DNA from: Halobaculum litoreum
GTDB taxonomy: Archaea > Halobacteriota > Halobacteria > Halobacteriales > Haloferacaceae
Assembly: GCF_030127125.1 (NCBI RefSeq)
Contig: NZ_CP126156.1
Coordinates: 124,001-188,000 of the forward strand
DNA length: 64,000 bases
Direction: 5' to 3'
Part shown: positions 1 through 64,000 of the stretch, piece by piece
Layout of the letters: each line of letters begins with the position of its first letter
Position numbering within the stretch: the first letter of the stretch is position 1
The notes under the pieces: generated by a model
Seen by the model: the letters and a program-made list of their open reading frames with translations, nothing else
Told to the model about the DNA's origin: nothing
Databases searched by the model: none
Made by a program: the position numbers and the translations under genes

Positions 1-1052
1 GAGAGGGCCGCCGAGACGTACAGCCCCGTCGCGCCGAAGCGGGCCTGTGCGACGCCGCTGACCGCGAGGATGACGAGGAACGCCGCGCCGAACGCCAGCG
101 CGTTGCGGAGCGAGAACGGCGACTCGATGGCCAGATCCACCCGGGTTCGCCAGTCGGCGGTCGCCGCGGCGACGCCGACGGCGCCGAGCGTCAGCGCGCC
201 CAGCGGCGCCACGACCCCCACCAGCGGCGGGCCGTCGCCGGTGACGGTGAACGCCAGCGCGATGGCGAGGTTGCGCACCGCCATCGCGGCGTCGGCGAGC
301 AACACCCCCGCGACGGCGTACGACACCGACTCAACCCGGTCGGTCGCGTGGTCGAGCATCGTCCCGACGACGGCCGTCGAGGAGGCCAGTCCGCCGAGAA
401 AGCCCGTCACGGCGATGCCGCGGCCCCCGTACGTCCGCACCAGCGCGTAGTTCACCATCCCGATGCCGGCGACCGTGACGACCATGAGCCACGCGACGCG
501 CGGCTCCAGCGGCACCCCGAACACCGTCCGCTCGCCCGCGGGCAACACGGGGTAGACGACGAACGCGAGGACCGCGAACTCCGTCATCGACCGGAGCTCC
601 GCCCGCGAGAGGTCGCCCGCGAACGAGTGCAGTTCCCGCTTCAACACCAACAGCGCCGCCGACAACACCGCCACCGTCACGCCCTCGACGACGAAGCCGC
701 TCGCGACGAGCGCCCCCACGCCGTACGCCGCGAGCAGCGACACCGAGGTCGTGAGCGACAGCGAGCCGTCGGCGCCGTCGCTGAGCCCGCGTGCGGCCAG
801 CAGCGTGCCCTGCACGACCACCAGCACGCCGCCGACCGCCAACAGCACCCGTCCCACGGCGCTCTCGCTCGCCAGGAGCGTGAACACCGCCCCGACGAGG
901 CTCGTCAGCGAGAACGTCCGGATCCCCGCGGACTTGTCCGACCACTCGCGCTCCAGCCCGAGGAACAGCCCCAGCGCCGCCGCCAACGCCAGCCTGACGA
1001 CCGGGACGGCGAGCGGGTCGGTCGACACACCGGCGACCGCGACCGGTAGCAT
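1..1052 (-). CDS. MgtC/SapB family membrane protein with DUF4010 region (3' end beyond window)
   Basis: Reading leftward from ATG 1052 the frame stays open to the window edge, so the C-terminus is missing. The start reads MLPVAVAGVSTDPLAVPVVR, followed by the MgtC signature GLFLGLEREWSDKSAGIRTF in the first membrane region. Several long hydrophobic helices follow, with a second block (GGLASSTAVVGTMLDHATD) typical of DUF4010 proteins. The family sits in the inner membrane; some members relate to magnesium limitation or ATP synthase control, but the substrate of the DUF4010 form is unknown. It is divergent from the AI-2E transporter. Family is sure, function is not. Confidence 0.8.
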   Translation of the reverse strand, partial: MLPVAVAGVSTDPLAVPVVRLALAAALGLFLGLEREWSDKSAGIRTFSLTSLVGAVFTLLASESAVGRVLLAVGGVLVVVQGTLLAARGLSDGADGSLSLTTSVSLLAAYGVGALVASGFVVEGVTVAVLSAALLVLKRELHSFAGDLSRAELRSMTEFAVLAFVVYPVLPAGERTVFGVPLEPRVAWLMVVTVAGIGMVNYALVRTYGGRGIAVTGFLGGLASSTAVVGTMLDHATDRVESVSYAVAGVLLADAAMAVRNLAIALAFTVTGDGPPLVGVVAPLGALTLGAVGVAAATADWRTRVDLAIESPFSLRNALAFGAAFLVILAVSGVAQARFGATGLYVSAAL

Positions 1053-1077
1053 AGAGCTACATACTACTGTATAGCCG

Positions 1078-1086
1078 TATATATTT
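1078..1086 (-). promoter_or_regulatory. TATA-like box for the MgtC-family gene
   Basis: The A/T-only stretch AAATATATA (minus strand) lies 26-34 bases upstream of ATG 1052, the usual archaeal TATA distance for a transcript with little or no leader. It is the most A/T-rich spot in the first 5 kb. Confidence 0.55.
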
Positions 1087-1164
1087 CTTCGGGCCGACCG
1101 CCCGCGGTTCCAGCGGATGTCAGGTCCGCGATACGCTTTTGTCGTTCGGCGGACCCGGGTGCGT

Positions 1165-2346
1165 ATGGCCCTCTCCGACATCGACTGGTCGCGCACCGCG
1201 TGGTGGGGCGTCGGCGCCGCCCTCGCGGCCGCGGTGACGTTCATCGTCTACTCGTTCGTCGGTACGTTCGTCTTCGGCGTCTTCATCTACTACGCGACCC
1301 GGCCCGTGTACAACCGGCTCCGCCGCCGCCTCCCGTCGCGGAGTCTCGCGGCCGCGACGGCGCTGTTCGCGATGGTGCTCCCGGCGCTGCTGCTCGTCGG
1401 CTACGCCGTCCTCATCGTCGTCGATCAGGTCCAGCAGCTCGACATCGCCGCGAACGGCTACCTCGACCGGCTCCCCATCGACCCCGGCGACCTGCCGGCG
1501 GTGACCGACCCGGCACAGCTCGCGACGCTTGACTGGCAGCAGTACGTCACCGCCGACACCCTCTCGGGCGCGATGGGGTCGCTGTCGGGCGCCGTCGGGA
1601 CGGTCGCGGTCCTCGGCACCGCGGCCATCCACCTGTTCGTGATGCTGGCGATCGCGTTCTACCTCCTGCGCGACGGCACGAAGCTGGCGCGCTACTTCGT
1701 CCAGTTCACCGACCAGGCGGGCGTCATCGACGCCTACGGCCTCGCGGTCGACCGCGACCTCAAGTCCATCTTCTTCGGCAACATCCTCAACGCCATCGTC
1801 ACCGGCACCATCGGCGTCATCGTCTACTCGCTGCTCAACGTGTTCGCGCCGCAGGGGGGCGCGATCCCGGCGGCCGCGCTCGTGGGCCTGATCGCGGGCG
1901 CGGCGAGCCTGATCCCCATCGTCGGCATGAAACTGGTGTACGTCCCCGTGGTGATCTTCATGGCGGTCCGGGCGGTCGCCAACGACGTGACCGGCGGGCT
2001 GGTGTTCGTGCTCGCGTTCGCGGTCGCGTCGCTCGTCATCGTCGACACCATCCCCGACCTCGTGCTCCGGCCGTACGTCTCCGGGCGGTCGCTCCACGTC
2101 GGCGCGGTCATGCTCGCGTACACCCTCGGCCCCCTCCTGTTCGGCTGGTACGGCATCTTCCTGATGCCGCTGTTGCTCGTGCTCGTCGTCCACTTCGCCA
2201 GGATCGTCCTGCCGGAACTGCTCGCGGGCGAGCCGATCCGCCCGTTCGCCGTCGACCCGTCGCACCTCACCGAGGAGGTCGTGTCGGACCCCCCGGACGC
2301 CGGTCCCACCCCCGCCGGCGACGGCGGCACCCCGGACGGGGAGTGA
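1165..2346 (+). CDS. AI-2E family transporter (PerM-like permease)
   Basis: The protein is about 393 residues with eight or so hydrophobic segments. The first two helices follow MALSDIDWSRTAWWG, and the conserved C-terminal helices carry the P-x-x-G-x-Y/F type loops of the PerM/YdiK/AI-2E family (GLIAGAASLIPIVGMKLVYV and LGPLLFGWYGIFLMPLLL). The tail is hydrophilic and acidic. Members are membrane permeases; AI-2 export is shown only for a few, so the substrate here is unknown. I chose ATG 1165 rather than GTG/ATG codons further up because the upstream codons look non-coding and a weak T-run lies 25-30 bases before it. Confidence 0.85.
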   Translation: MALSDIDWSRTAWWGVGAALAAAVTFIVYSFVGTFVFGVFIYYATRPVYNRLRRRLPSRSLAAATALFAMVLPALLLVGYAVLIVVDQVQQLDIAANGYLDRLPIDPGDLPAVTDPAQLATLDWQQYVTADTLSGAMGSLSGAVGTVAVLGTAAIHLFVMLAIAFYLLRDGTKLARYFVQFTDQAGVIDAYGLAVDRDLKSIFFGNILNAIVTGTIGVIVYSLLNVFAPQGGAIPAAALVGLIAGAASLIPIVGMKLVYVPVVIFMAVRAVANDVTGGLVFVLAFAVASLVIVDTIPDLVLRPYVSGRSLHVGAVMLAYTLGPLLFGWYGIFLMPLLLVLVVHFARIVLPELLAGEPIRPFAVDPSHLTEEVVSDPPDAGPTPAGDGGTPDGE

Positions 2347-2368
2347 CGCCCGGGCCGGCCCGACCCGG

Positions 2369-2650
2369 TCACTCCTCGGCGTCGACGTACTGCGACTCCC
2401 AACTGCGCCGCGCCTCGATCTCCCGGCGGCCGCGCCGCGTGAGCGTGTAGAAGTTCGTCCGACGGTCGCGCTGCCCCTTCTCTACGAGCCCCTTCTCCAC
2501 GAGCGTGTCGAGGTTGGGGTACAGCCGCCCGTGGTGGATCTCCTTCTCGTAGTAGTCCTCGAGTTCCTCCTTGATCGCCAACCCGTGGGGCTCGTCTTGC
2601 CCGGCGATCACGTAGAGGAGATCGCGCTGGAATCCGGTCAGGTCGTACAT
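2369..2650 (-). CDS. PadR family transcriptional regulator
   Basis: A 93-residue winged-helix protein. The N-terminus MYDLTGFQRDLLYVIAG leads into the helix-turn-helix, followed by the PadR motif HHGRLYPNLDTLVEKGLVEK and the wing (RRTNFYTLTRRGRREIEAR). It has no C-terminal effector domain beyond a short acidic tail, as in the common haloarchaeal short PadR proteins. It would act as a DNA-binding dimer in the cytoplasm. It is convergent with the AI-2E transporter, ending 23 bases from it; no target is evident. Confidence 0.9.
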   Translation of the reverse strand: MYDLTGFQRDLLYVIAGQDEPHGLAIKEELEDYYEKEIHHGRLYPNLDTLVEKGLVEKGQRDRRTNFYTLTRRGRREIEARRSWESQYVDAEE

Positions 2651-2846
2651 CGGTACTATCCGTCGAGAGATTACTGTCGGATCCCAATAAGCTTGCCGCC
2701 TCGGTACGGCTCTACCCCTCGAATATCGGGCGCGGACGCCGTGAGACGCTTCGGAAGCATCTCTTCTGGATCACACAGGTCCGTTGTCGTGTCAGTTCCG
2801 TGTAACCCCCGACCGGTTTTTACCCGTCGGCGGCGTCGTGACCGGT

Positions 2847-3131
2847 ATGCCCGAGGAAGTGCTGTTCAAGTCGGAACTGCGCCAGGACCGCCACGAGATC
2901 GCCGCCCACCTCCGCGCGGTCGCCGACAAGCTCGACGACGACGGCGCGTTGACGCTCACCGGGGCCGGCGACTCGCTCACGATGCAGGTGCCCGCGACGG
3001 CGACGTTCGAGGTGAAAGCCGAGCGCGAGACCGGCTCGGGTCCCGACGAGTTGAGCGTCGAGTTCGAACTGGAGTGGGACGACGTCGACGACCCCGCGGG
3101 CGGCGCGGACGGCGGGCTCAGTATCGAGTGA
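2847..3131 (+). CDS. amphi-Trp domain-containing protein
   Basis: A 94-residue acidic protein starting MPEEVLFKSELRQDRHEIAA. It has the shape of the haloarchaeal amphi-Trp family: a short beta strand, an amphipathic helix (DRHEIAAHLRAVADKL), a hydrophobic strand ending in the SLTMQVPATATFEVKAE block, and a closing acidic strand FELEWDD with the conserved tryptophan. No biochemical function is known for the family. The start at ATG 2847 follows T-rich sequence (about 2817-2821) at TATA distance. Confidence 0.8.
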   Translation: MPEEVLFKSELRQDRHEIAAHLRAVADKLDDDGALTLTGAGDSLTMQVPATATFEVKAERETGSGPDELSVEFELEWDDVDDPAGGADGGLSIE

Positions 3132-3324
3132 TCGGCTCCCGCCGGCGACGGCCGCGGCTCGTCGGTCTGTCGTCCGGGTCCGAGAACGAACGGGGGCGCG
3201 CCGCGGAAACACCCGCGGCGCGCCGCCCGAATCGGTCCCCGCTGACGCTTCGGCCCTCCAGACGAAGCGTCACTTGCGTGTAGCCCCGGTGATGGGATAA
3301 AACTACCGGGCAGTCAGGGTCCGC

Positions 3325-3471
3325 TTATATATGCTCCTCCTCCAACACCCACCCGAGGGCCCGTTTGTAGTGGGTGAACAGTTGGCGGATGCTCTCGTGG
3401 CGCATCTCCTCGGACTCCAGTTGCTCCGCGAGGAACTCGTACTGCTCTCTGATCTCGGCCTCGTCGCGCAC
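3325..3471 (-). CDS. small conserved helical protein of unknown function (48 aa)
   Basis: Beginning at GTG 3471, the frame encodes a highly charged 48-residue protein (start MRDEAEIREQYEFLAEQLES, end LGWVLEEEHI) followed by TAA. Acidic helical composition and G/C-rich third positions fit real haloarchaeal coding. A T-rich element (CTTTTGAAGTC on the minus strand, about 3492-3502) sits 21-31 bases upstream of the GTG, supporting a leaderless start. I do not recognise the family. It lies upstream in the leftward direction of coxB's 3' end, separated by about 100 bases. Confidence 0.6.
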   Translation of the reverse strand: MRDEAEIREQYEFLAEQLESEEMRHESIRQLFTHYKRALGWVLEEEHI

Positions 3472-3575
3472 GCTCGGCGTTCGGGACGAAGCGACTTCAA
3501 AAGGCCGCCGGGGCGCTGGCGCCGCCGGCGGGTGCGGCGCGCGCGGAGAACGGGAACGGGAGCGGACGCGCCCTG

Positions 3576-4397
3576 TTACGCGCCGAGACCGGCCGGCGAC
3601 GGGGCCGCCAGCGACGCCGAGGCGTTTCCGGAGCCGCCCTGACTCGTCTGGCGCTCGACGAAGCCGTCGTAGGTGTCCTGGTCGACGACGACGACGCTGA
3701 AGTACATGTTCGAGTGGGCGACACCACAGTACTCCGTACAGTAGCCCTGGTAGACGCCCGGCTCGTTGGCGACCGTCTTGATCGTGTTCTTCTGGCCGGG
3801 GATCGCGTCCTGCTTCAGGCCGAGTTCCGGCACCGCGAACCCGTGGAGCACGTCGTCGGAGGCGGTGGTGAAGTAGAGGTCCTGCCCGGCGGGCACGACG
3901 ATCACCGGCCCCTCCAACCCTTCGGCCCGCGGGATGGCCTCCGTGTCGAGGTCGCCGGCGGTCAGCTCGGTGATGTTCGAGCTCTGGTAGTTCATCCGCC
4001 AGTTCCACTGGTAGGCGACCGTCTCGACGTGGACGTCGCCCTCGGCGGGTTCGATCTCGTCGACGCCGCCGGTGTACGTCACGTCCGGGTTCGCGAGCAC
4101 GCCGTAGGAGGCGGCGCCGACGAACAGGAGGACGATGGCCGTCGCGATCGTCCAGGTGATCTCGAGGCGGCGGTTCTCCCGCGTCGGCGACGGCTCGTCG
4201 CTGTCCTTGAACTTCAGGACCGTGTAGATGAGAATGACCTCGACGAGGATGGTGATCGGGATCGCGACGTACAGTAGCCGGCTGTTCAGGTCGTTGATGA
4301 GCCCGGCGGTCGTCGACGGCTGCGCCGCGACCGGCGTCGCCAACAGCGCCAGCCCGACGAGCCCGAGCAACAGGCTCCCGAATCGCGTGCGCGTCAT
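3576..4397 (-). CDS. coxB: cytochrome c oxidase subunit II
   Basis: A 273-residue subunit II of a haem-copper terminal oxidase, carrying the CuA electron-entry centre on the outer face of the membrane. Residues 1-25 form a signal peptide ending in VAAQ; two transmembrane helices follow (about 42-62 and 82-102). The cupredoxin domain has YQWNW at 129-133 and the CuA ligands H185, C220, E222, C224, H228 and M231. The tail is Gly/Ser/Ala rich. It is divergent from ctaB, whose product makes haem O for such oxidases. Subunit I is not in the window and subunit III is about 59 kb away. Confidence 0.95.
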   Translation of the reverse strand: MTRTRFGSLLLGLVGLALLATPVAAQPSTTAGLINDLNSRLLYVAIPITILVEVILIYTVLKFKDSDEPSPTRENRRLEITWTIATAIVLLFVGAASYGVLANPDVTYTGGVDEIEPAEGDVHVETVAYQWNWRMNYQSSNITELTAGDLDTEAIPRAEGLEGPVIVVPAGQDLYFTTASDDVLHGFAVPELGLKQDAIPGQKNTIKTVANEPGVYQGYCTEYCGVAHSNMYFSVVVVDQDTYDGFVERQTSQGGSGNASASLAAPSPAGLGA

Positions 4398-4422
4398 TAC
4401 ATCCGCGTCGGCGTCGGCCACG

Positions 4423-4428
4423 TAAATA
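4423..4428 (-). promoter_or_regulatory. TATA-like box for coxB
   Basis: TATTTA on the minus strand lies 26-31 bases upstream of the coxB ATG at 4397, within otherwise G/C-rich sequence. Confidence 0.5.
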
Positions 4429-4529
4429 CCTACTGTTGTCGCCCGAAACACCGGATGGCGGGGTCGTACGGGGCGGTCGCGAGCGGGGAAAGCGCGGGGT
4501 TGATATGCCGCCGGACGCAATCCGTGGTA

Positions 4530-5963
4530 GTGACATCGAAGCGGTTCCCCGCGCTCCTCGCGGCGTCCGCGATGGGGGTGTACCTGCTGCTCGTGGTCGG
4601 CGCCACCACGGCGGTCACGGACGCCGCCGCCTCGTGTGCCGCGTGGCCCGCCTGCGGCGACGGGTTCGCGCTCCCGAGCGACGCCGCGGGCTGGGTGGCC
4701 CTCGGCCACCGCGCGGTCGCGTTCCTCGTCGGGCTCCTCGTGCTCGCGACGGGGGTCGCCGCGTGGCGGGCCCGCCCGGACCGCCGCGTCCGGGCGGCGC
4801 TGGCCGTCGCGTTCCTCCTGTACCCCGTCGAGTCCGTGCTCGGCGCGTACGTCGCCGTCGCCGACGCGGCCACGCTCGCGACCGTCGCCGGCGTCCCGGT
4901 GACGCTGTCGGCGCTCCACCTCGCGGGCGGGCTCGTCGTGTTCGGCGGGCTCCTCGCGGCGCTCGCGTGGGAGCTCGAGGCTCGGACGGGCGACCCGGAC
5001 GAGGACCGGTCGGCGACGTCGGCGCCGGAGCCGGCGGCCGAGCCCCTCGACGACGGCCCCCGGCCGGCGGTCCCGGCGTGGGGCGACGACCCGCTCCGGC
5101 GCGCCCGCATGACCGCCGGGGCGTACTTCCGGCTGATGAAGCCCCGGCTGATGTGGCTGCTGTGCCTCGTCGCCAGCGCCTCGATGGCGCTTGCCGGCGG
5201 CACCGGCCTCTCGGTCCCGGTCGTCGCGGCGACGCTGACGGGCGGCGCGCTCTCCATCGGCGCCTCGGGGACGTTCAACCACGTCCTCGAGCGCGACGTC
5301 GACCGCCGGATGCAGCGCACGAGCGACCGCCCGCTGGCGGTCGATCTGGTCTCCGTCCGCAACGCCGTCGCCTTCGGCCTGCTGCTCACCGTGGTCTCGG
5401 TCGGGCTGTTCGCGTGGGTGAACCTCCTCGCGGCCGTGCTCGGCCTCGTGGCGATCGTGTTCTACTCGGTGATCTACACGCTCGTCCTGAAGCCCAACAC
5501 GGTCCAGAACACCGTCATCGGCGGCGCCGCGGGCGCCCTCCCGGCGCTCATCGGCTGGGCGGCGGTGACGGGCGAGGTCGGACTGGGCGGGGTCGCGCTG
5601 GCGACGCTCATCTTCCTGTGGACGCCCGCGCACTTCTACAACCTCGCGCTGGCGTACAAGGACGACTACGAGCGCGGCGGCTTCCCGATGATGCCCGTGG
5701 TGCGCGGCGAGACGACGACCCGCCGCCACATCGTCTGGTACTTCGGCGCCACCCTCGCCGTCGGCGCCGCGATGGTCGGCCTCGGCCGCCTCGACTGGCT
5801 GTACGCCTTCGCCGGCGTCGTCGTCGGCTCGGTGTTCCTGTGGGCGATCGTCCGCCTCCACTACGAGCGCGACGAGTCGGCGGCGTTCCGCGCGTTCCAC
5901 GCGTCGAACGCCTACCTCGGCGTCGTCCTGCTGGCCGTCGTCGTCGACGCCCTCGCCGTCTGA
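4530..5963 (+). CDS. ctaB: haem O synthase with N-terminal CtaA-like membrane domain
   Basis: The C-terminal 290 or so residues are a UbiA-type prenyltransferase that farnesylates protohaem to haem O. The first Asp-rich motif is NHVLERDVDRRMQRTSDRPL and the second is YKDDYERGGFPMMP, with several membrane helices. The N-terminal 150 residues are a separate four-helix membrane region (CAAWPACGDGF, then a His in LGHRAVAFLVGLLVL) like half of haem A synthase CtaA/COX15. This fused form is usual in haloarchaea. A TATA-like GTTGATATG at 4499-4507 supports GTG 4530; GTG 4524 is possible. It runs into the next gene with one base between. Confidence 0.9.
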   Translation: MTSKRFPALLAASAMGVYLLLVVGATTAVTDAAASCAAWPACGDGFALPSDAAGWVALGHRAVAFLVGLLVLATGVAAWRARPDRRVRAALAVAFLLYPVESVLGAYVAVADAATLATVAGVPVTLSALHLAGGLVVFGGLLAALAWELEARTGDPDEDRSATSAPEPAAEPLDDGPRPAVPAWGDDPLRRARMTAGAYFRLMKPRLMWLLCLVASASMALAGGTGLSVPVVAATLTGGALSIGASGTFNHVLERDVDRRMQRTSDRPLAVDLVSVRNAVAFGLLLTVVSVGLFAWVNLLAAVLGLVAIVFYSVIYTLVLKPNTVQNTVIGGAAGALPALIGWAAVTGEVGLGGVALATLIFLWTPAHFYNLALAYKDDYERGGFPMMPVVRGETTTRRHIVWYFGATLAVGAAMVGLGRLDWLYAFAGVVVGSVFLWAIVRLHYERDESAAFRAFHASNAYLGVVLLAVVVDALAV

Positions 5964-5964
5964 G

Positions 5965-6634
5965 ATGAGCGTTCGCACGTTCTCCGTCGGCCGGTTCGAC
6001 GTCTCCGCCCGCGAGCTACAGGTCGCGGCGCTCGTCGTCAACCTCGAACTCCTCGCCGTCCTCGCGTACTTCGCGCTGACGAACGCGCGGCTCTCGTCGC
6101 CGCTGTTCACGCTGTACGGTCTGACGTGGGTGAACCTCGCGCTCGTCGTGTTCGCGCGCTATCGCCCGCCCGCCGCTGACGCCCAGACGCGGCGCCGGGC
6201 CGCGGCGGTCGCCGGCGGCTACGCGCTCCTGCTTTCGGTGTTCGGGGGTGGTCGGCGTCGCGCCGCCCGGCACGGTGCCGGGGGTGACGGTGGCGATGCT
6301 CCCGCCGGGGTGGGGGCCGGCGGTCGTCGTGAACGCGGGCGTCGCCGCGGCGGTCCTCATGCCCGCGAAGCTGCTCGGCTACGCGGCGCTGGCGTACCTG
6401 CTGTACGGGACGGTCGTCGACGCGACGAGCGCGGGGGTCGCCGGGCTGCTCGGGCTGTTCTCCTGTGTCTCCTGCTCGCTGCCGATCCTCGTCGGCGCGG
6501 CGACCGCGGTCGTCGGCGGCGGGGGGTTCGTCGTCGCGGCCGTCGGCGGCATCGGCTACGGCCCCTCGACGCTCGTGTTCTGCGTGACCGTCGCGCTGCT
6601 GTGGTGGCGGCCGGGGTTCGACCTGCTCCGGTAG
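5965..6634 (+). CDS. small membrane protein linked to haem O synthase (DUF7546-like), frame broken
   Basis: From ATG 5965 (MSVRTFSVGRFDVSARELQV) about 92 residues with two or three membrane helices are in one frame. The frame then degenerates at the G5 run 6244-6248. Removing one G continues the protein as FGVVGVAPPGTVPG and on to WWRPGFDLLR, ending with TAG at 6632-6634, giving about 222 residues and five or six helices. A cysteine pair lies in LFSCVSCSLPILVGA. Placement directly after ctaB suggests an oxidase-related role, but this is only context. I think it is one intact gene with a consensus error. Confidence 0.7.
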
Positions 6635-6670
6635 CGGCCGTCCCCCGCGGCCGTGGCCCGGCGCGTCGCC

Positions 6671-7312
6671 TCACTCCACGAGGGTCGCGGTGACCAGCCG
6701 TTTCACCCCTCGGCGGAACCGCTCGGAGGCGGCGCTCTCCGAGATCCCGAGCGTGTCGGCCAGGTCGGCCAACGACGCCCGCCGCGGGATGTCGAGGTAG
6801 CCCGACTCTACGGCGGCGACGAGCGTCTCGTGTTGCCGGTCGGTGAGTCCGCCGTTCCCGGAACCGAACAGGTCCGACTGCTCGTAGATGCGCTCGAGGG
6901 TGAACGGGATGTCGTTGCGACAACAGAAGCCGTACACGTGTTCGATCGCCTCGCGGCTGGGGAACGCCGTCTTGAGGTGCCAGCCGTCGGCGTCGGCCGT
7001 GATCACGTCGTTGACGCCGCCCACCTCGCCGATGATCGAGCGGACGCTGACGGCCTTGTACGCGTCCGCGAAGTCGAGGCGGTACAGCACGCGGTCGTTC
7101 GACTCGGTCAACGCGAGGCGGTCGCCGACGGTCGGGTCCGCCGCGATGGCCGCGTCCAACTCCTCGAGGTCGTCGGCGTCGAGCCACCCCGTCAGCCGCA
7201 TGTGGCCCGCCTGGTCGGTGTAGGAGTCCTCCCACTTCAGGTGCGCTCCCGCCACCGTGCGGAGGGTCCGCCGCAGGAACGGGTGGTCGATGGTGTAGTG
7301 TGCGAGTATCAT
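6671..7312 (-). CDS. HTH_10 (bacterioopsin-activator type) transcriptional regulator
   Basis: A 213-residue regulator. The N-terminal 140 residues form the Bat-associated sensor-like domain (MILAHYTIDHPFLRRTLRTV onward) with two cysteines in YGFCCRND. The C-terminus is the HTH_10 DNA-binding domain: LTDRQHETLVAAVESGYLDI, then LADLADTLGISESAASERFR. Such proteins are a haloarchaeal family of transcription factors with unknown signals. ATG 7312 gives the expected family N-terminus. It is divergent from the DUF7344-type gene at 7438, which could be a target or partner. Confidence 0.9.
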   Translation of the reverse strand: MILAHYTIDHPFLRRTLRTVAGAHLKWEDSYTDQAGHMRLTGWLDADDLEELDAAIAADPTVGDRLALTESNDRVLYRLDFADAYKAVSVRSIIGEVGGVNDVITADADGWHLKTAFPSREAIEHVYGFCCRNDIPFTLERIYEQSDLFGSGNGGLTDRQHETLVAAVESGYLDIPRRASLADLADTLGISESAASERFRRGVKRLVTATLVE

Positions 7313-7437
7313 TGCTCCCCCCCGGGATGCCGGCCCGGAGGCGGTGGAAGGAGATAAACTCCCGGAGAACTCCGGCACCAACCGGAACCATTCGGGACGG
7401 GTACGTCCGTTCATGTCCGGGGTGAGACGGGTCGACG

Positions 7438-7749
7438 GTGCCGGGGAGGAAGCACAGCTTCGACGAACTGCTCTCGGCGCTCGCGGACGGAACCCGCCGT
7501 GGGGTCGTCCGCTACTTCGAGCGCTCGGGCGACGACGTCGCGACCGTCGAGGACCTCGCGGCCGCGCTCCCGTCCGACGGGTCGGGCGGGACCGCACGGC
7601 GGCTCCACCACGTCGCGTTGCCGAAGCTCGCCCGTGCGGGCATCGTCGAGTACGACCCGGCGACGCGCGCGGCCCGGTACCGGGGCGACGAACTCCGCGA
7701 GCCGGTCCGGGAGCTGCTCGTGGAGGTCCGCGCCGCCGTCTCCGCGTGA
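7438..7749 (+). CDS. DUF7344-type winged-helix protein
   Basis: A 103-residue protein with a GTG start at 7438. The opening FDELLSALADGTRRGVVRYF and the later ARRLHHVALPKLARAGIVEY are the hallmarks of the small haloarchaeal HTH proteins called DUF7344, related to ArsR-like winged helices. It would bind DNA in the cytoplasm. It is divergent from the HTH_10 regulator, with 125 bases between them, and convergent with the methyltransferase at 7769. Confidence 0.8.
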   Translation: MPGRKHSFDELLSALADGTRRGVVRYFERSGDDVATVEDLAAALPSDGSGGTARRLHHVALPKLARAGIVEYDPATRAARYRGDELREPVRELLVEVRAAVSA

Positions 7750-7768
7750 CCTGACCGGAACGGGACGC

Positions 7769-8428
7769 TCACTCGGCCGACAGCGACGCGAACAGGTGGA
7801 GCCACTCGCCGCCGTCGTCGTCGGCGACGCCGTCGCCGAGCCGTCGTGTCGCGGTGACGGCGAACCCGGCCTCGGTCAGCAGCTCCCGCGTCCGCTCGCG
7901 GCCCGGGAACGACCACGCCATCAGTTCGCCGGAGCCGAGCCAGTCGTCGTTCGCGCCCGCCCACCCCTCCTCGCCGGTCGCACAGGTCACGTAGAGCCGT
8001 CCGCCCGGCCGGAGGACGCGCGCGAACTCCCGGTACACCGCCGCGTGCTCCGAGAGCGGCACGTGGATGACCGAGTGGAGCGCGGTCACGGCGTCGACGG
8101 CGTCCGTCGCGACGGGGAGCCGCGTCAGGTCGCCCCGCACGAGCGGCGCGGCGGTGCGCTCGCGCGCGAGCCCCAGCATCGACGCCGAGAGGTCCACGCC
8201 GACCGCGTCGACCCCATCCGGGAGGCGGTTCAACACGGGAGTGCCCTGCCCGCAGCCGGCGTCGAGGACCCGCGCCCCCGCGTCGAGCGTCCCGAGGAAC
8301 GACTCCACCAGCGGCGCCTCCGCGTCGTCGCGCTCGCGGTCGTACGTCCCCGCCAGCCCGTCGTAGCCGTCGCGCACCGCCGTCCGTTGCGTGTCGGGGT
8401 CGACCGCCGGTTCCGGGTCGTCGCCCAT
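7769..8428 (-). CDS. class I SAM-dependent methyltransferase
   Basis: A 219-residue Rossmann-fold methyltransferase. Motif I is ARVLDAGCGQGTPVLNRL (about residues 50-67), the acidic residue of motif II is in VDAVGVDLSASML, and motif IV/post-I is the LTRLPVATDAVDAVTALHSV stretch, followed by ARVLRPGGRLYV. This is the Methyltransf_11 pattern. The substrate cannot be told from sequence. ATG 8428 gives an N-terminus MGDDPEPAVDPDTQRTAVRD typical of the family. Divergent from the surface protein at 8517. Confidence 0.88.
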   Translation of the reverse strand: MGDDPEPAVDPDTQRTAVRDGYDGLAGTYDRERDDAEAPLVESFLGTLDAGARVLDAGCGQGTPVLNRLPDGVDAVGVDLSASMLGLARERTAAPLVRGDLTRLPVATDAVDAVTALHSVIHVPLSEHAAVYREFARVLRPGGRLYVTCATGEEGWAGANDDWLGSGELMAWSFPGRERTRELLTEAGFAVTATRRLGDGVADDDGGEWLHLFASLSAE

Positions 8429-8516
8429 ACCCGACCCTCCCCGACGGCCGACAAGTATGTTGGTGTCCTGTCGGGGGACCACAAGGAATACGACTCCCGG
8501 GCGGGACGTGCCGGCG

Positions 8517-10352
8517 ATGCCCTCCAGCGCGCGTCCCCTCGCGGCGAGCGTGGCGCTCCTGCTCGTGACGTCGGCCGTCGCGGCGCCCGCGCTCGCCGCT
8601 CCGCTCGCGGCCCCGGACCGACCGAGCGCGACCCACTGTCTCCCCGAGTTCGAGGACCCGGCAGCCGACCGTCCCGCCCACGTCGACGCCGGCGACACCG
8701 CCCGGATCGCGGTGCTCGCGTGCAAGGCGTGGGAGACGACCGTCCGCGTCGAGGGCCCCGGCGTGAACGCCTCGGTCGACCTCGGCGGCGAGGCCGGCGC
8801 GTCGGGCCACGGCACGCTCGTGGTGAACACGTCCGCCGACGGCGCGGCCGCCTACCGCACCGCCGGCCGCCTCGCGTTCGGCGTCGACCACGCCGACGGC
8901 TCGTTCCGCACGGGAACGTACACGCTGACGCTGTCGCGCGGGGGGTCGGTCGTCGACCGGCTCGCGCTCGTCGTCGGCGACCCCCGGATCGGGAACCTGA
9001 CCGTCGGCTACGCCGCGGCGAACGCGACGGTCGCCGGCGCCGGCGACCTCCGACGCGGGTTCGAGAACGGCACCGTCGTCACCGCCGGCGGCGTCGACGG
9101 ACTCGGCGGCTACGACGTCGAGGACGGCGACTCGACGGTGCTCCACCCGGGGACGCTGGTGCTCGCGGTCGACGCGAAGCGGCTGGCGTGGGCCGTCGAC
9201 ACGAACGAGTCGGCCGCCTCGGTGACGGCGCTCGCGGCGTACCTGAACCGGACCGGCGGCGCGCTGCGCGTCGTCCAGTCGAACCCGACCCCCTCGCGTC
9301 GAGTGAAGGCGGTCGACCTCCTCGACCCCGACGCGGTGTCGCTGTACGCCGACCCGGCCAACGACTCGTTCTACCTCGTCGCCGACACACGAGCTCTCCG
9401 GGTCGTCCACGGCGCCACCGACCGCGGCTACCCCGCCGCCGACGGCGCGCCGGCGGAGCTCTACGGCGGCGACCGGTTCGCGGCGAACCTCACCCTGAAC
9501 GCGAGCGGCCGCTTCGACTGGGCGGCCGCCCACGACCGGGCGGCCGGCGCGGACCCGGCGTCCGCGGAGACGTCGTTCGTCGTCGTCGAACCGGACGCGG
9601 GGCTCCCCGACTGGCCCCGCGACGAGCGCGTCGCGCTCGCCCCCGGGCAGCCGGTTCGCGGCCGGACGACGCTCGCCCCCGGGTCGACGCTGGTCGTCGA
9701 GGCGGCGCGTGCGGACGGCACGACGACGACCCGGCGGGTGACCGTCGGTGCCAACGGGACGTTCGAGGCGAGCCTCGGCACCGCGAACGCGACCGACGGC
9801 ACACGGCTGACCGTCGCGGTGCGGCTCCCCGACCGGACGGGCGGCGTCGAGCGACGCGCGGTCGTGCGCGACCCGGCGGCGACCCTCTCGGCGAGCGTCC
9901 GCGGGGAGGGCGAGCGACAGGTCGCCTTCGACGCGACCGTCTCCCACCGGAGCCTCGTCGTCGTCGCCGAGGCTGACGGCGACGTGGTCGGCGTCCAGCC
10001 ACGCGCCCCGGACACGGGGTACACGGGCGGCCTCGTGAGCCTCGCCGCCGCCGACCCCGGCACGCTCACGGTCACCGTGTACCGGGACGTGGACCGGGAC
10101 GGGCGCCTCGACGCGGCCGACGTGCCGTACCCGAACGCGAGCACGACCGTCGAGTACGAGCCGACCGACTCGCCGACGGCGACGGGGTCCCGCTCCGAGT
10201 CGGGGACGCCGGGCCCGGGCGCCGCCGGGTCGACCGTGGCCGACTCGGACGCGCCGACCGAGTCGTCGACGCCGGTCCCCGGCTTCGGCGTCCTCGCGGC
10301 CGTCGTGGCGGTCGCCGGGGCGACGCTGTCGCTCCGTCGCCGCGCGAACTGA
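8517..10352 (+). CDS. secreted surface protein with PGF-CTERM anchor
   Basis: A 611-residue acidic exported protein. Residues 1-30 are a signal peptide (PLAASVALLLVTSAVAAPAL). The body is beta-rich with many N-x-S/T sites, as in haloarchaeal surface glycoproteins (BGTF/DUF7827-like). A Thr/Ser/Pro-rich spacer precedes the C-terminal PGFG motif, a hydrophobic helix and the basic end RRRAN. That tripartite C-terminus is the PGF-CTERM signal processed by archaeosortase A, which swaps the helix for a lipid anchor. It lies downstream of a divergent methyltransferase; a TATA-like stretch (acaagtatgttgg) is at 8449-8461. Confidence 0.85.
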   Translation: MPSSARPLAASVALLLVTSAVAAPALAAPLAAPDRPSATHCLPEFEDPAADRPAHVDAGDTARIAVLACKAWETTVRVEGPGVNASVDLGGEAGASGHGTLVVNTSADGAAAYRTAGRLAFGVDHADGSFRTGTYTLTLSRGGSVVDRLALVVGDPRIGNLTVGYAAANATVAGAGDLRRGFENGTVVTAGGVDGLGGYDVEDGDSTVLHPGTLVLAVDAKRLAWAVDTNESAASVTALAAYLNRTGGALRVVQSNPTPSRRVKAVDLLDPDAVSLYADPANDSFYLVADTRALRVVHGATDRGYPAADGAPAELYGGDRFAANLTLNASGRFDWAAAHDRAAGADPASAETSFVVVEPDAGLPDWPRDERVALAPGQPVRGRTTLAPGSTLVVEAARADGTTTTRRVTVGANGTFEASLGTANATDGTRLTVAVRLPDRTGGVERRAVVRDPAATLSASVRGEGERQVAFDATVSHRSLVVVAEADGDVVGVQPRAPDTGYTGGLVSLAAADPGTLTVTVYRDVDRDGRLDAADVPYPNASTTVEYEPTDSPTATGSRSESGTPGPGAAGSTVADSDAPTESSTPVPGFGVLAAVVAVAGATLSLRRRAN

Positions 10353-10468
10353 CCGCCCGACGGCGTCGAGACCGCCGAGCGCGAACTGCGCGTTCGGCGC
10401 CGCTGTCGTGCGATATCGGCCTTCTTCCGCGATCGGTTGACAAAATCTTTTTCACACCCGAACGGCCT

Positions 10469-10780
10469 ATGGGTGGTATCCACATGGGGGGAATCGTGTC
10501 GGGACTGTCGGGACGGATCGTGGGGGCGGGGATGGCGCTGTCGGCGTCCGTCTCGGTGCCCGCGCTGCCGTACGTCCCCGAAGTGGCCGCCGACTGGGGG
10601 CTGGCGGAGCTCCCCGTCGTCGTGGGCGTGGTCACGTTCGTCGCCGTCCGGCTCGCGCTCGGGGTGGCGCTGGTCGTCCGCGGCGGCGAGGACGCGCGGC
10701 CCGACCCGCTGGCGTTCGGCCGGCCGGACGAACCGGGCGCTGTGGGCGCGCTGCTGTCGCGGCTCCGCTCGCGCCGGTAG
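10469..10780 (+). CDS. small membrane protein of unknown function
   Basis: A 103-residue protein starting MGGIHMGGIVSGLSG (the second ATG at 10484 is also possible). It has two hydrophobic stretches, VGAGMALSASVSVPALPYV and LPVVVGVVTFVAVRLALGVA, and an Arg-rich end. An A/T-rich element (aaaatcttttt, 10442-10452) lies just upstream, so it is probably transcribed on its own. I do not recognise the family. Confidence 0.6.
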   Translation: MGGIHMGGIVSGLSGRIVGAGMALSASVSVPALPYVPEVAADWGLAELPVVVGVVTFVAVRLALGVALVVRGGEDARPDPLAFGRPDEPGAVGALLSRLRSRR

Positions 10781-10877
10781 CGTCGCGGGGGCGACCGCTC
10801 GGGCCGCTCGGGCCGCTCGCGCCGGGCGACGCCCCGCCTTCGGCACCCTCTTGTCCGCGACGCCCGCAGCGACGGGC

Positions 10878-11904
10878 ATGAACGATGCGACCGCCGTCCG
10901 CGCGGTCGACGCCCGGAAGGCGTACGACGGGACGGTCGCGCTCGACGGCGTCTCGCTCGACGTCCGCGAGGGGGAGGTGTTCGGCCTCATCGGTCCCAAC
11001 GGCGCCGGGAAGACGACGCTCGTGCGCGCGCTCACCGGCACCGCCGACGCCGAGGGCACCCTCGAACTGTTCGGGACGCCCGCCCGCGAGTCCGACCGCT
11101 CCCGGGTGGGACTGCTGCCCCAGGAGTTCGGCCCGCCCGAGCGCCTCACCGCGCGGGAACTCGTCGCCTACTACGGCGGCCTGTACGACGAGTCGCGCCC
11201 GGTCGCCGACGTGCTCGCCGACGTCGGCCTGACGGACGACGCCGACACGTGGTACGAGCACCTCTCGGGCGGGCAGAAGCGGCGCGCGTGCGTCGCCACC
11301 GCGCTCGTCAACGACCCCGACGTGCTGTTCCTCGACGAGCCGACCACCGGCATCGACCCCGCGGGGCGCCGGGCGCTGTGGGACCTGCTGGAGTCGCTCG
11401 CCGACGGCGGCGTCACCGTGTTCCTCACCAGCCACTCGATGGAGGAGGTCGAGCGGCTCGCCGACCGCGTCGGGCTCCTGCGCGACGGCGACCTCGTCGC
11501 GGTCGGCACGCCCGCCGAACTCGTCGCCGACCACGGCGGGCCCGCGCGGCTGGTCGTCGCGGGCCCCGACGCCGACGCGGGCGTCGACCCCCTGCGCGAG
11601 GCGGGGTTCGCGGTCGAGGTCGGCGCCGACGAGCTGGTCGTCGGCGACGTGGCGCCGACCGACCTCGCGGGCGCCGTGACCGCGCTGGCCAACGCCGGCG
11701 TGACGTACGAGTCGCTCACGTGGACCGAGCCGACGCTCGAGGACGTGTACCTCCGGCTGACCGGCGAGACGTTCGAGGGGGCGTTCACGCCCGGCGCGAG
11801 CGCCGTCGAGGGCGCGAGCGGTGACGGCCCCACCGACAGCGCGAGGGAGGGCGACGGGCGACGGGGCCGACGCGGCCGCCGCGGCGACGGAGGCGGACCG
11901 ATGA
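10878..11904 (+). CDS. ABC transporter ATP-binding protein (ABC-2 type), frame broken near the 3' end
   Basis: A nucleotide-binding subunit of an ABC-2 type exporter. Walker A GPNGAGKTT is at residues 39-47, the signature is LSGGQKRR, Walker B is VLFLDEPTTG, and the H-loop is TSHSMEE. As written, the frame runs into the permease with no stop. The last 15-20 codons in that frame are Arg/Gly-rich with A-ending codons, unlike the rest. One base removed within 11843-11858 instead gives an acidic tail ending AAAAATEADR and a TGA at 11902-11904 that overlaps the permease ATG (ATGA). I therefore call two coupled genes. Confidence 0.85.
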
Positions 11905-12680
11905 GTCGCGTCGGGCGGGTGCGGTCGGAGACGGTCGCGGCGACGCGCTCGTTCCTCCGCCGGCGGACGGCGGTGTTCTTCACCTTCTTCTTCCCGCTGC
12001 TGCTGGTGCTCATCTTCGGCGTCCTCGTGCGCACCCAGCCGGGCGGCGGCGGGCTGTTCGCCCAGCCCGACGCGTACTACCTGCCGGGCTACCTCGCGAC
12101 GGTGGTGCTGTTCACGCCGCTGTCGCGCGTCGGCTCGGAGATCGCGCGCCACCGCGACGGCCACCGCTTCGAGAAGCTGGCGACGACGCCGCTGACGCGC
12201 GGGGAGTGGCTGCTGGCGCACACGCTCGTCAACGTCGGCGTCATCGGCGTCGCCTCGCTGCTCGTGTTCGCGCTCGTCACGCTCGTCACCGGCGCGAGCA
12301 TCCCGCTCTCGGCGGACCTGCTCTTGCTCGTCCCGTTCGTCGTCGTGGGCGTCGTGCTGTTCTGCGGCGTCGGCGCCGTGCTCGGGCGCGTGTCGGACAC
12401 GCAGGACGGCGTCATCGCCGCCTCGAACTCGGTGGCGCTGCCGCTGCTGTTCCTCTCGGACACGTTCGTCTCCCCCGAGCTGCTCCCCGACTGGTTCCTC
12501 CCCGTGGTGAACCTCTCGCCGCTCACGTACTTCTCGCGGGGGGTGCGCGCGCTCACCTTCGAGGCGCCGACCGCCGACGGGCTGGGGGGGCTCGGTGCGA
12601 CGGGGAACCTCGCGATCCTCGCGGCGCTGGCGCTCGTCGCGTTCGGCGTCGGCGCGGTCGCGGTGCCGCGCGGGGAGTGA
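11901..12680 (+). CDS. ABC-2 type transporter permease
   Basis: A 259-residue integral membrane protein starting MSRVGRVRSETVAATRSFLR. Six hydrophobic segments are visible; the segment AVFFTFFFPLLLVLIFGVLV is followed by an extracellular loop and the LATTPLTRGEWLLAHTLVNV motif of the ABC-2 membrane family, ending with LSPLTYFSRGVRALTFEAP. It pairs with the ATPase immediately upstream. Drug, lipid or polysaccharide export are all possible; the substrate is not evident. Confidence 0.88.
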   Translation: MSRVGRVRSETVAATRSFLRRRTAVFFTFFFPLLLVLIFGVLVRTQPGGGGLFAQPDAYYLPGYLATVVLFTPLSRVGSEIARHRDGHRFEKLATTPLTRGEWLLAHTLVNVGVIGVASLLVFALVTLVTGASIPLSADLLLLVPFVVVGVVLFCGVGAVLGRVSDTQDGVIAASNSVALPLLFLSDTFVSPELLPDWFLPVVNLSPLTYFSRGVRALTFEAPTADGLGGLGATGNLAILAALALVAFGVGAVAVPRGE

Positions 12681-12738
12681 CCGACCCGGAGCGCCACGTC
12701 GTCACAAGAACTATCATTCTGCTGAACGAAATGCCGTC

Positions 12739-13293
12739 GTGGGAATCCGCTCGCTCGCTCCGTTCGTTCGGTCGTACCGACGATACGGACCGGACCGGCT
12801 CCCGGGCGCCGATCGACGCGAGGTCGGCGCCGGCTACGCCGCTACGCTCGCCGCGCTCGGCGCCTCCGTCCTGTTCGTCGCCGCCACCGTCGGCGCGACC
12901 CGCCTCGGCTTCGACTCCGGGTTCCTCGCGGCCGCGACGCTGCTCGCGCTCCCGGCGGTCCTCCCGACGGCGTTTCTCGCGGGTGCGGCGACGTGGCGGT
13001 GGCTCCCGGCGAGCGTCCCGCAGTTCGGCGCGGTCGCCGGCGTCGTCGCCGCGACGCTCGCGTACCTCCTCGCCGGGGCGGCGTTCGCGGCCGTGTTCAC
13101 CGTCGCTGAGACCGGGCGCACGCTCGGAACGACCGGTGACCTCGTCGCCGGCGGCGTCCTCGACGCCTTCGGCTTCGGCGCCCTCGTCGCCGTCACGGCC
13201 GTACTCGCGTCGGCGTGGCTCGTCGTCCCCGTCGCCGCGCTGGCGGGACACGTCCACGAACGGAGTCGGCGCGACCACACGGTCGCGGGCTGA
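12739..13293 (+). CDS. hypothetical four-helix membrane protein
   Basis: A 184-residue protein from GTG 12739 (then GIRSLAPFVRSYRRYGPDRL). Four hydrophobic segments are clear: ATLAALGASVLFVAATVGAT, a second around LLALPAVLPTAFLAG, AGVVAATLAYLLAGAAFAAV and LVAVTAVLASAWLVVPVAAL. A short hydrophilic end follows. Codon choice in the upstream in-frame sequence is non-coding, which favours this GTG. The family is not recognised; conserved haloarchaeal proteins of this form are known only as hypothetical. Confidence 0.65.
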   Translation: MGIRSLAPFVRSYRRYGPDRLPGADRREVGAGYAATLAALGASVLFVAATVGATRLGFDSGFLAAATLLALPAVLPTAFLAGAATWRWLPASVPQFGAVAGVVAATLAYLLAGAAFAAVFTVAETGRTLGTTGDLVAGGVLDAFGFGALVAVTAVLASAWLVVPVAALAGHVHERSRRDHTVAG

Positions 13294-13342
13294 CCGCTCC
13301 CGAACGGTCGACGCGGTTCCGGCACGGTCCTCGACCCGACGC

Positions 13343-14343
13343 CTATCGAACCGGCACGGTCCCCGCGGTCGCGGGGCGCTCGGCCAACTCCACCTCGACG
13401 ACGCGTCGCGTCGTCTCCGCCTCGCGGTACACCGACAGCGCGACCGTCTCGCCGGGGGCGCCGGTGAGGATGAGGTGGCGGACCAACTCCTCGTGGGTGC
13501 GCACGGGCTCGCCGTCGGCCGCGACGATCACGTCGCCGCCGACCGGGAGTTCGCGGTCGCCGACGACCGCAGTCCGCGAGCAGCCCCGCAGGCCGTCGTC
13601 GCTGGCGGCCGGGCCGTCCTCCCCGACGTCGACGACGAGCACGCCGTCGGTCTCCAACAGGCCGTTCGCCTCCGCGAGCGCCGGGGTCACGTCCATCGTC
13701 CGCACCCGGAGGTACGGGTGGCGGTGGACGCCGTCGGCGACGAGGCTGGGGACGACACGGGCCAACAGGCGCGCGGAGACGGCGAACCCGATGTTGTCGC
13801 CGCCCTTCGCGCGGTTGACGCCGACGACCTCGTAGCCGCCGTCGTCGGTCGCGGTCACGAGCGGGCCGCCGCTGTTGCCGGGGTTGATCGCGGCGTCCGT
13901 CTGGACGACGTCGGGGACGGAGAAGCCGCCCCGCATCGCCATCGAGCGGTTCACGCCGGAGACGATCCCCGCGGTGATGGAGCCGTCGAGCCCCATCGGG
14001 TTGCCGAGCGCGGCGACCGGCCGCCCCGGCTCCGGCACGTCGCTCGCGACCGGGAGCGGCTCGGCGTCCATCCCCTCGACGCGGACGACCGCGAGGTCGG
14101 TGTCGGCGTCGGTGCCGACGACCGCCCCTCCAGCCACGAGCCGTCGGCGAAGCGGACGCTCACGGTCCGGCGGTCGCCGACGACGTGGTCGTTCGTGACG
14201 ACGTGGGCGTCGTCGTAGACGAACCCCGAGCCGGCGCCGCGGGCCGCGCCGCCGCCGTCGGCGTACACCGACACGACCGACGGGGCGACGCGTCTGTACA
14301 GCTCCTCGTAATCGGGGGCGCCCGCCCCCGCCTGGGCCTCCAT
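13343..14343 (-). CDS. HtrA/DegP-like S1C serine protease with PDZ domain, frame broken
   Basis: The trypsin-like domain has the His in VVTNDHVV, the Asp in GTDADTDLAVVRVEG and the Ser in INPGNSGGPLVT, so the catalytic triad is complete. A C-terminal PDZ domain follows (LLETDGVLVVDVGEDGP onward). The two halves are in different frames; adding one base to the C4 run 14125-14128 joins WLEG to AVVGTDAD exactly. I start at ATG 14343 (MEAQAGAGAPDYEELYRRVA); ATG 14370 is the alternative. Neither start gives a signal peptide, so it is probably cytoplasmic. It is divergent from the KDPG aldolase gene. Confidence 0.8.
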
Positions 14344-14424
14344 CACCCGAGGGAAGTGACGCGATAGCATATGGCGGTCGCGGTAGGGCGTCGGCCACGC
14401 ACGACCCCACGGGCGCCACCGATC

Positions 14425-14432
14425 GGTTTTAG
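14425..14432 (+). promoter_or_regulatory. TATA-like box for KDPG aldolase gene
   Basis: GGTTTTAG lies 26-33 bases upstream of ATG 14458. Confidence 0.45.
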
Positions 14433-14443
14433 TCCCGGCGTGA

Positions 14444-14448
14444 GGAGG
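14444..14448 (+). promoter_or_regulatory. Shine-Dalgarno sequence of the KDPG aldolase gene
   Basis: GGAGG ends nine bases before ATG 14458. It is one of the few good ribosome binding sites in the window, where most genes appear leaderless or overlap the previous gene. Its closeness to the TATA-like element leaves only a very short leader. Confidence 0.45.
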
Positions 14449-14457
14449 TACTCGCGT

Positions 14458-15099
14458 ATGAGTACTACCGACGCGGTCGCCGCGATGCGCGAGTCCGGCG
14501 TCGTCGCGGTCATGCGCGGCGCGGAGCCGGAGACGGTCGTCGACACCGCCGAGGCGCTCGTCGCCGGCGGCGTGACGGCGCTGGAGGTCACCGCCGACAC
14601 CGCCGGCGCGACCGACATGATCGACACCCTGAGCGACGCGCTCGGCGACGACGCGCTCGTCGGCGCCGGCACCGTCCTCGACAGCGAAACGGCCCGCGCG
14701 GCCATCGCCGCCGGCGCGGAGTTCGTCGTCTCGCCGTCGTTCGACGCGGGCGTCGTCGAGACGTGCAACCGCTACGGCGTGCTGTGTGCGCCGGGCGTGA
14801 TGACGCCGACGGAGGCCGTCGAGGCGTACGAGGCCGGCGCGGACATGGTGAAGGTGTTCCCCGCGAAGACGGTCGGCCCGTCGCACGTCGCGGCGCTGAA
14901 GGGGCCGCTCGGCCAGCTGGAGATCATGCCCACCGGCGGCGTCTCCCCGGACAACGCGGCCGACTACATCGAGGCGGGGGCGGCGTGCGTGGGTGCCGGC
15001 TCCGCGCTCGTCGACCGCGACCTCGTCGAGGCGGGCGACTTCGCCGCGATCACCGAGCGCGCCGAGGCGTTCCGCGCGGTGATCGAGGACGCCCGCTGA
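14458..15099 (+). CDS. 2-keto-3-deoxy-6-phosphogluconate aldolase
   Basis: A 213-residue TIM-barrel class I aldolase of the Eda/KDPG-KDPGal family. It cleaves KDPG to pyruvate and glyceraldehyde-3-phosphate in the semi-phosphorylative Entner-Doudoroff route that haloarchaea use for glucose. The Schiff-base lysine is K132 in MVKVFPAK, the catalytic glutamate is E43 in ALEVTAD, and phosphate-binding loops are GTV and PTGGVSPDN. Length matches the family. It stands alone here, next to a VOC protein 59 bases downstream in the same direction. Confidence 0.93.
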   Translation: MSTTDAVAAMRESGVVAVMRGAEPETVVDTAEALVAGGVTALEVTADTAGATDMIDTLSDALGDDALVGAGTVLDSETARAAIAAGAEFVVSPSFDAGVVETCNRYGVLCAPGVMTPTEAVEAYEAGADMVKVFPAKTVGPSHVAALKGPLGQLEIMPTGGVSPDNAADYIEAGAACVGAGSALVDRDLVEAGDFAAITERAEAFRAVIEDAR

Positions 15100-15158
15100 C
15101 GGGCACCGACACGCCCCCGACCGACGCCTATTCGTCGCCGTCGACCGTTCGACGGCGT

Positions 15159-15521
15159 ATGTCCCACCCCGGCGGTCTCGTCTTCGTCCGCACCGCGGCC
15201 CGCGAGCGCGTCGTCGACTGGTACACCGACGTCGTCGGCGCCGACGTGTGGCTCGAACAGCCCGGCTGTACGATCCTCGCGCACGGGGACTTCCGGTTCG
15301 GCTTCTGCGACGCCGACGCCGGCGACACCGAGACCGAGGGCATCCTCACGTTCGTGTACCCGGACCGCGCGGGCGTCGACCGGCTGCACGAGCGCGTCGG
15401 CGACGCCGCGCGCGAGGCGCCGCACGTCAACGAGCGGTACGACATCTACCAGTTCTTCGCGGACGACCCCGACGGCCGCACCGTGGAGTTCCAGACGTTC
15501 CTCCACGAGCTGCCGGCGTGA
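15159..15521 (+). CDS. VOC family (glyoxalase/bleomycin-resistance fold) protein
   Basis: A 120-residue single VOC domain: LVFVRTAARERVVDWYTDVV at the start, WLEQPGCTILAHGDFRFGFC in the middle, and the closing strand FFADDPDGRTVEFQTF, where the glutamate is the usual metal ligand. Possible roles include dioxygenase, glyoxalase or binding protein; the substrate is unknown. ATG 15159 gives the family N-terminus MSHPGGLVFVR. Confidence 0.85.
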   Translation: MSHPGGLVFVRTAARERVVDWYTDVVGADVWLEQPGCTILAHGDFRFGFCDADAGDTETEGILTFVYPDRAGVDRLHERVGDAAREAPHVNERYDIYQFFADDPDGRTVEFQTFLHELPA

Positions 15522-15546
15522 GCCCGCGGGCCGCCCCCCCGGTCGC

Positions 15547-16044
15547 TCACTCCTCGGGCCGGGTCCGGTGGACGACCGTGTCGCCGTCCTCGCCGTCGCC
15601 GACCCAGTACACCCACGTCTGGGTGAAGTAGTCGGCGTGCGGGGCCGGCGTGGCGGTGATCGTGCCGTTGTCGGTGTGGCCGTCGCTGTTCGAGTAGCCC
15701 GTGCAGGTGACGGTCGCGCGCCACGCGCCGCGCTCGCGGGCGACGCCGTCGAGGTCGCACTCCAGCGTCACCTCCGTCGAGGGGTCGAACCAGAGGCTGT
15801 TGTACACGTACCGGTACTCGTGGGTGAGCGCGTACGAGCCGACGGCGGACTCGTTCAGGGTCGCCGGGAGGGCGGGTCGCTCCTTCGGCCCGTCGGGCCA
15901 CGCGACCGGGTCGCCGGGGAGGGCCGTCGCGGCCGCGGGCGACCCGTCGGCCGGCGCCGACGGCGCCCCCGGGGCGCCGAGACAGCCGCTCGCGACGAGG
16001 AGGAGGGCGATGCAACACGCCGGGAGGGGAGCGCGGGGACGCAT
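15547..16044 (-). CDS. haloarchaeal lipoprotein of unknown function
   Basis: A 165-residue protein with a lipoprotein signal: basic start MRPRAPL, hydrophobic helix, and lipobox VASGC, so Cys is at about position 22. The mature part is short, with two cysteines (LECDL and VTCTG) that could form a disulfide, and aromatic strands near the end (FTQTWVYWVGDGEDG). GTG 16056 is an alternative start. No known domain recognised. It would be anchored on the outer face of the membrane. Confidence 0.7.
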   Translation of the reverse strand: MRPRAPLPACCIALLLVASGCLGAPGAPSAPADGSPAAATALPGDPVAWPDGPKERPALPATLNESAVGSYALTHEYRYVYNSLWFDPSTEVTLECDLDGVARERGAWRATVTCTGYSNSDGHTDNGTITATPAPHADYFTQTWVYWVGDGEDGDTVVHRTRPEE

Positions 16045-16105
16045 CGTTCGGAGCACCGGCGGATCCGGTGAAGTGTCTTGTGCCGGTCGCCCGCGGGTCG
16101 GCCGG

Positions 16106-16852
16106 TCAGTCCGCGTCGACGACGGGGATGTCGACCGCGCCGTCGCCCGCGCGGGTCGCCCCGTCGGTGTCGAGCCGCCGGATCCGGTCGGCGACCACGT
16201 CGCTCGCGGGGGCGTAGTGCAGGAGCGGCTCGCCCGCGGGCTCGGCGAAGCCGTTCGCCTCGAACAGCGTGTTCGTCCGGATCTCCGCCTCAGCGGGCGC
16301 GAGCGGCCACGGCTCGTGGGCGATGTCGCCGTAGTAGACCCGGTCGCGCCCCTCGGTGTAGAAGCGGTAGTTCTCGACGAGGAACGCCTCCAGACTCCCC
16401 GGCTCGGGCGTCGCCGTGTCGCCGACGGGCCAGTAGGTGGCGTCGAAGTGTGCCTCGGGCGCGCCGCGGTGGGTGCGGTGGCTGGTGACGGTGACGCGGT
16501 CGCCGTCGCGGGTCACGTCCATCGACGCCCGGTAGTACGGGAGCCGGAACAGCCCGCGGGCGACGCCGACGCCGACGGGGTCCGCGGCGTCGAGGTTGAA
16601 GAAGTACACCCCCTTCGTGTCGCCGTCGGTGACGTACGTCCGGAGGTTCAACTCCGGGAACGACAGGCCGACCGGGAACCCCCGCGGGCGGATGTCCGTC
16701 ATCTCGAACTGGACGACCCCGAGGTAGGCGTCGCCCTCGTACGTCGCCGCCGACAGCGCGTCGGGGAGGCGCGCCTCGACGGTCGCGGGGTCGACCCGCC
16801 AGTGGGCGAACAGCGCGTCGAGCCAGCGCATCTCCAGCAGCCGTCGCTTCAT
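16106..16852 (-). CDS. DUF2071 family protein (YqjF-like)
   Basis: A 248-residue protein starting MKRRLLEMRWLDALFAHWRV. Family marks are WRVDPATVEARLPD, YLGVVQFEMTDIRPRGFP, ELNLRTYV and GVYFFNLDAADPVGVGVAR, followed by FRLPYYRASM and a late YYGDIAHEPWPL. These are the conserved blocks of YqjF/DUF2071 proteins, related in fold to acetoacetate decarboxylase; the activity is unknown. It is divergent from the DUF4349 lipoprotein, 87 bases away. Confidence 0.85.
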   Translation of the reverse strand: MKRRLLEMRWLDALFAHWRVDPATVEARLPDALSAATYEGDAYLGVVQFEMTDIRPRGFPVGLSFPELNLRTYVTDGDTKGVYFFNLDAADPVGVGVARGLFRLPYYRASMDVTRDGDRVTVTSHRTHRGAPEAHFDATYWPVGDTATPEPGSLEAFLVENYRFYTEGRDRVYYGDIAHEPWPLAPAEAEIRTNTLFEANGFAEPAGEPLLHYAPASDVVADRIRRLDTDGATRAGDGAVDIPVVDAD

Positions 16853-16939
16853 ACCCGTCGTAGGGGTCGCCCACGGAAGGGTCAAACGGCTCTTTCACGC
16901 TACCCAACAGTTAGGCACCCCCGTGCGGAAGCGACGCCC

Positions 16940-17842
16940 ATGCGACGTGGTCCACTCGTGGCGGTGTGCTGTGCCCTCCTCCTCGTCCTCGCGGGCTGTT
17001 CGGGCGCGGGCGGCGGCGGCGACTCGGCCGCCCAACGCGGCGGCGGGGACGTCGCCACCGGCGCCCCGGCCGAGGAGGCGGCCGCGGCCGAGGACGCCGG
17101 CTCCGACGCCGGCTCCGGCGACGGCGGCATCGCCGCACAGGTCGAGAACAGACAGATCATCTACGAGGCGACGGTGAGCCTCCGGGTCGACGACTACGAC
17201 GCCGCCAGCGAGAACCTCACGGCGCTGGCGCGCGACCGCGGCGGCTACGTCGGCTCGACGAGCACCCGGGTCCGCGGCGAGGAGAACCGGACGTGGACGG
17301 AGGGCACCGTCGTCCTCCGGATCCCCTCGGGCAACTACTCGGGCGCCTACGAGGCGGTCCGGGCCGAGGGCGAGGTGCGCTCGGCCGACCAGTCGACGGA
17401 CGACGTGACGACGCAGGTCGTCGACCTGCAAGCCCGGCTGGAGAGCCTCCGCGCCGAGCGCGACCGCCTGCGCGAACTGTACGACGAGGCCAACGACACC
17501 GAGGACGTGCTGGCGGTCCAGCGGGAGCTGTCGGACGTGCAGACGGAGATCGAACGGACGGAGGCGCGCCTCCAGAGCCTCCAGCGGCAGGTCGCGTACT
17601 CCACGATCACGGTGCAGCTGTCGGAGCCGCGGCCGGACTACGAGCCGCCCACGCGGTCGGCGTGGTACGAGACGCCGCTGACCGAGGCGTTCCTCGAGTC
17701 GGTCGACGGGGTGATCGTGCTCGGGCGCGGGCTGGTCGTCCTGACGGCGTACGCGCTCCCGTACCTCGCGGTGTTGGCGGTGCCGACCGCGGTGGCGGTG
17801 CTCGGCGTTCGCAAACTCCGTGACCGAACAGAAGACACATAA
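16940..17842 (+). CDS. DUF4349 domain lipoprotein
   Basis: A 300-residue protein with lipobox LVLAGCSG, then a low-complexity Gly/Ala/Asp spacer. The DUF4349 domain begins at RQIIYEATVSLRVDDY and includes GGYVGSTSTR and VVLRIPSGNYSGAYEAVR. A coiled coil of about 60 residues follows (from LQARLESLRAERDRLRELYD). The end is a membrane helix (VVLTAYALPYLAVLAVPTAV) and a short basic tail. It is thus tethered at both ends of the chain, lipid and helix. Function of the family is unknown; an envelope scaffold role is a guess. Confidence 0.85.
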   Translation: MRRGPLVAVCCALLLVLAGCSGAGGGGDSAAQRGGGDVATGAPAEEAAAAEDAGSDAGSGDGGIAAQVENRQIIYEATVSLRVDDYDAASENLTALARDRGGYVGSTSTRVRGEENRTWTEGTVVLRIPSGNYSGAYEAVRAEGEVRSADQSTDDVTTQVVDLQARLESLRAERDRLRELYDEANDTEDVLAVQRELSDVQTEIERTEARLQSLQRQVAYSTITVQLSEPRPDYEPPTRSAWYETPLTEAFLESVDGVIVLGRGLVVLTAYALPYLAVLAVPTAVAVLGVRKLRDRTEDT

Positions 17843-17891
17843 CCCTCAACGGATCACAGCCGCTGGGGCCGCGCCGACGGATCCGTCCGCC

Positions 17892-17937
17892 GCCATACCC
17901 ACGCGGACGGGTCCGGTTGGACTGCCATACCCACGCG
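17892..17937. repeat. direct repeat in a convergent intergenic gap
   Basis: GCCATACCCACGCG occurs at 17892-17905 and again at 17924-17937, a period of 32 bases. The sequence between is partly similar as well (ggacgggtccgg versus the flanking cggatccgtccg). It sits between the 3' ends of the DUF4349 gene and the inositol-phosphatase family gene, so a role in transcript ends is possible but not shown. Confidence 0.5.
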
Positions 17938-17969
17938 CGTCCCCGTTCTCACACGACGAGCCGCCGCGC

Positions 17970-18802
17970 TCACTCGGTCGCCGGGAGCGTCTCGATCAGC
18001 GCCGCCAGCGTCTCCTCGTCGACGGCGCCGGCGTAGTAGCCGTCGCCGGCCGTCGACACGACGCCCGCCTCCGCCGCGAGCAACTCCCCCGCCTCCTGCT
18101 CGAACGGGTCGGGGTACGCGCAGACGACGCCCGCGATGCTCCCGCGCGCGAGCAGCCCCCAGTCGACACACGGCGACCACGTCTCGAGCACCCGCTTGCA
18201 GCGCCCGCCGAGCTCCCGACGGACCGTCTCCACCTCCGCGCGCAAGTCGTCGTCGCGGACGGCCGGCAGGCCGACCACGAGCGAGACGGTCGCGCGGTCG
18301 AGGGGCGGTCGCGCGGCGCCGTCGCCAGCGGCTCGCCGTTCAGTCTCGCCCCCTCGCCGCGCACCGCGACGTAGCAGTCGTCGACCAGCGGCTCGTAGAT
18401 CGCCGCCACGAGCGTCTCGTCGCCGGCCCGCGCCGCGACCGCCGTCGCGATGGAGGGGTAGTCGATGGCGTAGTTGTTCGTGCCGTCGAGCGGGTCGACG
18501 ATCCACTCGACGGGGCCGTCGCCCGCCCGCCCCGACTCCTCGCCGTGGAGCGGGTGGTCGGGGAACGACTCGCGGATGCGGTCGAACACCCGCCGCTCGG
18601 CGGCGGTGTCGGCCTCGGCTTTCACGTCGTCGGTGTGGAAGTCGCCGACGGTGCCGCCGTCGCGGAAGCGCTCGGCGAGGTACGTCCCGGCCGCGCGCGT
18701 CGCCGCCTCCGCGGTCGACGCGAGCGCCTCGGGGCCGGGGACGCCCGGGCGGGCCCACGCGTCGGCGGCCTCGCCGTCGCCGTCGGCGGTGTCCTCGGTC
18801 AT
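17970..18802 (-). CDS. inositol monophosphatase family protein, frame broken
   Basis: A sugar-phosphate phosphatase of the IMPase/FBPase superfamily. Motifs: HGEESG, the metal-binding WIVDPLDGTNNY, and near the C-terminus SPCVDWGLLARGSIAGVVCA with the third Asp. The first 165 codons from ATG 18802 (MTEDTADGDGEAADAWARPG) are in one frame and the last 110 in another. Adding one base in the G4 run 18302-18305 restores the join (RDRPLDRATVSLVVG). It may act on inositol phosphate, fructose-1,6-bisphosphate or another phosphate ester. Confidence 0.82.
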
Positions 18803-18893
18803 GTCCCACGCTGGGCGGGAGGTCGGTTTCAGCGCGTCGGTTCGGGGCGCCGCGTCGCCGCCGACTCCCGGCGGTCGCGACCGCATGACGAAG

Positions 18894-18900
18894 CTATTTG
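18894..18900 (+). promoter_or_regulatory. TATA-like box for the S9 peptidase gene
   Basis: CTATTTG lies 25-31 bases upstream of ATG 18925, supporting that start as leaderless or nearly so. Confidence 0.45.
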
Positions 18901-18924
18901 CGGCGCCGACCGCGACGACCGGGC

Positions 18925-21072
18925 ATGACGGAACTGCCGCTGGACGCCTACTACGACCTGACGCAGGTCGGCGAGGTCGCCGTCTCGCCGTCGGGCGACC
19001 GGGTCGCGTTCACCGCCACGGAGTACGACCCCGAGACCGACGAGCCGGTCGGGTCGCTGTTCGTCGCCCCCGCCGACGGGGGCCGCGAGCCGCACCGCCT
19101 CACCCGCGTGTCGGGCGCCTCGGCGCCCGCGTGGAGCCCCGACGGCGACCGCCTCGCGTTCCTCGCCGCCCGCGACGGCGACACCGAACGCCGGGTGGGC
19201 CGGGACGAGGCTGACGACGACGACGAGGCTGACGACGAGACGGAGGCGGCCGGCGACGCCGGGAACGGCGACGACGAGCCGACCCCGCAGGTGTGGGTGT
19301 TCGACCTCGCGCTCGGCGGCGACGCGACCCAGGCGACCGACTTCGAGGAGGGCGCCGAGGAGTTCGACTGGGGTCCCGACGGCGACCGGCTCGTCGTCGC
19401 CGCGCGCGACCCCACGGACGCCGAGCGGGCGTACCTCGACGGCCGGAAGGACGGGAAGCCCGTCGAGACGGAGCGCCTCCAGCACAAGCTCGACGGCGTC
19501 GGCTACACCGACACCGTGCGCACGTACCTCCACGTCGTCGACGCCGACACGGGGGAGGCCGAGCGCCTCGACGACACGTACGGCGCCGGCGCCTACCAGG
19601 GCCTCTCGGGGCTCCAGCCGGCGTGGGGGGCGAACGACCGCATCGCGTTCACCTCCTGCCGGGAGGCGGAGCCGGACGACACGCTCGTGCGCGACGTGTT
19701 CACCGTCGCGCCCGACGGCACCGGCCTCCGGAAGCTGACCGACGGCGACCTCTCCGCGAACACGCCCGTCTGGTCGCCCGACGGCGAGCGCCTCGCGTTC
19801 CTCGGCGGCGACCCCGTGAACTGGTGTATCCCGACGCAGGTGTACCTGTACGAGGACGGCGAGTACGCGTCGCTGACGGCGGACCTCGACCGGACGGTCG
19901 CCCGCGGCGGCGCCCCGGCGTGGGCGGACGACGACACCCTGTACTGCCTGGTCGCCGACGAGGCACGGACGCGGCTGGTGCGCGTGGCCGCCTCGTTCGA
20001 CGCGGCGCCCGACGCCGCCGAGCGCGTGTTCGAGGCGCAGGGGGACGGCCGCGCGATGGGCGCGTTCGACCTGTCGGCCGACGGCGCCCGCGCCGGCTTC
20101 GTGTTCTCGCACCCGAGCGACGGGCAGGACGTGTTCGCGGTCGACGCCGCCGACCTCGACGCCGCCGACCTCGACGCCGCCGACGGGGCCGACGCCGAGT
20201 CGCTGACCCGGCTGTCGGAGACGAACGCGGCGCTCACCGACGAGTACGCGATGCCGGAGGCGCGCCGGATCGAGTGGGACAGCGACGGGGAGTCCATCTC
20301 CGGGGTCCTGTACCACGACCCCGACGTCGACCCGGCGGACGGCGACCACCCGCTCGTCGTCGCCATCCACGGCGGGCCCATCAGCTACGACGAGCCGGTG
20401 TTCAGCTTCGACCACGCCGCGCTCACGAGCCGGGGGTACCTCGTCCTCCGGCCGAACTACCGCGGCGGCTCCTCGTACGGCCGCGAGTTCGCGGAGGCGC
20501 TGAAGGGCCAGTGGGGCACCCACGAGGTGACCGACATCGCCAACGGCGTCGCCGACGTCGTCGAGCGCGGCTGGGTCGACGACGAGCGCGTGTTCGGCTA
20601 CGGCTTCTCGTACGGCGGCATCGCGCAGGGGTTCCTCGTCACGCAGGAGCCCGACCTGTTCGCGGCGGCCGCGCCCGAACACGGCATCTACGACCTCCGC
20701 TCGGCGTACGGCACCGACGACTCCCACGTCTGGATGGAGAACGAGTACGGCCTCCCGTGGGAGAACCCGGAGGCCATCGACGCGTCGTCGGCGATCACCG
20801 ACGCGGGGAACATCGAGACGCCGCTGCTCGTCGCCGCCGGCGCCGAGGACTGGCGGTGTCCGCCGGGCCAGAGCGAACAGCTGTACGTCGCCGCGAAGAA
20901 GCAGGGCGTCGAGGCGCGGCTCGTCCTCTACGAGAACGAGCACCACGACATCGGCACGCCCGACCGCGCGGTCCACCGGCTGGAGGAGTTGACGGCGTGG
21001 TACGAGCGCCACGACCCCGCCGTGGAAAATCCCGACGCGGCGGACCCGCACGGCCGCGCCGACGACGAGTAA
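18925..21072 (+). CDS. S9 family peptidase (prolyl oligopeptidase / acylaminoacyl peptidase type)
   Basis: A 715-residue protein with an N-terminal beta-propeller (TolB-like SPSGDRVAF and SPDGDRLAF repeats) and a C-terminal alpha/beta hydrolase. Catalytic Ser562 is in GYGFSYGGIA, Asp642 in GAEDWRCPPGQ, and His673 or His674 in ENEHHDIG. It likely cleaves short peptides or N-acylated peptides in the cytoplasm; there is no signal peptide. Two acidic expansions interrupt the propeller: about residues 93-120 (Asp/Glu runs) and a 15-base tandem repeat at 20143-20184 encoding repeated DAADL. Confidence 0.9.
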   Translation: MTELPLDAYYDLTQVGEVAVSPSGDRVAFTATEYDPETDEPVGSLFVAPADGGREPHRLTRVSGASAPAWSPDGDRLAFLAARDGDTERRVGRDEADDDDEADDETEAAGDAGNGDDEPTPQVWVFDLALGGDATQATDFEEGAEEFDWGPDGDRLVVAARDPTDAERAYLDGRKDGKPVETERLQHKLDGVGYTDTVRTYLHVVDADTGEAERLDDTYGAGAYQGLSGLQPAWGANDRIAFTSCREAEPDDTLVRDVFTVAPDGTGLRKLTDGDLSANTPVWSPDGERLAFLGGDPVNWCIPTQVYLYEDGEYASLTADLDRTVARGGAPAWADDDTLYCLVADEARTRLVRVAASFDAAPDAAERVFEAQGDGRAMGAFDLSADGARAGFVFSHPSDGQDVFAVDAADLDAADLDAADGADAESLTRLSETNAALTDEYAMPEARRIEWDSDGESISGVLYHDPDVDPADGDHPLVVAIHGGPISYDEPVFSFDHAALTSRGYLVLRPNYRGGSSYGREFAEALKGQWGTHEVTDIANGVADVVERGWVDDERVFGYGFSYGGIAQGFLVTQEPDLFAAAAPEHGIYDLRSAYGTDDSHVWMENEYGLPWENPEAIDASSAITDAGNIETPLLVAAGAEDWRCPPGQSEQLYVAAKKQGVEARLVLYENEHHDIGTPDRAVHRLEELTAWYERHDPAVENPDAADPHGRADDE
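20143..20184 (+). repeat. 15-base tandem repeat inside the S9 peptidase gene
   Basis: Two full copies and one partial copy of GACGCCGCCGACCTC, in frame, encode DAADL-DAADL-DAAD between propeller blades. The exact repetition suggests recent replication slippage. Confidence 0.7.
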
Positions 21073-21128
21073 GTCGACGCGCCGCTCGCCGCCCGCACCG
21101 TTTTCGCGGCGCGGCCCGTACGGCGACC

Positions 21129-21338
21129 GTGGACGTTCCGCGCGACCCACCCGAGACGTGTCCGACCTGCGGCGCCGCCTACGACTCCGTCTCCGTACAC
21201 GACGCCGGGCTCGTGGTGAACCTCCTCGACAACGAGCGCTACCGCCGGGTGTGCTTCGAGCCGGTCGCGGGCGACGACGGCGCGGCGCTGGTGGAGTTCT
21301 ACCACCACACCCACGAACAGGTCGACGCCGACGGCTGA
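21129..21338 (+). CDS. small zinc-ribbon-like protein of unknown function
   Basis: A 69-residue protein from GTG 21129 (VDVPRDPPETCPTCGAAYDS). It carries CPTC near the N-terminus and a further Cys in YRRVCFEP, plus the His-rich end EFYHHTHEQ, which together could bind one metal. Acidic composition and codon use are those of a real gene. It follows the S9 peptidase by 56 bases in the same direction. Family not recognised. Confidence 0.6.
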   Translation: MDVPRDPPETCPTCGAAYDSVSVHDAGLVVNLLDNERYRRVCFEPVAGDDGAALVEFYHHTHEQVDADG

Positions 21339-21417
21339 CCGGCGCGCGCCGTCGGTCCCTCCGGACCGCGTCGCTCCCCGGCCGTCCCGGGGCGCTCGCG
21401 GCGCTCGCGCCCCGCGG

Positions 21418-22551
21418 TCAGGCCCACGGACGCTCGGAGAACTCCCCGCTGTCGATCTCGCGTTGGATCTCCGCGGCGGTGGCCCCGTCGACGCTCACGA
21501 GGTGACACAGCGGGTGGCCCGGCGCGGCGACGGGGTTCTGGAGCGCCCCGACGACCAGCCCCGTGAACGGCGCGCGAACCGTCCGCTCGCGCGTCTTGAA
21601 GTGGTCGCTGATCGTGCAGACCGCGTCGCCCTCGTACACGAGCGGCGCGCCGTACTCCATCTCGACGAGGCCGCCGGTGTCAGCGCGGAGCCACGTCTTG
21701 TCCGTCGCCGCGTCGACGACGCGGCGCCAGCCGGGGTAGATCACCGGCTTCCCCGGGAGCACGTCGAACTCGGCGAGCACGCTCTCGACGCCGTCGATCC
21801 CACGCTCGATCAGCTCCGGCTGGAAGCGGTGGGCGCGTCCCATCTCGATCGTGATCGTCGGCGTGCCGCCGTTCGTGGCGACGCTCCGGAGGCTCCCGGC
21901 GTCGGCCTCGCCCGAGAGGACGACGTTGCTGCCGAACGCCCGCGCGAGCCGCGCGACCGCCGGGGTCGCCATGTCGGCGCGGACGTGGTACATCGTCGTC
22001 CGGCCCCGGGTGGAGGTGTGGAAGTCCAGTCCGAGGTCGCACTGCTTCACGAACGTCTCGTAGATGGCGTTGGCCATGCGCTCGGCGGTGTTCGAGCGGG
22101 GTTTCCCCGGGAACGACCGGTTCAGGTCCTGGTCGTAGATCGGGAGGTAGCGCTGTTGGGCGAGGTAGCCGGGGACGTTGCACACGTGGAGACACACGAG
22201 CGTCCCGTGGATCTCGGCGGGGTCGTAGCCGGCGGCGACCTCCTGCAACACCTTCACGCCGTTGAGCTCGTCGCCGTGGATCGCCGCGGTGAGCAGCACC
22301 GTCGGCCCGTCGTGCTCCCCGTTGATCACGGACACCGGGATCTCGACGGCGTCGCCGAGGTACGTCTCGCCGACCTCGTGGCGGAAGTGGCGCACCTCGC
22401 CGGGGTCGACCTCCGTCTCGTAGCGGAACGGGCGGGGGCCGTCGCTCGCGCCTCCGTTCGCGTCGCTGGCCCCGTCGCCGGCGTCGCCGCCGTCGGTTCT
22501 CGGCTCCTCGTCGCCTCCTCCCGCCCCGGGTCGGCCGTCGATGTCGGTCAT
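21418..22551 (-). CDS. succinylglutamate desuccinylase/aspartoacylase family zinc hydrolase
   Basis: A 377-residue M14-like zinc hydrolase. The zinc ligands are His and Glu in AAIHGDELNG and a later His in LGLDFHTSTRG; the substrate-binding Arg region is LNRSFPGKP. The first 40 residues are an acidic Gly/Asp-rich extension. A C-terminal beta domain follows (RTVRAPFTGLVVGALQNPVA), as in AstE-like proteins. It removes an acyl group from an N-acylated amino acid or related compound; the exact substrate is unknown. ATG 22551 is chosen because codons above it are not coding-like. Confidence 0.88.
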   Translation of the reverse strand: MTDIDGRPGAGGGDEEPRTDGGDAGDGASDANGGASDGPRPFRYETEVDPGEVRHFRHEVGETYLGDAVEIPVSVINGEHDGPTVLLTAAIHGDELNGVKVLQEVAAGYDPAEIHGTLVCLHVCNVPGYLAQQRYLPIYDQDLNRSFPGKPRSNTAERMANAIYETFVKQCDLGLDFHTSTRGRTTMYHVRADMATPAVARLARAFGSNVVLSGEADAGSLRSVATNGGTPTITIEMGRAHRFQPELIERGIDGVESVLAEFDVLPGKPVIYPGWRRVVDAATDKTWLRADTGGLVEMEYGAPLVYEGDAVCTISDHFKTRERTVRAPFTGLVVGALQNPVAAPGHPLCHLVSVDGATAAEIQREIDSGEFSERPWA

Positions 22552-22679
22552 GGCCGGTGTCCGTCGGACGCGGGGATGAGTCCACCGGAACACGCGATAG
22601 CTATCTGCGGGGAGACGGCGACTCGCGCCCGCCGCTCGCGAGGCGAGCGTTCATGTCGCCGACCGTAGTACTCCGAGTC

Positions 22680-24002
22680 GTGGCGCGACTCACCGACCCG
22701 CTGTCGATCGGGGGTGTCACCCTCCCGAACCGCCTGTACCGCGCGCCGCTGCTCGAGTGCGCGGGCAACGGCCCGGACGCGGTCGACACGCTGATCGCGG
22801 ATCTGGAGCCGGCCGCCGCCGCGGGCGCCGGCCTCGTCTGTCAGGGAGCGACCATCGTCCGCGGCGAGGGCGGCTGTGCCGCCCCGGGGATGACGCGGGT
22901 CCACGACCCCGACTTCGTCGCCGAGATGGGCCGCCTGCCGGACGCGGTCCACGACCACGGCGGCCGGATCGCGATCCAGTTGGAGCACGGCGGCCTGCGC
23001 TCGATGGAGACGTGGCACCACGGCCACCGCGCGCGAAATCCGGGCGTCGAACAGGTGGCCGTCTCCGAGCCGCCGCGACCCCTGCGGCTCCTCGACCGGC
23101 TCGGCTTCCTCTCGTACGACGCGCACGTCCTCACGACCGAGGAGTGCTACGACCTGGCCGCCGACTTCGGCCGCTCGGCCGCGTACGCCGTCGACGCCGG
23201 GTACGACCTGATCCACCTCGCGGGCGCGAACATGGGTATCGTCCACCAGTTCGCGTCGCCCTTTTACAACCGCCGCGACGACGAGTTCGGCGACCCCGCC
23301 CGCTTCTTCGAGGCGGTGCTCGCGGCGATCCGCGAGCGCGCCGGCGACGTGCCCGTGGCGACGAAGGTGCCCGCCGAGACGGAGGCGCCGCCGGGCGTCG
23401 GCCCGACGCTGTCGGCCGACGACTGCGTCCGGCTGTGTCGGCGCCTCGACTCGGCGGGGTACGATGCGCTCGTCCCGGTGAACGCCTCGGTGTTCTGGGA
23501 CATGAGCATCGTCAGGGGGGCGTTCCCCGGCGACTCGTGGCGCGACGAGCGCTTCCGCGACGGCTACGTCGACGCGTTCGGCTCGCGCCCCCGCGCCGCC
23601 CTCGTCGCCGCCGCCAACTGGGCCGAGTCGCTCGTGTACTCCCGGGAGTCGGCGTGGAACGACGAGCTGTGTCGCCGGGTCCGCGAGCGCGTCGACGTGC
23701 CGGTGCTGTGCGAGGGGGGGATCCGCGACCGCCCGACCATCGACCGACTGCTCGACGGCTCGACCCCCGCCGCCGACGCGGTCGGGATGGCCCGGCCGTT
23801 CTACGCGGAGCCGGAGCTGCCGGCGCGGCTGTTGCGCGCGGACGCCGGCGAGCGCGGCGTCGCCGTCGTCTGTGAAGACTGCAACAACTGCGTCGTGCCG
23901 CAGGCGGCGGGCGAGCCGGGCGTCTGCCGGACGCCGAGCGTGTTGCGGCGGGCGGGGGAGTTGCGGAAGGCGGGGGCGTACGACCGCGGGGACGACCGCT
24001 GA
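22680..24002 (+). CDS. NADH:flavin oxidoreductase / old yellow enzyme family protein
   Basis: A roughly 440-residue FMN-binding TIM barrel. It opens LTDPLSIGGVTLPNRLYRAP, with the family blocks QLEHGG, TTEECYDLAADFGRSAAYAV and AGYDLIHLAGAN, then CEGGIRDRPTIDRLLD and VGMARPFYAEPELPARLL. Near the end, CEDCNNC and a later Cys resemble the 4Fe-4S site of 2,4-dienoyl-CoA reductase-type members, but the long NAD(P)-binding second half is missing. GTG 22680 fits the family start; ATG 22653 is the alternative. It would reduce activated double bonds. Confidence 0.85.
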   Translation: MARLTDPLSIGGVTLPNRLYRAPLLECAGNGPDAVDTLIADLEPAAAAGAGLVCQGATIVRGEGGCAAPGMTRVHDPDFVAEMGRLPDAVHDHGGRIAIQLEHGGLRSMETWHHGHRARNPGVEQVAVSEPPRPLRLLDRLGFLSYDAHVLTTEECYDLAADFGRSAAYAVDAGYDLIHLAGANMGIVHQFASPFYNRRDDEFGDPARFFEAVLAAIRERAGDVPVATKVPAETEAPPGVGPTLSADDCVRLCRRLDSAGYDALVPVNASVFWDMSIVRGAFPGDSWRDERFRDGYVDAFGSRPRAALVAAANWAESLVYSRESAWNDELCRRVRERVDVPVLCEGGIRDRPTIDRLLDGSTPAADAVGMARPFYAEPELPARLLRADAGERGVAVVCEDCNNCVVPQAAGEPGVCRTPSVLRRAGELRKAGAYDRGDDR

Positions 24003-24014
24003 CCCCGGCGCCGC

Positions 24015-26003
24015 CTACAGCTTCGCGCGCGCCGACGCCAGCGCCGGCATCGACACGTCGAGCTCCTCGGCGAGCGCCTCGGCCGCCCCCAGCAGCCACT
24101 CGGCGCGCTCGATCCGCGACTCGAGGTCGCCCGGCCCGATCCGGTACGACGCCACGAGCTCCTCGACGCTCGCGCCCTCGACCCACTCGGCGAGGATGCG
24201 CGCCGTCTTCACCGACTCCAGCCACCCCTCGAAGTCGTCGGTCGCCGTCATGTCGGTCGTAAGTTCGGCCGAGCGCGTCCGCGCGAACTGGTAGATGGCG
24301 GCCCGCTCGGCGTTGCCGAGGTACGTGTCGACCATGTCCGGCGTGTCGCAGATCGCCTCGAAGGCGGTGAGTTCGGTGACGTCCTCTGCGGCCATCGCCT
24401 CGACGCGCCGCAGCGCCTCGACGATCCGGACGCCGGTGTCGGGGGTGACGTACTGGCGGGACACCTGCGCGCCGACGGGCGTCGCCGCGATGCCGCCGTC
24501 GTCGCCGGCCGTCAGGAGGCCGTCGTCGACGAGGCTGGCGACCGCGTCGCCGACGACGCCGCCCAGGTCCGGGTTCGGCGTGCGCGAGGCGTAGAACGTC
24601 TCCGCCAGCGCGTCGAGCACCTCCGCCTGCGAGGCGGCGAACCCGCTGGCGACGAGCGCGAGCGTGTGGGTGCGCAGCGCCGCGGGGTCGCGCAGTTTCG
24701 ACTCGACGGCCTCCGCGCCGGCGGTGACGTAGCGGTCCCACAGCTCGGCGCGCTCGTCGGCGTCGGCGGCGACGAGCACCGCCTCCCCGTACGGGTCGAG
24801 GTGCGGGCGCCCGGCGCGCCCGCACATCTGGTGGACCTCGAGCACGGGGAGCCACTCGTGGCCCGACCCCGTGTAGCGTTGCTGGTCGCGCACGACGACC
24901 CGGCGGGCGGGGACGTTCACGCCGGCCGCGAGCGTCGGCGTCGCGCAGATGACCGCGAGACGGCGCTCGCGGAACGCCCGCTCGACGAGCGCCCGGTGGT
25001 CCGACGAGAGCCCGGCGTGGTGGAACGCGACGCCCCACGCGGCCGCCTCGGCGAGGCGTTCGCCCGTCTCCGTGCCGCCGGCCTCGCGGAGCTCCTCGGC
25101 GACCGCCGCGGCGTCCAGTCCGGCGTCGCGGTCGGCCGTCCCGGCGCCGTCGCCGCCGGGCCGCCCGGTTCCGTCGACCACGGTCGGCAGTCGCTCGTCG
25201 GTGAGCCGGTCGGCCAGCGCCTCCGCCTCCCGGCGCGAGCGGACGAACGCCAGCGCCTGCCCGCCGTCGGCGACGGCGCCGCGGACGAGCTCGGCGGTCA
25301 CCTCGGTGTCGGCGCTCGCCGCCGGGTCGGCGGTGTCGACCGGGACCGACTGCTCGGTGCCGTCGTCGAAGCGCACGGCGTCCTCGGCGTGGATGCCCAC
25401 CCGGAGGTCGACCGGGCGCCACGTCGACTCGACCAGTTCGGCGTCGAGCCAGTCGGCGATGTCCGCGGGGTTGGCGACGGTCGCCGACAGCGCGACCACC
25501 TGCACGTCCGGCGCCTCCCGGCGCAGCGTCGCGAGCGTCACCTCCAGCGTCGGGCCGCGCCCCTCCGCGCCCAGCAGGTGGACCTCGTCGACGACGACAC
25601 AGGCGAGGTCGTCGACCCACTCGGCGCCGTTCCGGATCGCCGAGTCGACCTTCTCGCTGGTGGCGACGACGACGTCCTTGCCGGCGAGTTCGCTCGCGGC
25701 CGAGTCGTAGTCGCCCGTGGAGATGCCGGCGTCGACGCCGGGGAGCGCGTCGAACTCCTCGAACTTCTCGCGGGCGAGCGCCCGGAGCGGACAGACGTAC
25801 AGCCCCGGCCCGTCGGCCGTGAGGAGGGCGAGTTCGGCGACAAACGTCTTGCCGGAGGCGGTCGGCACCGCCGCGACGACGTTGCCGCCCTCGCAGACGC
25901 CGGCCTCGACGGCCGCCGCCTGCGGCGGGTACAGTTCCTCGATCCCCCGGGCGGCGAAGTGGTCGACGTACTCGGGGGCCAGCGGGAGGTCGGCGACGCG
26001 CAT
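24015..26003 (-). CDS. Hel308-like superfamily 2 DNA helicase lacking the C-terminal domain
   Basis: A 662-residue helicase close to Hel308. The Q-motif-like start is MRVADLPLAPEYVDHFAARG with ELYPPQAAAVEAG; motif I is PTASGKT, motif II DEVH, motif III SATVANPADI, and motif VI QMCGRAGRPHLDPYG. The ratchet helices are present (VKTARILAEWVEGASVEELV). It stops at ASARAKL, just where Hel308 usually continues into a helix-hairpin-helix domain V. The bases beyond the stop belong to the convergent oxidoreductase, so no hidden tail exists. It likely acts on stalled forks, with altered autoinhibition or DNA grip. Confidence 0.85.
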   Translation of the reverse strand: MRVADLPLAPEYVDHFAARGIEELYPPQAAAVEAGVCEGGNVVAAVPTASGKTFVAELALLTADGPGLYVCPLRALAREKFEEFDALPGVDAGISTGDYDSAASELAGKDVVVATSEKVDSAIRNGAEWVDDLACVVVDEVHLLGAEGRGPTLEVTLATLRREAPDVQVVALSATVANPADIADWLDAELVESTWRPVDLRVGIHAEDAVRFDDGTEQSVPVDTADPAASADTEVTAELVRGAVADGGQALAFVRSRREAEALADRLTDERLPTVVDGTGRPGGDGAGTADRDAGLDAAAVAEELREAGGTETGERLAEAAAWGVAFHHAGLSSDHRALVERAFRERRLAVICATPTLAAGVNVPARRVVVRDQQRYTGSGHEWLPVLEVHQMCGRAGRPHLDPYGEAVLVAADADERAELWDRYVTAGAEAVESKLRDPAALRTHTLALVASGFAASQAEVLDALAETFYASRTPNPDLGGVVGDAVASLVDDGLLTAGDDGGIAATPVGAQVSRQYVTPDTGVRIVEALRRVEAMAAEDVTELTAFEAICDTPDMVDTYLGNAERAAIYQFARTRSAELTTDMTATDDFEGWLESVKTARILAEWVEGASVEELVASYRIGPGDLESRIERAEWLLGAAEALAEELDVSMPALASARAKL

Positions 26004-26147
26004 TCGGGTTGCAGGGAGTGTGTCGCGACGGTACGTAAGGGTTCGCGCCGACCCGCGGCGACACACACCGTGGCCGCCGTCGGACCCACCGTGCCCGGCG
26101 CCTCGGGACGTCGGACCCCCCGTCCGCCGCGGTCGCGTCCGTCGTCG

Positions 26148-27314
26148 CTACCCGTCGCCGAGCAGGCCGGCGTCGAACAGGCGCCCCATCCCCTCCCGCA
26201 GGCGCTCCTCGCTGGCGGCGTAGCTGATGCGGACGAAGCCGGGCGCGCCGAAGGCGGAGCCGGGGACCGTCGCGACGTGCGCCTCCTGGATCGCCTCCTC
26301 GGCCCAGGCCGCGTCGTCGTCGGCGACCGGGATCATCATGTAGAACGCGCCGTCGGGCACCGCGATGTCGACGCCGTGGTCGGCGAACAGGTCGACGAGC
26401 ATGTCGCGGCGCGACTCGAAGGCGGCGCGCATCTCCTCGACGGCCTCGTCGGTGTTGCGCAGCGCCTCGATGCCGGCGCGCTGGACGAAGTTCGTCGCAC
26501 ACGACACCGAGTGGCTGTGGAGCTTGCCGGCCTGCGAGACGAGGTCGCCCGTCGCGTGCAGGTAGCCGAGGCGCCACCCGGTCATCGAGTACGCCTTCGA
26601 GAAGCCGTTGATCGTGACGGTGCGGTCGGCCATCCCGTCGAGGCTGGCGAGGCTGGTCTGCTCGACGCCGTACACGATCTCGTCGTAGATCTCGTCGGAG
26701 ACGACGGCGACGTCGTGCTCGACGGCCAAGTCGCGCACCCCCTCCAGCGCCGCGTCGGTGTAGACGGCGCCGGTCGGGTTGCTCGGGGAGTTGACGACGA
26801 GCAGTTCCGTCTCGTCGGAGACGGCGTCCGCGAGGTCGTCGAGGCCGTCCTCGAGCGAGAAGTCGTGCGGCGCGAGGTCGACGCGGGTCAGGTCGCCGCC
26901 GGCGAGCTTCACCATCGCCTCGTAGGACACCCACGCCGGGTCCAGCAGAACGACCTCGTCGCCGTCGTCGATCAGCGTCTGGACCGTCTCGTACAGCGCC
27001 TGCTTGGCCCCGGGCGTGACGATGACCTCGTCGGCGTCGGCGTCGACGTCGTCGGCGCGGAGCTTCTCCGCGATCGCCTCCTTCAGCTCCGGGACGCCGT
27101 TCGAGGAGGTGTAGCCGGTGTGGCCGGCGTCCATCGCGGCCTTGCCGGCCTCGGTGACGTTCTCCGGGGTGGGGAAGTCGGGCGCGCCGACCGAGAGGTC
27201 GACGACGTCGTGGCCCTCGGCCTCCAGTTCGCTGGCGGCGTTGGAGATGGCCAGCGTCGCGGACGGCTCGACCCGGCCGACGCGGTCGGCGAAGCCGTAG
27301 GCGAAGTCGCTCAA
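26148..27314 (-). CDS. PLP-dependent class I aminotransferase (aspartate aminotransferase type)
   Basis: A 388-residue fold-type I aminotransferase. The PLP lysine is in TINGFSKAYSMTGWRLGY; other marks are SVGAPDFPTPENV, VVNSPSNPTGAVYT, SDEIYDEIVYG and PGSAFGAPGFVRISYA. The start is TTG 27314, overlapping the stop of ribH as TTGA; the next in-frame ATG would remove the conserved N-terminus. It probably converts aspartate, aromatic or alanine-type amino acids. The overlap implies translational coupling to lumazine synthase. Confidence 0.92.
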   Translation of the reverse strand: MSDFAYGFADRVGRVEPSATLAISNAASELEAEGHDVVDLSVGAPDFPTPENVTEAGKAAMDAGHTGYTSSNGVPELKEAIAEKLRADDVDADADEVIVTPGAKQALYETVQTLIDDGDEVVLLDPAWVSYEAMVKLAGGDLTRVDLAPHDFSLEDGLDDLADAVSDETELLVVNSPSNPTGAVYTDAALEGVRDLAVEHDVAVVSDEIYDEIVYGVEQTSLASLDGMADRTVTINGFSKAYSMTGWRLGYLHATGDLVSQAGKLHSHSVSCATNFVQRAGIEALRNTDEAVEEMRAAFESRRDMLVDLFADHGVDIAVPDGAFYMMIPVADDDAAWAEEAIQEAHVATVPGSAFGAPGFVRISYAASEERLREGMGRLFDAGLLGDG

Positions 27315-27739
27315 GCCGCCACCCCCGGCTCCGGGAGGCCCTCGGCCAGGTCGACGGCGGCCCCCGCGGCCTCGGCGCCCTTCTCGGCGCGCTCGCGGGC
27401 TTCCGCGCCCGACTGCCCCGGCCCGGAGACGCCGAACGTGACCGGCGTGTCGCGGTCGAGGCTGACGTCGGCGAGCTTGTTCGCGATGGCGCTGCCGATC
27501 ACCTGGTCGTGGTCGGTGTCCCCGCTGACGATGGTGCCGACAACGGCGACGGCGTCGATGTCGTCGCGGCGCGCGAGGCGGTCGGCCGCCAGCGGCGTGT
27601 CGTACGCGCCGGGGACGTCGACGGTCTCGGCGACGGTCGCCCCGCGGTCGGCGACCGCCGTGCGTGCGGACTCCTCCATGGCCTCGGCGATGGACGCGTA
27701 GTAGCGCGCGACCACCAGCCCGAGCGTCGTGTCGCTCAT
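27311..27739 (-). CDS. ribH: 6,7-dimethyl-8-ribityllumazine synthase
   Basis: A 142-residue lumazine synthase, the penultimate enzyme of riboflavin synthesis, joining a ribityl-diaminouracil and dihydroxybutanone phosphate. It starts MSDTTLGLVVARYYASIAEA, with family blocks DVPGAYDTPLAADRLAR, VVGTIVSGDTDHDQVIGSAI and TFGV, the conserved His being in DHDQV. Members assemble as icosahedral or pentameric shells. It overlaps the downstream aminotransferase by four bases. Confidence 0.93.
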   Translation of the reverse strand: MSDTTLGLVVARYYASIAEAMEESARTAVADRGATVAETVDVPGAYDTPLAADRLARRDDIDAVAVVGTIVSGDTDHDQVIGSAIANKLADVSLDRDTPVTFGVSGPGQSGAEARERAEKGAEAAGAAVDLAEGLPEPGVAA

Positions 27740-27904
27740 TACGCGGTCGGATGGCGGGCCGACCCAAAGGCGTACCGCTCGGGGCCGATGTGTCCGGGCG
27801 CCGTCCCGGACGGCGACACGCGCCGCCCCGCCGCGGCCGCGGGTGCTCCCCCGTCGTCGTCCGGATCACAAGAGTTGTTACCGGCCGGATGCGACCGCTC
27901 GGCA

Positions 27905-29968
27905 ATGAGTGACCCCGCCGGCGGGGCCGAGCCCGCCCCCGACGGGACCGCGACCGCCGACGGGCCACCGGACCCCCACGGAGTCCGCGGCGTCGGCCGC
28001 CCCCGACGCCGCCGGCCCGCTCGACGGCCTCGCGACCGGGCTCCGCGACCGCGGCGTCGACCCCACGGTCGCGGCCGTCGTCGCCGTCGTCGTCGGCTCG
28101 CTGCTGCTCCGGACGGTCCAACTCGGCGCCCGGGTGTTCCACTGGGACGAGGGCCGCGTCGGCTACTGGATCCTCCGGTTCGACGCGAACGGGGAGTTCT
28201 TCTACCGGCCGATCATCCACGGCCCGTTCCTCCCGGTCGTGAACAACGTCCTCTTCGACCTGATCGGCGCCTCCGACTTCGCCGCGCGGCTCCCCGTCGC
28301 GGTCGTCGGCGGCCTGCTCCCGCTGTCGGCGCTGCTGTTGCGCCGGCACCTCCGCGACCGCGAGGTCGTCGCGCTCGCCCTGCTGCTGTCGGTCGACCCG
28401 CTGCTCGTCTACTACGGGCGGTTCATGCGCGGCGACGTGCTCGTCGGCTCGTTCTGCGTCGCCGCGTTCGCGCTCGTCGTGTACGCGCTCGACACCCGCC
28501 GGACGCTCCCGCTGTTCGGCGCGGCGGCGCTGCTCGGCCTCGGGTTCACCGCCAAGGAGAACGCGCTCGTGTACCTCGCGTGCTTCCTCGGGGCGGGGTT
28601 CCTCCTGCTCGACCACCGCGTGGTGCGGACGGCGCGGACCTCCGGCTCGCTGCTGGACGCGCTGGTCGCCGAGGTCGTCGCGCTCGGCCACTTCCTCGAC
28701 GACTGGACCGAGGGGTCGCGGACGCGAGCGACGATCGAACGGCGGGTTCGCGACCGACGGCCCGACGCGCCGTTCGCGAGCGAGGCGGGCTACCTCGGCC
28801 ACCTCGCCGTGTGGCTCCCCGTGGGCGCCGTCGGCGTCGCGGCGTCGTTCCTCGCGGTCACGACGTTCTTCTACGCCCCCGGCCGGACCTGTGGCAGGCG
28901 CTCGGCGTCGCGTCGGCGCCCGCGGGCGCGACCGGCGCGGCGCCGACGCTCGGGTCGGTCTGGTACGAGGCGACGTGGGGCGCCGGCGAGAAGTTCTGGG
29001 GGACGTGGGCGTCGGGCACCCACTCGGGACACCCGTACGTGCCGTACCTGTGGGACATCCTGGAGACGCTCGCGTACGGCTCGGGCGTCCTCGTCGTCCT
29101 CGCGCTCGTCGGCTTCCTCGTCGACGGCTACGGCGAGGCCCGGGGCACCCGCCCGCTGGTCGCGTTCGCGACGTACTGGGGGCTGGCGTCGCTCGTCGGC
29201 TACCCCGTCGCGACCGACATCCAGGCGCCGTGGGCCGCCGTCCACATCGTGCTCCCGCTGTCGATCCCGGCGGCGGTCGGCCTCGCCAGCGTCGGCGAGT
29301 CGCTGCTCGACGCCGCCGGCGACGAGGACGCCGTGACGGCCGCGCTCGCGGGGCTGATCGTCCTCGCGGCGGTCGGCGGCGTCGTCGTCCCGAACGTCGA
29401 CTACTGGAACTCCGCGTCCGTCGAGGACAAGCAGGTGCTCCAGTGGGCCCAGCCCGAGAACGCCTACAAGGAGGCGCTGACCGACGCCGCGGCGGTCGCC
29501 CGCGACAACGAGGGGACGGACGTGCTGTGGGTCGGCACCGACACCGGTCGGGGGACGCGGCTGTACGTGTCCGACGAGTCGAGCGTCGACCGGATGCCGC
29601 CCGGCGGGCCGAGTTGGCACTCCAGACTGCCGACCCCGTGGTACCTCGAACGCGCGGACGCCGAGGTGACGTCGACGCCGCCGGAGGCCCGTTTCGACGG
29701 GCTCCCGCCGGCCGAGGAGATGCCGCCGGTCGTGTTCGCGAAGCCGCAGGACGCCGACGAGGTGGGCGCGATGCTCGACGGCTACTCGGCCCGCGAGTAC
29801 GACTTCCGCCTGTGGACCGAGCACATCGTCGTGTTCGTCGACGAGGCGGCGCTCGCGAGCGCGACCGACCCGGACGCGAGCGCGTCGACGGCCGCCGACG
29901 CCGACCCGGACGCCGACCTCGACGTCGCCGCCGGCCCGAGCGCCTCGCTCGCGCCGGCGCCGGTGTGA
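27905..29968 (+). CDS. agl23: Agl23/TIGR03663-type membrane glycosyltransferase-like protein, two compensating frame breaks
   Basis: A polytopic membrane protein of the GT-39-like TIGR03663 family, called flippase activity-associated Agl23 in haloarchaea and linked to protein N-glycosylation. The body has RVFHWDEGRVGYWILRF, YGRFMRGDVLVGSFCVAAFA and LGLGFTAKENALVYLACFLG; the second half begins PDLWQALGVASAP. The start MSDPAGGAEPAPDGTATADG and the last 360 residues share one frame, but residues about 25-325 are in another. One C too many in 27973-27977 and one too few in 28876-28880 explain both breaks. Plain translation would give about 300 false residues. Confidence 0.75.
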   Translation: MSDPAGGAEPAPDGTATADGPPDPHGVRGVGRPRRRRPARRPRDRAPRPRRRPHGRGRRRRRRRLAAAPDGPTRRPGVPLGRGPRRLLDPPVRRERGVLLPADHPRPVPPGREQRPLRPDRRLRLRRAAPRRGRRRPAPAVGAAVAPAPPRPRGRRARPAAVGRPAARLLRAVHARRRARRLVLRRRVRARRVRARHPPDAPAVRRGGAARPRVHRQGERARVPRVLPRGGVPPARPPRGADGADLRLAAGRAGRRGRRARPLPRRLDRGVADASDDRTAGSRPTARRAVRERGGLPRPPRRVAPRGRRRRRGVVPRGHDVLLRPRPDLWQALGVASAPAGATGAAPTLGSVWYEATWGAGEKFWGTWASGTHSGHPYVPYLWDILETLAYGSGVLVVLALVGFLVDGYGEARGTRPLVAFATYWGLASLVGYPVATDIQAPWAAVHIVLPLSIPAAVGLASVGESLLDAAGDEDAVTAALAGLIVLAAVGGVVVPNVDYWNSASVEDKQVLQWAQPENAYKEALTDAAAVARDNEGTDVLWVGTDTGRGTRLYVSDESSVDRMPPGGPSWHSRLPTPWYLERADAEVTSTPPEARFDGLPPAEEMPPVVFAKPQDADEVGAMLDGYSAREYDFRLWTEHIVVFVDEAALASATDPDASASTAADADPDADLDVAAGPSASLAPAPV

Positions 29969-30030
29969 GTCGGGGGCGAGCGGCCACGAGTACGCAGGAA
30001 CGTGCATACTCCGGGGGCATTTGAACAATC

Positions 30031-30036
30031 TTTATG
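30031..30036 (+). promoter_or_regulatory. TATA-like box for purK
   Basis: TTTATG lies 25-30 bases upstream of GTG 30061. This makes the in-frame ATG 30034 part of the promoter and supports the GTG start. Confidence 0.45.
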
Positions 30037-30060
30037 CGCGGACCTGCCGAAGCCGCGGCC

Positions 30061-31215
30061 GTGAACCCGACCTGTCCCGGACCGACGCTGGGCGTCGTCG
30101 GCGGCGGGCAACTCGGCCGGATGCTCGCCGAGGCCGCCTCGCCGCTGGGCGTCGACGTGGTCGTGCTCGACCCGACGCCCGACTGTCCCGCCGCGCGCGT
30201 CGCCGAGCAGATCGAGGGGTCGTTCGACGACCCCGACGGCGTCCGCGCGCTCGCCGAACGGGCCGACGCGCTCACGCTGGAGATCGAACTCGCCGACCCG
30301 GACGTGCTGGAGCGCGTGAGCGAGGAGTTCGCCGTCCCCGTCAACCCCTCGCCGGACGCGCTCCGGACGATCCGGGACAAGCTCGTCCAGAAGCGGGCGT
30401 TCGCCGACGCGGGCGTCCCCGTCCCCGAGTTCGTCGCCGTCGACGACGCCGCCGACCTCGCGGCCGCCGTCGAGCGCTTCGACGGCTGTATGCTGAAGGC
30501 CCGCACCGGCGGCTACGACGGCCGCGGCAACCTCCCGGTCGAACCGGGCGACGACTACGAGGCGAAGCTCGCGGCGGTCGGCGCCGGGGAGGCCGGCGCG
30601 ATGGCCGAGGAGCTGGTCGACTTCGAGCGCGAGCTGTCGGTCGTCGCGGTGCGCGGCGACGGCGAGCGCCGGGCGTTCCCCGTCGTGGAGAACGTCCACC
30701 GCGAGGAGATCCTCCGCGAGACGGTCGCACCCGCCCGTTGCTCTGACGCCGTCGCCGAGCGCGCCCGCGAGGTCGCCCTCGACACGCTGGAGACGCTGGA
30801 CGGGCGCGGCGTGTTCGCGGTCGAGCTGTTCGAGGAGGCGGACGGCACCGTCTCCGTCAACGAGGTCGCCCCGCGCCCCCACAACTCCGGCCACTGGACC
30901 ATCGAGGGGGCGACCACCTCGCAGTTCGAACAGCACGTCCGCGCCGCCCTCGGCTGGCCGCTGGGCACCGCCGACCTGCGGTCGCCGACCGCGATGGCGA
31001 ACGTGCTCGGCGACGTGTCCGACCCCCGCCCCGCGGCGCTGGCGGGCGTCGGCGACGTGCTCGCCGCGCCGAACGCGAACCTCCACTGGTACGGGAAACA
31101 CGAGGCCCGCCCGCTGCGCAAGATGGGCCACCTCACCCTGACCGAGGCCGACGCCGACCGCGACGACCTGCTGGCCCGCGCCCGCGACCTCCGGGACGGG
31201 CTCACCTTCGAGTGA
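30061..31215 (+). CDS. purK: 5-(carboxyamino)imidazole ribonucleotide synthase
   Basis: A 384-residue ATP-grasp enzyme that carboxylates AIR to N5-CAIR in purine synthesis. The N-terminal domain has VVGGGQLGRMLAEAASPLGV; the ATP-grasp has KARTGGYDGRGN and VENVHREEILRETVAPAR; the C-terminal block is VNEVAPRPHNSGHWTIEGAT. Start at GTG 30061 is chosen because the TATA-like box is placed correctly for it. It is followed 25 bases later by purE, which uses the product. Confidence 0.93.
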   Translation: MNPTCPGPTLGVVGGGQLGRMLAEAASPLGVDVVVLDPTPDCPAARVAEQIEGSFDDPDGVRALAERADALTLEIELADPDVLERVSEEFAVPVNPSPDALRTIRDKLVQKRAFADAGVPVPEFVAVDDAADLAAAVERFDGCMLKARTGGYDGRGNLPVEPGDDYEAKLAAVGAGEAGAMAEELVDFERELSVVAVRGDGERRAFPVVENVHREEILRETVAPARCSDAVAERAREVALDTLETLDGRGVFAVELFEEADGTVSVNEVAPRPHNSGHWTIEGATTSQFEQHVRAALGWPLGTADLRSPTAMANVLGDVSDPRPAALAGVGDVLAAPNANLHWYGKHEARPLRKMGHLTLTEADADRDDLLARARDLRDGLTFE

Positions 31216-31240
31216 CCCGACGACGACCGACTCACCACCC

Positions 31241-31864
31241 ATGACCTCTGTCACCGACCTCATCGACCGACTCGAATCGGAGGCGACCAGCGACGCCGAC
31301 CCCGCGACGACGCCCGACGTGGGGGTGATCATGGGCTCGGACTCCGACCTCGACACGATGCAGGGGGCGTTCGACGCGCTCGAGGAACTGGGGTTCGCCG
31401 AGCAGACCGACTTCCACGACCCGCCGGAGGCCCGCTTCACCTACGAGGCGTACGTCGTCTCCGCCCACCGCACGCCCGACCTCATGTACGCCTACGGCGA
31501 CACCGCGGCCGACCGCGGCCTCGACGTGGTGATCGCCGGGGCGGGCGGGAAGTCCGCCGACCTGCCGAACATGACCGCGAGCATCGCCTACCCGATCCCC
31601 GTGATCGGCGTCCCCGTCCAGGAGAAGTCCGTCGACTCGGTGATCGGGATGCCGACGGGCGCCCCCATCGTCGCCGTCGACGCGGGCAAGTCGTTCAACG
31701 CCGCGCTGTCGGCCGCCCAGATCCTCGCCCGCGAACACGACGCCGTCGCGGACGCGCTCGTCGAGTACCACGAGGGACTCGTCGGCGACGTCGCCGCGGT
31801 GTCGGCCGACCTCCACGACCTCGGCGTCGCGGGGTTCCGGGAGAAACACCGCGGCGGGGAGTAG
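31241..31864 (+). CDS. purE: N5-carboxyaminoimidazole ribonucleotide mutase
   Basis: A 207-residue class I PurE that moves the carboxyl group of N5-CAIR to give CAIR. Marks are GVIMGSDSDLDTMQGAFDAL, the catalytic region VVSAHRTPDLMYAY, IAGAGGKSADLPNMTASIAY and PVIGVPVQ. There is a 25-residue N-terminal extension relative to bacterial PurE, common in haloarchaea. It forms an operon with purK. Confidence 0.95.
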   Translation: MTSVTDLIDRLESEATSDADPATTPDVGVIMGSDSDLDTMQGAFDALEELGFAEQTDFHDPPEARFTYEAYVVSAHRTPDLMYAYGDTAADRGLDVVIAGAGGKSADLPNMTASIAYPIPVIGVPVQEKSVDSVIGMPTGAPIVAVDAGKSFNAALSAAQILAREHDAVADALVEYHEGLVGDVAAVSADLHDLGVAGFREKHRGGE

Positions 31865-32039
31865 TCGCCGCGCGGGCTGGCGATCCGGGCGGGATTTCGA
31901 CCGAGCGGAGACGACAGGACGTCGCGGGCACGGGAGTCCGCCGCGAGAGCGCGCGAGACGGGCGGGAACCGCGCGCACGCGTAAGTGAAGCGCTTATGTG
32001 TGGTGGGTCCAAACCCACGTACGATACGGAGAACCCGGT

Positions 32040-32456
32040 ATGAATCCATGGATAGCGATCGGCGCGTTGGCGGTGATGGGCGTGGGTATCCCGTTGGGGA
32101 TGATGGCCGCGTCCGCGATCCTCCGTCCGAGCGTGCCGGAACAAGGCAAGAGCGCCACCTACGAGTCCGGTGAGATCCCGACGGGGTCGGCGACGGGCAT
32201 CCAGTTCAACATCCAGTACTACATGGTTGCGCTGCTGTTCGTCGTGTTCGACATCGAGACGGTTCTGATCTTCCCGTGGACGGTCATCTACCAGTCCGCG
32301 CTACAGTCGGGCGTCGGCCTCGCGACGGTCCTGCTCCCGATGTTGATCTTCATCGGCGTGCTGGTCGTCGGACTCGTGTGGGCGTGGCGACAGGGCGCCG
32401 TGAAGTGGGCCTCCAGCCCGCGTGCGGCGAGACAGAAGACGGAGCGTTCCTCCTGA
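32040..32456 (+). CDS. nuoA: NADH-quinone oxidoreductase subunit A
   Basis: A 138-residue membrane subunit of complex I, with three helices. The conserved loop is KSATYESGEIPTG, followed by the helix YMVALLFVVFDIETVLIFPW with the acidic pair. It opens the operon; a TATA-like CGCTTATG is at 31991-31998, about 42 bases before ATG 32040, so a short leader is likely. nuoB starts two bases after its stop. Confidence 0.95.
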   Translation: MNPWIAIGALAVMGVGIPLGMMAASAILRPSVPEQGKSATYESGEIPTGSATGIQFNIQYYMVALLFVVFDIETVLIFPWTVIYQSALQSGVGLATVLLPMLIFIGVLVVGLVWAWRQGAVKWASSPRAARQKTERSS

Positions 32457-32457
32457 C

Positions 32458-33159
32458 ATGAGTAGCGACAACAGACCGTTCGTCACGGACGACAGCCAGG
32501 TACTGACCGACACCCGGGACGCCCGGATGACGGGCGAGGACAACCGCTTCAACTCGAAGCTGCGGGAGGCGTTCGGCTCCTCGCCGTTCATCCTCACCAA
32601 GTTCGACAAGTTCATGAACTGGGTGCGGGGCTCCTCGATGTTCATGCTGCAGTTCGGCATCGCCTGCTGCAGCATCGAGATGATGCACACCTACGCGGTG
32701 AAGCACGACCTCGACCGCTTCGGCGCGGGTGTGCCGCGCGCGTCGCCGCGACAGGCCGACGTGATCATCGTCCCCGGGACGATCGTCTCGAAGTTCGCGC
32801 CGCGCATGAAGCGCGTGTACGACCAGATGCCCGAGCCGAAGTTCGTCATCGGCATGGGCTCGTGTACCATCTCCGGCGGCCCGTTCCAGGAGGGGTACAA
32901 CGTGATCAAGGGCGCCGAGGAGGTCATCCCGGTCGACATCCACGTCCCCGGCTGCCCGCCGCGCCCCGAGGCGCTGGTGTACGGCGTCGCGAAGCTGCAG
33001 GAGCGCATCGCCAACGGCGAGTCGTCGCCGGTGACGGTGAAGCCGTACGAGCTCGAGCAGTTCGGCGACCTCTCGCGCGACGAGATCGTCCAGCAGCTCG
33101 CCGACGACATCGACGAGGAGGACCTCGTCATGCGCTACAACTGGGCGGACTCCCCGTAA
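32458..33159 (+). CDS. nuoB: NADH-quinone oxidoreductase subunit B (N2 cluster)
   Basis: A 233-residue subunit that carries the terminal 4Fe-4S cluster N2 next to the quinone site. Ligands are the vicinal pair in FGIACCSIEMM, one Cys in GSCTISGGPF, and one in VPGCPPRPEAL. The N-terminal 35 residues are a hydrophilic extension and the C-terminus is acidic. It sits at the membrane interface with the NuoC-D fusion, encoded two bases after it. Confidence 0.96.
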   Translation: MSSDNRPFVTDDSQVLTDTRDARMTGEDNRFNSKLREAFGSSPFILTKFDKFMNWVRGSSMFMLQFGIACCSIEMMHTYAVKHDLDRFGAGVPRASPRQADVIIVPGTIVSKFAPRMKRVYDQMPEPKFVIGMGSCTISGGPFQEGYNVIKGAEEVIPVDIHVPGCPPRPEALVYGVAKLQERIANGESSPVTVKPYELEQFGDLSRDEIVQQLADDIDEEDLVMRYNWADSP

Positions 33160-33161
33160 CC

Positions 33162-34832
33162 ATGAGCCTGGAAGAACCCGAGCCGGACGCGCCGGCCACC
33201 GTCGAGGAACAGTCCGCCGACGAGCTCGCCGAGCTGCTCGGCGACCACGTGATCGGCCGCGAGGAGCACCTGAACGCGCCGGGCTACGTCGTCCGGCCGG
33301 ACGAGGTGCAGGCCGTCCTCTCCACGCTGAAGGAGGACGCCGGGTACGACCACCTCTCGTGTGTGACGGCCCAGGAGTACGAGGACCGCTACGAGTCCAT
33401 CTACCACCTGAAGAAGTACGACGACCCGACCCAGGAGGTCTCGGTCGTCGTGCCCGCCGACCGCGAGAACCCCGTCTCGCAGTCCGGCGAGGCCGTCTTC
33501 CGCACGGCCGACTGGCACGAGCGGGAGGCGTACGACCTCGTCGGCATCGAGTACGACGACCACCCGGACCTGCGTCGGATCCTCCTGCCCGAGACGTGGC
33601 AGGGCCACCCGCTGGCCGAGGACTACGAGCAGGACCGCCCGCAGGTCGTCCCGCTGCGCGAGCACGCCAACCCGCTGCAGGAGGACCACCGCAGCGAGCA
33701 GGACACCGACACGATGTACCTCAACATCGGTCCCCACCATCCGGCGACCCACGGTGTCCTCCACCTGAAGACGGTTCTGGACGGCGAGCAGGTGGCGGAC
33801 GTGGAGTCCGACATCGGCTACCTCCACCGCTGCGAGGAGCAAATCTGCCAGAACGGCACGTACCGCCACCAGATCATGCCGTACCCCGACCGTTGGGACT
33901 ACATCTCGGCGGGCCTGCTCAACGAGTGGGCGTACGCACGCGCGGCCGAGGACATGGCCGACATCGACGTGCCGGAGTACGCGCAGGTCATCCGGACGAT
34001 GGGCGCGGAGCTGTGCCGCATCGCGGCGCACATGCTCGCGGTCGGGACGTTCGCGCTGGACGTGTACGGCGACTTCACCGCCATCTTCATGTACGCGATC
34101 CGGGACCGCGAGAAGGCCCAGAACATCCTCGAGGACCTGACGGGCCAGCGGCTGATGTTCAACTACTTCCGCCTCGGCGGGGTCGTCTGGGACCTGCCCG
34201 AGCCCCGCGAGGAGTTCTTCGAGAAGACCCGCGACTTCCTCGAGGACCTCCCGGAGGCGCTGGAGGAGTACCACGACCTCATCTCGTCGAACGAGATCCT
34301 CCAGATGCGCACCATCGACACCGGTGTGCTGCCGCCGGAGGTCGCCAAGAGCTACGGGGCGACGGGCCCCGTCGCCCGCGGCTCCGGCGTCGACTACGAC
34401 CTGCGCCGCGACGACCCGTACGGCTACTACGACGAGCTCGACTGGGACGTCGTCACCGAGGACGGCTGCGACAACTACAGCCGCCTGCTCGTGCGCCTCC
34501 GCGAGGTCGAGGAGTCCGCGAAGATCATCGAGCAGTGCATCGACCTGCTCGAGGACTGGCCCGAGGAGGACCGCACCATCCAGGCCAACGTGCCGCGCAC
34601 GCTGAAGCCGGACGACGACACCGAGATCTACCGCGCGGTCGAGGGCGCCAAGGGCGAACTCGGCATCTACATGCGCTCGGACGGGACGGACAAGCCGGCC
34701 CGGTTCAAGATCCGGTCGCCGTGCTTCTCGAACCTCCAGACGCTGCCCGAGATGGCGGAGGGCGAGTACGTGCCCGACCTCATCGCCGCGCTCGGCAGCC
34801 TGGACATCGTGCTCGGTGAGGTGGACAGATGA
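33162..34832 (+). CDS. nuoCD: fused NADH-quinone oxidoreductase subunits C and D
   Basis: A 556-residue single chain. Residues 1-170 are NuoC-like (DLVGIEYDDHPDLRRILLPE with WQGHPLAEDY); residues about 185-556 are NuoD-like, with NIGPHHPATHGVLHLKT, the quinone-site tyrosine and histidine regions, and PCFSNLQTLPEMAEGEYVPD at the end. The C-D fusion is usual in haloarchaea. The final stop overlaps the nuoH start (ATGA). Confidence 0.96.
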   Translation: MSLEEPEPDAPATVEEQSADELAELLGDHVIGREEHLNAPGYVVRPDEVQAVLSTLKEDAGYDHLSCVTAQEYEDRYESIYHLKKYDDPTQEVSVVVPADRENPVSQSGEAVFRTADWHEREAYDLVGIEYDDHPDLRRILLPETWQGHPLAEDYEQDRPQVVPLREHANPLQEDHRSEQDTDTMYLNIGPHHPATHGVLHLKTVLDGEQVADVESDIGYLHRCEEQICQNGTYRHQIMPYPDRWDYISAGLLNEWAYARAAEDMADIDVPEYAQVIRTMGAELCRIAAHMLAVGTFALDVYGDFTAIFMYAIRDREKAQNILEDLTGQRLMFNYFRLGGVVWDLPEPREEFFEKTRDFLEDLPEALEEYHDLISSNEILQMRTIDTGVLPPEVAKSYGATGPVARGSGVDYDLRRDDPYGYYDELDWDVVTEDGCDNYSRLLVRLREVEESAKIIEQCIDLLEDWPEEDRTIQANVPRTLKPDDDTEIYRAVEGAKGELGIYMRSDGTDKPARFKIRSPCFSNLQTLPEMAEGEYVPDLIAALGSLDIVLGEVDR

Positions 34833-35911
34833 CCGGGGCGGTTCCGCTCCAACAGGGGATGCTCCCCGACACGATCGCGAACCTGCTCGGGCTGGACGCG
34901 TTCGGCATCGCCGGCGACGTCGTCGCCGCGCTGTTGGGCGCGTTCCTCATCGCCAACTTCCTGCTCATCAACACGGCGTTCGCCGGCCCGTGGGCCAAGC
35001 GGAAGATCACGGCGGCGTTCACCGACCGCATCGCGGTCAACCGGATCGGCCCGTTCGGGCTGTTCGTCATCGTCGCCGACGCGGTCCGGCTCCTCTCGAA
35101 GGAGCTGATCGTGCCCGAGGGCGCCGACCGGCCCGCGTGGGACCTGGGTCCGCTGCTCATCCCGTTCTCGGCGCTGCTCGGCTTCGCGGTCATCCCGATG
35201 GGGAGCGGCCTGCAGTTGGCCGACCCCGAGACCGGGCTGGCGTTCGCGTTCGCCGCGTCGTCCATCGCGTCGCTCGGGCTGATCATGATGGGCTACGCGT
35301 CGAACAACAAGTACAGCCTGCTCGGCGGCCTGCGCGCCGTCGCGTCCAACATCGCCTACGAGATCCCGCTGATCGTCACCGGCGTCTCCGTCGTGCTGTT
35401 CACGGGGACGCTCCAGATGAGCGAGATCGTCGCCGCGCAGGAGGCGACGTTCGTCAGCATCGCCGGCATCGCGATCCCGCAGTGGTTCGCGTTCGTGAAC
35501 CCGTTCGCGTTCGCGCTGTTCGTCGTCGCCAACGTCGCGGAGGTCGGGCGCAACCCGTTCGACATCCCCGAGGCGCCGACGGAGATCGTCGCCGGCTACC
35601 AGACGGAGTACAGTTCGGTGTACTTCGTGCTCATCTACCTCGGCGAGTTCATCCACATCTTCCTCGGCGGCGCCATCGCGGCGACGCTGTTCCTCGGCGG
35701 CCCGGCCGGGCCCGGCCCGGCGGCGCTGGGGATCGTCTGGTTCACCGCGAAGATCTGGGCGTTCTTCCTGCTCACGCAGTGGCTCCGCTCGGCGGTGCCG
35801 CGCCTTCGCGTCGACCAGTTCATCGAGATCGGCTGGAAGGGCATGCTGGTGCTCTCGTTCGCGAACCTCGTCCTCACCGCGGTGATCGTGGGGGTGCTCA
35901 CAACGCTATGA
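34829..35911 (+). CDS. nuoH: NADH-quinone oxidoreductase subunit H
   Basis: A 360-residue membrane subunit forming the quinone chamber with NuoB and NuoD. It has eight helices and the family blocks FTDRIAVNRIGPFGLF, LGGLRAVASNIAYEIPL, FDIPEAPTEIVAGYQTEYSS and LRVDQFIEIGWKGMLVLSFA. It overlaps nuoCD by four bases and nuoI by four bases, both as ATGA, so translation is coupled. Confidence 0.96.
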   Translation: MTGAVPLQQGMLPDTIANLLGLDAFGIAGDVVAALLGAFLIANFLLINTAFAGPWAKRKITAAFTDRIAVNRIGPFGLFVIVADAVRLLSKELIVPEGADRPAWDLGPLLIPFSALLGFAVIPMGSGLQLADPETGLAFAFAASSIASLGLIMMGYASNNKYSLLGGLRAVASNIAYEIPLIVTGVSVVLFTGTLQMSEIVAAQEATFVSIAGIAIPQWFAFVNPFAFALFVVANVAEVGRNPFDIPEAPTEIVAGYQTEYSSVYFVLIYLGEFIHIFLGGAIAATLFLGGPAGPGPAALGIVWFTAKIWAFFLLTQWLRSAVPRLRVDQFIEIGWKGMLVLSFANLVLTAVIVGVLTTL

Positions 35912-36369
35912 TCGGAATCCTGAAAGGAATGGCGACGACGATGAAGCACGCGCTGGACGGCAAGACGTTCACGGTCGAGTACCCGGACGTCGCGCCCGAG
36001 GTGAGCCCGCGGTTCCGCGGGGTCCACAAGTTCTCCCAGGAGCGGTGCATCTGGTGCCGCCAGTGCGAGAACGTCTGTCCGAACGACACGATCCAGATCG
36101 TGCAGGACGACCAGCGCAACGGCGAACAGTACAACCTCCACATCGGGCAGTGCATCTACTGCCGGCTGTGCGAGGAGGTGTGTCCGGTGGACGCCATCCT
36201 GCTGACGCAGAACTTCGAGTTCACCGCCGACACGAAAGACGAGTTCGTCTACAACAAAGAACAGCTGAAGAACGTCCCCTGGTACAAGGGGATCGACCCG
36301 CTCAACTCCCGGAACCCCGACCGCGGCGCGTGGATCGGCGAGGGCGACGGCGAGGTCGACTACCAGTAG
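35908..36369 (+). CDS. nuoI: NADH-quinone oxidoreductase subunit I (two 4Fe-4S clusters)
   Basis: A 153-residue ferredoxin-like subunit that passes electrons toward N2. The two cluster motifs are CIWCRQCENVCP and CIYCRLCEEVCP. The C-terminal 45 residues are hydrophilic and aromatic (NVPWYKGIDPLNSRNPDRGA). Because NuoE, F and G are not encoded here, NuoI probably accepts electrons from another donor such as reduced ferredoxin or an unknown flavoprotein. Followed by the only large gap in the operon. Confidence 0.96.
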   Translation: MIGILKGMATTMKHALDGKTFTVEYPDVAPEVSPRFRGVHKFSQERCIWCRQCENVCPNDTIQIVQDDQRNGEQYNLHIGQCIYCRLCEEVCPVDAILLTQNFEFTADTKDEFVYNKEQLKNVPWYKGIDPLNSRNPDRGAWIGEGDGEVDYQ

Positions 36370-36449
36370 GCCGCCCCGGGTTCTCCCCCCTTCGGTTCGA
36401 CGACTCGACAGCGGCGCCGCCGGGGCGGGACGGCGGCGGCCGGGACTGG

Positions 36450-36456
36450 TATAAAA
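36450..36456 (+). promoter_or_regulatory. strong TATA box between nuoI and nuoJ
   Basis: TATAAAA is the best TATA match in the window. It lies about 100 bases before nuoJ's ATG, in the only gap over 20 bases within the complex I cluster. A second weak element, TTCAAA at 36525-36530, is at the leaderless distance (26-31 bases) from ATG 36556. Together they suggest a separate promoter for the membrane-arm genes nuoJ-N. Confidence 0.55.
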
Positions 36457-36481
36457 CCGATCCGGCCGAGACAGCCCGCCG

Positions 36482-36508
36482 GCACGCACACGCGCACCCA
36501 CACGCGCA
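36482..36508. repeat. alternating purine-pyrimidine CA/CG tract
   Basis: Almost perfect alternation of C/T with A/G (gcacgcacacgcgcacccac, continuing to 36508), with CACGCGCA occurring at two places. It lies between the TATAAAA box and nuoJ. Such tracts can form Z-DNA; here this is only inferred. Confidence 0.5.
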
Positions 36509-36555
36509 ATCCGTTCTCGAAACCTTCAAACGGACTCCGGCGGGAGTTGACCGTA

Positions 36556-36831
36556 ATGGTTGTAGAGACTATCGCGTTCGCGCTGTTCGCCCTCGTCACC
36601 GTGGGCAGCAGTCTGGGCGTGGTGCTCGTCGAGGACGTGTGGCACTCCGCACTCCTCCTCGGGGCCGCGCTCCTGAGCGTCGCGGTGCATTACGTGATGT
36701 TACAGGCGGAGTTCCTGGCCGCCATGCAGATCCTCGTCTACGTGGGCGGGGTCCTGATCCTCATCACGTTCGCCGTGATGCTGGTGCGCAGGGAGGATGA
36801 ACCCGAGGCGATGGAGGTGTTCGAGGCGTGA
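36556..36831 (+). CDS. nuoJ1: NADH-quinone oxidoreductase subunit J, N-terminal part
   Basis: A 91-residue protein matching the first three helices of NuoJ: MVVETIAFALFALVTVGSSL and then the VHYVMLQAEFLAAMQILVYV helix with its conserved glutamate, ending MLVRREDEPEAMEVFEA. In haloarchaea nuoJ is commonly split into two genes; here the second half starts with an overlapping GTGA. This is a natural split and not a frame error, since both ends are proper. Confidence 0.93.
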   Translation: MVVETIAFALFALVTVGSSLGVVLVEDVWHSALLLGAALLSVAVHYVMLQAEFLAAMQILVYVGGVLILITFAVMLVRREDEPEAMEVFEA

Positions 36832-37220
36832 GCGACGACCCGAACGACGGGTCGCGGCCGCGCCTGAAGCGGGACTTCAACCCCGTGCCCGGGCTGGCGG
36901 CGGTCGCGCTGTTCGCCGTCCTCGCGCTGGTGTTCCTGCAGGCCTCCTTCGGGGAGGCACAGGGCTTCGAGCAGGGGGCGTCGATCACCGCCAGTATCGG
37001 CTACGCGATGTTCAACATCGACGCGGGGGCCATCTCCGGGGCCGTCGTGTCCGGCGAGGGGTTCGTCGTGGCGTTCGTCCTCATCGCCGTCGCGCTCGAC
37101 GTCGCCATCGACGGCGCGGTGTTCCTCGCCAAGAGCGAGGACGAGGAGGGCGGCATCGGCGCCGTCCTCACCGACGGGGGGCGGGAGATCCGCGAGAAGC
37201 TCCGCGGGGGTGACGACTGA
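36828..37220 (+). CDS. nuoJ2: NADH-quinone oxidoreductase subunit J, C-terminal part
   Basis: A 130-residue protein with GTG start overlapping the stop of nuoJ1 by four bases. It has a hydrophilic start, a helix (LAAVALFAVLALVFLQASF), a central soluble stretch, then a second helix FVVAFVLIAVALDVAIDGAV and a charged tail. It completes the helices missing from nuoJ1. Its stop overlaps nuoK's start (TGATG). Confidence 0.9.
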   Translation: MSDDPNDGSRPRLKRDFNPVPGLAAVALFAVLALVFLQASFGEAQGFEQGASITASIGYAMFNIDAGAISGAVVSGEGFVVAFVLIAVALDVAIDGAVFLAKSEDEEGGIGAVLTDGGREIREKLRGGDD

Positions 37221-37525
37221 TGTTCGCCCCGCCCGAGGCCTACCTGGTCCTCTCGGCCGCCGTGTTCTGCATCGGCGTGTTCGGGCTGCTCACGCGCAAG
37301 AACGCGTTGTTGTTCCTGATGTCGGTCGAGCTGATGCTCAACGCGGCCAACATCAACCTCGTGGCGTTCTCCTTCTACTGGGGGAACGTCACGGGACAGA
37401 CGTTCAGCCTGTTCACGATGGCGCTGGCGGCCGCGGAGGTCGCCATCGGCATCGGGATCATTCTGGTGCTGTACCGCAACTTCAAGGACATCGACGTGAC
37501 GGAAGCGACGACGATGAGGTGGTAA
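37220..37525 (+). CDS. nuoK: NADH-quinone oxidoreductase subunit K
   Basis: A 101-residue, three-helix membrane subunit of the proton path. The conserved helix LLFLMSVELMLNAANINLVA holds one key glutamate and the third helix MALAAAEVAIGIGIILVLYR the other. Length is normal for the family. It overlaps nuoJ2 by one base and precedes nuoL by four bases. Confidence 0.96.
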   Translation: MFAPPEAYLVLSAAVFCIGVFGLLTRKNALLFLMSVELMLNAANINLVAFSFYWGNVTGQTFSLFTMALAAAEVAIGIGIILVLYRNFKDIDVTEATTMRW

Positions 37526-37529
37526 ACCC

Positions 37530-39584
37530 ATGGCAGGAATCTTCGACTTCGCGCCGGCCATCGTACTGCTCCCGTTCCTCTCGTTCCTGATCGCGGTGGG
37601 GACCGCCCTCTCCGGGCGCGACCTCCTCCCGAAGGGCGGGGCGATCCCCGGCATCGCGGCGACCGCCGGGTCGCTCGTCCTGTCGATCGCGATGGCGGCC
37701 ACCGTGGCCGGGGGCGAGGTGTACGACGCAACGATCTACACGTGGGCGGTCGGCGCCGTCCCCGGCGCCGAGGCGCCGCTCGAACTGACGTTCGGCGTGC
37801 TCGTCGACCCGCTGTCGTCGATGATGCTCGTCATCGTGACGCTCGTGGCGCTGCTGGTCCACGTGTTCTCGCTGGGGTACATGAACGACGACGGCCAGAC
37901 GGGCCTGCCGCGCTACTACGCCGGCCTCGGCCTGTTCACCGCCTCCATGCTCGGGTTCGTCGTCGCCGACAACCTGCTCATGGCGTTCATGTTCTTCGAG
38001 CTGGTGGGGCTGTGCTCGTACCTCCTCATCGGCTTCCACTTCCGCGAGCCCGGCCCGCCGTCGGCCGCGAAGAAGGCGTTCCTCGTCACCCGCTTCGGTG
38101 ACTACTTCTTCCTGATCGGCGTCGTCGCCGTGTTCGCGACGTTCGGCACCGCGCAGTTCGCCGGCACCGAGGCCGCGCCGGGCTTCCCGGCGCTCGCGGA
38201 GCAGGCGCTGAACGGCGAGTTCGCGGCGAACACGTTCCTCGGGCTCGGCACGCAGGCGTGGTTCACGGTCGTCGGCCTCCTCGTGCTCGGCGGGGTCGTC
38301 GGCAAGTCCGCGCAGTTCCCGCTGCACACGTGGCTCCCCGACGCGATGGAGGGCCCGACGCCGGTCTCGGCGCTCATCCACGCGGCGACGATGGTCGCCG
38401 CGGGCGTGTACCTCGTCGCCCGGATGTACGGCTTCTACGCCGTCTCCCCGACGGCGCTGGGCGTCATCGCCCTCGTCGGCGGCTTCACGGCGCTGTTCGC
38501 CGGCACGATGGGGCTGGTGAAGCGCGAACTGAAGCAGGTGCTCGCGTACTCCACCATCTCACAGTACGGCTACATGATGCTCGCGCTCGGCGCGGGCGGC
38601 TACGTGGCCGCGACGTTCCACCTGCTCACCCACGCGTTCTTCAAGGCGCTGCTGTTCCTCGGCGCCGGGTCGGTCATCCTCGCGATGCACCACAACGAGA
38701 ACATGTGGGACATGGGCGGGCTGAAGGACAAGATGCCCGTCACCTACTACTCGTTCCTCGCCGGGTCGCTGGCGCTGGCGGGCATCTTCCCGTTCGCCGG
38801 CTTCTGGTCGAAAGACGAGATCCTGTTCGAGACGCTGATCCACGGGCTGGACGGCGCGCCCCTCCTGTTGCTGGGGTACGTGTTCGGCCTGCTCGCGGTG
38901 CCGGTCACCGCGTTCTACACGTTCCGGATGGTGTTCCTCACCTTCCACGGCGAGGCCCGGACGGCGGAGGCCGAAGACCCCGTCCCGGTCCGCTGGAACG
39001 TGAAGGGGCCGCTCGCGGTGCTGGGCGTCCTCGCGGCGGGCGCGGGCGTGGTCAACCTCGCGCCGGTGAAGTACCTCACGGGCTTGGAGGTCGACTTCCT
39101 CCACTCGTGGCTCGACGGCGGCTTCACGAACCTCACCGTCCACCACTACGCCGAGATCGACCCGTACTCCTCGGCGTACATCGGCGGCGAGGTGACGACG
39201 GTCCTGCTCGGCGCCGCGGTGTCGCTCGGGCTGGCGCTGCTGGGCCTCGCGCTCGCGTACCGGCTGTACGCGGTGCCCGAGCCCGTCGAGCACACGGACA
39301 AGCTCGGCGCCGCCAAGGACCTGCTGTACGACAACTACTACCAGGACGAGTATCAGGTGTACCTCGCGAACCGGGTCGTCCTCCCGTTGGCCCGCGCCGC
39401 GGACACCTTCGACCAGAGCGTCGTCGACGGGACGGTCAACGCCGTCTCCAGCGTGAGCCTGTTCTCGGGCCGGCGCGTCCGGCGCATCCAGACCGGCGTG
39501 GTGAGTAACTACGCGGCGCTGGTGACGCTCGGGCTCACGGTCTTACTCGTGCTGTTCGGCGTTCTCGGGGGGTGGTTACTGTGA
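37530..39584 (+). CDS. nuoL: NADH-quinone oxidoreductase subunit L
   Basis: A 684-residue antiporter-like membrane subunit. Marks include FFELVGLCSYLLIGFHF, FPLHTWLPDAMEGPTPVSAL (lysine and histidine region) and KQVLAYSTISQYGYMM. A long C-terminal extension carries the lateral helix region. It pumps protons in the distal arm. The stop overlaps the GTG start of nuoM. The frame is intact across its whole length. Confidence 0.96.
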   Translation: MAGIFDFAPAIVLLPFLSFLIAVGTALSGRDLLPKGGAIPGIAATAGSLVLSIAMAATVAGGEVYDATIYTWAVGAVPGAEAPLELTFGVLVDPLSSMMLVIVTLVALLVHVFSLGYMNDDGQTGLPRYYAGLGLFTASMLGFVVADNLLMAFMFFELVGLCSYLLIGFHFREPGPPSAAKKAFLVTRFGDYFFLIGVVAVFATFGTAQFAGTEAAPGFPALAEQALNGEFAANTFLGLGTQAWFTVVGLLVLGGVVGKSAQFPLHTWLPDAMEGPTPVSALIHAATMVAAGVYLVARMYGFYAVSPTALGVIALVGGFTALFAGTMGLVKRELKQVLAYSTISQYGYMMLALGAGGYVAATFHLLTHAFFKALLFLGAGSVILAMHHNENMWDMGGLKDKMPVTYYSFLAGSLALAGIFPFAGFWSKDEILFETLIHGLDGAPLLLLGYVFGLLAVPVTAFYTFRMVFLTFHGEARTAEAEDPVPVRWNVKGPLAVLGVLAAGAGVVNLAPVKYLTGLEVDFLHSWLDGGFTNLTVHHYAEIDPYSSAYIGGEVTTVLLGAAVSLGLALLGLALAYRLYAVPEPVEHTDKLGAAKDLLYDNYYQDEYQVYLANRVVLPLARAADTFDQSVVDGTVNAVSSVSLFSGRRVRRIQTGVVSNYAALVTLGLTVLLVLFGVLGGWLL

Positions 39585-41114
39585 TCATCGAAGCACTCAT
39601 CGGATTCGCGTTCCTCGCCGCGCTGGTCGTCATGCTGGCGCCCGACGAGTACGCCGGGAAGCTCGCCTTCGCGCTGAGCCTCGTCCCGGTGGTCGGGAGC
39701 CTGTACATGTGGGCCGGCTTCGACGCCGGCGGCAACGCGCTCATGGCCGGGAGCATCGCCTATCAGACGCAACTCGACTGGCTGATGCTGGCCGGCTACC
39801 AGCTGCAGTGGTTCGTCGGCGTCGACGGCATCAGCCTCCCGCTGGTCGTGTTGTCGACGGTGCTGACCACGCTCGCCATCGTCTCGGCGTGGACGCCCAT
39901 CGACTCGCGCCAGTCGCAGTTCTACGGCCTCATGCTGTTCATGGAGGCGAACCTGCTGGGCGTGTTCACCGCGCTCGACTTCTTCCTGTGGTTCGTCTTC
40001 TGGGAGGCCGTGCTGGTCCCGATGTACTTCCTCATCGGCGTGTGGGGCGGCCCGCGCCGGAAGTACGCCGCGATCAAGTTCTTCGTGTACACGAACATCG
40101 CCAGCCTCGTCATGTTCATCGGGTTCATGGCGCTGGTGTTCAACCTCCCCGTCGGCTCCTTCGGGCTGCCGGAGATCACGATGGCGCTGCAGAACGGCGA
40201 ACTCGGGAGCTTCGTCGGGCTCGACCCGGCGACCCTGAAGCTCGTCGCGTTCGCGGCCATGTTCGCGGGCTTCGCGGTGAAGGTGCCCGTCGTCCCGGTC
40301 CACACGTGGCTGCCGGACGCCCACGTGCAGGCGCCGACGCCGGTGTCGGTGATGCTGGCGGGCGTCCTCCTGAAGATGGGGACGTACGCGCTGCTGCGCT
40401 TCAACTTCACCATGCTGCCGGACGTGGCGACGCGCCCGCTGGTGGCGGCGGTCGTCGCGGGCGTCGCCGTGGTGTCGGTCATCTACGGCGCGATGCTCGC
40501 GTTGGCCCAGCAGGACCTCAAGCGGATCGTCGCGTACTCTTCCGTCTCGTCGATGGGGTACGTCATCCTCGGCCTCGTCGCGTACACGGGGCTGGGCATC
40601 GGCGGCGCGACGTTCCAGATGGTCGCCCACGGGCTCATCTCGGGGCTGATGTTCATGGCGGTCGGCGTCATCTACAACGTCACCCACACGCGCATGGTGG
40701 GCGACATGTCCGGGATGGCCGACCGGATGCCGATCACGACGGGCATCCTCATCGCCGGCGCGTTCGGCTACATGGGCCTCCCGCTCATGGCCGGCTTCGC
40801 GGCCGAGTACTTCATCTTCCAGGGGGCGTTCGCCTCGACGGTGATCCCCTCGGCGCCGCTGTTCACCGCGGCGTCGATGTTCGGCATCGTCATCGTGGCG
40901 GGCTACCTCCTGTTCGCGATGCAGCGGACGCTGTTCGGGGAGTTCCGCCTCGACTCGGACTACGAGGTCCACCGGGCGGCGTTCCACGACGTGGCGCCGC
41001 TGGCGGTGCTGCTGCTGTGTACCATCGCGCTGGGCGTCGCGCCCGGCATCTTCTTCGACATGATCACTGACGCGATCGAGCCGGTGGTCGCGGTCGTCGG
41101 GGGGTGGTGCCTGA
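39581..41114 (+). CDS. nuoM: NADH-quinone oxidoreductase subunit M, frame broken at the last codons
   Basis: About 511 residues; GTG start overlapping nuoL (GTGA). It has MWAGFDAGG near the start, the FWEAVLVPMYFLIGVWGGPR block, VPVVPVHTWLPDAHVQAPTP and IVAYSSVSSMGYVILG, as in antiporter-like subunits. As written it reads past its end into a very long ORF. Removing one G from the G6 run 41099-41104 gives the end VVGGGA and TGA at 41112-41114, which overlaps the nuoN ATG (TGATG). I therefore place the stop there. Confidence 0.9.
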
Positions 41115-42623
41115 TGGAGCCCGTGCTCCTCCAGGCCGACCAGCTTCCCGCAGTGGACCGCGCTCGCGCCGGCGCTGGCGCTCGCACTGACCGGACTGCT
41201 GCTCATCGTGATCGACAGCGTCGACCCCGACAGCTCCAACCCGGCGCTGTTGGCCGGCGTCGGCACCGTCGGCTCGCTGGCCTCGCTGGGCCTCGCCGGC
41301 TGGTTCCTCTCGGCGGGGACGGGCCAGCCGAGCACCGACGGCGCCATCGCGCTGTTCGGCGACGCGCTCGTCGTCGACGGGATGACGCTGTTCTTCCAGG
41401 CGCTGTTCGCCTCCGTCACCGCGCTCGTCGTGGTCGCGAGCTACGACTACCTCCACGACCGCGCGTACCAGGCGGAGTTCTACTCGCTGGTGTTGTTCGC
41501 GGCGACCGGGATGTCGCTGATGGCGGCGGCCAACTCGCTGGCGGTCGCGTTCGTCGCGCTCGAACTCGCCTCGCTGCCGTCGTACGCGCTCGTCGCGTTC
41601 CTCAAGCGCGACACGGGCAGCGTCGAGGCGGGGCTGAAGTACTTCCTCATCGGCGCGCTGTCGTCGGCGGTGTTCGTGTTCGGCATCTCGCTGGTGTACG
41701 CCGCGACCGGGAGCTTGCTCCTGCCGGACGTGTACGCCGCGCTGTCGGGCGACATCGCCGGCCTCGACGGCGTCGCGGGCGTCGGCATCCTGATGATCGC
41801 CGGCGGCTTCGCGTTCAAGACCGCCTCCGTCCCGTTCCACTTCTGGGCGCCGGAGGCGTACGAGGGCGCGCCCGCGCCCGTCTCCGGGTTCCTCTCGTCG
41901 GCCTCGAAGGCGGCCGGGTTCGCGCTCGCGTTCCGCGTGTTCGTCACCGGCTTCCCGGTGGACGTGGGGATCGACTGGGTGCTGTTGTTCCAGATCCTCG
42001 CGGTCGTCACCATGACGCTCGGGAACTTCGCGGCGGCCACCCAGGAGGAGGTCAAGCGGATGCTGGCGTACTCCTCCATCGGCCACGCGGGCTACGCGCT
42101 CATCGGCCTCGCCGCCTTCACCGGCGGCGCCGGCGGCAACGTGCTCGGCGCGTCGATGGCGCACCTCCTCGTGTACGGCTTCATGAACACGGGGGCGTTC
42201 CTCTTCGTCGCGCTCGCCGAGCAGTGGGACATCGGCCGCACGTTCGACGACTACGCGGGCCTGTCGGAGAAGGCGCCGCTGGCGTGCGTCGCGATGACCG
42301 TGTTCATGTTCTCGCTGGCGGGGCTGCCCCCGTTCGGCGGGTTCTTCTCGAAGTACTTCCTGTTCGCCGGCGCCGTCGAGGCCGGCTTCTGGTGGCTCGC
42401 GGCCGTCGGCGCGGTCAACAGCGCGCTGTCGCTGTTCTACTACAGCCGCGTCGTGAAGGCGCTGTGGCTGAACGACCCGTCGAGCGAGTTCGAGCTCGGC
42501 TCGACGCCGACGGCGCTGTACGCCGCGGTCGTGTTCGCGGCCGTCGCGACGGTGCTGCTGCTGCCCGGCTTCGCGCCCGTCATCGAGACGGCGCAGTCGG
42601 CCGCGGTCGCCATCCTCCCGTAG
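41114..42623 (+). CDS. nuoN: NADH-quinone oxidoreductase subunit N, frame broken near the start
   Basis: About 502 residues, the last gene of the operon. From ATG 41114 the first codons read MEPVLLQADQLP; removing one base in CTTCCC (41144-41149) lets it continue as QWTALAPALALALTGLLLIV and then into the long downstream frame. Family marks: FVALELASLPSYALVAFLKR, VPFHFWAPEAYEGAPAPVSG and KRMLAYSSIGHAGYALIGLA. Starting instead at ATG 41208 would drop the first helix. It ends with TAG before a 150-base gap. Confidence 0.9.
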
Positions 42624-42776
42624 AGGGGACGGCGACCGGCGGCCGCACCCGCCGCGGGTTCGCTGCCGTTTCTCCGACGCGCGTTCGCCCCCAGCGGCGG
42701 CCGTCGACGGCCGCGCGCCGGCGGCGGCGACGGAGGACGGCAGGGTTTTCCGCTCCCGGTCCGAGGTGGTTCTGTG

Positions 42777-44234
42777 ATGCGTCGGCTGGTGCTGGGCTGT
42801 GGCTCCGTCGGCTCCGAGGTGGTCGAGGAGCTCACCGGCCGCCCCGGGGAGCTCCACGTGATCACCGGCGACAGCGGCCGCGCGACCGCGCTGCGCGACG
42901 AGAACGTCTCGGCGGTCGAGGCGGACCCGCACGACCCGGCGAACTACCCCGACACCGCCGACCTCGTGGTCGTCGCCGGCCCGTCGACGACGGGGAACCT
43001 CACGGCGGCCGACCGCGCCCGCGAGCGGTACCCCGACGCGGTGATCGTCGCGTACGCCGGCGAGGAGGCCACCGAGGCCGACCTCCGGGCGCTGCGCGAG
43101 GTCGCCGACCGGATCATCGACCCCATCGGCGCGACCGCCGACCGCGTGCTCGAGGTGGCGACGGGGGCGACCGCCGACCGCCTGCGCCGCATGGTGCGGG
43201 CGCTGCGCTCGGTCGACGGCACGCTGGCGGTCGTCGCCCACGACAACCCCGACCCCGACGCCATCGCGGCGGCGGTGGCGCTGGTCCGGATCGCCCGGTT
43301 CGCCGGCACGGACGCCGAGGCGGTGTACTACGGCGACATCTCCCACCAGGAGAACCGCGCGCTCGTGAACCTCCTCGACATCGAGATGCGGCGGCTCGAC
43401 CCCGACGTCGACCCGCGCGAGGAGTTCGCGGCGTTCGCGCTCGTCGACCACTCGCGGCCGGGGGTCAACGACAGCCTCCCGACGGACATCGAGCCGGTGG
43501 TCGTCGTCGACCACCACCCGCCGCGCGAGCCGATCGACGCGGGGTTCATCGACCTGCGCGACGACGTCGGCGCGACGTCGACGCTGTTGGCGGAGTACCT
43601 CGACCGGTTCGGCCTGCGACCGGACAGCCAGGTGGCGACGGCGCTGCTGTACGGGATCCGCGTCGACACGAAGGACTTCACCCGGGAGGTGAGCGAGGCC
43701 GACTTCGACGCCGCCGCCAAACTGCTGGCCGACGCCGACGCGGACGTGCTCGAACGGGTGGAGACGCCGAGTCTCAACCCCGCGGTGTTGGACGTGCTCG
43801 CGCGCGCCATCGAGAACCGCGAGCGACGCGGCAGCGCCCTCGCGTCGTGCGTCGGGGAGATCACCGACCGCGACGCGCTCGCGCAGGCCGCCGACCGCCT
43901 GCTCGACATGGAGGGGGTCGACACGACCCTCGTGTACGGCTTCCGCGACGGCGTCGTCTACGCCTCCGGGCGCGCCCGCGGCGCCGGCATCGACCTCGGC
44001 GAGACGCTGCGGGACGCGCTCGACCAGATCGGCTCGGCCGGCGGCCACGCCGACATGGCGGGCGCGCAGATCCCGCTGGGGATCCTCGGCGACGTCGAGG
44101 AGGGCTCCAAGGAGTCGCTGACGGAGATCGTCCGCGACATCATCGCCGGCCGCTTCTTCGAGACGCTGGAGGACGCCCCGGCGGCGCCGCTCCGGTCGAG
44201 CGAGCGGGTCGTCGCGTTCCCGGACGAGGACTGA
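42777..44234 (+). CDS. TrkA_N-DHH/DHHA1 phosphoesterase fusion
   Basis: A 485-residue protein. Residues 1-120 are a Rossmann TrkA_N domain (LVLGCGSVGSEVVEELTGRP). Residues 145-330 are a DHH domain: VVAHDNPDPDAIAAAVAL and the motif VVVVDHHPPREP. The end is a DHHA1 domain with GSAGGHADMAGAQIPLG. DHH proteins with this layout hydrolyse cyclic dinucleotides, nanoRNA or similar phosphodiesters; TrkA_N would bind a nucleotide ligand. GTG 42774 is an alternative start. A T-rich element (ggttttc) is at 42744-42750. Confidence 0.88.
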   Translation: MRRLVLGCGSVGSEVVEELTGRPGELHVITGDSGRATALRDENVSAVEADPHDPANYPDTADLVVVAGPSTTGNLTAADRARERYPDAVIVAYAGEEATEADLRALREVADRIIDPIGATADRVLEVATGATADRLRRMVRALRSVDGTLAVVAHDNPDPDAIAAAVALVRIARFAGTDAEAVYYGDISHQENRALVNLLDIEMRRLDPDVDPREEFAAFALVDHSRPGVNDSLPTDIEPVVVVDHHPPREPIDAGFIDLRDDVGATSTLLAEYLDRFGLRPDSQVATALLYGIRVDTKDFTREVSEADFDAAAKLLADADADVLERVETPSLNPAVLDVLARAIENRERRGSALASCVGEITDRDALAQAADRLLDMEGVDTTLVYGFRDGVVYASGRARGAGIDLGETLRDALDQIGSAGGHADMAGAQIPLGILGDVEEGSKESLTEIVRDIIAGRFFETLEDAPAAPLRSSERVVAFPDED

Positions 44235-44309
44235 CGCACGGGCCCCCGGGAGTCCGCCCCGACCCGTCGGGAGGAACCCTTACGCCGCCCGCCGTCGAAC
44301 CGCCGACGA

Positions 44310-45146
44310 ATGAGCGACGCCGCCGCGGACACGTCGAAGGCGAAGGTGCGGGCGTACATGACCCGGGACGTGGCGACGGTGTCGCCCGACGACACCGTTC
44401 GCGAGGCCGTCGAGCGGATCATCGACAGCAACCACAACGGCTTCCCCGTCACCGACGGGCGCACCGTCGTCGGCTTCGTCTCCGCGCGCGACCTCCTCTC
44501 GGCGGACGCGGACGCCCCGCTGTTCACGGTGATGAGCGACGACATCATCGTCGCCCACCCGGAGATGAACATCACCGACGCCGGGCGGGTGATCCTGCGG
44601 TCGGGGATCCAGAAGCTCCCCGTCGTCGACGACGCGGGCAACCTCGTCGGGATCATCTCCAACACCGACGTGATCCGCTCGCACATCGAGCGGGCGACCC
44701 CCGAGAAGGTGGGGAAGCTGATGCGGACGCTCGAGGAGATCCACGGCGTCTCCACCAGCGAGGAACGCCGCCGGGTGTCGCTGGCGGCCCTCGTGCCGAC
44801 GCAGGCGCGGGTGTACGCCGACGAGCTGGAGGGGCGCCGCTACGAACTGGAGCGCGGGCTCGCCGAGCCGCTGGTCGTCATCGACAACCCCAGCGCGAGC
44901 GGCGAGGTGGAGGACGACGGGACCCTCGTGTTGGCGGACGGCCACCACCGCGTGATGGCGGCCCACCGGCTGGGCATCGAGGAGATGGACGCGTACGTCA
45001 TCGTCATCGCGGACCACGTCGAACTCGGGATGGAGAAGACGGCCCGCAAGGAGGGGCTCACGTCGATCGCCGACATCGAGGTCGTCGACTACGCGCGCCA
45101 CCCGCTGGTGGAGACGACCAAGCGGTTCCAGGACGGCGACGACTGA
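44310..45146 (+). CDS. CBS-pair domain fused to ParB/sulfiredoxin-like domain
   Basis: A 278-residue protein. Residues 10-130 are two CBS domains (VRAYMTRDVATVSPDDTVRE; HNGFPVTDGRTVVGFVSARD; KLPVVDDAGNLVGIISNTDV). Residues 150-278 are a ParB/Srx-like domain with PLVVIDNP and the ADGHHRVMAAHRLG motif. The DGHHR motif resembles that of free-serine kinases (SerK, SbnI), which share this fold. CBS pairs usually sense adenine nucleotides. A role as a nucleotide-regulated kinase or DNA-linked regulator is inference. TATA-like CTTACG is about 28 bases upstream. Confidence 0.85.
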   Translation: MSDAAADTSKAKVRAYMTRDVATVSPDDTVREAVERIIDSNHNGFPVTDGRTVVGFVSARDLLSADADAPLFTVMSDDIIVAHPEMNITDAGRVILRSGIQKLPVVDDAGNLVGIISNTDVIRSHIERATPEKVGKLMRTLEEIHGVSTSEERRRVSLAALVPTQARVYADELEGRRYELERGLAEPLVVIDNPSASGEVEDDGTLVLADGHHRVMAAHRLGIEEMDAYVIVIADHVELGMEKTARKEGLTSIADIEVVDYARHPLVETTKRFQDGDD

Positions 45147-45185
45147 GGCGGCGGCGGCCTCCCGGGCGTCGTCCGCGCCCGGGCC

Positions 45186-45422
45186 TCACGCGTCCTCGGG
45201 GAGGTCGAACTCCCGTTTCCACGCGTCGACGAGCGCCTCGGCGGCCTCGCGGTCGGCGACGCGTTCGCGGCGGTACGCCCGACCGTCGGGCGCCTGTTCG
45301 AGGCGGTCGAGCCGGACGACGTAGCCGCCGCCGCGCCGCTCGCGCACCCGGAGGGTCGCGAGTCCGTCCGAACGCTCCCACTCCTCGTACCGGTCGACCG
45401 TGTCGACGGGGGTCCAGGGCAC
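45186..45422 (-). CDS. small DUF7543-like protein of unknown function
   Basis: A 78-residue protein from GTG 45422: WTPVDTVDRYEEWERSDGLA at the start, VVRLDRLEQAPDGRAY in the middle, and EALVDAWKREFDLPEDA at the end. This resembles small haloarchaeal proteins known only as DUF7543. The frame is open further up, but the sequence there is not coding-like. It follows the zinc-ribbon gene by 26 bases in the same direction, so the two are probably one transcript. Confidence 0.6.
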   Translation of the reverse strand: MPWTPVDTVDRYEEWERSDGLATLRVRERRGGGYVVRLDRLEQAPDGRAYRRERVADREAAEALVDAWKREFDLPEDA

Positions 45423-45448
45423 GGTGGGTGATCCGCCGTCGAACGCCG

Positions 45449-45691
45449 TCAACGCGGCGGTTCGGCCGGCGGCTCCGGGCGCGTCGACGGGTCGCGACCG
45501 GCCGCGTCGACCTCGGCGGCCGCGTGCGGTCGGGAGACGCCGGCGCCGAACGGCCGGACGGCGAAGGGACGGTCGACGCGGCCGCAGTCGGGACACACGG
45601 GGTAGCCGAGCCGGTCGTAGTCGATCCACGTCGACGGCGACTGCCGCCCGCAGCAGCCACACTCGAACGTCGCTGTCTCCACGTACACCAT
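45449..45691 (-). CDS. small zinc-ribbon protein of unknown function
   Basis: An 80-residue protein from ATG 45691 (MVYVETATFECGCCGRQSPS) with Cys pairs in ECGCCG and PVCPDCGRVD, forming a four-Cys zinc site. A Pro/Glu-rich tail closes the protein. Function unknown; similar ribbons occur in RNA- or protein-binding small proteins of haloarchaea. Probably co-transcribed with the DUF7543-like gene. Confidence 0.65.
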   Translation of the reverse strand: MVYVETATFECGCCGRQSPSTWIDYDRLGYPVCPDCGRVDRPFAVRPFGAGVSRPHAAAEVDAAGRDPSTRPEPPAEPPR

Positions 45692-45815
45692 GCGTGGTAA
45701 CTGGGAGCACGGCACTTAGGTACGCACCGCATAACGGCGGGCAGGGTGTGCGTGCCGCCGATCCCGGGTCGAGCCGTCGTCGGCCGGTTTCGGGGGCGCG
45801 CGGACGGCTCGACGC

Positions 45816-46793
45816 CTACTCGTGCCCGGAGACGCGCACCGGTTCGTACGGCTCCTCGAGGTACTCGACGTCGGACGACGACAGCGACAGCTCGAGCGCC
45901 TCCACGGCGTCCTCGAGGTGTTCGACGCTCGTCGTCCCCACGATGGGCGCGTCGACCGCGTCCTGCTCGAACAGCCACGCGAGCGCGACCTGTGCCATCT
46001 TCACGCCCTTCTCGTCGGCGAGTTCGGCGACGCGGGCGTTGATCTCCTCGCCGCCGCCCTCGAGGTACGGGTGGCGACGCGCGTGTTCCTCGCTCTCGCC
46101 GCGGGTCGTCGCGTCGAGTTCGTCGACCGGCCGCGTGAGCCACCCGCGCGCGAGCGGCGACCACGGGACGACGCCGACGCCCTCGCGCTCGCACAGCGGG
46201 AGCATCTCGCGCTCCTCCTCGCGGTACAGGAGGTTGTAGTGGTTCTGCATCGTCACGTACCGCTCCAGCCCCAGCGCGTCGGCGGTGTGGAGCGCGTCGG
46301 CGAACTGGTGGGCCCACATCGAGGAGGCCCCGACGTAGCGCGCCTTCCGGTCGCGGACGGCCTCGTCGAGCGCCCGCACCGTTTGCTCGACGGGCGTGTC
46401 GTAGTCCCAGCGGTGGGTCTGGTACAGGTCGACCGTCTCCATCCCGAGGCGCTCCAGCGAGTTGTCCAACTCCTGTTGGATCGCCTTCCGGGAGAGGCCG
46501 CCGGAGTTGGGGTCCTCGGAGCGCATCTGGAAGTACCCCTTCGTCGCGACGACGAACTCGTCGCGGTCGTACTCCGCGAGCGCGTCGCCGAGCACGCGCT
46601 CGGAGGCGCCGTCCGAGTACATGTTCGCGGTGTCGAAGAAGTTCACACCCAACTCGACGGCGCGGTCGACGAGTTCGCGGCCCGCCTCCTCGCCGAGCAC
46701 CCAGTCGCGCCAGTCGGGGTCGCCGAAGCTCATGCAGCCGAGACAGATGCGCGAGACGGTCATCCCCGTGTCGCCGAGGGTGGTGTACTCCAT
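45816..46793 (-). CDS. aldo/keto reductase
   Basis: A 325-residue NADPH-dependent oxidoreductase with TIM-barrel fold. It starts MEYTTLGDTGMTVSRICLGC, with the catalytic Asp and Tyr in NFFDTANMYSDG, Lys in VVATKGYF, and His in YQTHRWDY. Cofactor-binding C-terminal blocks include VGTTSVEHLEDAVEAL. It is the YajO/Tas-like subfamily. Substrate unknown. Divergent from the acyl-CoA synthetase at 46910 with 116 bases between. Confidence 0.93.
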   Translation of the reverse strand: MEYTTLGDTGMTVSRICLGCMSFGDPDWRDWVLGEEAGRELVDRAVELGVNFFDTANMYSDGASERVLGDALAEYDRDEFVVATKGYFQMRSEDPNSGGLSRKAIQQELDNSLERLGMETVDLYQTHRWDYDTPVEQTVRALDEAVRDRKARYVGASSMWAHQFADALHTADALGLERYVTMQNHYNLLYREEEREMLPLCEREGVGVVPWSPLARGWLTRPVDELDATTRGESEEHARRHPYLEGGGEEINARVAELADEKGVKMAQVALAWLFEQDAVDAPIVGTTSVEHLEDAVEALELSLSSSDVEYLEEPYEPVRVSGHE

Positions 46794-46880
46794 GTCGCGA
46801 GCCTCGCGGGGGGACGACTAAAACACGGGTGTCCGTGGCACACCGGCCGCCCCCGGTGCGTGCCAACGGGACCCAAACGA

Positions 46881-46885
46881 TTATT
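46881..46885 (+). promoter_or_regulatory. TATA-like box for the acyl-CoA synthetase gene
   Basis: TTATT lies 25-29 bases upstream of ATG 46910, which supports that start over GTG 46829. Confidence 0.45.
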
Positions 46886-46909
46886 CCCGATACTGTCCAC
46901 GGTCAGCGT

Positions 46910-48565
46910 ATGCCGGTCGACTACGACGCCGCCGTCGCCGACTTCGAGTGGGACATCCCGGACGACTACACCCTCCCGGCGGTGATCGAGGGCCACGCGG
47001 AGGCGTACGGCGACCGGGTCGCCGTCACGTTCCTGGACGACGAGGGGACGCGCGCCGAGCGGACGTACGCGGACATCCACGACGACACGAACCGCTTCGC
47101 CAACGCCCTCGAGGAACTTGGCGTCGGGGAGGGCGACCGCGTCATGCACCTGTTCCCGCGCCACCCCGACGCGTTCGCCGTCCAACTCGGCGTGTTGAAG
47201 CGGGGGGCGCTGCTCGTGCCGTGCTCGGAGATGCTGAAGCCGAAGGACTTGGCCTTCCGCGCGAACGACTGCGAGGCGACGACCGTCGTCGCCCACGAGT
47301 CGCTCGTCGACATGGTCGACCCGATCGTCGACGACACGCCCGTCGACACCCTGATCTGTCTCGACGGGAGCCCCGAGGGCTGGCACGCGTTCGACGACCT
47401 GCTCGACGGGCGGGCGACCGAGCACGACGGGCCCGCGGTCGGCGCACAGGACCCCATGAGCATCAACTACACCTCCGGGACGACGGGCCAGCCCAAGCCC
47501 GTCCTCCACAAGCACCGCTGGATGCGCGCGTTCGAGTTGGTGAACGCGCCGTACTGGTGGGGCGTCACCGCGGAAGGGACGGACGCGCCGGGCGTCGCCG
47601 CCGACGACGTCGACCTCGACGAGGAGCTGCTGTGGGCCACGACCGGCACCGGGTGGGCGAAGTGGTTCTGGTCGCCCGTCGGCGTCGGCATCACCACCGG
47701 CGCTCGCCAACTGCTGTACGAGGGCGAGTTCGACGCCGACGAGTTCCTCTCGGTGATGGAGCGCGAGGGCGTCACCCGGCTGTGTGCCGTCCCGACGCAG
47801 TACCGGATGTTCACCCAGACGGACCTCTCGAACTACGACCTCGAGTTGAAAGAGGCGCTGTCGGCGGGCGAGCCGCTCAACCGCGAGCCGATCGAGGCGC
47901 TCCAGGAGGCGTACGGCATCACGCCCCGCGACGGCTACGGGCAGACCGAGACCGTCTGTCTCGTCTCCAACTACCCCGGGATCGACGTGAAGGAGGGGTC
48001 GATGGGGAAGCCGACGCCCGGCCTCGGCACCACGATCATCGACACCCAAGAGGAGGAGGAAGTCGAGCCCGGCGAGATCGGTGAAGTGGCGGTGCCGGTG
48101 GGCTGTCCGGGCATCTTCGAGCAGTACTACGAGAAGCCCGAGCTCGACGCGAAGACGTTCTCGGGCGACTACTACCGCACCGGCGACCTCGCCCGCGAGG
48201 ACGAGGACGGCTACTTCTTCTTCGAGGGGCGCGCCGACGACATCATCCTCTCTGCGGGCTACCGCATCGGCCCGTTCGAGGTGGAGGACGCGCTCGTCTC
48301 CCACGAGGCCGTCGCCGAGGCCGCGGCTGTCGGCTCCCCCCACGAGGAGCGCGGCAACGTCGTGAAGGCGTACGTCGTCCTCGCGGCCGGCTACGAGGGG
48401 AGCGACGAGCTGACCGCCGAACTGCAGGAGTACATGAAAGCGGAGACGGCGCCGTACAAGTACCCGCGCCGGATCGAGTACGTCGACGAGCTGCCGAAGA
48501 CCTCCTCGGGCAAGACGCGCCGGATCGAGCTGCGCCAGCGCGAGGAGGAGCTGTTCGGGGAGTAA
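46910..48565 (+). CDS. acyl-CoA synthetase (AMP-forming), medium-chain/acetyl type
   Basis: A 551-residue ANL-superfamily enzyme that activates a carboxylic acid to acyl-CoA through an acyl-AMP. The P-loop motif is YTSGTTGQPKPVLHK; the ATP motif is GYGQTETVCLVSNY; the hinge is YRTGDLAREDEDGYFFFEGR; and the catalytic C-terminal Lys is in LPKTSSGKTRRIELRQ. The FWSPVGVGITTGARQLLYEG block points to short- or medium-chain acid ligases (ACSM-like). The exact acid is not evident. Confidence 0.92.
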   Translation: MPVDYDAAVADFEWDIPDDYTLPAVIEGHAEAYGDRVAVTFLDDEGTRAERTYADIHDDTNRFANALEELGVGEGDRVMHLFPRHPDAFAVQLGVLKRGALLVPCSEMLKPKDLAFRANDCEATTVVAHESLVDMVDPIVDDTPVDTLICLDGSPEGWHAFDDLLDGRATEHDGPAVGAQDPMSINYTSGTTGQPKPVLHKHRWMRAFELVNAPYWWGVTAEGTDAPGVAADDVDLDEELLWATTGTGWAKWFWSPVGVGITTGARQLLYEGEFDADEFLSVMEREGVTRLCAVPTQYRMFTQTDLSNYDLELKEALSAGEPLNREPIEALQEAYGITPRDGYGQTETVCLVSNYPGIDVKEGSMGKPTPGLGTTIIDTQEEEEVEPGEIGEVAVPVGCPGIFEQYYEKPELDAKTFSGDYYRTGDLAREDEDGYFFFEGRADDIILSAGYRIGPFEVEDALVSHEAVAEAAAVGSPHEERGNVVKAYVVLAAGYEGSDELTAELQEYMKAETAPYKYPRRIEYVDELPKTSSGKTRRIELRQREEELFGE

Positions 48566-48707
48566 GCCGCGACACCGCGGCCGCCGCCCGGCCCCCGACG
48601 CCCCGCCACAACGACCTTACGCTCGCCGTCCGTGGGATCGCTATCGACCCGCCCGCCGGCACCGCCTTCTCACCGTCCCACCACCCACGAAGCCCCACCC
48701 ACCCCCA

Positions 48708-50230
48708 ATGACCGTCTGGCTCCTCGGCGACCAACTGCACCGCGACGCCGCACCGCTCCAGTCCGACGACCACGTCCTCATGATCGAGGCGCACAACTTC
48801 GCCGAGCGCATGCCGTACCACCCGCAGAAGCTCACGCTCGTGTTCTCGGCGATGCGCCACGCCCGCGACGCGCTCCGCGCGGACGGGTACGACGTGACGT
48901 ACGTCGAGGCCGAGTCGTTCGGCGACGGGCTCGACCGCTACTTCGAGGCGAACCCGGGCGACGCGCTCGTCTTCCAGCGCCCCCCGAGCCACGGCGCCGG
49001 CGAGCGCCTGCGCGACATGGTCGAGGCACGCGGCGGCGACTGTACGCTCGTCGCCAACGACGGCTTCCTCACCACTCCGGCGGAGTGGGACGACTGGGCC
49101 GACGCGAACGGCGGGTCGGGCGCGACGTACCGACAGGAGCACTGGTACCGCCACGTCCGCCGCGAGACGGGGGTCCTGATGGACGGCGACGACCCCGTGG
49201 GCGGCGAGTGGAACTACGACGACGAGAACCGCGAGACGCCCCCCGAGGACTGGTCGCCGCCGCCGATCCCGGAGTTCGAGCCCGACGCGATCACGCGGGA
49301 GGTGCACGCGTTCGTCGCCGAGCGCTACGACGACCACTGGGGGGAGTGGGGACCTCGCGGACTTCGTGTGGCCGGTCACCCGCGAGCAGGCGCTGACGGC
49401 GTTGCAGCACTTCGTCGAGGTGCGCCTACCGGAGTTCGGGCCGTACCAGGACGCGATGGTCGAGGGGGGAGTGGGCGCTGGACCACTCGCTGCTGTCGCC
49501 GGCGATCAACCTCGGCCTGCTCGGCCCGCGTGAGGTCGTCGACGCGGCGGTCGACGCCTACGAGGACCCGGAGACCGACGTCCCGCTCAACTCCGTCGAG
49601 GGGTTCGTCCGGCAGGTGATCGGCTGGCGGGAGTTCATGCGCCACGTGTACCGCGAGTCGATGCCGGCGATGGGCGAGGCGAACCAACTGGACCAGACGC
49701 GCGACCTCCCCGAGGCGTACTGGACCGGCGACACGGACATGGTGTGTCTCTCGGAGGCGGTGGGGCACGTCCGCGACCACGGCTACGCCCACCACATCGA
49801 GCGCCTGATGGTGCTCGCGAACTTCGCGCTGATCTACGGCGCCGACCCCCACGAGCTGAACCGCTGGTTCCACCTCGGCTTCGTCGACGCCTTCCACTGG
49901 GTGACGACGCCGAACGTGGTGGGCATGGGAACGTTCGCGACGGACGCGCTCTCCTCGAAGCCGTACGCCTCCTCCGCGAACTACGTGAACGGGATGAGCG
50001 ACTACTGCTCGGGGTGTCCGTACTACCACACCAAGACGACCGGCGAGGGTGCCTGCCCGTTCAACGCCCTCTACTGGGACTTCCTGAAGGACAACGAGGA
50101 GACGCTCCGCGGGACGGGGCGAATGGGGCTGATGTACTCCCACGTCGACGGGAAGGACGACGAGGAGTGGGCCGCGATCCGGGAACGCGCCGCCGAGGTG
50201 CGGGAGATGGGCGCCGACGGGACGCTGTAA
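48708..50230 (+). CDS. Fe-S cluster cryptochrome/(6-4) photolyase family protein, two frame breaks
   Basis: A PhrB/FeS-BCP-type flavoprotein of about 506 residues for light-driven DNA repair. The N-terminus is MTVWLLGDQLHRDAAPLQSD (cofactor-binding domain). The FAD region includes EGFVRQVIGWREFMRHVY and HIERLMVLANFALIYGADPH. The 4Fe-4S ligands match the family spacing: Cys in DMVCLSEAVGH, then CSGC and Cys 13 residues later in GEGACPF. Two extra bases break the frame: one in 49339-49351 (G6 or G4) and one in the G6 run 49464-49469. Correcting both gives a continuous protein. Confidence 0.85.
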
Positions 50231-50254
50231 CCGGGAGGACGGACGCCGACGGGC

Positions 50255-52828
<2,574 letters not shown>

Positions 52829-53005
52829 ACCACCTAGTACGGGGGCCCTATTCATGCGGTTTGTGCCTTCGAGACCGCGACCGGATCGCCGCGTGGATCT
52901 TCGAAACCAAAGCGACACACGCAATCGACACAGCGTCCCAAAGCGGCGCGACGGTCCGGCTCCGACACCGAAATCCACATCACCCCGGATCGGCTACCCC
53001 GAGGC

Positions 53006-53203
53006 ATGACGACGCTGACCGTCACCGGGATGACCTGCGGCGGCTGCGAACAGAACGTGGTGGACGCGCTGGAGGCGCTGGACGGCGTCGAGCGCGTCAC
53101 CGCCGACCACGAGGCGAACGTCGTGACCGTCGAGGGCGACGCCGACCCCCTCGACCTGATCGCGGCGGTGCCCGAGCAGTACGAGGTCGAGTCGACCGAC
53201 TGA
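53006..53203 (+). CDS. copZ: copper chaperone CopZ-like heavy-metal-associated domain protein
   Basis: A 65-residue single HMA domain: MTTLTVTGMTCGGCEQNVVD with Cys11 and Cys14, then EALDGVERVTADHEANVVTV and an acidic end. It would bind Cu+ and hand it to CopA, encoded divergently. The intergenic region has A/T-rich patches (ttcgaaacc near 52901 and gaatag on the minus strand near 52850) that could hold both promoters and a regulator site, but no clear operator can be named. Confidence 0.9.
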   Translation: MTTLTVTGMTCGGCEQNVVDALEALDGVERVTADHEANVVTVEGDADPLDLIAAVPEQYEVESTD

Positions 53204-53235
53204 GGGCGCGTCGCTCCCGCCGTCGCGGGGGCCGC

Positions 53236-53829
53236 CTACCGCCCCATCGTGTAGAACTCCTCGTTGGGCCGCCAGTCGGCGAACGTCGCCATCCGGTTGG
53301 AGAAGTTGAAGAAGGCGGCGACCATCCCGATGTCCCACACCTCCGCCTGCGAGTAGCCCGCCTCCAGCAGGAGGTCCAGATCCTCGGTCGTCACCGCGTC
53401 CGGCTCCTCCGTCAGCTTCACCGCCACCTCCAGCATGGCCATGCGCTCGTCGCTCACGTCGGCGGTGCGGTGGTTGCTCGTCAACTGGTCGGCGAGGTGG
53501 GGGTCCTTCGCGTAGATGCGGACGAGCGCGCCGTGGGCGACGTTGCAGTACAGGCAGTTGTTCCGGCCGGAGACGGCGACGACGATCATCTCCACCTCCG
53601 CGCGGTCGAGGGTGGTGTCCTCGACGAAGGCGTCGTGGAAGTCGAGGAACGCCCGGAAGTGGCTCGGCTTGTACGCCAGCGCGGACATCACGTTCGGCGT
53701 GAAGCCGGCGCGCTCGGTCTCCTCGTCCAGTCGCTCGCGGACGTCGGCGGGCACCTCGTCGTAGTCGGGCACGGGGAAGCGGCGCTGGGCGTCGTCGAGC
53801 AACTCGGGGGTGGCGGACTCCTCGCTCAT
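53236..53829 (-). CDS. AhpD-like / carboxymuconolactone decarboxylase family peroxidase-related protein
   Basis: A 197-residue helical protein. The redox motif is NNCLYCNVAHG, with C92, C95 and H99, as in AhpD and peroxidase-related enzymes. Later blocks MLEVAVKLTEEPDAVTTEDL and WDIGMVAAFFNFSNRMATFA match the uncharacterised peroxidase-related (YciW-like) group. It probably reduces peroxides or disulfides in the cytoplasm. Convergent with copZ, 32 bases apart. Confidence 0.88.
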   Translation of the reverse strand: MSEESATPELLDDAQRRFPVPDYDEVPADVRERLDEETERAGFTPNVMSALAYKPSHFRAFLDFHDAFVEDTTLDRAEVEMIVVAVSGRNNCLYCNVAHGALVRIYAKDPHLADQLTSNHRTADVSDERMAMLEVAVKLTEEPDAVTTEDLDLLLEAGYSQAEVWDIGMVAAFFNFSNRMATFADWRPNEEFYTMGR

Positions 53830-53913
53830 GGGGCTGGCTTCGACGACCCGGGGTAAATCCCTACCCCCGATCGCGGGCGACGTCGGCCGCCGCGGCGTCG
53901 CGCGGGACGCGCC

Positions 53914-54114
53914 TCAGTTCCGGCCGAGCAGGAGGTACAACACGAGGCCCAGCAGCGGCGCGAGGAACACGACGATCGCCCACAGGAACGCCGGGTGCTG
54001 GCTGTTGCGCTGGGCGTCCTTGTACGTCCAGTACACCATGTAGATGAACAGCGCCGTGAACAACAGCCACAGGAGGAACGCGAAGGCGCCGCCGGCGCTT
54101 TGGAGGAGGACCAT
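53914..54114 (-). CDS. small two-helix membrane protein (PLDc_N-like)
   Basis: A 66-residue protein. Helix one is GAFAFLLWLLFTALFIYMVY; then a short loop WTYKDAQRNSQHPAFLW, and helix two IVVFLAPLLGLVLYLLLGRN. The layout is that of the short phospholipase D N-terminal-like membrane proteins. ATG 54114 is favoured over GTG 54123. Function unknown. Confidence 0.7.
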   Translation of the reverse strand: MVLLQSAGGAFAFLLWLLFTALFIYMVYWTYKDAQRNSQHPAFLWAIVVFLAPLLGLVLYLLLGRN

Positions 54115-54155
54115 GCACGCCACGGCTCACGCTTCGGCGATAGGTCTTGTGGTCG

Positions 54156-54683
54156 TCAGATCGGGAGCCCCCGCACCGCCAGCGCGACCGACCCGGCCAT
54201 CGCGAACACGCCGAGCCCGAACAGCCCCCAGTTCCACAGCGTCGAGTCGGCGGGCGTGAGGTACAGCGACCACTCCCGCGGGTACGGCCACAGGAAGTTG
54301 ACGCCGGCGGGCGTGATCACGTCGCCCAGCAGGTGCGTGAAGACCGCGCCGAACCCCAGCAGGAAGCCGAACGCGACCATCGACACGCCGCCGGGGACCG
54401 CGACCGACAACACCGGCTCGACGAGCGAGGCGGCGGCGGCGAACACCGCCCCCACCGCCCCCGCGAACAGCAGCGAGTGGGTCGGCCCGCGGTGGGGGAT
54501 CCCGGGGATCCGGTGGTCGACGTCCGGGAGCATCGCGAGGTAGAGGACGGTCCCGGCGACGAGCGCGGCGAACACCGGGTAGCCCGTCGACAACAGCCAG
54601 AAGGTGATCGGCGACAGCGTCAGCATCGCGACGCCGAGGTGGCCCCGTCTGAACACGTCCGGGCGTGGGGGCGTCGGGGACAT
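54156..54683 (-). CDS. metal-dependent hydrolase-like membrane protein (YdjM/DUF457 family)
   Basis: A 175-residue membrane protein starting MSPTPPRPDVFRRGHLGVAM. The signature LPDVDHRIPGIPHRGPTHSL holds the family Asp/His metal residues, and THLLGDVITPAGVNFLWPYP the second His/Asp set. About four helices. Members resemble bacterial YdjM and are predicted hydrolases, possibly on lipids. Divergent from the MscS gene, 76 bases away. Confidence 0.88.
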   Translation of the reverse strand: MSPTPPRPDVFRRGHLGVAMLTLSPITFWLLSTGYPVFAALVAGTVLYLAMLPDVDHRIPGIPHRGPTHSLLFAGAVGAVFAAAASLVEPVLSVAVPGGVSMVAFGFLLGFGAVFTHLLGDVITPAGVNFLWPYPREWSLYLTPADSTLWNWGLFGLGVFAMAGSVALAVRGLPI

Positions 54684-54759
54684 GAACGCTCGGGCCGCGG
54701 GCGGCGCGGCCGCGAAGCGGGCGGCGAAGGTATAAGTCCCGGCGGCGGCCCCGAGATGC

Positions 54760-55955
54760 ATGGACGTTCTCGCCTCGTTGGAAGCCCTCCCGCCGTGGCA
54801 GGCGGCCCTCGCGGTCCTCGCGCTCTCGCTCGGCGCGGCGCTGGTCGCCGAGTTCGTCGTCATCCGGGCCGCCCAGCGGTTCGTCACCCGGACCGAGACG
54901 GGGCTCGACGAGATCGCGCTGGCGGAGATCCGGGTGCCGCTCGTCACGTCGCTCGCGCTCGGCGGGGTGTTCCTCCTCACGCGCCTCGACGCCGTCGTCG
55001 CGGCCGTGCCGTTCACCGCCGCGGAGCTGGAGAGCTTCTTCGGCGACCCCGCCCTCACCGTCGTCGTCGTCCTGTGGGCGTGGGGGCTCAACGAGACGGT
55101 GAACCGCTCGGTCGACTACCTGCAGGAGCAGGGCGCCCGCTACGACTTCGCGCCGGTCTTCTCCAACGTCTGGACGATCCTCGTTGCCGCCGGCACGGTC
55201 GGCACCGTCCTCTACATCTGGGAGATCGACGTCACCCCGCTGCTCGCGGGGGCGGGCATCGCCGGCATCGCGGTCGGCTTCGCCGCCAAGGACACCGTCG
55301 CCAACTTCTTCGGCGGCGTCGCGCTGTACTTCGACGACACCTACCGCGTCGGCGACTTCGTCGAGTTGGACTCCGGCGAGACCGGGACGGTGGTGAAGGT
55401 GGGCGTGCGCTCGACGACGCTGCTCACCCGCGACGAGGTGCTCGTCACCGTCCCCAACTCCGTGCTCAACGCGACGAAGGTGATCAACCAGTCGGCGCCC
55501 TCGCGGCGGCGGCGCATCCGCGTCCCCGTCGGCGTCGCCTACGGCACCGACCTCGACGACCTGGAGGCGCTGCTCGTCGACATCGCCCTCGCGGAGAACC
55601 TGGTGCTCGACTCCCCCAAGCCGCGGTGTCGCTTCCGGCGGTTCGGCGACTCGGCGCTGGAGTACGAACTCCTCTGTTGGGTGGCGTCGCCGACGCGGCG
55701 CGCGAAGGCGACCCACCGGCTCAACCGCGCCATCCACGACCGGTTCGCCGAGGCGGGGATCGACATCCCGTACCCCCGCCGCGACGTGACGGTCCACGCC
55801 GACGGGGCGCCCGCCGACGCGGCGTCCGGGGTGCCGGTCGGGCGTGCCGGGGCCGGCGCCGACTCGGCCGCGACGGACGGCGGCGGCCCCGACCCGTCGG
55901 GGGCGAGGCGACCGCCGACGACGCCGGCGACACGGCCGACGGGCGGGGCCGTTAA
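54760..55955 (+). CDS. small-conductance mechanosensitive channel (MscS family), frame broken in the tail
   Basis: An MscS-type channel of about 399 residues. Four N-terminal helices lead to the pore helix and beta domain: GAGIAGIAVGFAAKDTVANF, FFGGVALYFDDTYRVGDFVE, TRDEVLVTVPNSVLNATKVI. The cytoplasmic domain ends at IPYPRRDVTVH. As written the tail turns into Arg/Pro-rich sequence at the G5 run 55899-55903. With one more G the tail reads GEATADDAGDTADGRGR and ends at TAA 55953-55955. It gates on membrane tension during osmotic downshift. Confidence 0.85.
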
Positions 55956-55980
55956 GCCGTCGCCGCACCACGCTGTGCTC

Positions 55981-56124
55981 GTGCCCGTCCTCGCGCAACT
56001 GGGCCCCGTCGACGCGCTCGTGTCGGTGTTCGGGCCGTTCGTCCTCCCGGCGCTGCTGTTCGCGCTCGGGGTCGTCGGCTACCTGTTCCTGCTCGCGCTC
56101 GGACGGCTCGGCGTCGAACTGTGA
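55981..56124 (+). CDS. small single-helix membrane protein (47 aa), hidden behind the MscS tail
   Basis: Once the MscS stop is placed at 55953-55955, an independent short frame remains from GTG 55981 (GTG 55975 possible): VPVLAQLGPVDALVSVFGPF, then a strong membrane helix VLPALLFALGVVGYLFLLAL and the end GRLGVEL. The A/T element GTTAAG (55951-55956) is 25-30 bases upstream, as a TATA box would be. Without the frame correction this appears as a C-terminal helix of MscS. Function unknown. Confidence 0.5.
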   Translation: MPVLAQLGPVDALVSVFGPFVLPALLFALGVVGYLFLLALGRLGVEL

Positions 56125-56139
56125 GCGGCGCCGCCCCGA

Positions 56140-56943
56140 CTATCGGTTCCACGCCGCCGCGTCCGGGTCGATGACCCGCTCGCGGACGTCGTAGTCGGCG
56201 ATCCGTGCGAGGTCCTCGTCGTCCAGCTCCAGTTCCTGCGCCGCGAAGTTGGCGCGGACGTGGTCGCCGGTCGCCTTCGGGATCGGCACGAGCGCGTCCT
56301 GTGCGAACGCCCACGCGAGACACACCGCGGCCGTGCTCGTGTCGTGTTTCTCGGCGATCTCCGCGAGCAGGGGGTCGTCCAGCGCCTCGCCGCGACCCAG
56401 CGGGGAGTAGCCGACGAGCGTGTGGCCGTGCTCGACGGCGTACGCCCGGAGTTCCGCCTGCGGGAACAGGGGGTGACACTCGACTTGGTGGGCGACGACG
56501 GGCGCGTCGAGCAGGTCCCGCGCCTCGTCGAGGAGTGCCGGCGTGAAGTTGGACAGGCCGACCTGGTCGCACAGCCCCTCGGCGCGCAGGTCGTCCATCG
56601 CGCGCAGCGTCTCCTCGGGGTCGTACGCCGAGATCGGCCAGTGGACGTACAGCAGGTCCACGGCGTCGAGGTCGAGGCGCTCCAGCGACTCGCGCGCCGT
56701 GCGCGTGGCGTCGTCGTACGCGAGGTTGTCCGGGTGGACCTTCGTCGCGACGACCACCTCGTCGCGGTCGACGTCGGCCCGGCGGATCCCCTCGCCGACG
56801 GCCGCCTCGTTGTCGTACATCTGGGCGGTGTCGACGTGGCGATAGCCCAGTTCCAACGCCGTCCGCACCGTCTCCGCGCACTCCTCGAAGTCGTCGTTGG
56901 CGGAGGTGCCGAGCCCGATCGGCGGCAGGTCGAAGTCGTTCAT
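56140..56943 (-). CDS. aldo/keto reductase (2,5-diketo-gluconate reductase type)
   Basis: A 267-residue AKR starting MNDFDLPPIGLGTSANDDFE. Catalytic residues: Asp and Tyr in YRHVDTAQMYDNEAAVGEGI, Lys in VVATKVHPDN, His in LLYVHWPISAYDPE. Ligand loop VGLSNFTPALLDEARDLLDA and cofactor block IPKATGDHVRANFAAQ follow. It reduces a sugar or aliphatic aldehyde with NADPH. Divergent from the ferredoxin gene and convergent with the small membrane protein. Confidence 0.93.
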   Translation of the reverse strand: MNDFDLPPIGLGTSANDDFEECAETVRTALELGYRHVDTAQMYDNEAAVGEGIRRADVDRDEVVVATKVHPDNLAYDDATRTARESLERLDLDAVDLLYVHWPISAYDPEETLRAMDDLRAEGLCDQVGLSNFTPALLDEARDLLDAPVVAHQVECHPLFPQAELRAYAVEHGHTLVGYSPLGRGEALDDPLLAEIAEKHDTSTAAVCLAWAFAQDALVPIPKATGDHVRANFAAQELELDDEDLARIADYDVRERVIDPDAAAWNR

Positions 56944-57069
56944 CGCCGGGAGTCGGCGCGTCGCGACCGAAAGCGTTCGGGAGCCGGAAGCGGGCGGTCG
57001 GGCGGCGCCCCGGCGACCGCCGGACGGTCGGGCCGCCGTCGCTTTGTCGGTCGCCTCCGTACGGAAGGT

Positions 57070-57399
57070 ATGCCGACTGTCCGTTTTCGCGACGCCGAGA
57101 TCGACTGCGAGCGCGGCGACACCCTCCGCGACGTGTTGCGAGCGGCCGGGCTGACGCCGCACAACGGACGCGCGGACACGGTGAACTGCCGCGGGCTCGG
57201 CTCCTGCGGCACGTGTGCGGTCCGCGTCGACGGGGCGGTGTCGCCGCCGACGCGCCGCGAGCGGCTCCGGCTGCGCGTCCCCCCGCACGACCCCGACGCG
57301 GGCCTCAGACTCGCGTGTCAGACGACCGTCGAGGGCGACGTGACCGTCGCGAAGCACCCCGGGTTCTGGGGGCAGCACGTCGACGACGACCCCGAGTAA
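57070..57399 (+). CDS. 2Fe-2S ferredoxin (plant type)
   Basis: A 109-residue ferredoxin. Cysteines at C40, C46 and C49 in NCRGLGSCGTCAV, and C83 in LACQTTVEGD, give the 2Fe-2S site with a five-residue first gap. It starts MPTVRFRDAEIDCERGDTLR and ends with an acidic tail. It is shorter than the main haloarchaeal ferredoxin, lacks its large acidic insertion, and probably serves a dedicated reductase or oxygenase. No partner gene is next to it. Confidence 0.9.
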   Translation: MPTVRFRDAEIDCERGDTLRDVLRAAGLTPHNGRADTVNCRGLGSCGTCAVRVDGAVSPPTRRERLRLRVPPHDPDAGLRLACQTTVEGDVTVAKHPGFWGQHVDDDPE

Positions 57400-57475
57400 T
57401 CCCCGGAACCGGCGCCGTCCCGCCGCGCCGCCGGGGTGGGAAACACCCAACTCCCCGGCGACGGAGGGGGGAACG

Positions 57476-58060
57476 ATGACCGAGCTCCGCCGCCGCGTCG
57501 CCGCCGTCTCCGGGGCGGGCGCGTCCGTCGTCTCGCTGGGCGGCATCGCCGCCGCCGTCGCGCTCGCGCCGTGGTTCTCCGTGACCGGGAACGCCCTCTC
57601 TGATCTCGGCGTCGCCGACGCCGCCGCCGTCGCCGCCGCGTTCAACTGGGGGCTGATCCTCGCCGGCCTCGTCGGGCTCCCGTACGCGTGGGCGCTGTGG
57701 ACCGCCGGCGACGACGTGGGCGGACGGCTCCTCGCCGTCGAGTTCGCCGCGGCGATGCTGCTGATGGCCGGCGTCGGCGTGTTCCCCTCGGACTCGCCGC
57801 TGCACTTTCCCGTCGCGCTGGGCTTCTACCTCGCCGTCACCGTCGTGTTCGTCACCGACGGCCTGCGACGGCGGCGCGCGACCGCCGGCCGCGTCGGCCT
57901 CGCGTTCGCCGTCGGCCACCTCGGGCAGTGGTGGCTGTACGTCGCGGGCGTCCGCCTCGGGCCCGGGCTCGCGATCCCGGAGTTGGTCGGCGCCGGACTG
58001 TTGATCGCGTGGGTGCTCGCGGTGTCGCCCGTCGCCCCGGTCGATCCGTTCGACGGCTGA
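57476..58060 (+). CDS. DUF998 family membrane protein
   Basis: A 194-residue protein with six hydrophobic segments. The conserved block WFSVTGNALSDLGVADAAAV near residue 35 (S-x-L-G) and the FPSDSPLHFPVALGFYLAVT block (with P and H) match DUF998, whose members are found across archaea. Function unknown; relation to membrane receptors or transport has been suggested. A G-rich stretch precedes the ATG. Confidence 0.85.
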   Translation: MTELRRRVAAVSGAGASVVSLGGIAAAVALAPWFSVTGNALSDLGVADAAAVAAAFNWGLILAGLVGLPYAWALWTAGDDVGGRLLAVEFAAAMLLMAGVGVFPSDSPLHFPVALGFYLAVTVVFVTDGLRRRRATAGRVGLAFAVGHLGQWWLYVAGVRLGPGLAIPELVGAGLLIAWVLAVSPVAPVDPFDG

Positions 58061-58104
58061 CCGATCCCCGAGCAATCAAGCCGTTCGCGCTACAGGCACC
58101 GACA

Positions 58105-60621
58105 ATGAGTCAGGAGTCGACGGGGGGAGCCACGCTCCTCCCCGACGAGACGGCGGCGCTGGTCGAGCGACACGAGTCGACCCGGGACGAACACGACGAC
58201 GCGTTCGCGGCCGCGAAGGCGCTCGTGCCCGAGTTGGGCGCGCACGTGCGCGACGGGCACGCGACGGTCGGGATCTGGACGCCCGGCCTCGTCGAGCACG
58301 GCGTGCCGGCCGAGGCGGTGTCGCTGGAGGTGCTCACGCCGCCGGCGGACGTCGACCCCGGCGCGGTCGACGCGCGCGAGGTGACGTTCGAGCGCTCGAC
58401 GGTGCCGACGCGGCGCGCCGGCGAGGTGACGTACGCGGCCGTCGAGGGCGCGGTGCCGGGCACCCGCGAGCGCCTCGGCTCCCTGTACCAGCTCGTGTAC
58501 GACCCCGCCGACGCGACGAGCGACGCCGACCCGGCGGACCTCCCCGGCGAACTCGTCGCGGACGGCCTCGCGACGGTCCAGGACCCGCTGGCCGACTCGG
58601 TGCCGTTCGGCGCGTTCGGGCCGGCGGAGCTGTACGACCGCGCCCGGCTCGACGCCGAGCGCGACGACCGCGACTACTTCGCGACGCTGGGCACCGACGA
58701 CGAACGCGTCGCCACCAGCGAGGACGACGGCCTCCCGCGCGTCGACCCGGCGACGAGCATGGTGGAGATCCACCCCGGCACCGCGACCGAGCGCGGCTCG
58801 CTCGCCGGGCTCGCCGACTTCGTCGAGACGGTCGGCGAGAAGGAGCGCGCGGGCGAGGACCCGACCGCGTTCGAGGAGACGTTCGCCGGCTACGACGCCG
58901 TCCAGTTGATGCCCGTCGAGCCGCTCACCGAGCGGTCGGACGCGCCGGGCAACTGGCGCGGGGTCGCCCGCGACGGCGACACGGCGACGGCGACCGTCGC
59001 CCGGCCCGACAAGGTGAACTGGGGGTACGACATCGTCGTCGGCGCGTTCGGCGCGCCCTGTCCGTCGATCCTCGAGTCCGGGCGGCCCGACGAACTCGTC
59101 GACTTCATCGCCGCCTGTCACGGGCTCCCCGACCCCGTGAAGGTCGTGTTCGACGTGGCGTTGGGCCACGCCGACGACGGCGGCCTGCGGATCCTCCCGG
59201 ACCGGTTCTTCCACGGCCCGGGGATGTACGGCCAGCACCTCGACTACCTCGACCCGATGGTGCGCGCCCACGTGCTCGACCTCCAGCGCCGGAAGATGGA
59301 CTGGGGCGCCGACGGCATCCGCGTCGACGGCGCGCAGGACTTCCGCAACTACAACCCCGAGACCGGCGAGATGGAGCACGACGACGACTTCCTCGCGGAG
59401 ATGGACGCCGTCACGCAGGAGGTCGCCGGCACCGAGTACCGGCCGTGGATGATCTACGAGGACGGCCGCCCGTGGCCGCGCCACGACTGGGAGCTGGCCT
59501 CCACCTACCGCACCCTCATCGAGCAGCACCCCCACTCGTTCCAGTGGTCGCCGATCACGTTCGCGCACAACAAGCCCGCGATGCTCACCTTCTGGGCGAG
59601 CAAGTGGTGGCGCGTCCGCGAGGTCGCCGACATGGGCGGCAACTGGATCACCGGCGTCGCCAACCACGACACCGTCCGCCGCGGGACGCAGGTCGACGTG
59701 CCCGAGTCGTGGGAGGGCGACCCGATCAACCGCTACCTCGGCGACTCCGCCCCGGAGATCATCGACCGCGCGTACGACAACCCCGCGACGAACGCCCTGC
59801 TGCACACGCTCCTGCCGGGCGTGCCGATGGACTTCCTCAACGCCAACGCCCGCGGGCCGTGGGGGTTCGTCCGCGACACCGACGCCGAGTGGAACGTGAA
59901 GGTCGTCGCCGACGAGCACAACCTCCTCGACTGGCAGGTGCGCGAGGGCGACTACGACGACGACCGCTTCTTCACCCGGCTGAAGGCGTTGGGCTTCGGG
60001 ACGCGCGAGGAGCTCGACGCGTTCGTGAAGGCGCTGGCGGCGACGATCGAGCCGACCGACTACGACTCGGAGGCGATGTGCGCGATGCTGGAGCCGCTCG
60101 ACCCGCCGATGGACCTGACGCCCGCGAACCTGGACGCGTTCGCCGACGCGTGGATGCGCGACGTGGCCGACTTCGCCAACCTCGGGCACTGGCGCGACGC
60201 GCAGGACGCCGAGCGCACCGGCTTCGCGCGGCGCGTCCGCGAGTTCCGCCAGGAACGGCCGTGGCTCCGCGAGTCGATGCGGCTGCCCGACGCGCCGGAC
60301 GACGAGGGGCCGGTGACCGCCGACGCCGCCGAGGCGACCGACCGGTTCGGCTACCGCAACCCCGCCAACGGCTCGGTGGTCTACTACGGCCTGCGGGAGT
60401 CGCCCGCCGGCGACGAGCGCGTGCTGTTCGTCGGCAACATGGAGGGCGCCCCGACGGCGGTGACGCCCGCCGACCTCGTCGACGCCGACCTCGACCCGGC
60501 GGCGTTCGAGGCGGCCCTCGTCGCCCCCGGCGTCGCCGAGGGTCGCGAGGCGCCCCCGGCGCTCGACGAGGCCGTGGAACTGGCGAACGGGCAGGCGGTC
60601 GTGTTCGTCGCCGCGCGGTAG
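58105..60621 (+). CDS. glucosylglycerol-hydrolase-like glycosidase (GHL5 / GH13-like fold)
   Basis: An 838-residue cytoplasmic enzyme, resembling the cyanobacterial glucosylglycerol hydrolase family. The GH13-like catalytic regions are: VFDVALGHADD (region I), GADGIRVDGAQDF with candidate nucleophile D408, WMIYEDGRPWPRHD with E452, and GVANHDTVRRGT with H521 and D522. A C-terminal beta domain is present (VFVAAR end). It would cut a glucoside solute such as glucosylglycerol; that substrate is inference, as haloarchaea mostly use the salt-in strategy. Confidence 0.75.
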   Translation: MSQESTGGATLLPDETAALVERHESTRDEHDDAFAAAKALVPELGAHVRDGHATVGIWTPGLVEHGVPAEAVSLEVLTPPADVDPGAVDAREVTFERSTVPTRRAGEVTYAAVEGAVPGTRERLGSLYQLVYDPADATSDADPADLPGELVADGLATVQDPLADSVPFGAFGPAELYDRARLDAERDDRDYFATLGTDDERVATSEDDGLPRVDPATSMVEIHPGTATERGSLAGLADFVETVGEKERAGEDPTAFEETFAGYDAVQLMPVEPLTERSDAPGNWRGVARDGDTATATVARPDKVNWGYDIVVGAFGAPCPSILESGRPDELVDFIAACHGLPDPVKVVFDVALGHADDGGLRILPDRFFHGPGMYGQHLDYLDPMVRAHVLDLQRRKMDWGADGIRVDGAQDFRNYNPETGEMEHDDDFLAEMDAVTQEVAGTEYRPWMIYEDGRPWPRHDWELASTYRTLIEQHPHSFQWSPITFAHNKPAMLTFWASKWWRVREVADMGGNWITGVANHDTVRRGTQVDVPESWEGDPINRYLGDSAPEIIDRAYDNPATNALLHTLLPGVPMDFLNANARGPWGFVRDTDAEWNVKVVADEHNLLDWQVREGDYDDDRFFTRLKALGFGTREELDAFVKALAATIEPTDYDSEAMCAMLEPLDPPMDLTPANLDAFADAWMRDVADFANLGHWRDAQDAERTGFARRVREFRQERPWLRESMRLPDAPDDEGPVTADAAEATDRFGYRNPANGSVVYYGLRESPAGDERVLFVGNMEGAPTAVTPADLVDADLDPAAFEAALVAPGVAEGREAPPALDEAVELANGQAVVFVAAR

Positions 60622-60652
60622 TCGCCGCGCCGGCCGTGGCGGCCGCGGCGGC

Positions 60653-62275
60653 TCAACAGAACAGTTCGTTGAAGCGGTTGACGGCGTCGTCGGTGCCGGC
60701 GACGACGAGCGTGTCGTCGGGGACGACCCGAGTGTCGGGGCCGATGTCGGTGAGGAGGTCGCCGTCGCGCTCGATGGCGACGACGGTGACGCCGGTGCGG
60801 GCGCGGACGTCCGCCTCCGCGAGCCCCTCCCCCTCCAGTCGCGGCGCGCGCGTCCGTACGAGGTCGACCTGTGTCTCCGGCCTCAACACCTCCTCGTCGA
60901 GCAGGTACGACGCGAGCAGGCGCCCCGAGACGGTCGACAGCGCGAGCACGTACTCGGCGCCCGCGCGGTACAGCTTCGGCACGGAGTCGGCGTCGTTCGC
61001 GCGGACGATCACCTCCGCGTGGGGGGCGACCTGTTTCACCGCCAGCGTCGCGAAGATGGTCGTCGTGTCCGAGTCGAGCGCGAGCACGACCGCGCGGGCG
61101 TCGTGGATGCCGGCCTCCTCCAGCGTCTCGCGCTCGGTGGCGTCGCCGACGACGTCGACGCCGTCGTCGTCCTCGAGGTCGACCACGACCACGTCGTCGG
61201 TCGGGCGGAGTTCGCCGGCGGCGCTGTGGCCGACCATCCCGTAGCCGACGACGAGCACCCGCCCGCGGCGGCGGCGACGGGTCTCCGAGAGGGTCAGCTC
61301 CTTGAGCTCCTCCAGCTCCGCCTCGGTGCCCACGACGAGCAGGACGGTGTGCTCGTCGATGACGCGCTCGGGGCGGGGCGGCGACTCGAACTCGCCGTCG
61401 TCCCACGCGCCGAGCACGTTGGCGCCGGTGCGCTCCCCGATGGCCGACTCCGCGACCGTCTCGCCGACGAGCGGGCTGCCGTGGTGGACGAGCAGTTCGG
61501 CGATCTGGAAGTCCTCGCCGATCTCGACGCCGTCGCCGAGTTCGTCGGCGACGCTGGCGGTCGCCTTCGCGCCGAGGCTCTCCCCCAGCAGCCGTCTCGG
61601 CGAGATGACGCGGTCGGCGCCCGCGTAGCGGTGGTAGTCGGCGACGTCCTCGTCCTCGACGAGGCTGACCACCCGGACCTCCTCGGACACCTCCCGGGCG
61701 GAGAGGACGACGCTCGCGTTCGTCTCGTCGTCGGCGTCCGCGACGAGCGCGCGCGCGTCGGCGACGTTCGCCCGCGCCAGCGCCTCGACCTCCTCGGGGT
61801 CGCCGTGGACGACGTCGTGGTCGCCCGACAGCTCGACCGCCCGGTCGGCGTCCGGCTCCACGACGACGTACGGCTGGTCGCGCGCACGGAGTTCCTTCAC
61901 GAGCGTCTCGCCGCGCGGCGTGAACGCGCAGATGACGACGTGGTCGCTCGCGGCGGTGGTCGTCGGCGGCGAACTGGTGAGCGCCTCGTTGATCAGCGGG
62001 ATGATCACCGCCGGCAGCGCGAGGAAGATGAGCCCGACGCCGGACAGTTGGAACCCGATCATCAGCAGCTGCATGGCGTTCGTGTCCCACTCGTCGGCGT
62101 ACAGCCCGAACCCGGTCGTCGTGAACGTCTCGACGACCACGTACAGCGAGCTGATGTAGTCGATCCGCTGGCCCTCGAACGTCGCGAACCCCCACTGGTA
62201 GACGAACGCGAGGAGCAGCATCACGCCGAACGCGCCGAGGAGGTACTCGGTCGCTCGACGGGTCGCCGATGGCAT
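60653..62275 (-). CDS. two-RCK potassium channel (TrkA_N/TrkA_C domains)
   Basis: A 540-residue channel. Two membrane helices flank the pore loop VVETFTTTGFGLYADEW, where TTTGFG replaces the usual TVGYG filter. The cytoplasmic part has two RCK sets: TrkA_N from DHVVICAFTPRGETLVKELR, TrkA_C, then TrkA_N from GRVLVVGYGMVGHSAAGELR and a final TrkA_C. This is the tandem-RCK layout of ligand-gated channels like MthK or GsuK. It likely passes K+ (or mixed cations) under control of nucleotides or Ca2+. Confidence 0.9.
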   Translation of the reverse strand: MPSATRRATEYLLGAFGVMLLLAFVYQWGFATFEGQRIDYISSLYVVVETFTTTGFGLYADEWDTNAMQLLMIGFQLSGVGLIFLALPAVIIPLINEALTSSPPTTTAASDHVVICAFTPRGETLVKELRARDQPYVVVEPDADRAVELSGDHDVVHGDPEEVEALARANVADARALVADADDETNASVVLSAREVSEEVRVVSLVEDEDVADYHRYAGADRVISPRRLLGESLGAKATASVADELGDGVEIGEDFQIAELLVHHGSPLVGETVAESAIGERTGANVLGAWDDGEFESPPRPERVIDEHTVLLVVGTEAELEELKELTLSETRRRRRGRVLVVGYGMVGHSAAGELRPTDDVVVVDLEDDDGVDVVGDATERETLEEAGIHDARAVVLALDSDTTTIFATLAVKQVAPHAEVIVRANDADSVPKLYRAGAEYVLALSTVSGRLLASYLLDEEVLRPETQVDLVRTRAPRLEGEGLAEADVRARTGVTVVAIERDGDLLTDIGPDTRVVPDDTLVVAGTDDAVNRFNELFC

Positions 62276-62328
62276 ACCCCGCTTACCGGGGCGGGCGGAT
62301 TAAACACCACGCACCCGGATCGACGGGC

Positions 62329-62756
62329 GTGCCCCGCGACGCGACCGCCGGACCGGCGCCGGACCGCCGCCGCGACGCCGCCCTCGCGCTCGCGGCCGCG
62401 GTCGCGCTCCTCGCGGGGGCGGCGGCGCTCGGGGTGCCGGCCGCGCGGCTCGCCGCCCCCGAGACCGTCGTCGCGGCGGTCGCGGGCGTCGCCGGGGCGG
62501 TCGCGATCGAGGTGGCGATGGCCGCCCGCCCCGACGACGCCCGACGGCTGTGGGGCGACCGCCGGGTCCGCTGGGGCGGCACGCTCCTCGTCGCCGGCGG
62601 CGGCCCCGCGGTCGTCGCGCTCGGGGACCGGCGCTCGGCACCCTCGCGGTCGCGGCGCTGGCGGGCGGCCTCGCGGGCTACTTCCTCCTGCTGGCGGGCG
62701 TCGTCTCCGGCGCCCTCCCGGAGCCGGCGACGTGGTTCGCCGACCGGGAGGACTGA
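62329..62756 (+). CDS. hypothetical four-helix membrane protein, frame broken
   Basis: From GTG 62329 (PRDATAGPAPDRRRDAALAL next) the protein has four hydrophobic stretches, AALALAAAVALLAGAAALGV, VVAAVAGVAGAVAIEVAMAA, TLLVAGGGPAVVALG and GTLAVAALAGGLAGYFLLLA. The frame breaks at the G4 run 62623-62626; one more G continues as GGPALGTLAVAALAGGLAGY to the end WFADRED. A TATA-like ATTAAACA is at 62299-62306. Total about 142 residues. Family unknown. Confidence 0.65.
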
Positions 62757-62782
62757 TACGTCGCCGGCGTGTCGCCCCGCGT

Positions 62783-63040
62783 ATGCGCGAGGTGACGCTC
62801 ACCGACACCGGACCGGTCCGCTTCGACGAGGACGACCTGCACGACGAGTACGGCGACATCGCGGTGTGTCGCTGCGGGCTGAGCGACGAGTTCCCGTTGT
62901 GTGACGGCTCCCACCGGGCGACCGAGGACGAGGAGCCGGGGGTGTGCTACAAGTACGTCGACGGGGAGCGACGGGTGGTCGCGGCGCTGGAGCTGGTCGA
63001 CGAGGACGGACGCGGAGAAGCGGACGACGGCCGCGAGTGA
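62783..63040 (+). CDS. CDGSH iron-sulfur domain protein
   Basis: An 85-residue single CDGSH domain: ligands C29, C31, C40 and H44 in CRCGLSDEFPLCDGSH, a 2Fe-2S cluster site. It starts MREVTLTDTGPVRFDEDDLH and ends acidic. CDGSH proteins work in redox or iron homeostasis; this is the archaeal soluble type. It stands convergent with coxC, four bases apart. Confidence 0.93.
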   Translation: MREVTLTDTGPVRFDEDDLHDEYGDIAVCRCGLSDEFPLCDGSHRATEDEEPGVCYKYVDGERRVVAALELVDEDGRGEADDGRE

Positions 63041-63043
63041 GGC

Positions 63044-63910
63044 TTACGCCCCGACCTCGGCGCCGACGTACAGCGCGACGACGAGGAAGATCCAGACGGC
63101 GTCGACGAAGTGCCAGTACATCGAGGCCGTCGTCACCGAGACGTGGCGGTCGGCCGAGTACTGCCCGAGCAGGCCGCGGACGAACACGATCCCCAGCAGG
63201 ACCGCGCCCATCGAGACGTGCAGCCCGTGGAGGCCGGTGAGGCCGTAGAACGCCGAGCCGAACAGCCCGGAGGAGAGGGTGAAGCCCTCCTCCTGGATGA
63301 ACACGTAGTACTCGTACACCTGCCCGCCGATGAACACGGTGCCGAGCCCCAGCGTGACGCCGAGCCAGCCGAGGAACTTCCGGCGGTCGTTCGCCCGGAT
63401 CGCGCCGTGGGCGAAGTGCAGCGTCACCGACGAGACGATCAGGATCGCCGTGTTGATGATCACCAGCGACCCGAGCAGGTGCGGGAGGTCGGCGGCGATC
63501 TCCGTCCACGCGTCCTGCGAGCGGATGAAGAAGAAGTACGTGAAGCCGGCGCTGAACGTCGCGATCTCCGACCCGAGGAACGCGAGCATCCCCCACCGGA
63601 GTTTGCTGGCGGAGTGTTCGTCCGCGCCGCGGTCCCAGAAGTGGACGACGAACGCGTGGTACAGCCAGCCGTAGATGCCGACGAGGAACAGCCCGATGCT
63701 GCCGACGAGGACGGCGGGACCGACCATCGGCCCGACGAGGTTGCGGTCGCCGACCGCCATGAGGTACAGCGCCGCACCGATGTAGATGCCGGCGCCCCCG
63801 AGCGCCGTGACGAACGGCCACCACGAGGCCTCCCCGAACCCGCGCGGCCAGTCCTCGACCGCCGGGAGGTGGTGCCCGTCGTCGTGGGCGTCTTCCGTTT
63901 CTGTAGCCAT
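63044..63910 (-). CDS. coxC: cytochrome c oxidase subunit III
   Basis: A 288-residue membrane subunit III with seven helices. The N-terminal 30 residues are hydrophilic (MATETEDAHDDGHHLPAVED). Family marks: GMLAFLGSEIATFSAGFTYF (Glu), FAHGAIRANDRRKFLGWLGV, and TGLHGLHVSMGAVLLGIVFV with the His pair, ending VTTASMYWHFVDAVWIFLVV. It stabilises the oxidase core. No other cox gene is near this end; coxB is at the left end of the window. Confidence 0.96.
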   Translation of the reverse strand: MATETEDAHDDGHHLPAVEDWPRGFGEASWWPFVTALGGAGIYIGAALYLMAVGDRNLVGPMVGPAVLVGSIGLFLVGIYGWLYHAFVVHFWDRGADEHSASKLRWGMLAFLGSEIATFSAGFTYFFFIRSQDAWTEIAADLPHLLGSLVIINTAILIVSSVTLHFAHGAIRANDRRKFLGWLGVTLGLGTVFIGGQVYEYYVFIQEEGFTLSSGLFGSAFYGLTGLHGLHVSMGAVLLGIVFVRGLLGQYSADRHVSVTTASMYWHFVDAVWIFLVVALYVGAEVGA

Positions 63911-63935
63911 GAGCGCGGGTAGCCGACGCGGAGAC

Positions 63936-63941
63936 AAAAAT
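63936..63941 (-). promoter_or_regulatory. TATA-like box for coxC
   Basis: ATTTTT on the minus strand is 26-31 bases upstream of ATG 63910. The last 59 bases of the window after it show no further gene. Confidence 0.45.
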
Positions 63942-64000
63942 CCTCCCACCTGCGTCGGCCAGCGGTCCGGGCGCGCGCGGTCCGGCGGCGTCGGTCGCGG

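Follow-up and report, generated by a model that had tools for sequence, protein, structure and literature searches.

We propose with moderate confidence that the CBS–ParB-like protein encoded in the window (the whole 64,000-nucleotide stretch of Halobaculum litoreum DNA that was analysed) is a ParB/Srx-fold regulatory switch that binds NTP and is gated by its CBS pair, and not a kinase of the SerK type. We infer a mechanism in which the CBS pair would sense an adenine nucleotide, be it AMP/ATP, SAM or c-di-AMP, and the ParB-like domain would use DGHHR (with Arg214) and the PTQ-bearing loop to bind an NTP. The bound NTP would be hydrolysed slowly or not at all, and the NTP-bound state would set the interaction with a partner protein; neither phosphorylation of free serine nor clamping of DNA would take part.

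The preliminary description of this DNA had read the open reading frame as a CBS pair joined to a ParB/Srx-like domain with DGHHR, and Pfam, the family profile and the structural model agree on that architecture (Table 1). The CBS pair is matched by Pfam CBS in two stretches (E 5.7e-28), and the DGHHR motif lies in ADGHHRVMAAHRLG, residues 209–222 of the translated frame. Among Pfam entries the C-terminal domain comes closest to ParBc_2 (PF08857), which Pfam annotates only as a putative ParB-like nuclease, yet the protein stays under its cut-off (18.7 against 23.6 bits). The same entry was matched by 15 of the 15 family members scanned (E up to 0.1, best 5.1e-5), and in M. jannaschii the PF08857 match is likewise under the cut-off. 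PF02195 returned no row for our protein at E up to 1 and an E of 0.047 for one of two non-haloarchaeal members scanned. A profile of 31 family members matched 4umk, the ParB of H. pylori (E 5e-5), and the Spo0J entry 6sdk (E 0.0021); the C-terminal domain alone had no match in the PDB with phmmer at E up to 10. The AlphaFold model of the full-length protein has a mean pLDDT of 79 and a pTM of 0.56. One of five models in the first run reached pLDDT 79 and the others 55–62, and the five models of the second run lay at 74–79, with residues 262–278 below 50. Compared with viral models, the first AlphaFold model was closest to a CBS protein and then to several proteins named ParB/Sulfiredoxin, those of phages being matched from E 5.9e-5. 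When the full-length model was compared with the PDB by Foldseek and VIA-align, CBS structures filled the matches listed, and SerK, SbnI and ParB were absent from these. The window's own genome holds one full-length match for the protein, the other eight covering CBS residues only; the gene sits in a contig of 2.8 Mb and was counted as chromosomal.

Table 1. Features of the CBS–ParB locus, in positions of the window.
Feature	Coordinates	Strand	Basis
CBS–ParB-like protein, 278 aa	44310..45146	+	ORF translation, Pfam
CBS domain 1, residues 13-66	44346..44507	+	Pfam CBS; Asp61 in 81/81
CBS domain 2, about residues 72-126 (limits estimated from the AlphaFold model), S-N-T-D at 117-120	44523..44687	+	Second Pfam CBS stretch; Asp120 in 81/81
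ParB/Srx-like domain, about residues 148-262 (limits estimated)	44751..45095	+	ParBc_2 matches, model, profile
PTQ motif, residues 163-165; Gln165 at the SerK Glu30 place	44796..44804	+	BLAST; 101/101 members
DGHHR, phosphate-binding P motif (GxxR), residues 210-214	44937..44951	+	101/101 members
T-rich promoter box, cttacg here, about 26-31 nt before the ATG	44279..44284	+	Seen in 77/80 relatives
TrkA_N-DHH-DHHA1 phosphoesterase, upstream neighbour	42774..44234	+	Pfam; same-strand adjacent in 48/80

The family is widespread. Within the same order the C-terminal domain profile matched 239 of 243 genomes at E up to 1e-10, including 204 of the 204 near-complete ones, so that the gene may serve an undescribed core function of haloarchaea. 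With a limit of E 0.01, the phylum as a whole gave matches in 251 of 392 genomes and in 224 of the 319 near-complete genomes; in both searches there was mostly one match per genome. Of the 141 genomes that did not match, 20 were listed; among these, several families (f11, f14, f16 and f25) have no match or a marginal one, and the gene is thus not universal in the phylum. For sequence comparison, 153 relatives were collected by a scan of genome contigs, of which 80, all haloarchaeal, were kept, and 20 loci were taken from other, non-haloarchaeal families of the phylum, whose source organisms are probably methanogens and their relatives. The non-haloarchaeal members are 50–56% identical to the protein of the window. 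PTQ, DEL.GR and DGHHR are present in 101 of 101 members (the window protein, the 80 haloarchaeal and the 20 other sequences), which makes the observation more than chance. His264-Pro265 in the C-terminal segment is invariant in 31 members. A divergent second CBS–ParB protein (L152, at G025:C1 in family f22) also carries PTQ and DGHHR; this paralog scores over the Pfam cut-offs of both ParB_N (PF02195, 26.9 bits) and ParBc_2, and could bridge the CBS–ParB family to known families.

The fused CBS pair looks able to bind nucleotide, as predicted from its residues, and the earlier assignment to the nucleotide-sensing type agrees with this. Asp61 and Asp120 occur in 81 of 81 haloarchaeal sequences, a set in which nine proteins had been extended past the gene end and were trimmed before alignment. 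Residues 117–120 are Ser in 79, Asn in 80, Thr, Ala or Ser in 62, 17 and 2, and Asp in all 81, which fits what we take to be the ribose-binding motif of CBS domains, S-N-T/A/S-D. With VIA-align, the model superposes on 5g5r (Z 18.1, rmsd 2.0 over 122 residues) and on AcuB with AMP (9s52; Z 17.1, rmsd 1.5 over 119 residues).

The motif of the C-terminal domain had been likened to that of SerK, and a search with SerK itself supports a relationship. The N-terminal 93 residues of the T. kodakarensis enzyme (TK0378, 5x0b; an ADP-dependent free serine kinase) matched 66 of 196 genomes of the phylum at E up to 0.01, the best match (E 7.7e-6) falling inside the CBS–ParB gene of genome G074; in the window's own genome the query had no match at E 0.01. 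Judged from these alignments, the homology of the ParB-like domain to SerK is real, by way of the non-haloarchaeal sister proteins, and the two have the ParB/Srx fold and DGHHR in common. The fold and a D-G-x-H-R motif are also shared with SbnI (PDB 6nr6), another free serine kinase. Aligned by hhalign, the family gave probabilities of 83.9 with SerK and 81.2 with SbnI, with only the DGHHR half aligned. The family profile covered positions 11–78 of the E30Q SerK entry 5x0j (E 0.19) and only positions 41–78 of the wild-type entry 5x0b (E 0.65), both below significance.

Homology to SerK does not extend to the residue at position 30. Glu30 is presumably the catalytic base of SerK, an assumption supported here by the crystal entries of its mutants, E30Q (5x0j, 5x0k) and E30A (5x0e, 5x0f, 5x0g). 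BLAST was run against SerK with 15 loci from 12 genomes, some of them the same gene, and 12 loci aligned: 11 PTQ genes, of which 9 are distinct, and L151. In nine of the nine distinct PTQ genes, P28-H29-E30 of SerK pairs with P-T-Q, and all 101 members keep this Gln. The remaining aligned locus, L151, codes for a ParB-type protein (GHRR) with Glu at the place of Glu30; another ParB-type protein (L147/L149; AGHHR, no PTQ), as well as L150, did not align there. A gap in the MAFFT alignment is placed one residue away from that of BLAST, bringing residue 166 instead of 165 opposite Glu30; neither residue is acidic in the protein of the window. SbnI, which has no CBS pair, carries H-E (Glu at 20) where our protein carries T-Q. 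In SerK, whose chain has 242 residues with the motif at 69–73, about 170 residues also lie beyond DGHHR, against 64 past Arg214 here, and the rest of the SerK enzyme is thus absent. With the SerK-type Glu and the C-terminal part both missing, identity with SerK becomes less likely and the homology is left untouched; the added CBS pair is a further difference. The kinase reading was downgraded for want of a Glu at position 30, and sequence comparison makes a switch under nucleotide control the likelier role. Because the Gln occurs naturally where SerK has Glu, it offers a way to tell switches from kinases among ParB/Srx-fold proteins that can be put to the test.

The broader suggestion of the preliminary description, a nucleotide-regulated small-molecule kinase, is not supported as far as kinase function goes, given the same Gln. 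A kinase that uses a substrate other than serine or a relocated base such as Glu172, and whose CBS pair switches it in response to adenine nucleotides, is a lesser possibility. It would account for the homology to SerK, for a DGHHR identical to that of SerK, and for the invariance of Asp171 and Glu172 in DEL.GR; the Gln that faces the Glu of SerK and SbnI, and the short segment after DGHHR, speak against it. DGxHR alone is not specific for kinases, and a similar motif is carried by DndB. Alternatively, the protein might be a catalytically dead SerK relative serving as an adaptor or allosteric subunit, in which the CBS ligand alone carries the signal and the ParB-like part offers a platform for protein binding. 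The Gln in place of the SerK Glu would suit such a subunit, as would the His that replaces the Glu of the ParB GERR motif. Nevertheless, DGHHR and PTQ would then be free to drift, yet every one of the 101 members keeps both, and we consider this explanation rather unlikely.

The chemistry of ParB is not complete either, because the Glu of GERR, changed in 7o0n, is His in the CBS–ParB-like protein. The profile match to 4umk (E 5e-5) aligns the Gln of PTQ with the Gln of the ParB N-P-x-Q-P-R stretch, which is the residue mutated in the Q52A form of M. xanthus ParB (7bnr). A Gln near the C motif is shared with canonical ParB and Spo0J; our protein differs from them in having DGHHR for GERR and an added CBS pair, and in lacking any helix-turn-helix or ParB dimerization domain in a Pfam scan run to E 1. 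The profile matches to canonical ParB chains are the evidence for a chromosome-partition or DNA-clamp ParB, a role that is highly improbable given the lack of these two domains, on which it was rejected, and given that chromosomal ParABS is generally absent from archaea according to the available part of PMC12704722. The earlier remark that this is no partition protein is in agreement with the missing partition-type DNA-binding domain.

A P motif that looks complete, combined with the absence of a full catalytic set of either SerK or ParB, favors a switch that turns over slowly or not at all. All 101 members have the Arg of GxxR, the P motif, and changing it to Ala abolished NTP binding in the binders studied in PMC12704722. 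As far as the available part of that paper goes, ParB-fold proteins can bind CTP, ATP or GTP with a specificity that cannot be read from sequence, and of 28 purified proteins 11 bound NTP. The other 17 bound none, which counts against the switch. The invariant DEL.GR and His264-Pro265 could also belong to an enzyme that uses a substrate, Asp171 or Glu172 could act as the base in an altered site, and D-G-x-H-R is closer to SerK and SbnI than to the GERR of ParB.

The gene does follow a TrkA_N-DHH phosphodiesterase gene, as had been pointed out, and the signal that the two were suggested to share is weakened by the wider comparison. Of 80 haloarchaeal loci, 48 have the DHH gene directly upstream (<800 nt) and on the same strand, 2 have it elsewhere in the surrounding stretch, and in 30 none was seen within that stretch. 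The 20 non-haloarchaeal loci, covered over about 7 kb on each side (less in two), gave no DHH relative at a threshold of E 1e-5. Within the order, all 121 near-complete genomes searched have a DHH relative at E 1e-60 or better, a threshold that also admits a second DHH relative of about 42% identity, so that the count is no proof that every genome retains the true counterpart. In family f38, represented by four small genomes (completeness 58–78%), two have the CBS–ParB gene and none has a DHH match. The CBS–ParB gene also appears to have a promoter of its own. A T-rich box precedes its ATG by about 26–30 nt in 77 of 80 loci when a pattern chosen after a first look at the upstream sequences is applied to the nearest in-frame ATG, whereas five control stretches gave 0, 3, 2, 1 and 1 of 80. 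The box supports the ATG at 44310, and its position fits leaderless transcripts; these make up 72% of the protein-coding transcripts in Haloferax volcanii (PMC4983044, available part). With this box the CBS–ParB and DHH genes are probably separately expressible, and a fixed pairing of the two was downgraded on account of the box and of the absence of DHH elsewhere.

Overlapping with the switch is the possibility that the CBS pair is a c-di-AMP receptor that signals together with the neighboring DHH phosphodiesterase. The frequent adjacency in haloarchaea would agree with this, and the structures matched by the model include, alongside many others, the c-di-AMP-bound CBS pair of OpuCA (5ks7). 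HVO_0990, which we assume to be the counterpart of the upstream DHH gene, adds a further point in its favor. It is listed as a predicted c-di-AMP phosphodiesterase in the available part of PMC8305020; a literature search for HVO_0990 and HVO_0991 returned matches for HVO_0990 only. The separate promoter box, the haloarchaeal and non-haloarchaeal loci that have no DHH gene nearby, and the two small genomes that keep the CBS–ParB gene with no DHH match render this signaling pair unlikely. A near-universal gene with changing neighbors fits a general sensor, such as the CBS-gated switch would be.

A different neighbor was found in some non-haloarchaeal relatives. In 13 of 40 such loci, comprising the first 20 and another 20 picked non-randomly from the listed matches and including families in which hisE had been seen before, the gene hisE abuts or overlaps the CBS–ParB gene downstream on the same strand. 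It encodes phosphoribosyl-ATP pyrophosphohydrolase (Pfam PRA-PH, E 2.4e-21 in the one copy scanned). Counted from the final base of the CBS–ParB stop codon, the possible hisE start lies between 3 nt before and 6 nt after it, and in 6 of the 13 the two genes overlap by 4 nt, the hisE start codons being predicted by position. By family, the adjacency was seen in 2 of 2 loci in f15, 4 of 4 in f23, 4 of 4 in f17, 1 of 3 in f13, and in the single loci of f30 and f24. There was none in f36 (3 loci), f19 (7), f28 (5), or in f10, f22, f12, f26 and f27 (2 each), nor in the 15 haloarchaeal loci compared, one of which (L023) has a hisE relative nearly 6 kb upstream. Such tight spacing suggests translational coupling and, in those lineages, a link to histidine or adenylate metabolism, which provides a pathway to test in the relatives. 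Closeness to a metabolic enzyme in some relatives would also suit the kinase with another substrate, and the 13 loci would suit the dead adaptor. Tentatively, the ParB/Srx fold may have a third use beside clamps and kinases, namely a soluble CBS-gated NTP switch, core to haloarchaea, common in the phylum and related to SerK with Gln for the catalytic Glu; when coupled to hisE, this switch would control phosphoribosyl-ATP/histidine or adenylate metabolism. Downstream of the CBS–ParB gene, 7 of 20 non-haloarchaeal loci (L120, L122, L123, L128, L129, L137, L138) have a gene on the opposite strand; it encodes a relative of a protein with an HrcA-type winged helix and a CBS pair, as seen by Pfam in the L122 copy only.

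The architecture, range and vertical inheritance of CBS–ParB proteins are already published (PMC12704722; Kaljevic et al., PNAS 2025). In the available part of that study, CBS–ParB is the commonest archaeal ParB fusion and is given no function; the CBS–ParB-CTPase fusions occur mainly in Methanobacteriota and Haloarchaea, are chromosomal and are vertically inherited. Architecture and range are the same as those found here. The legends define the fold by PF02195, an entry that our protein fails to match at E 1, and the available text names no CBS fusion among the nucleotide binders and mentions neither the Glu-to-Gln change nor hisE. A search on hisE together with CBS, ParB and methanogen, checked in part, turned up nothing on the CBS–ParB gene, and in the published literature searched we found neither the promoter box nor the hisE adjacency nor the Gln that takes the place of the SerK Glu. 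The Fig. 4 legend of PMC12704722 labels CBS as PF03471, against PF00571 in our Pfam scan, which is probably a slip of labeling.

Two other regions of the window are of note. At 48708–50230 on the forward strand lies a gene related to deoxyribodipyrimidine photolyase that is seemingly split. Its first open reading frame matches Pfam DPRP over residues 3–214 (E 8.6e-61) and is arginine-rich after about residue 214; the second follows at 49616–50230 and matched nothing in Pfam at E up to 0.01. Large open reading frames for membrane proteins lie at 37530–42623 on the forward strand, upstream of the DHH gene; from their translations, they look like complex I (nuo) subunits.
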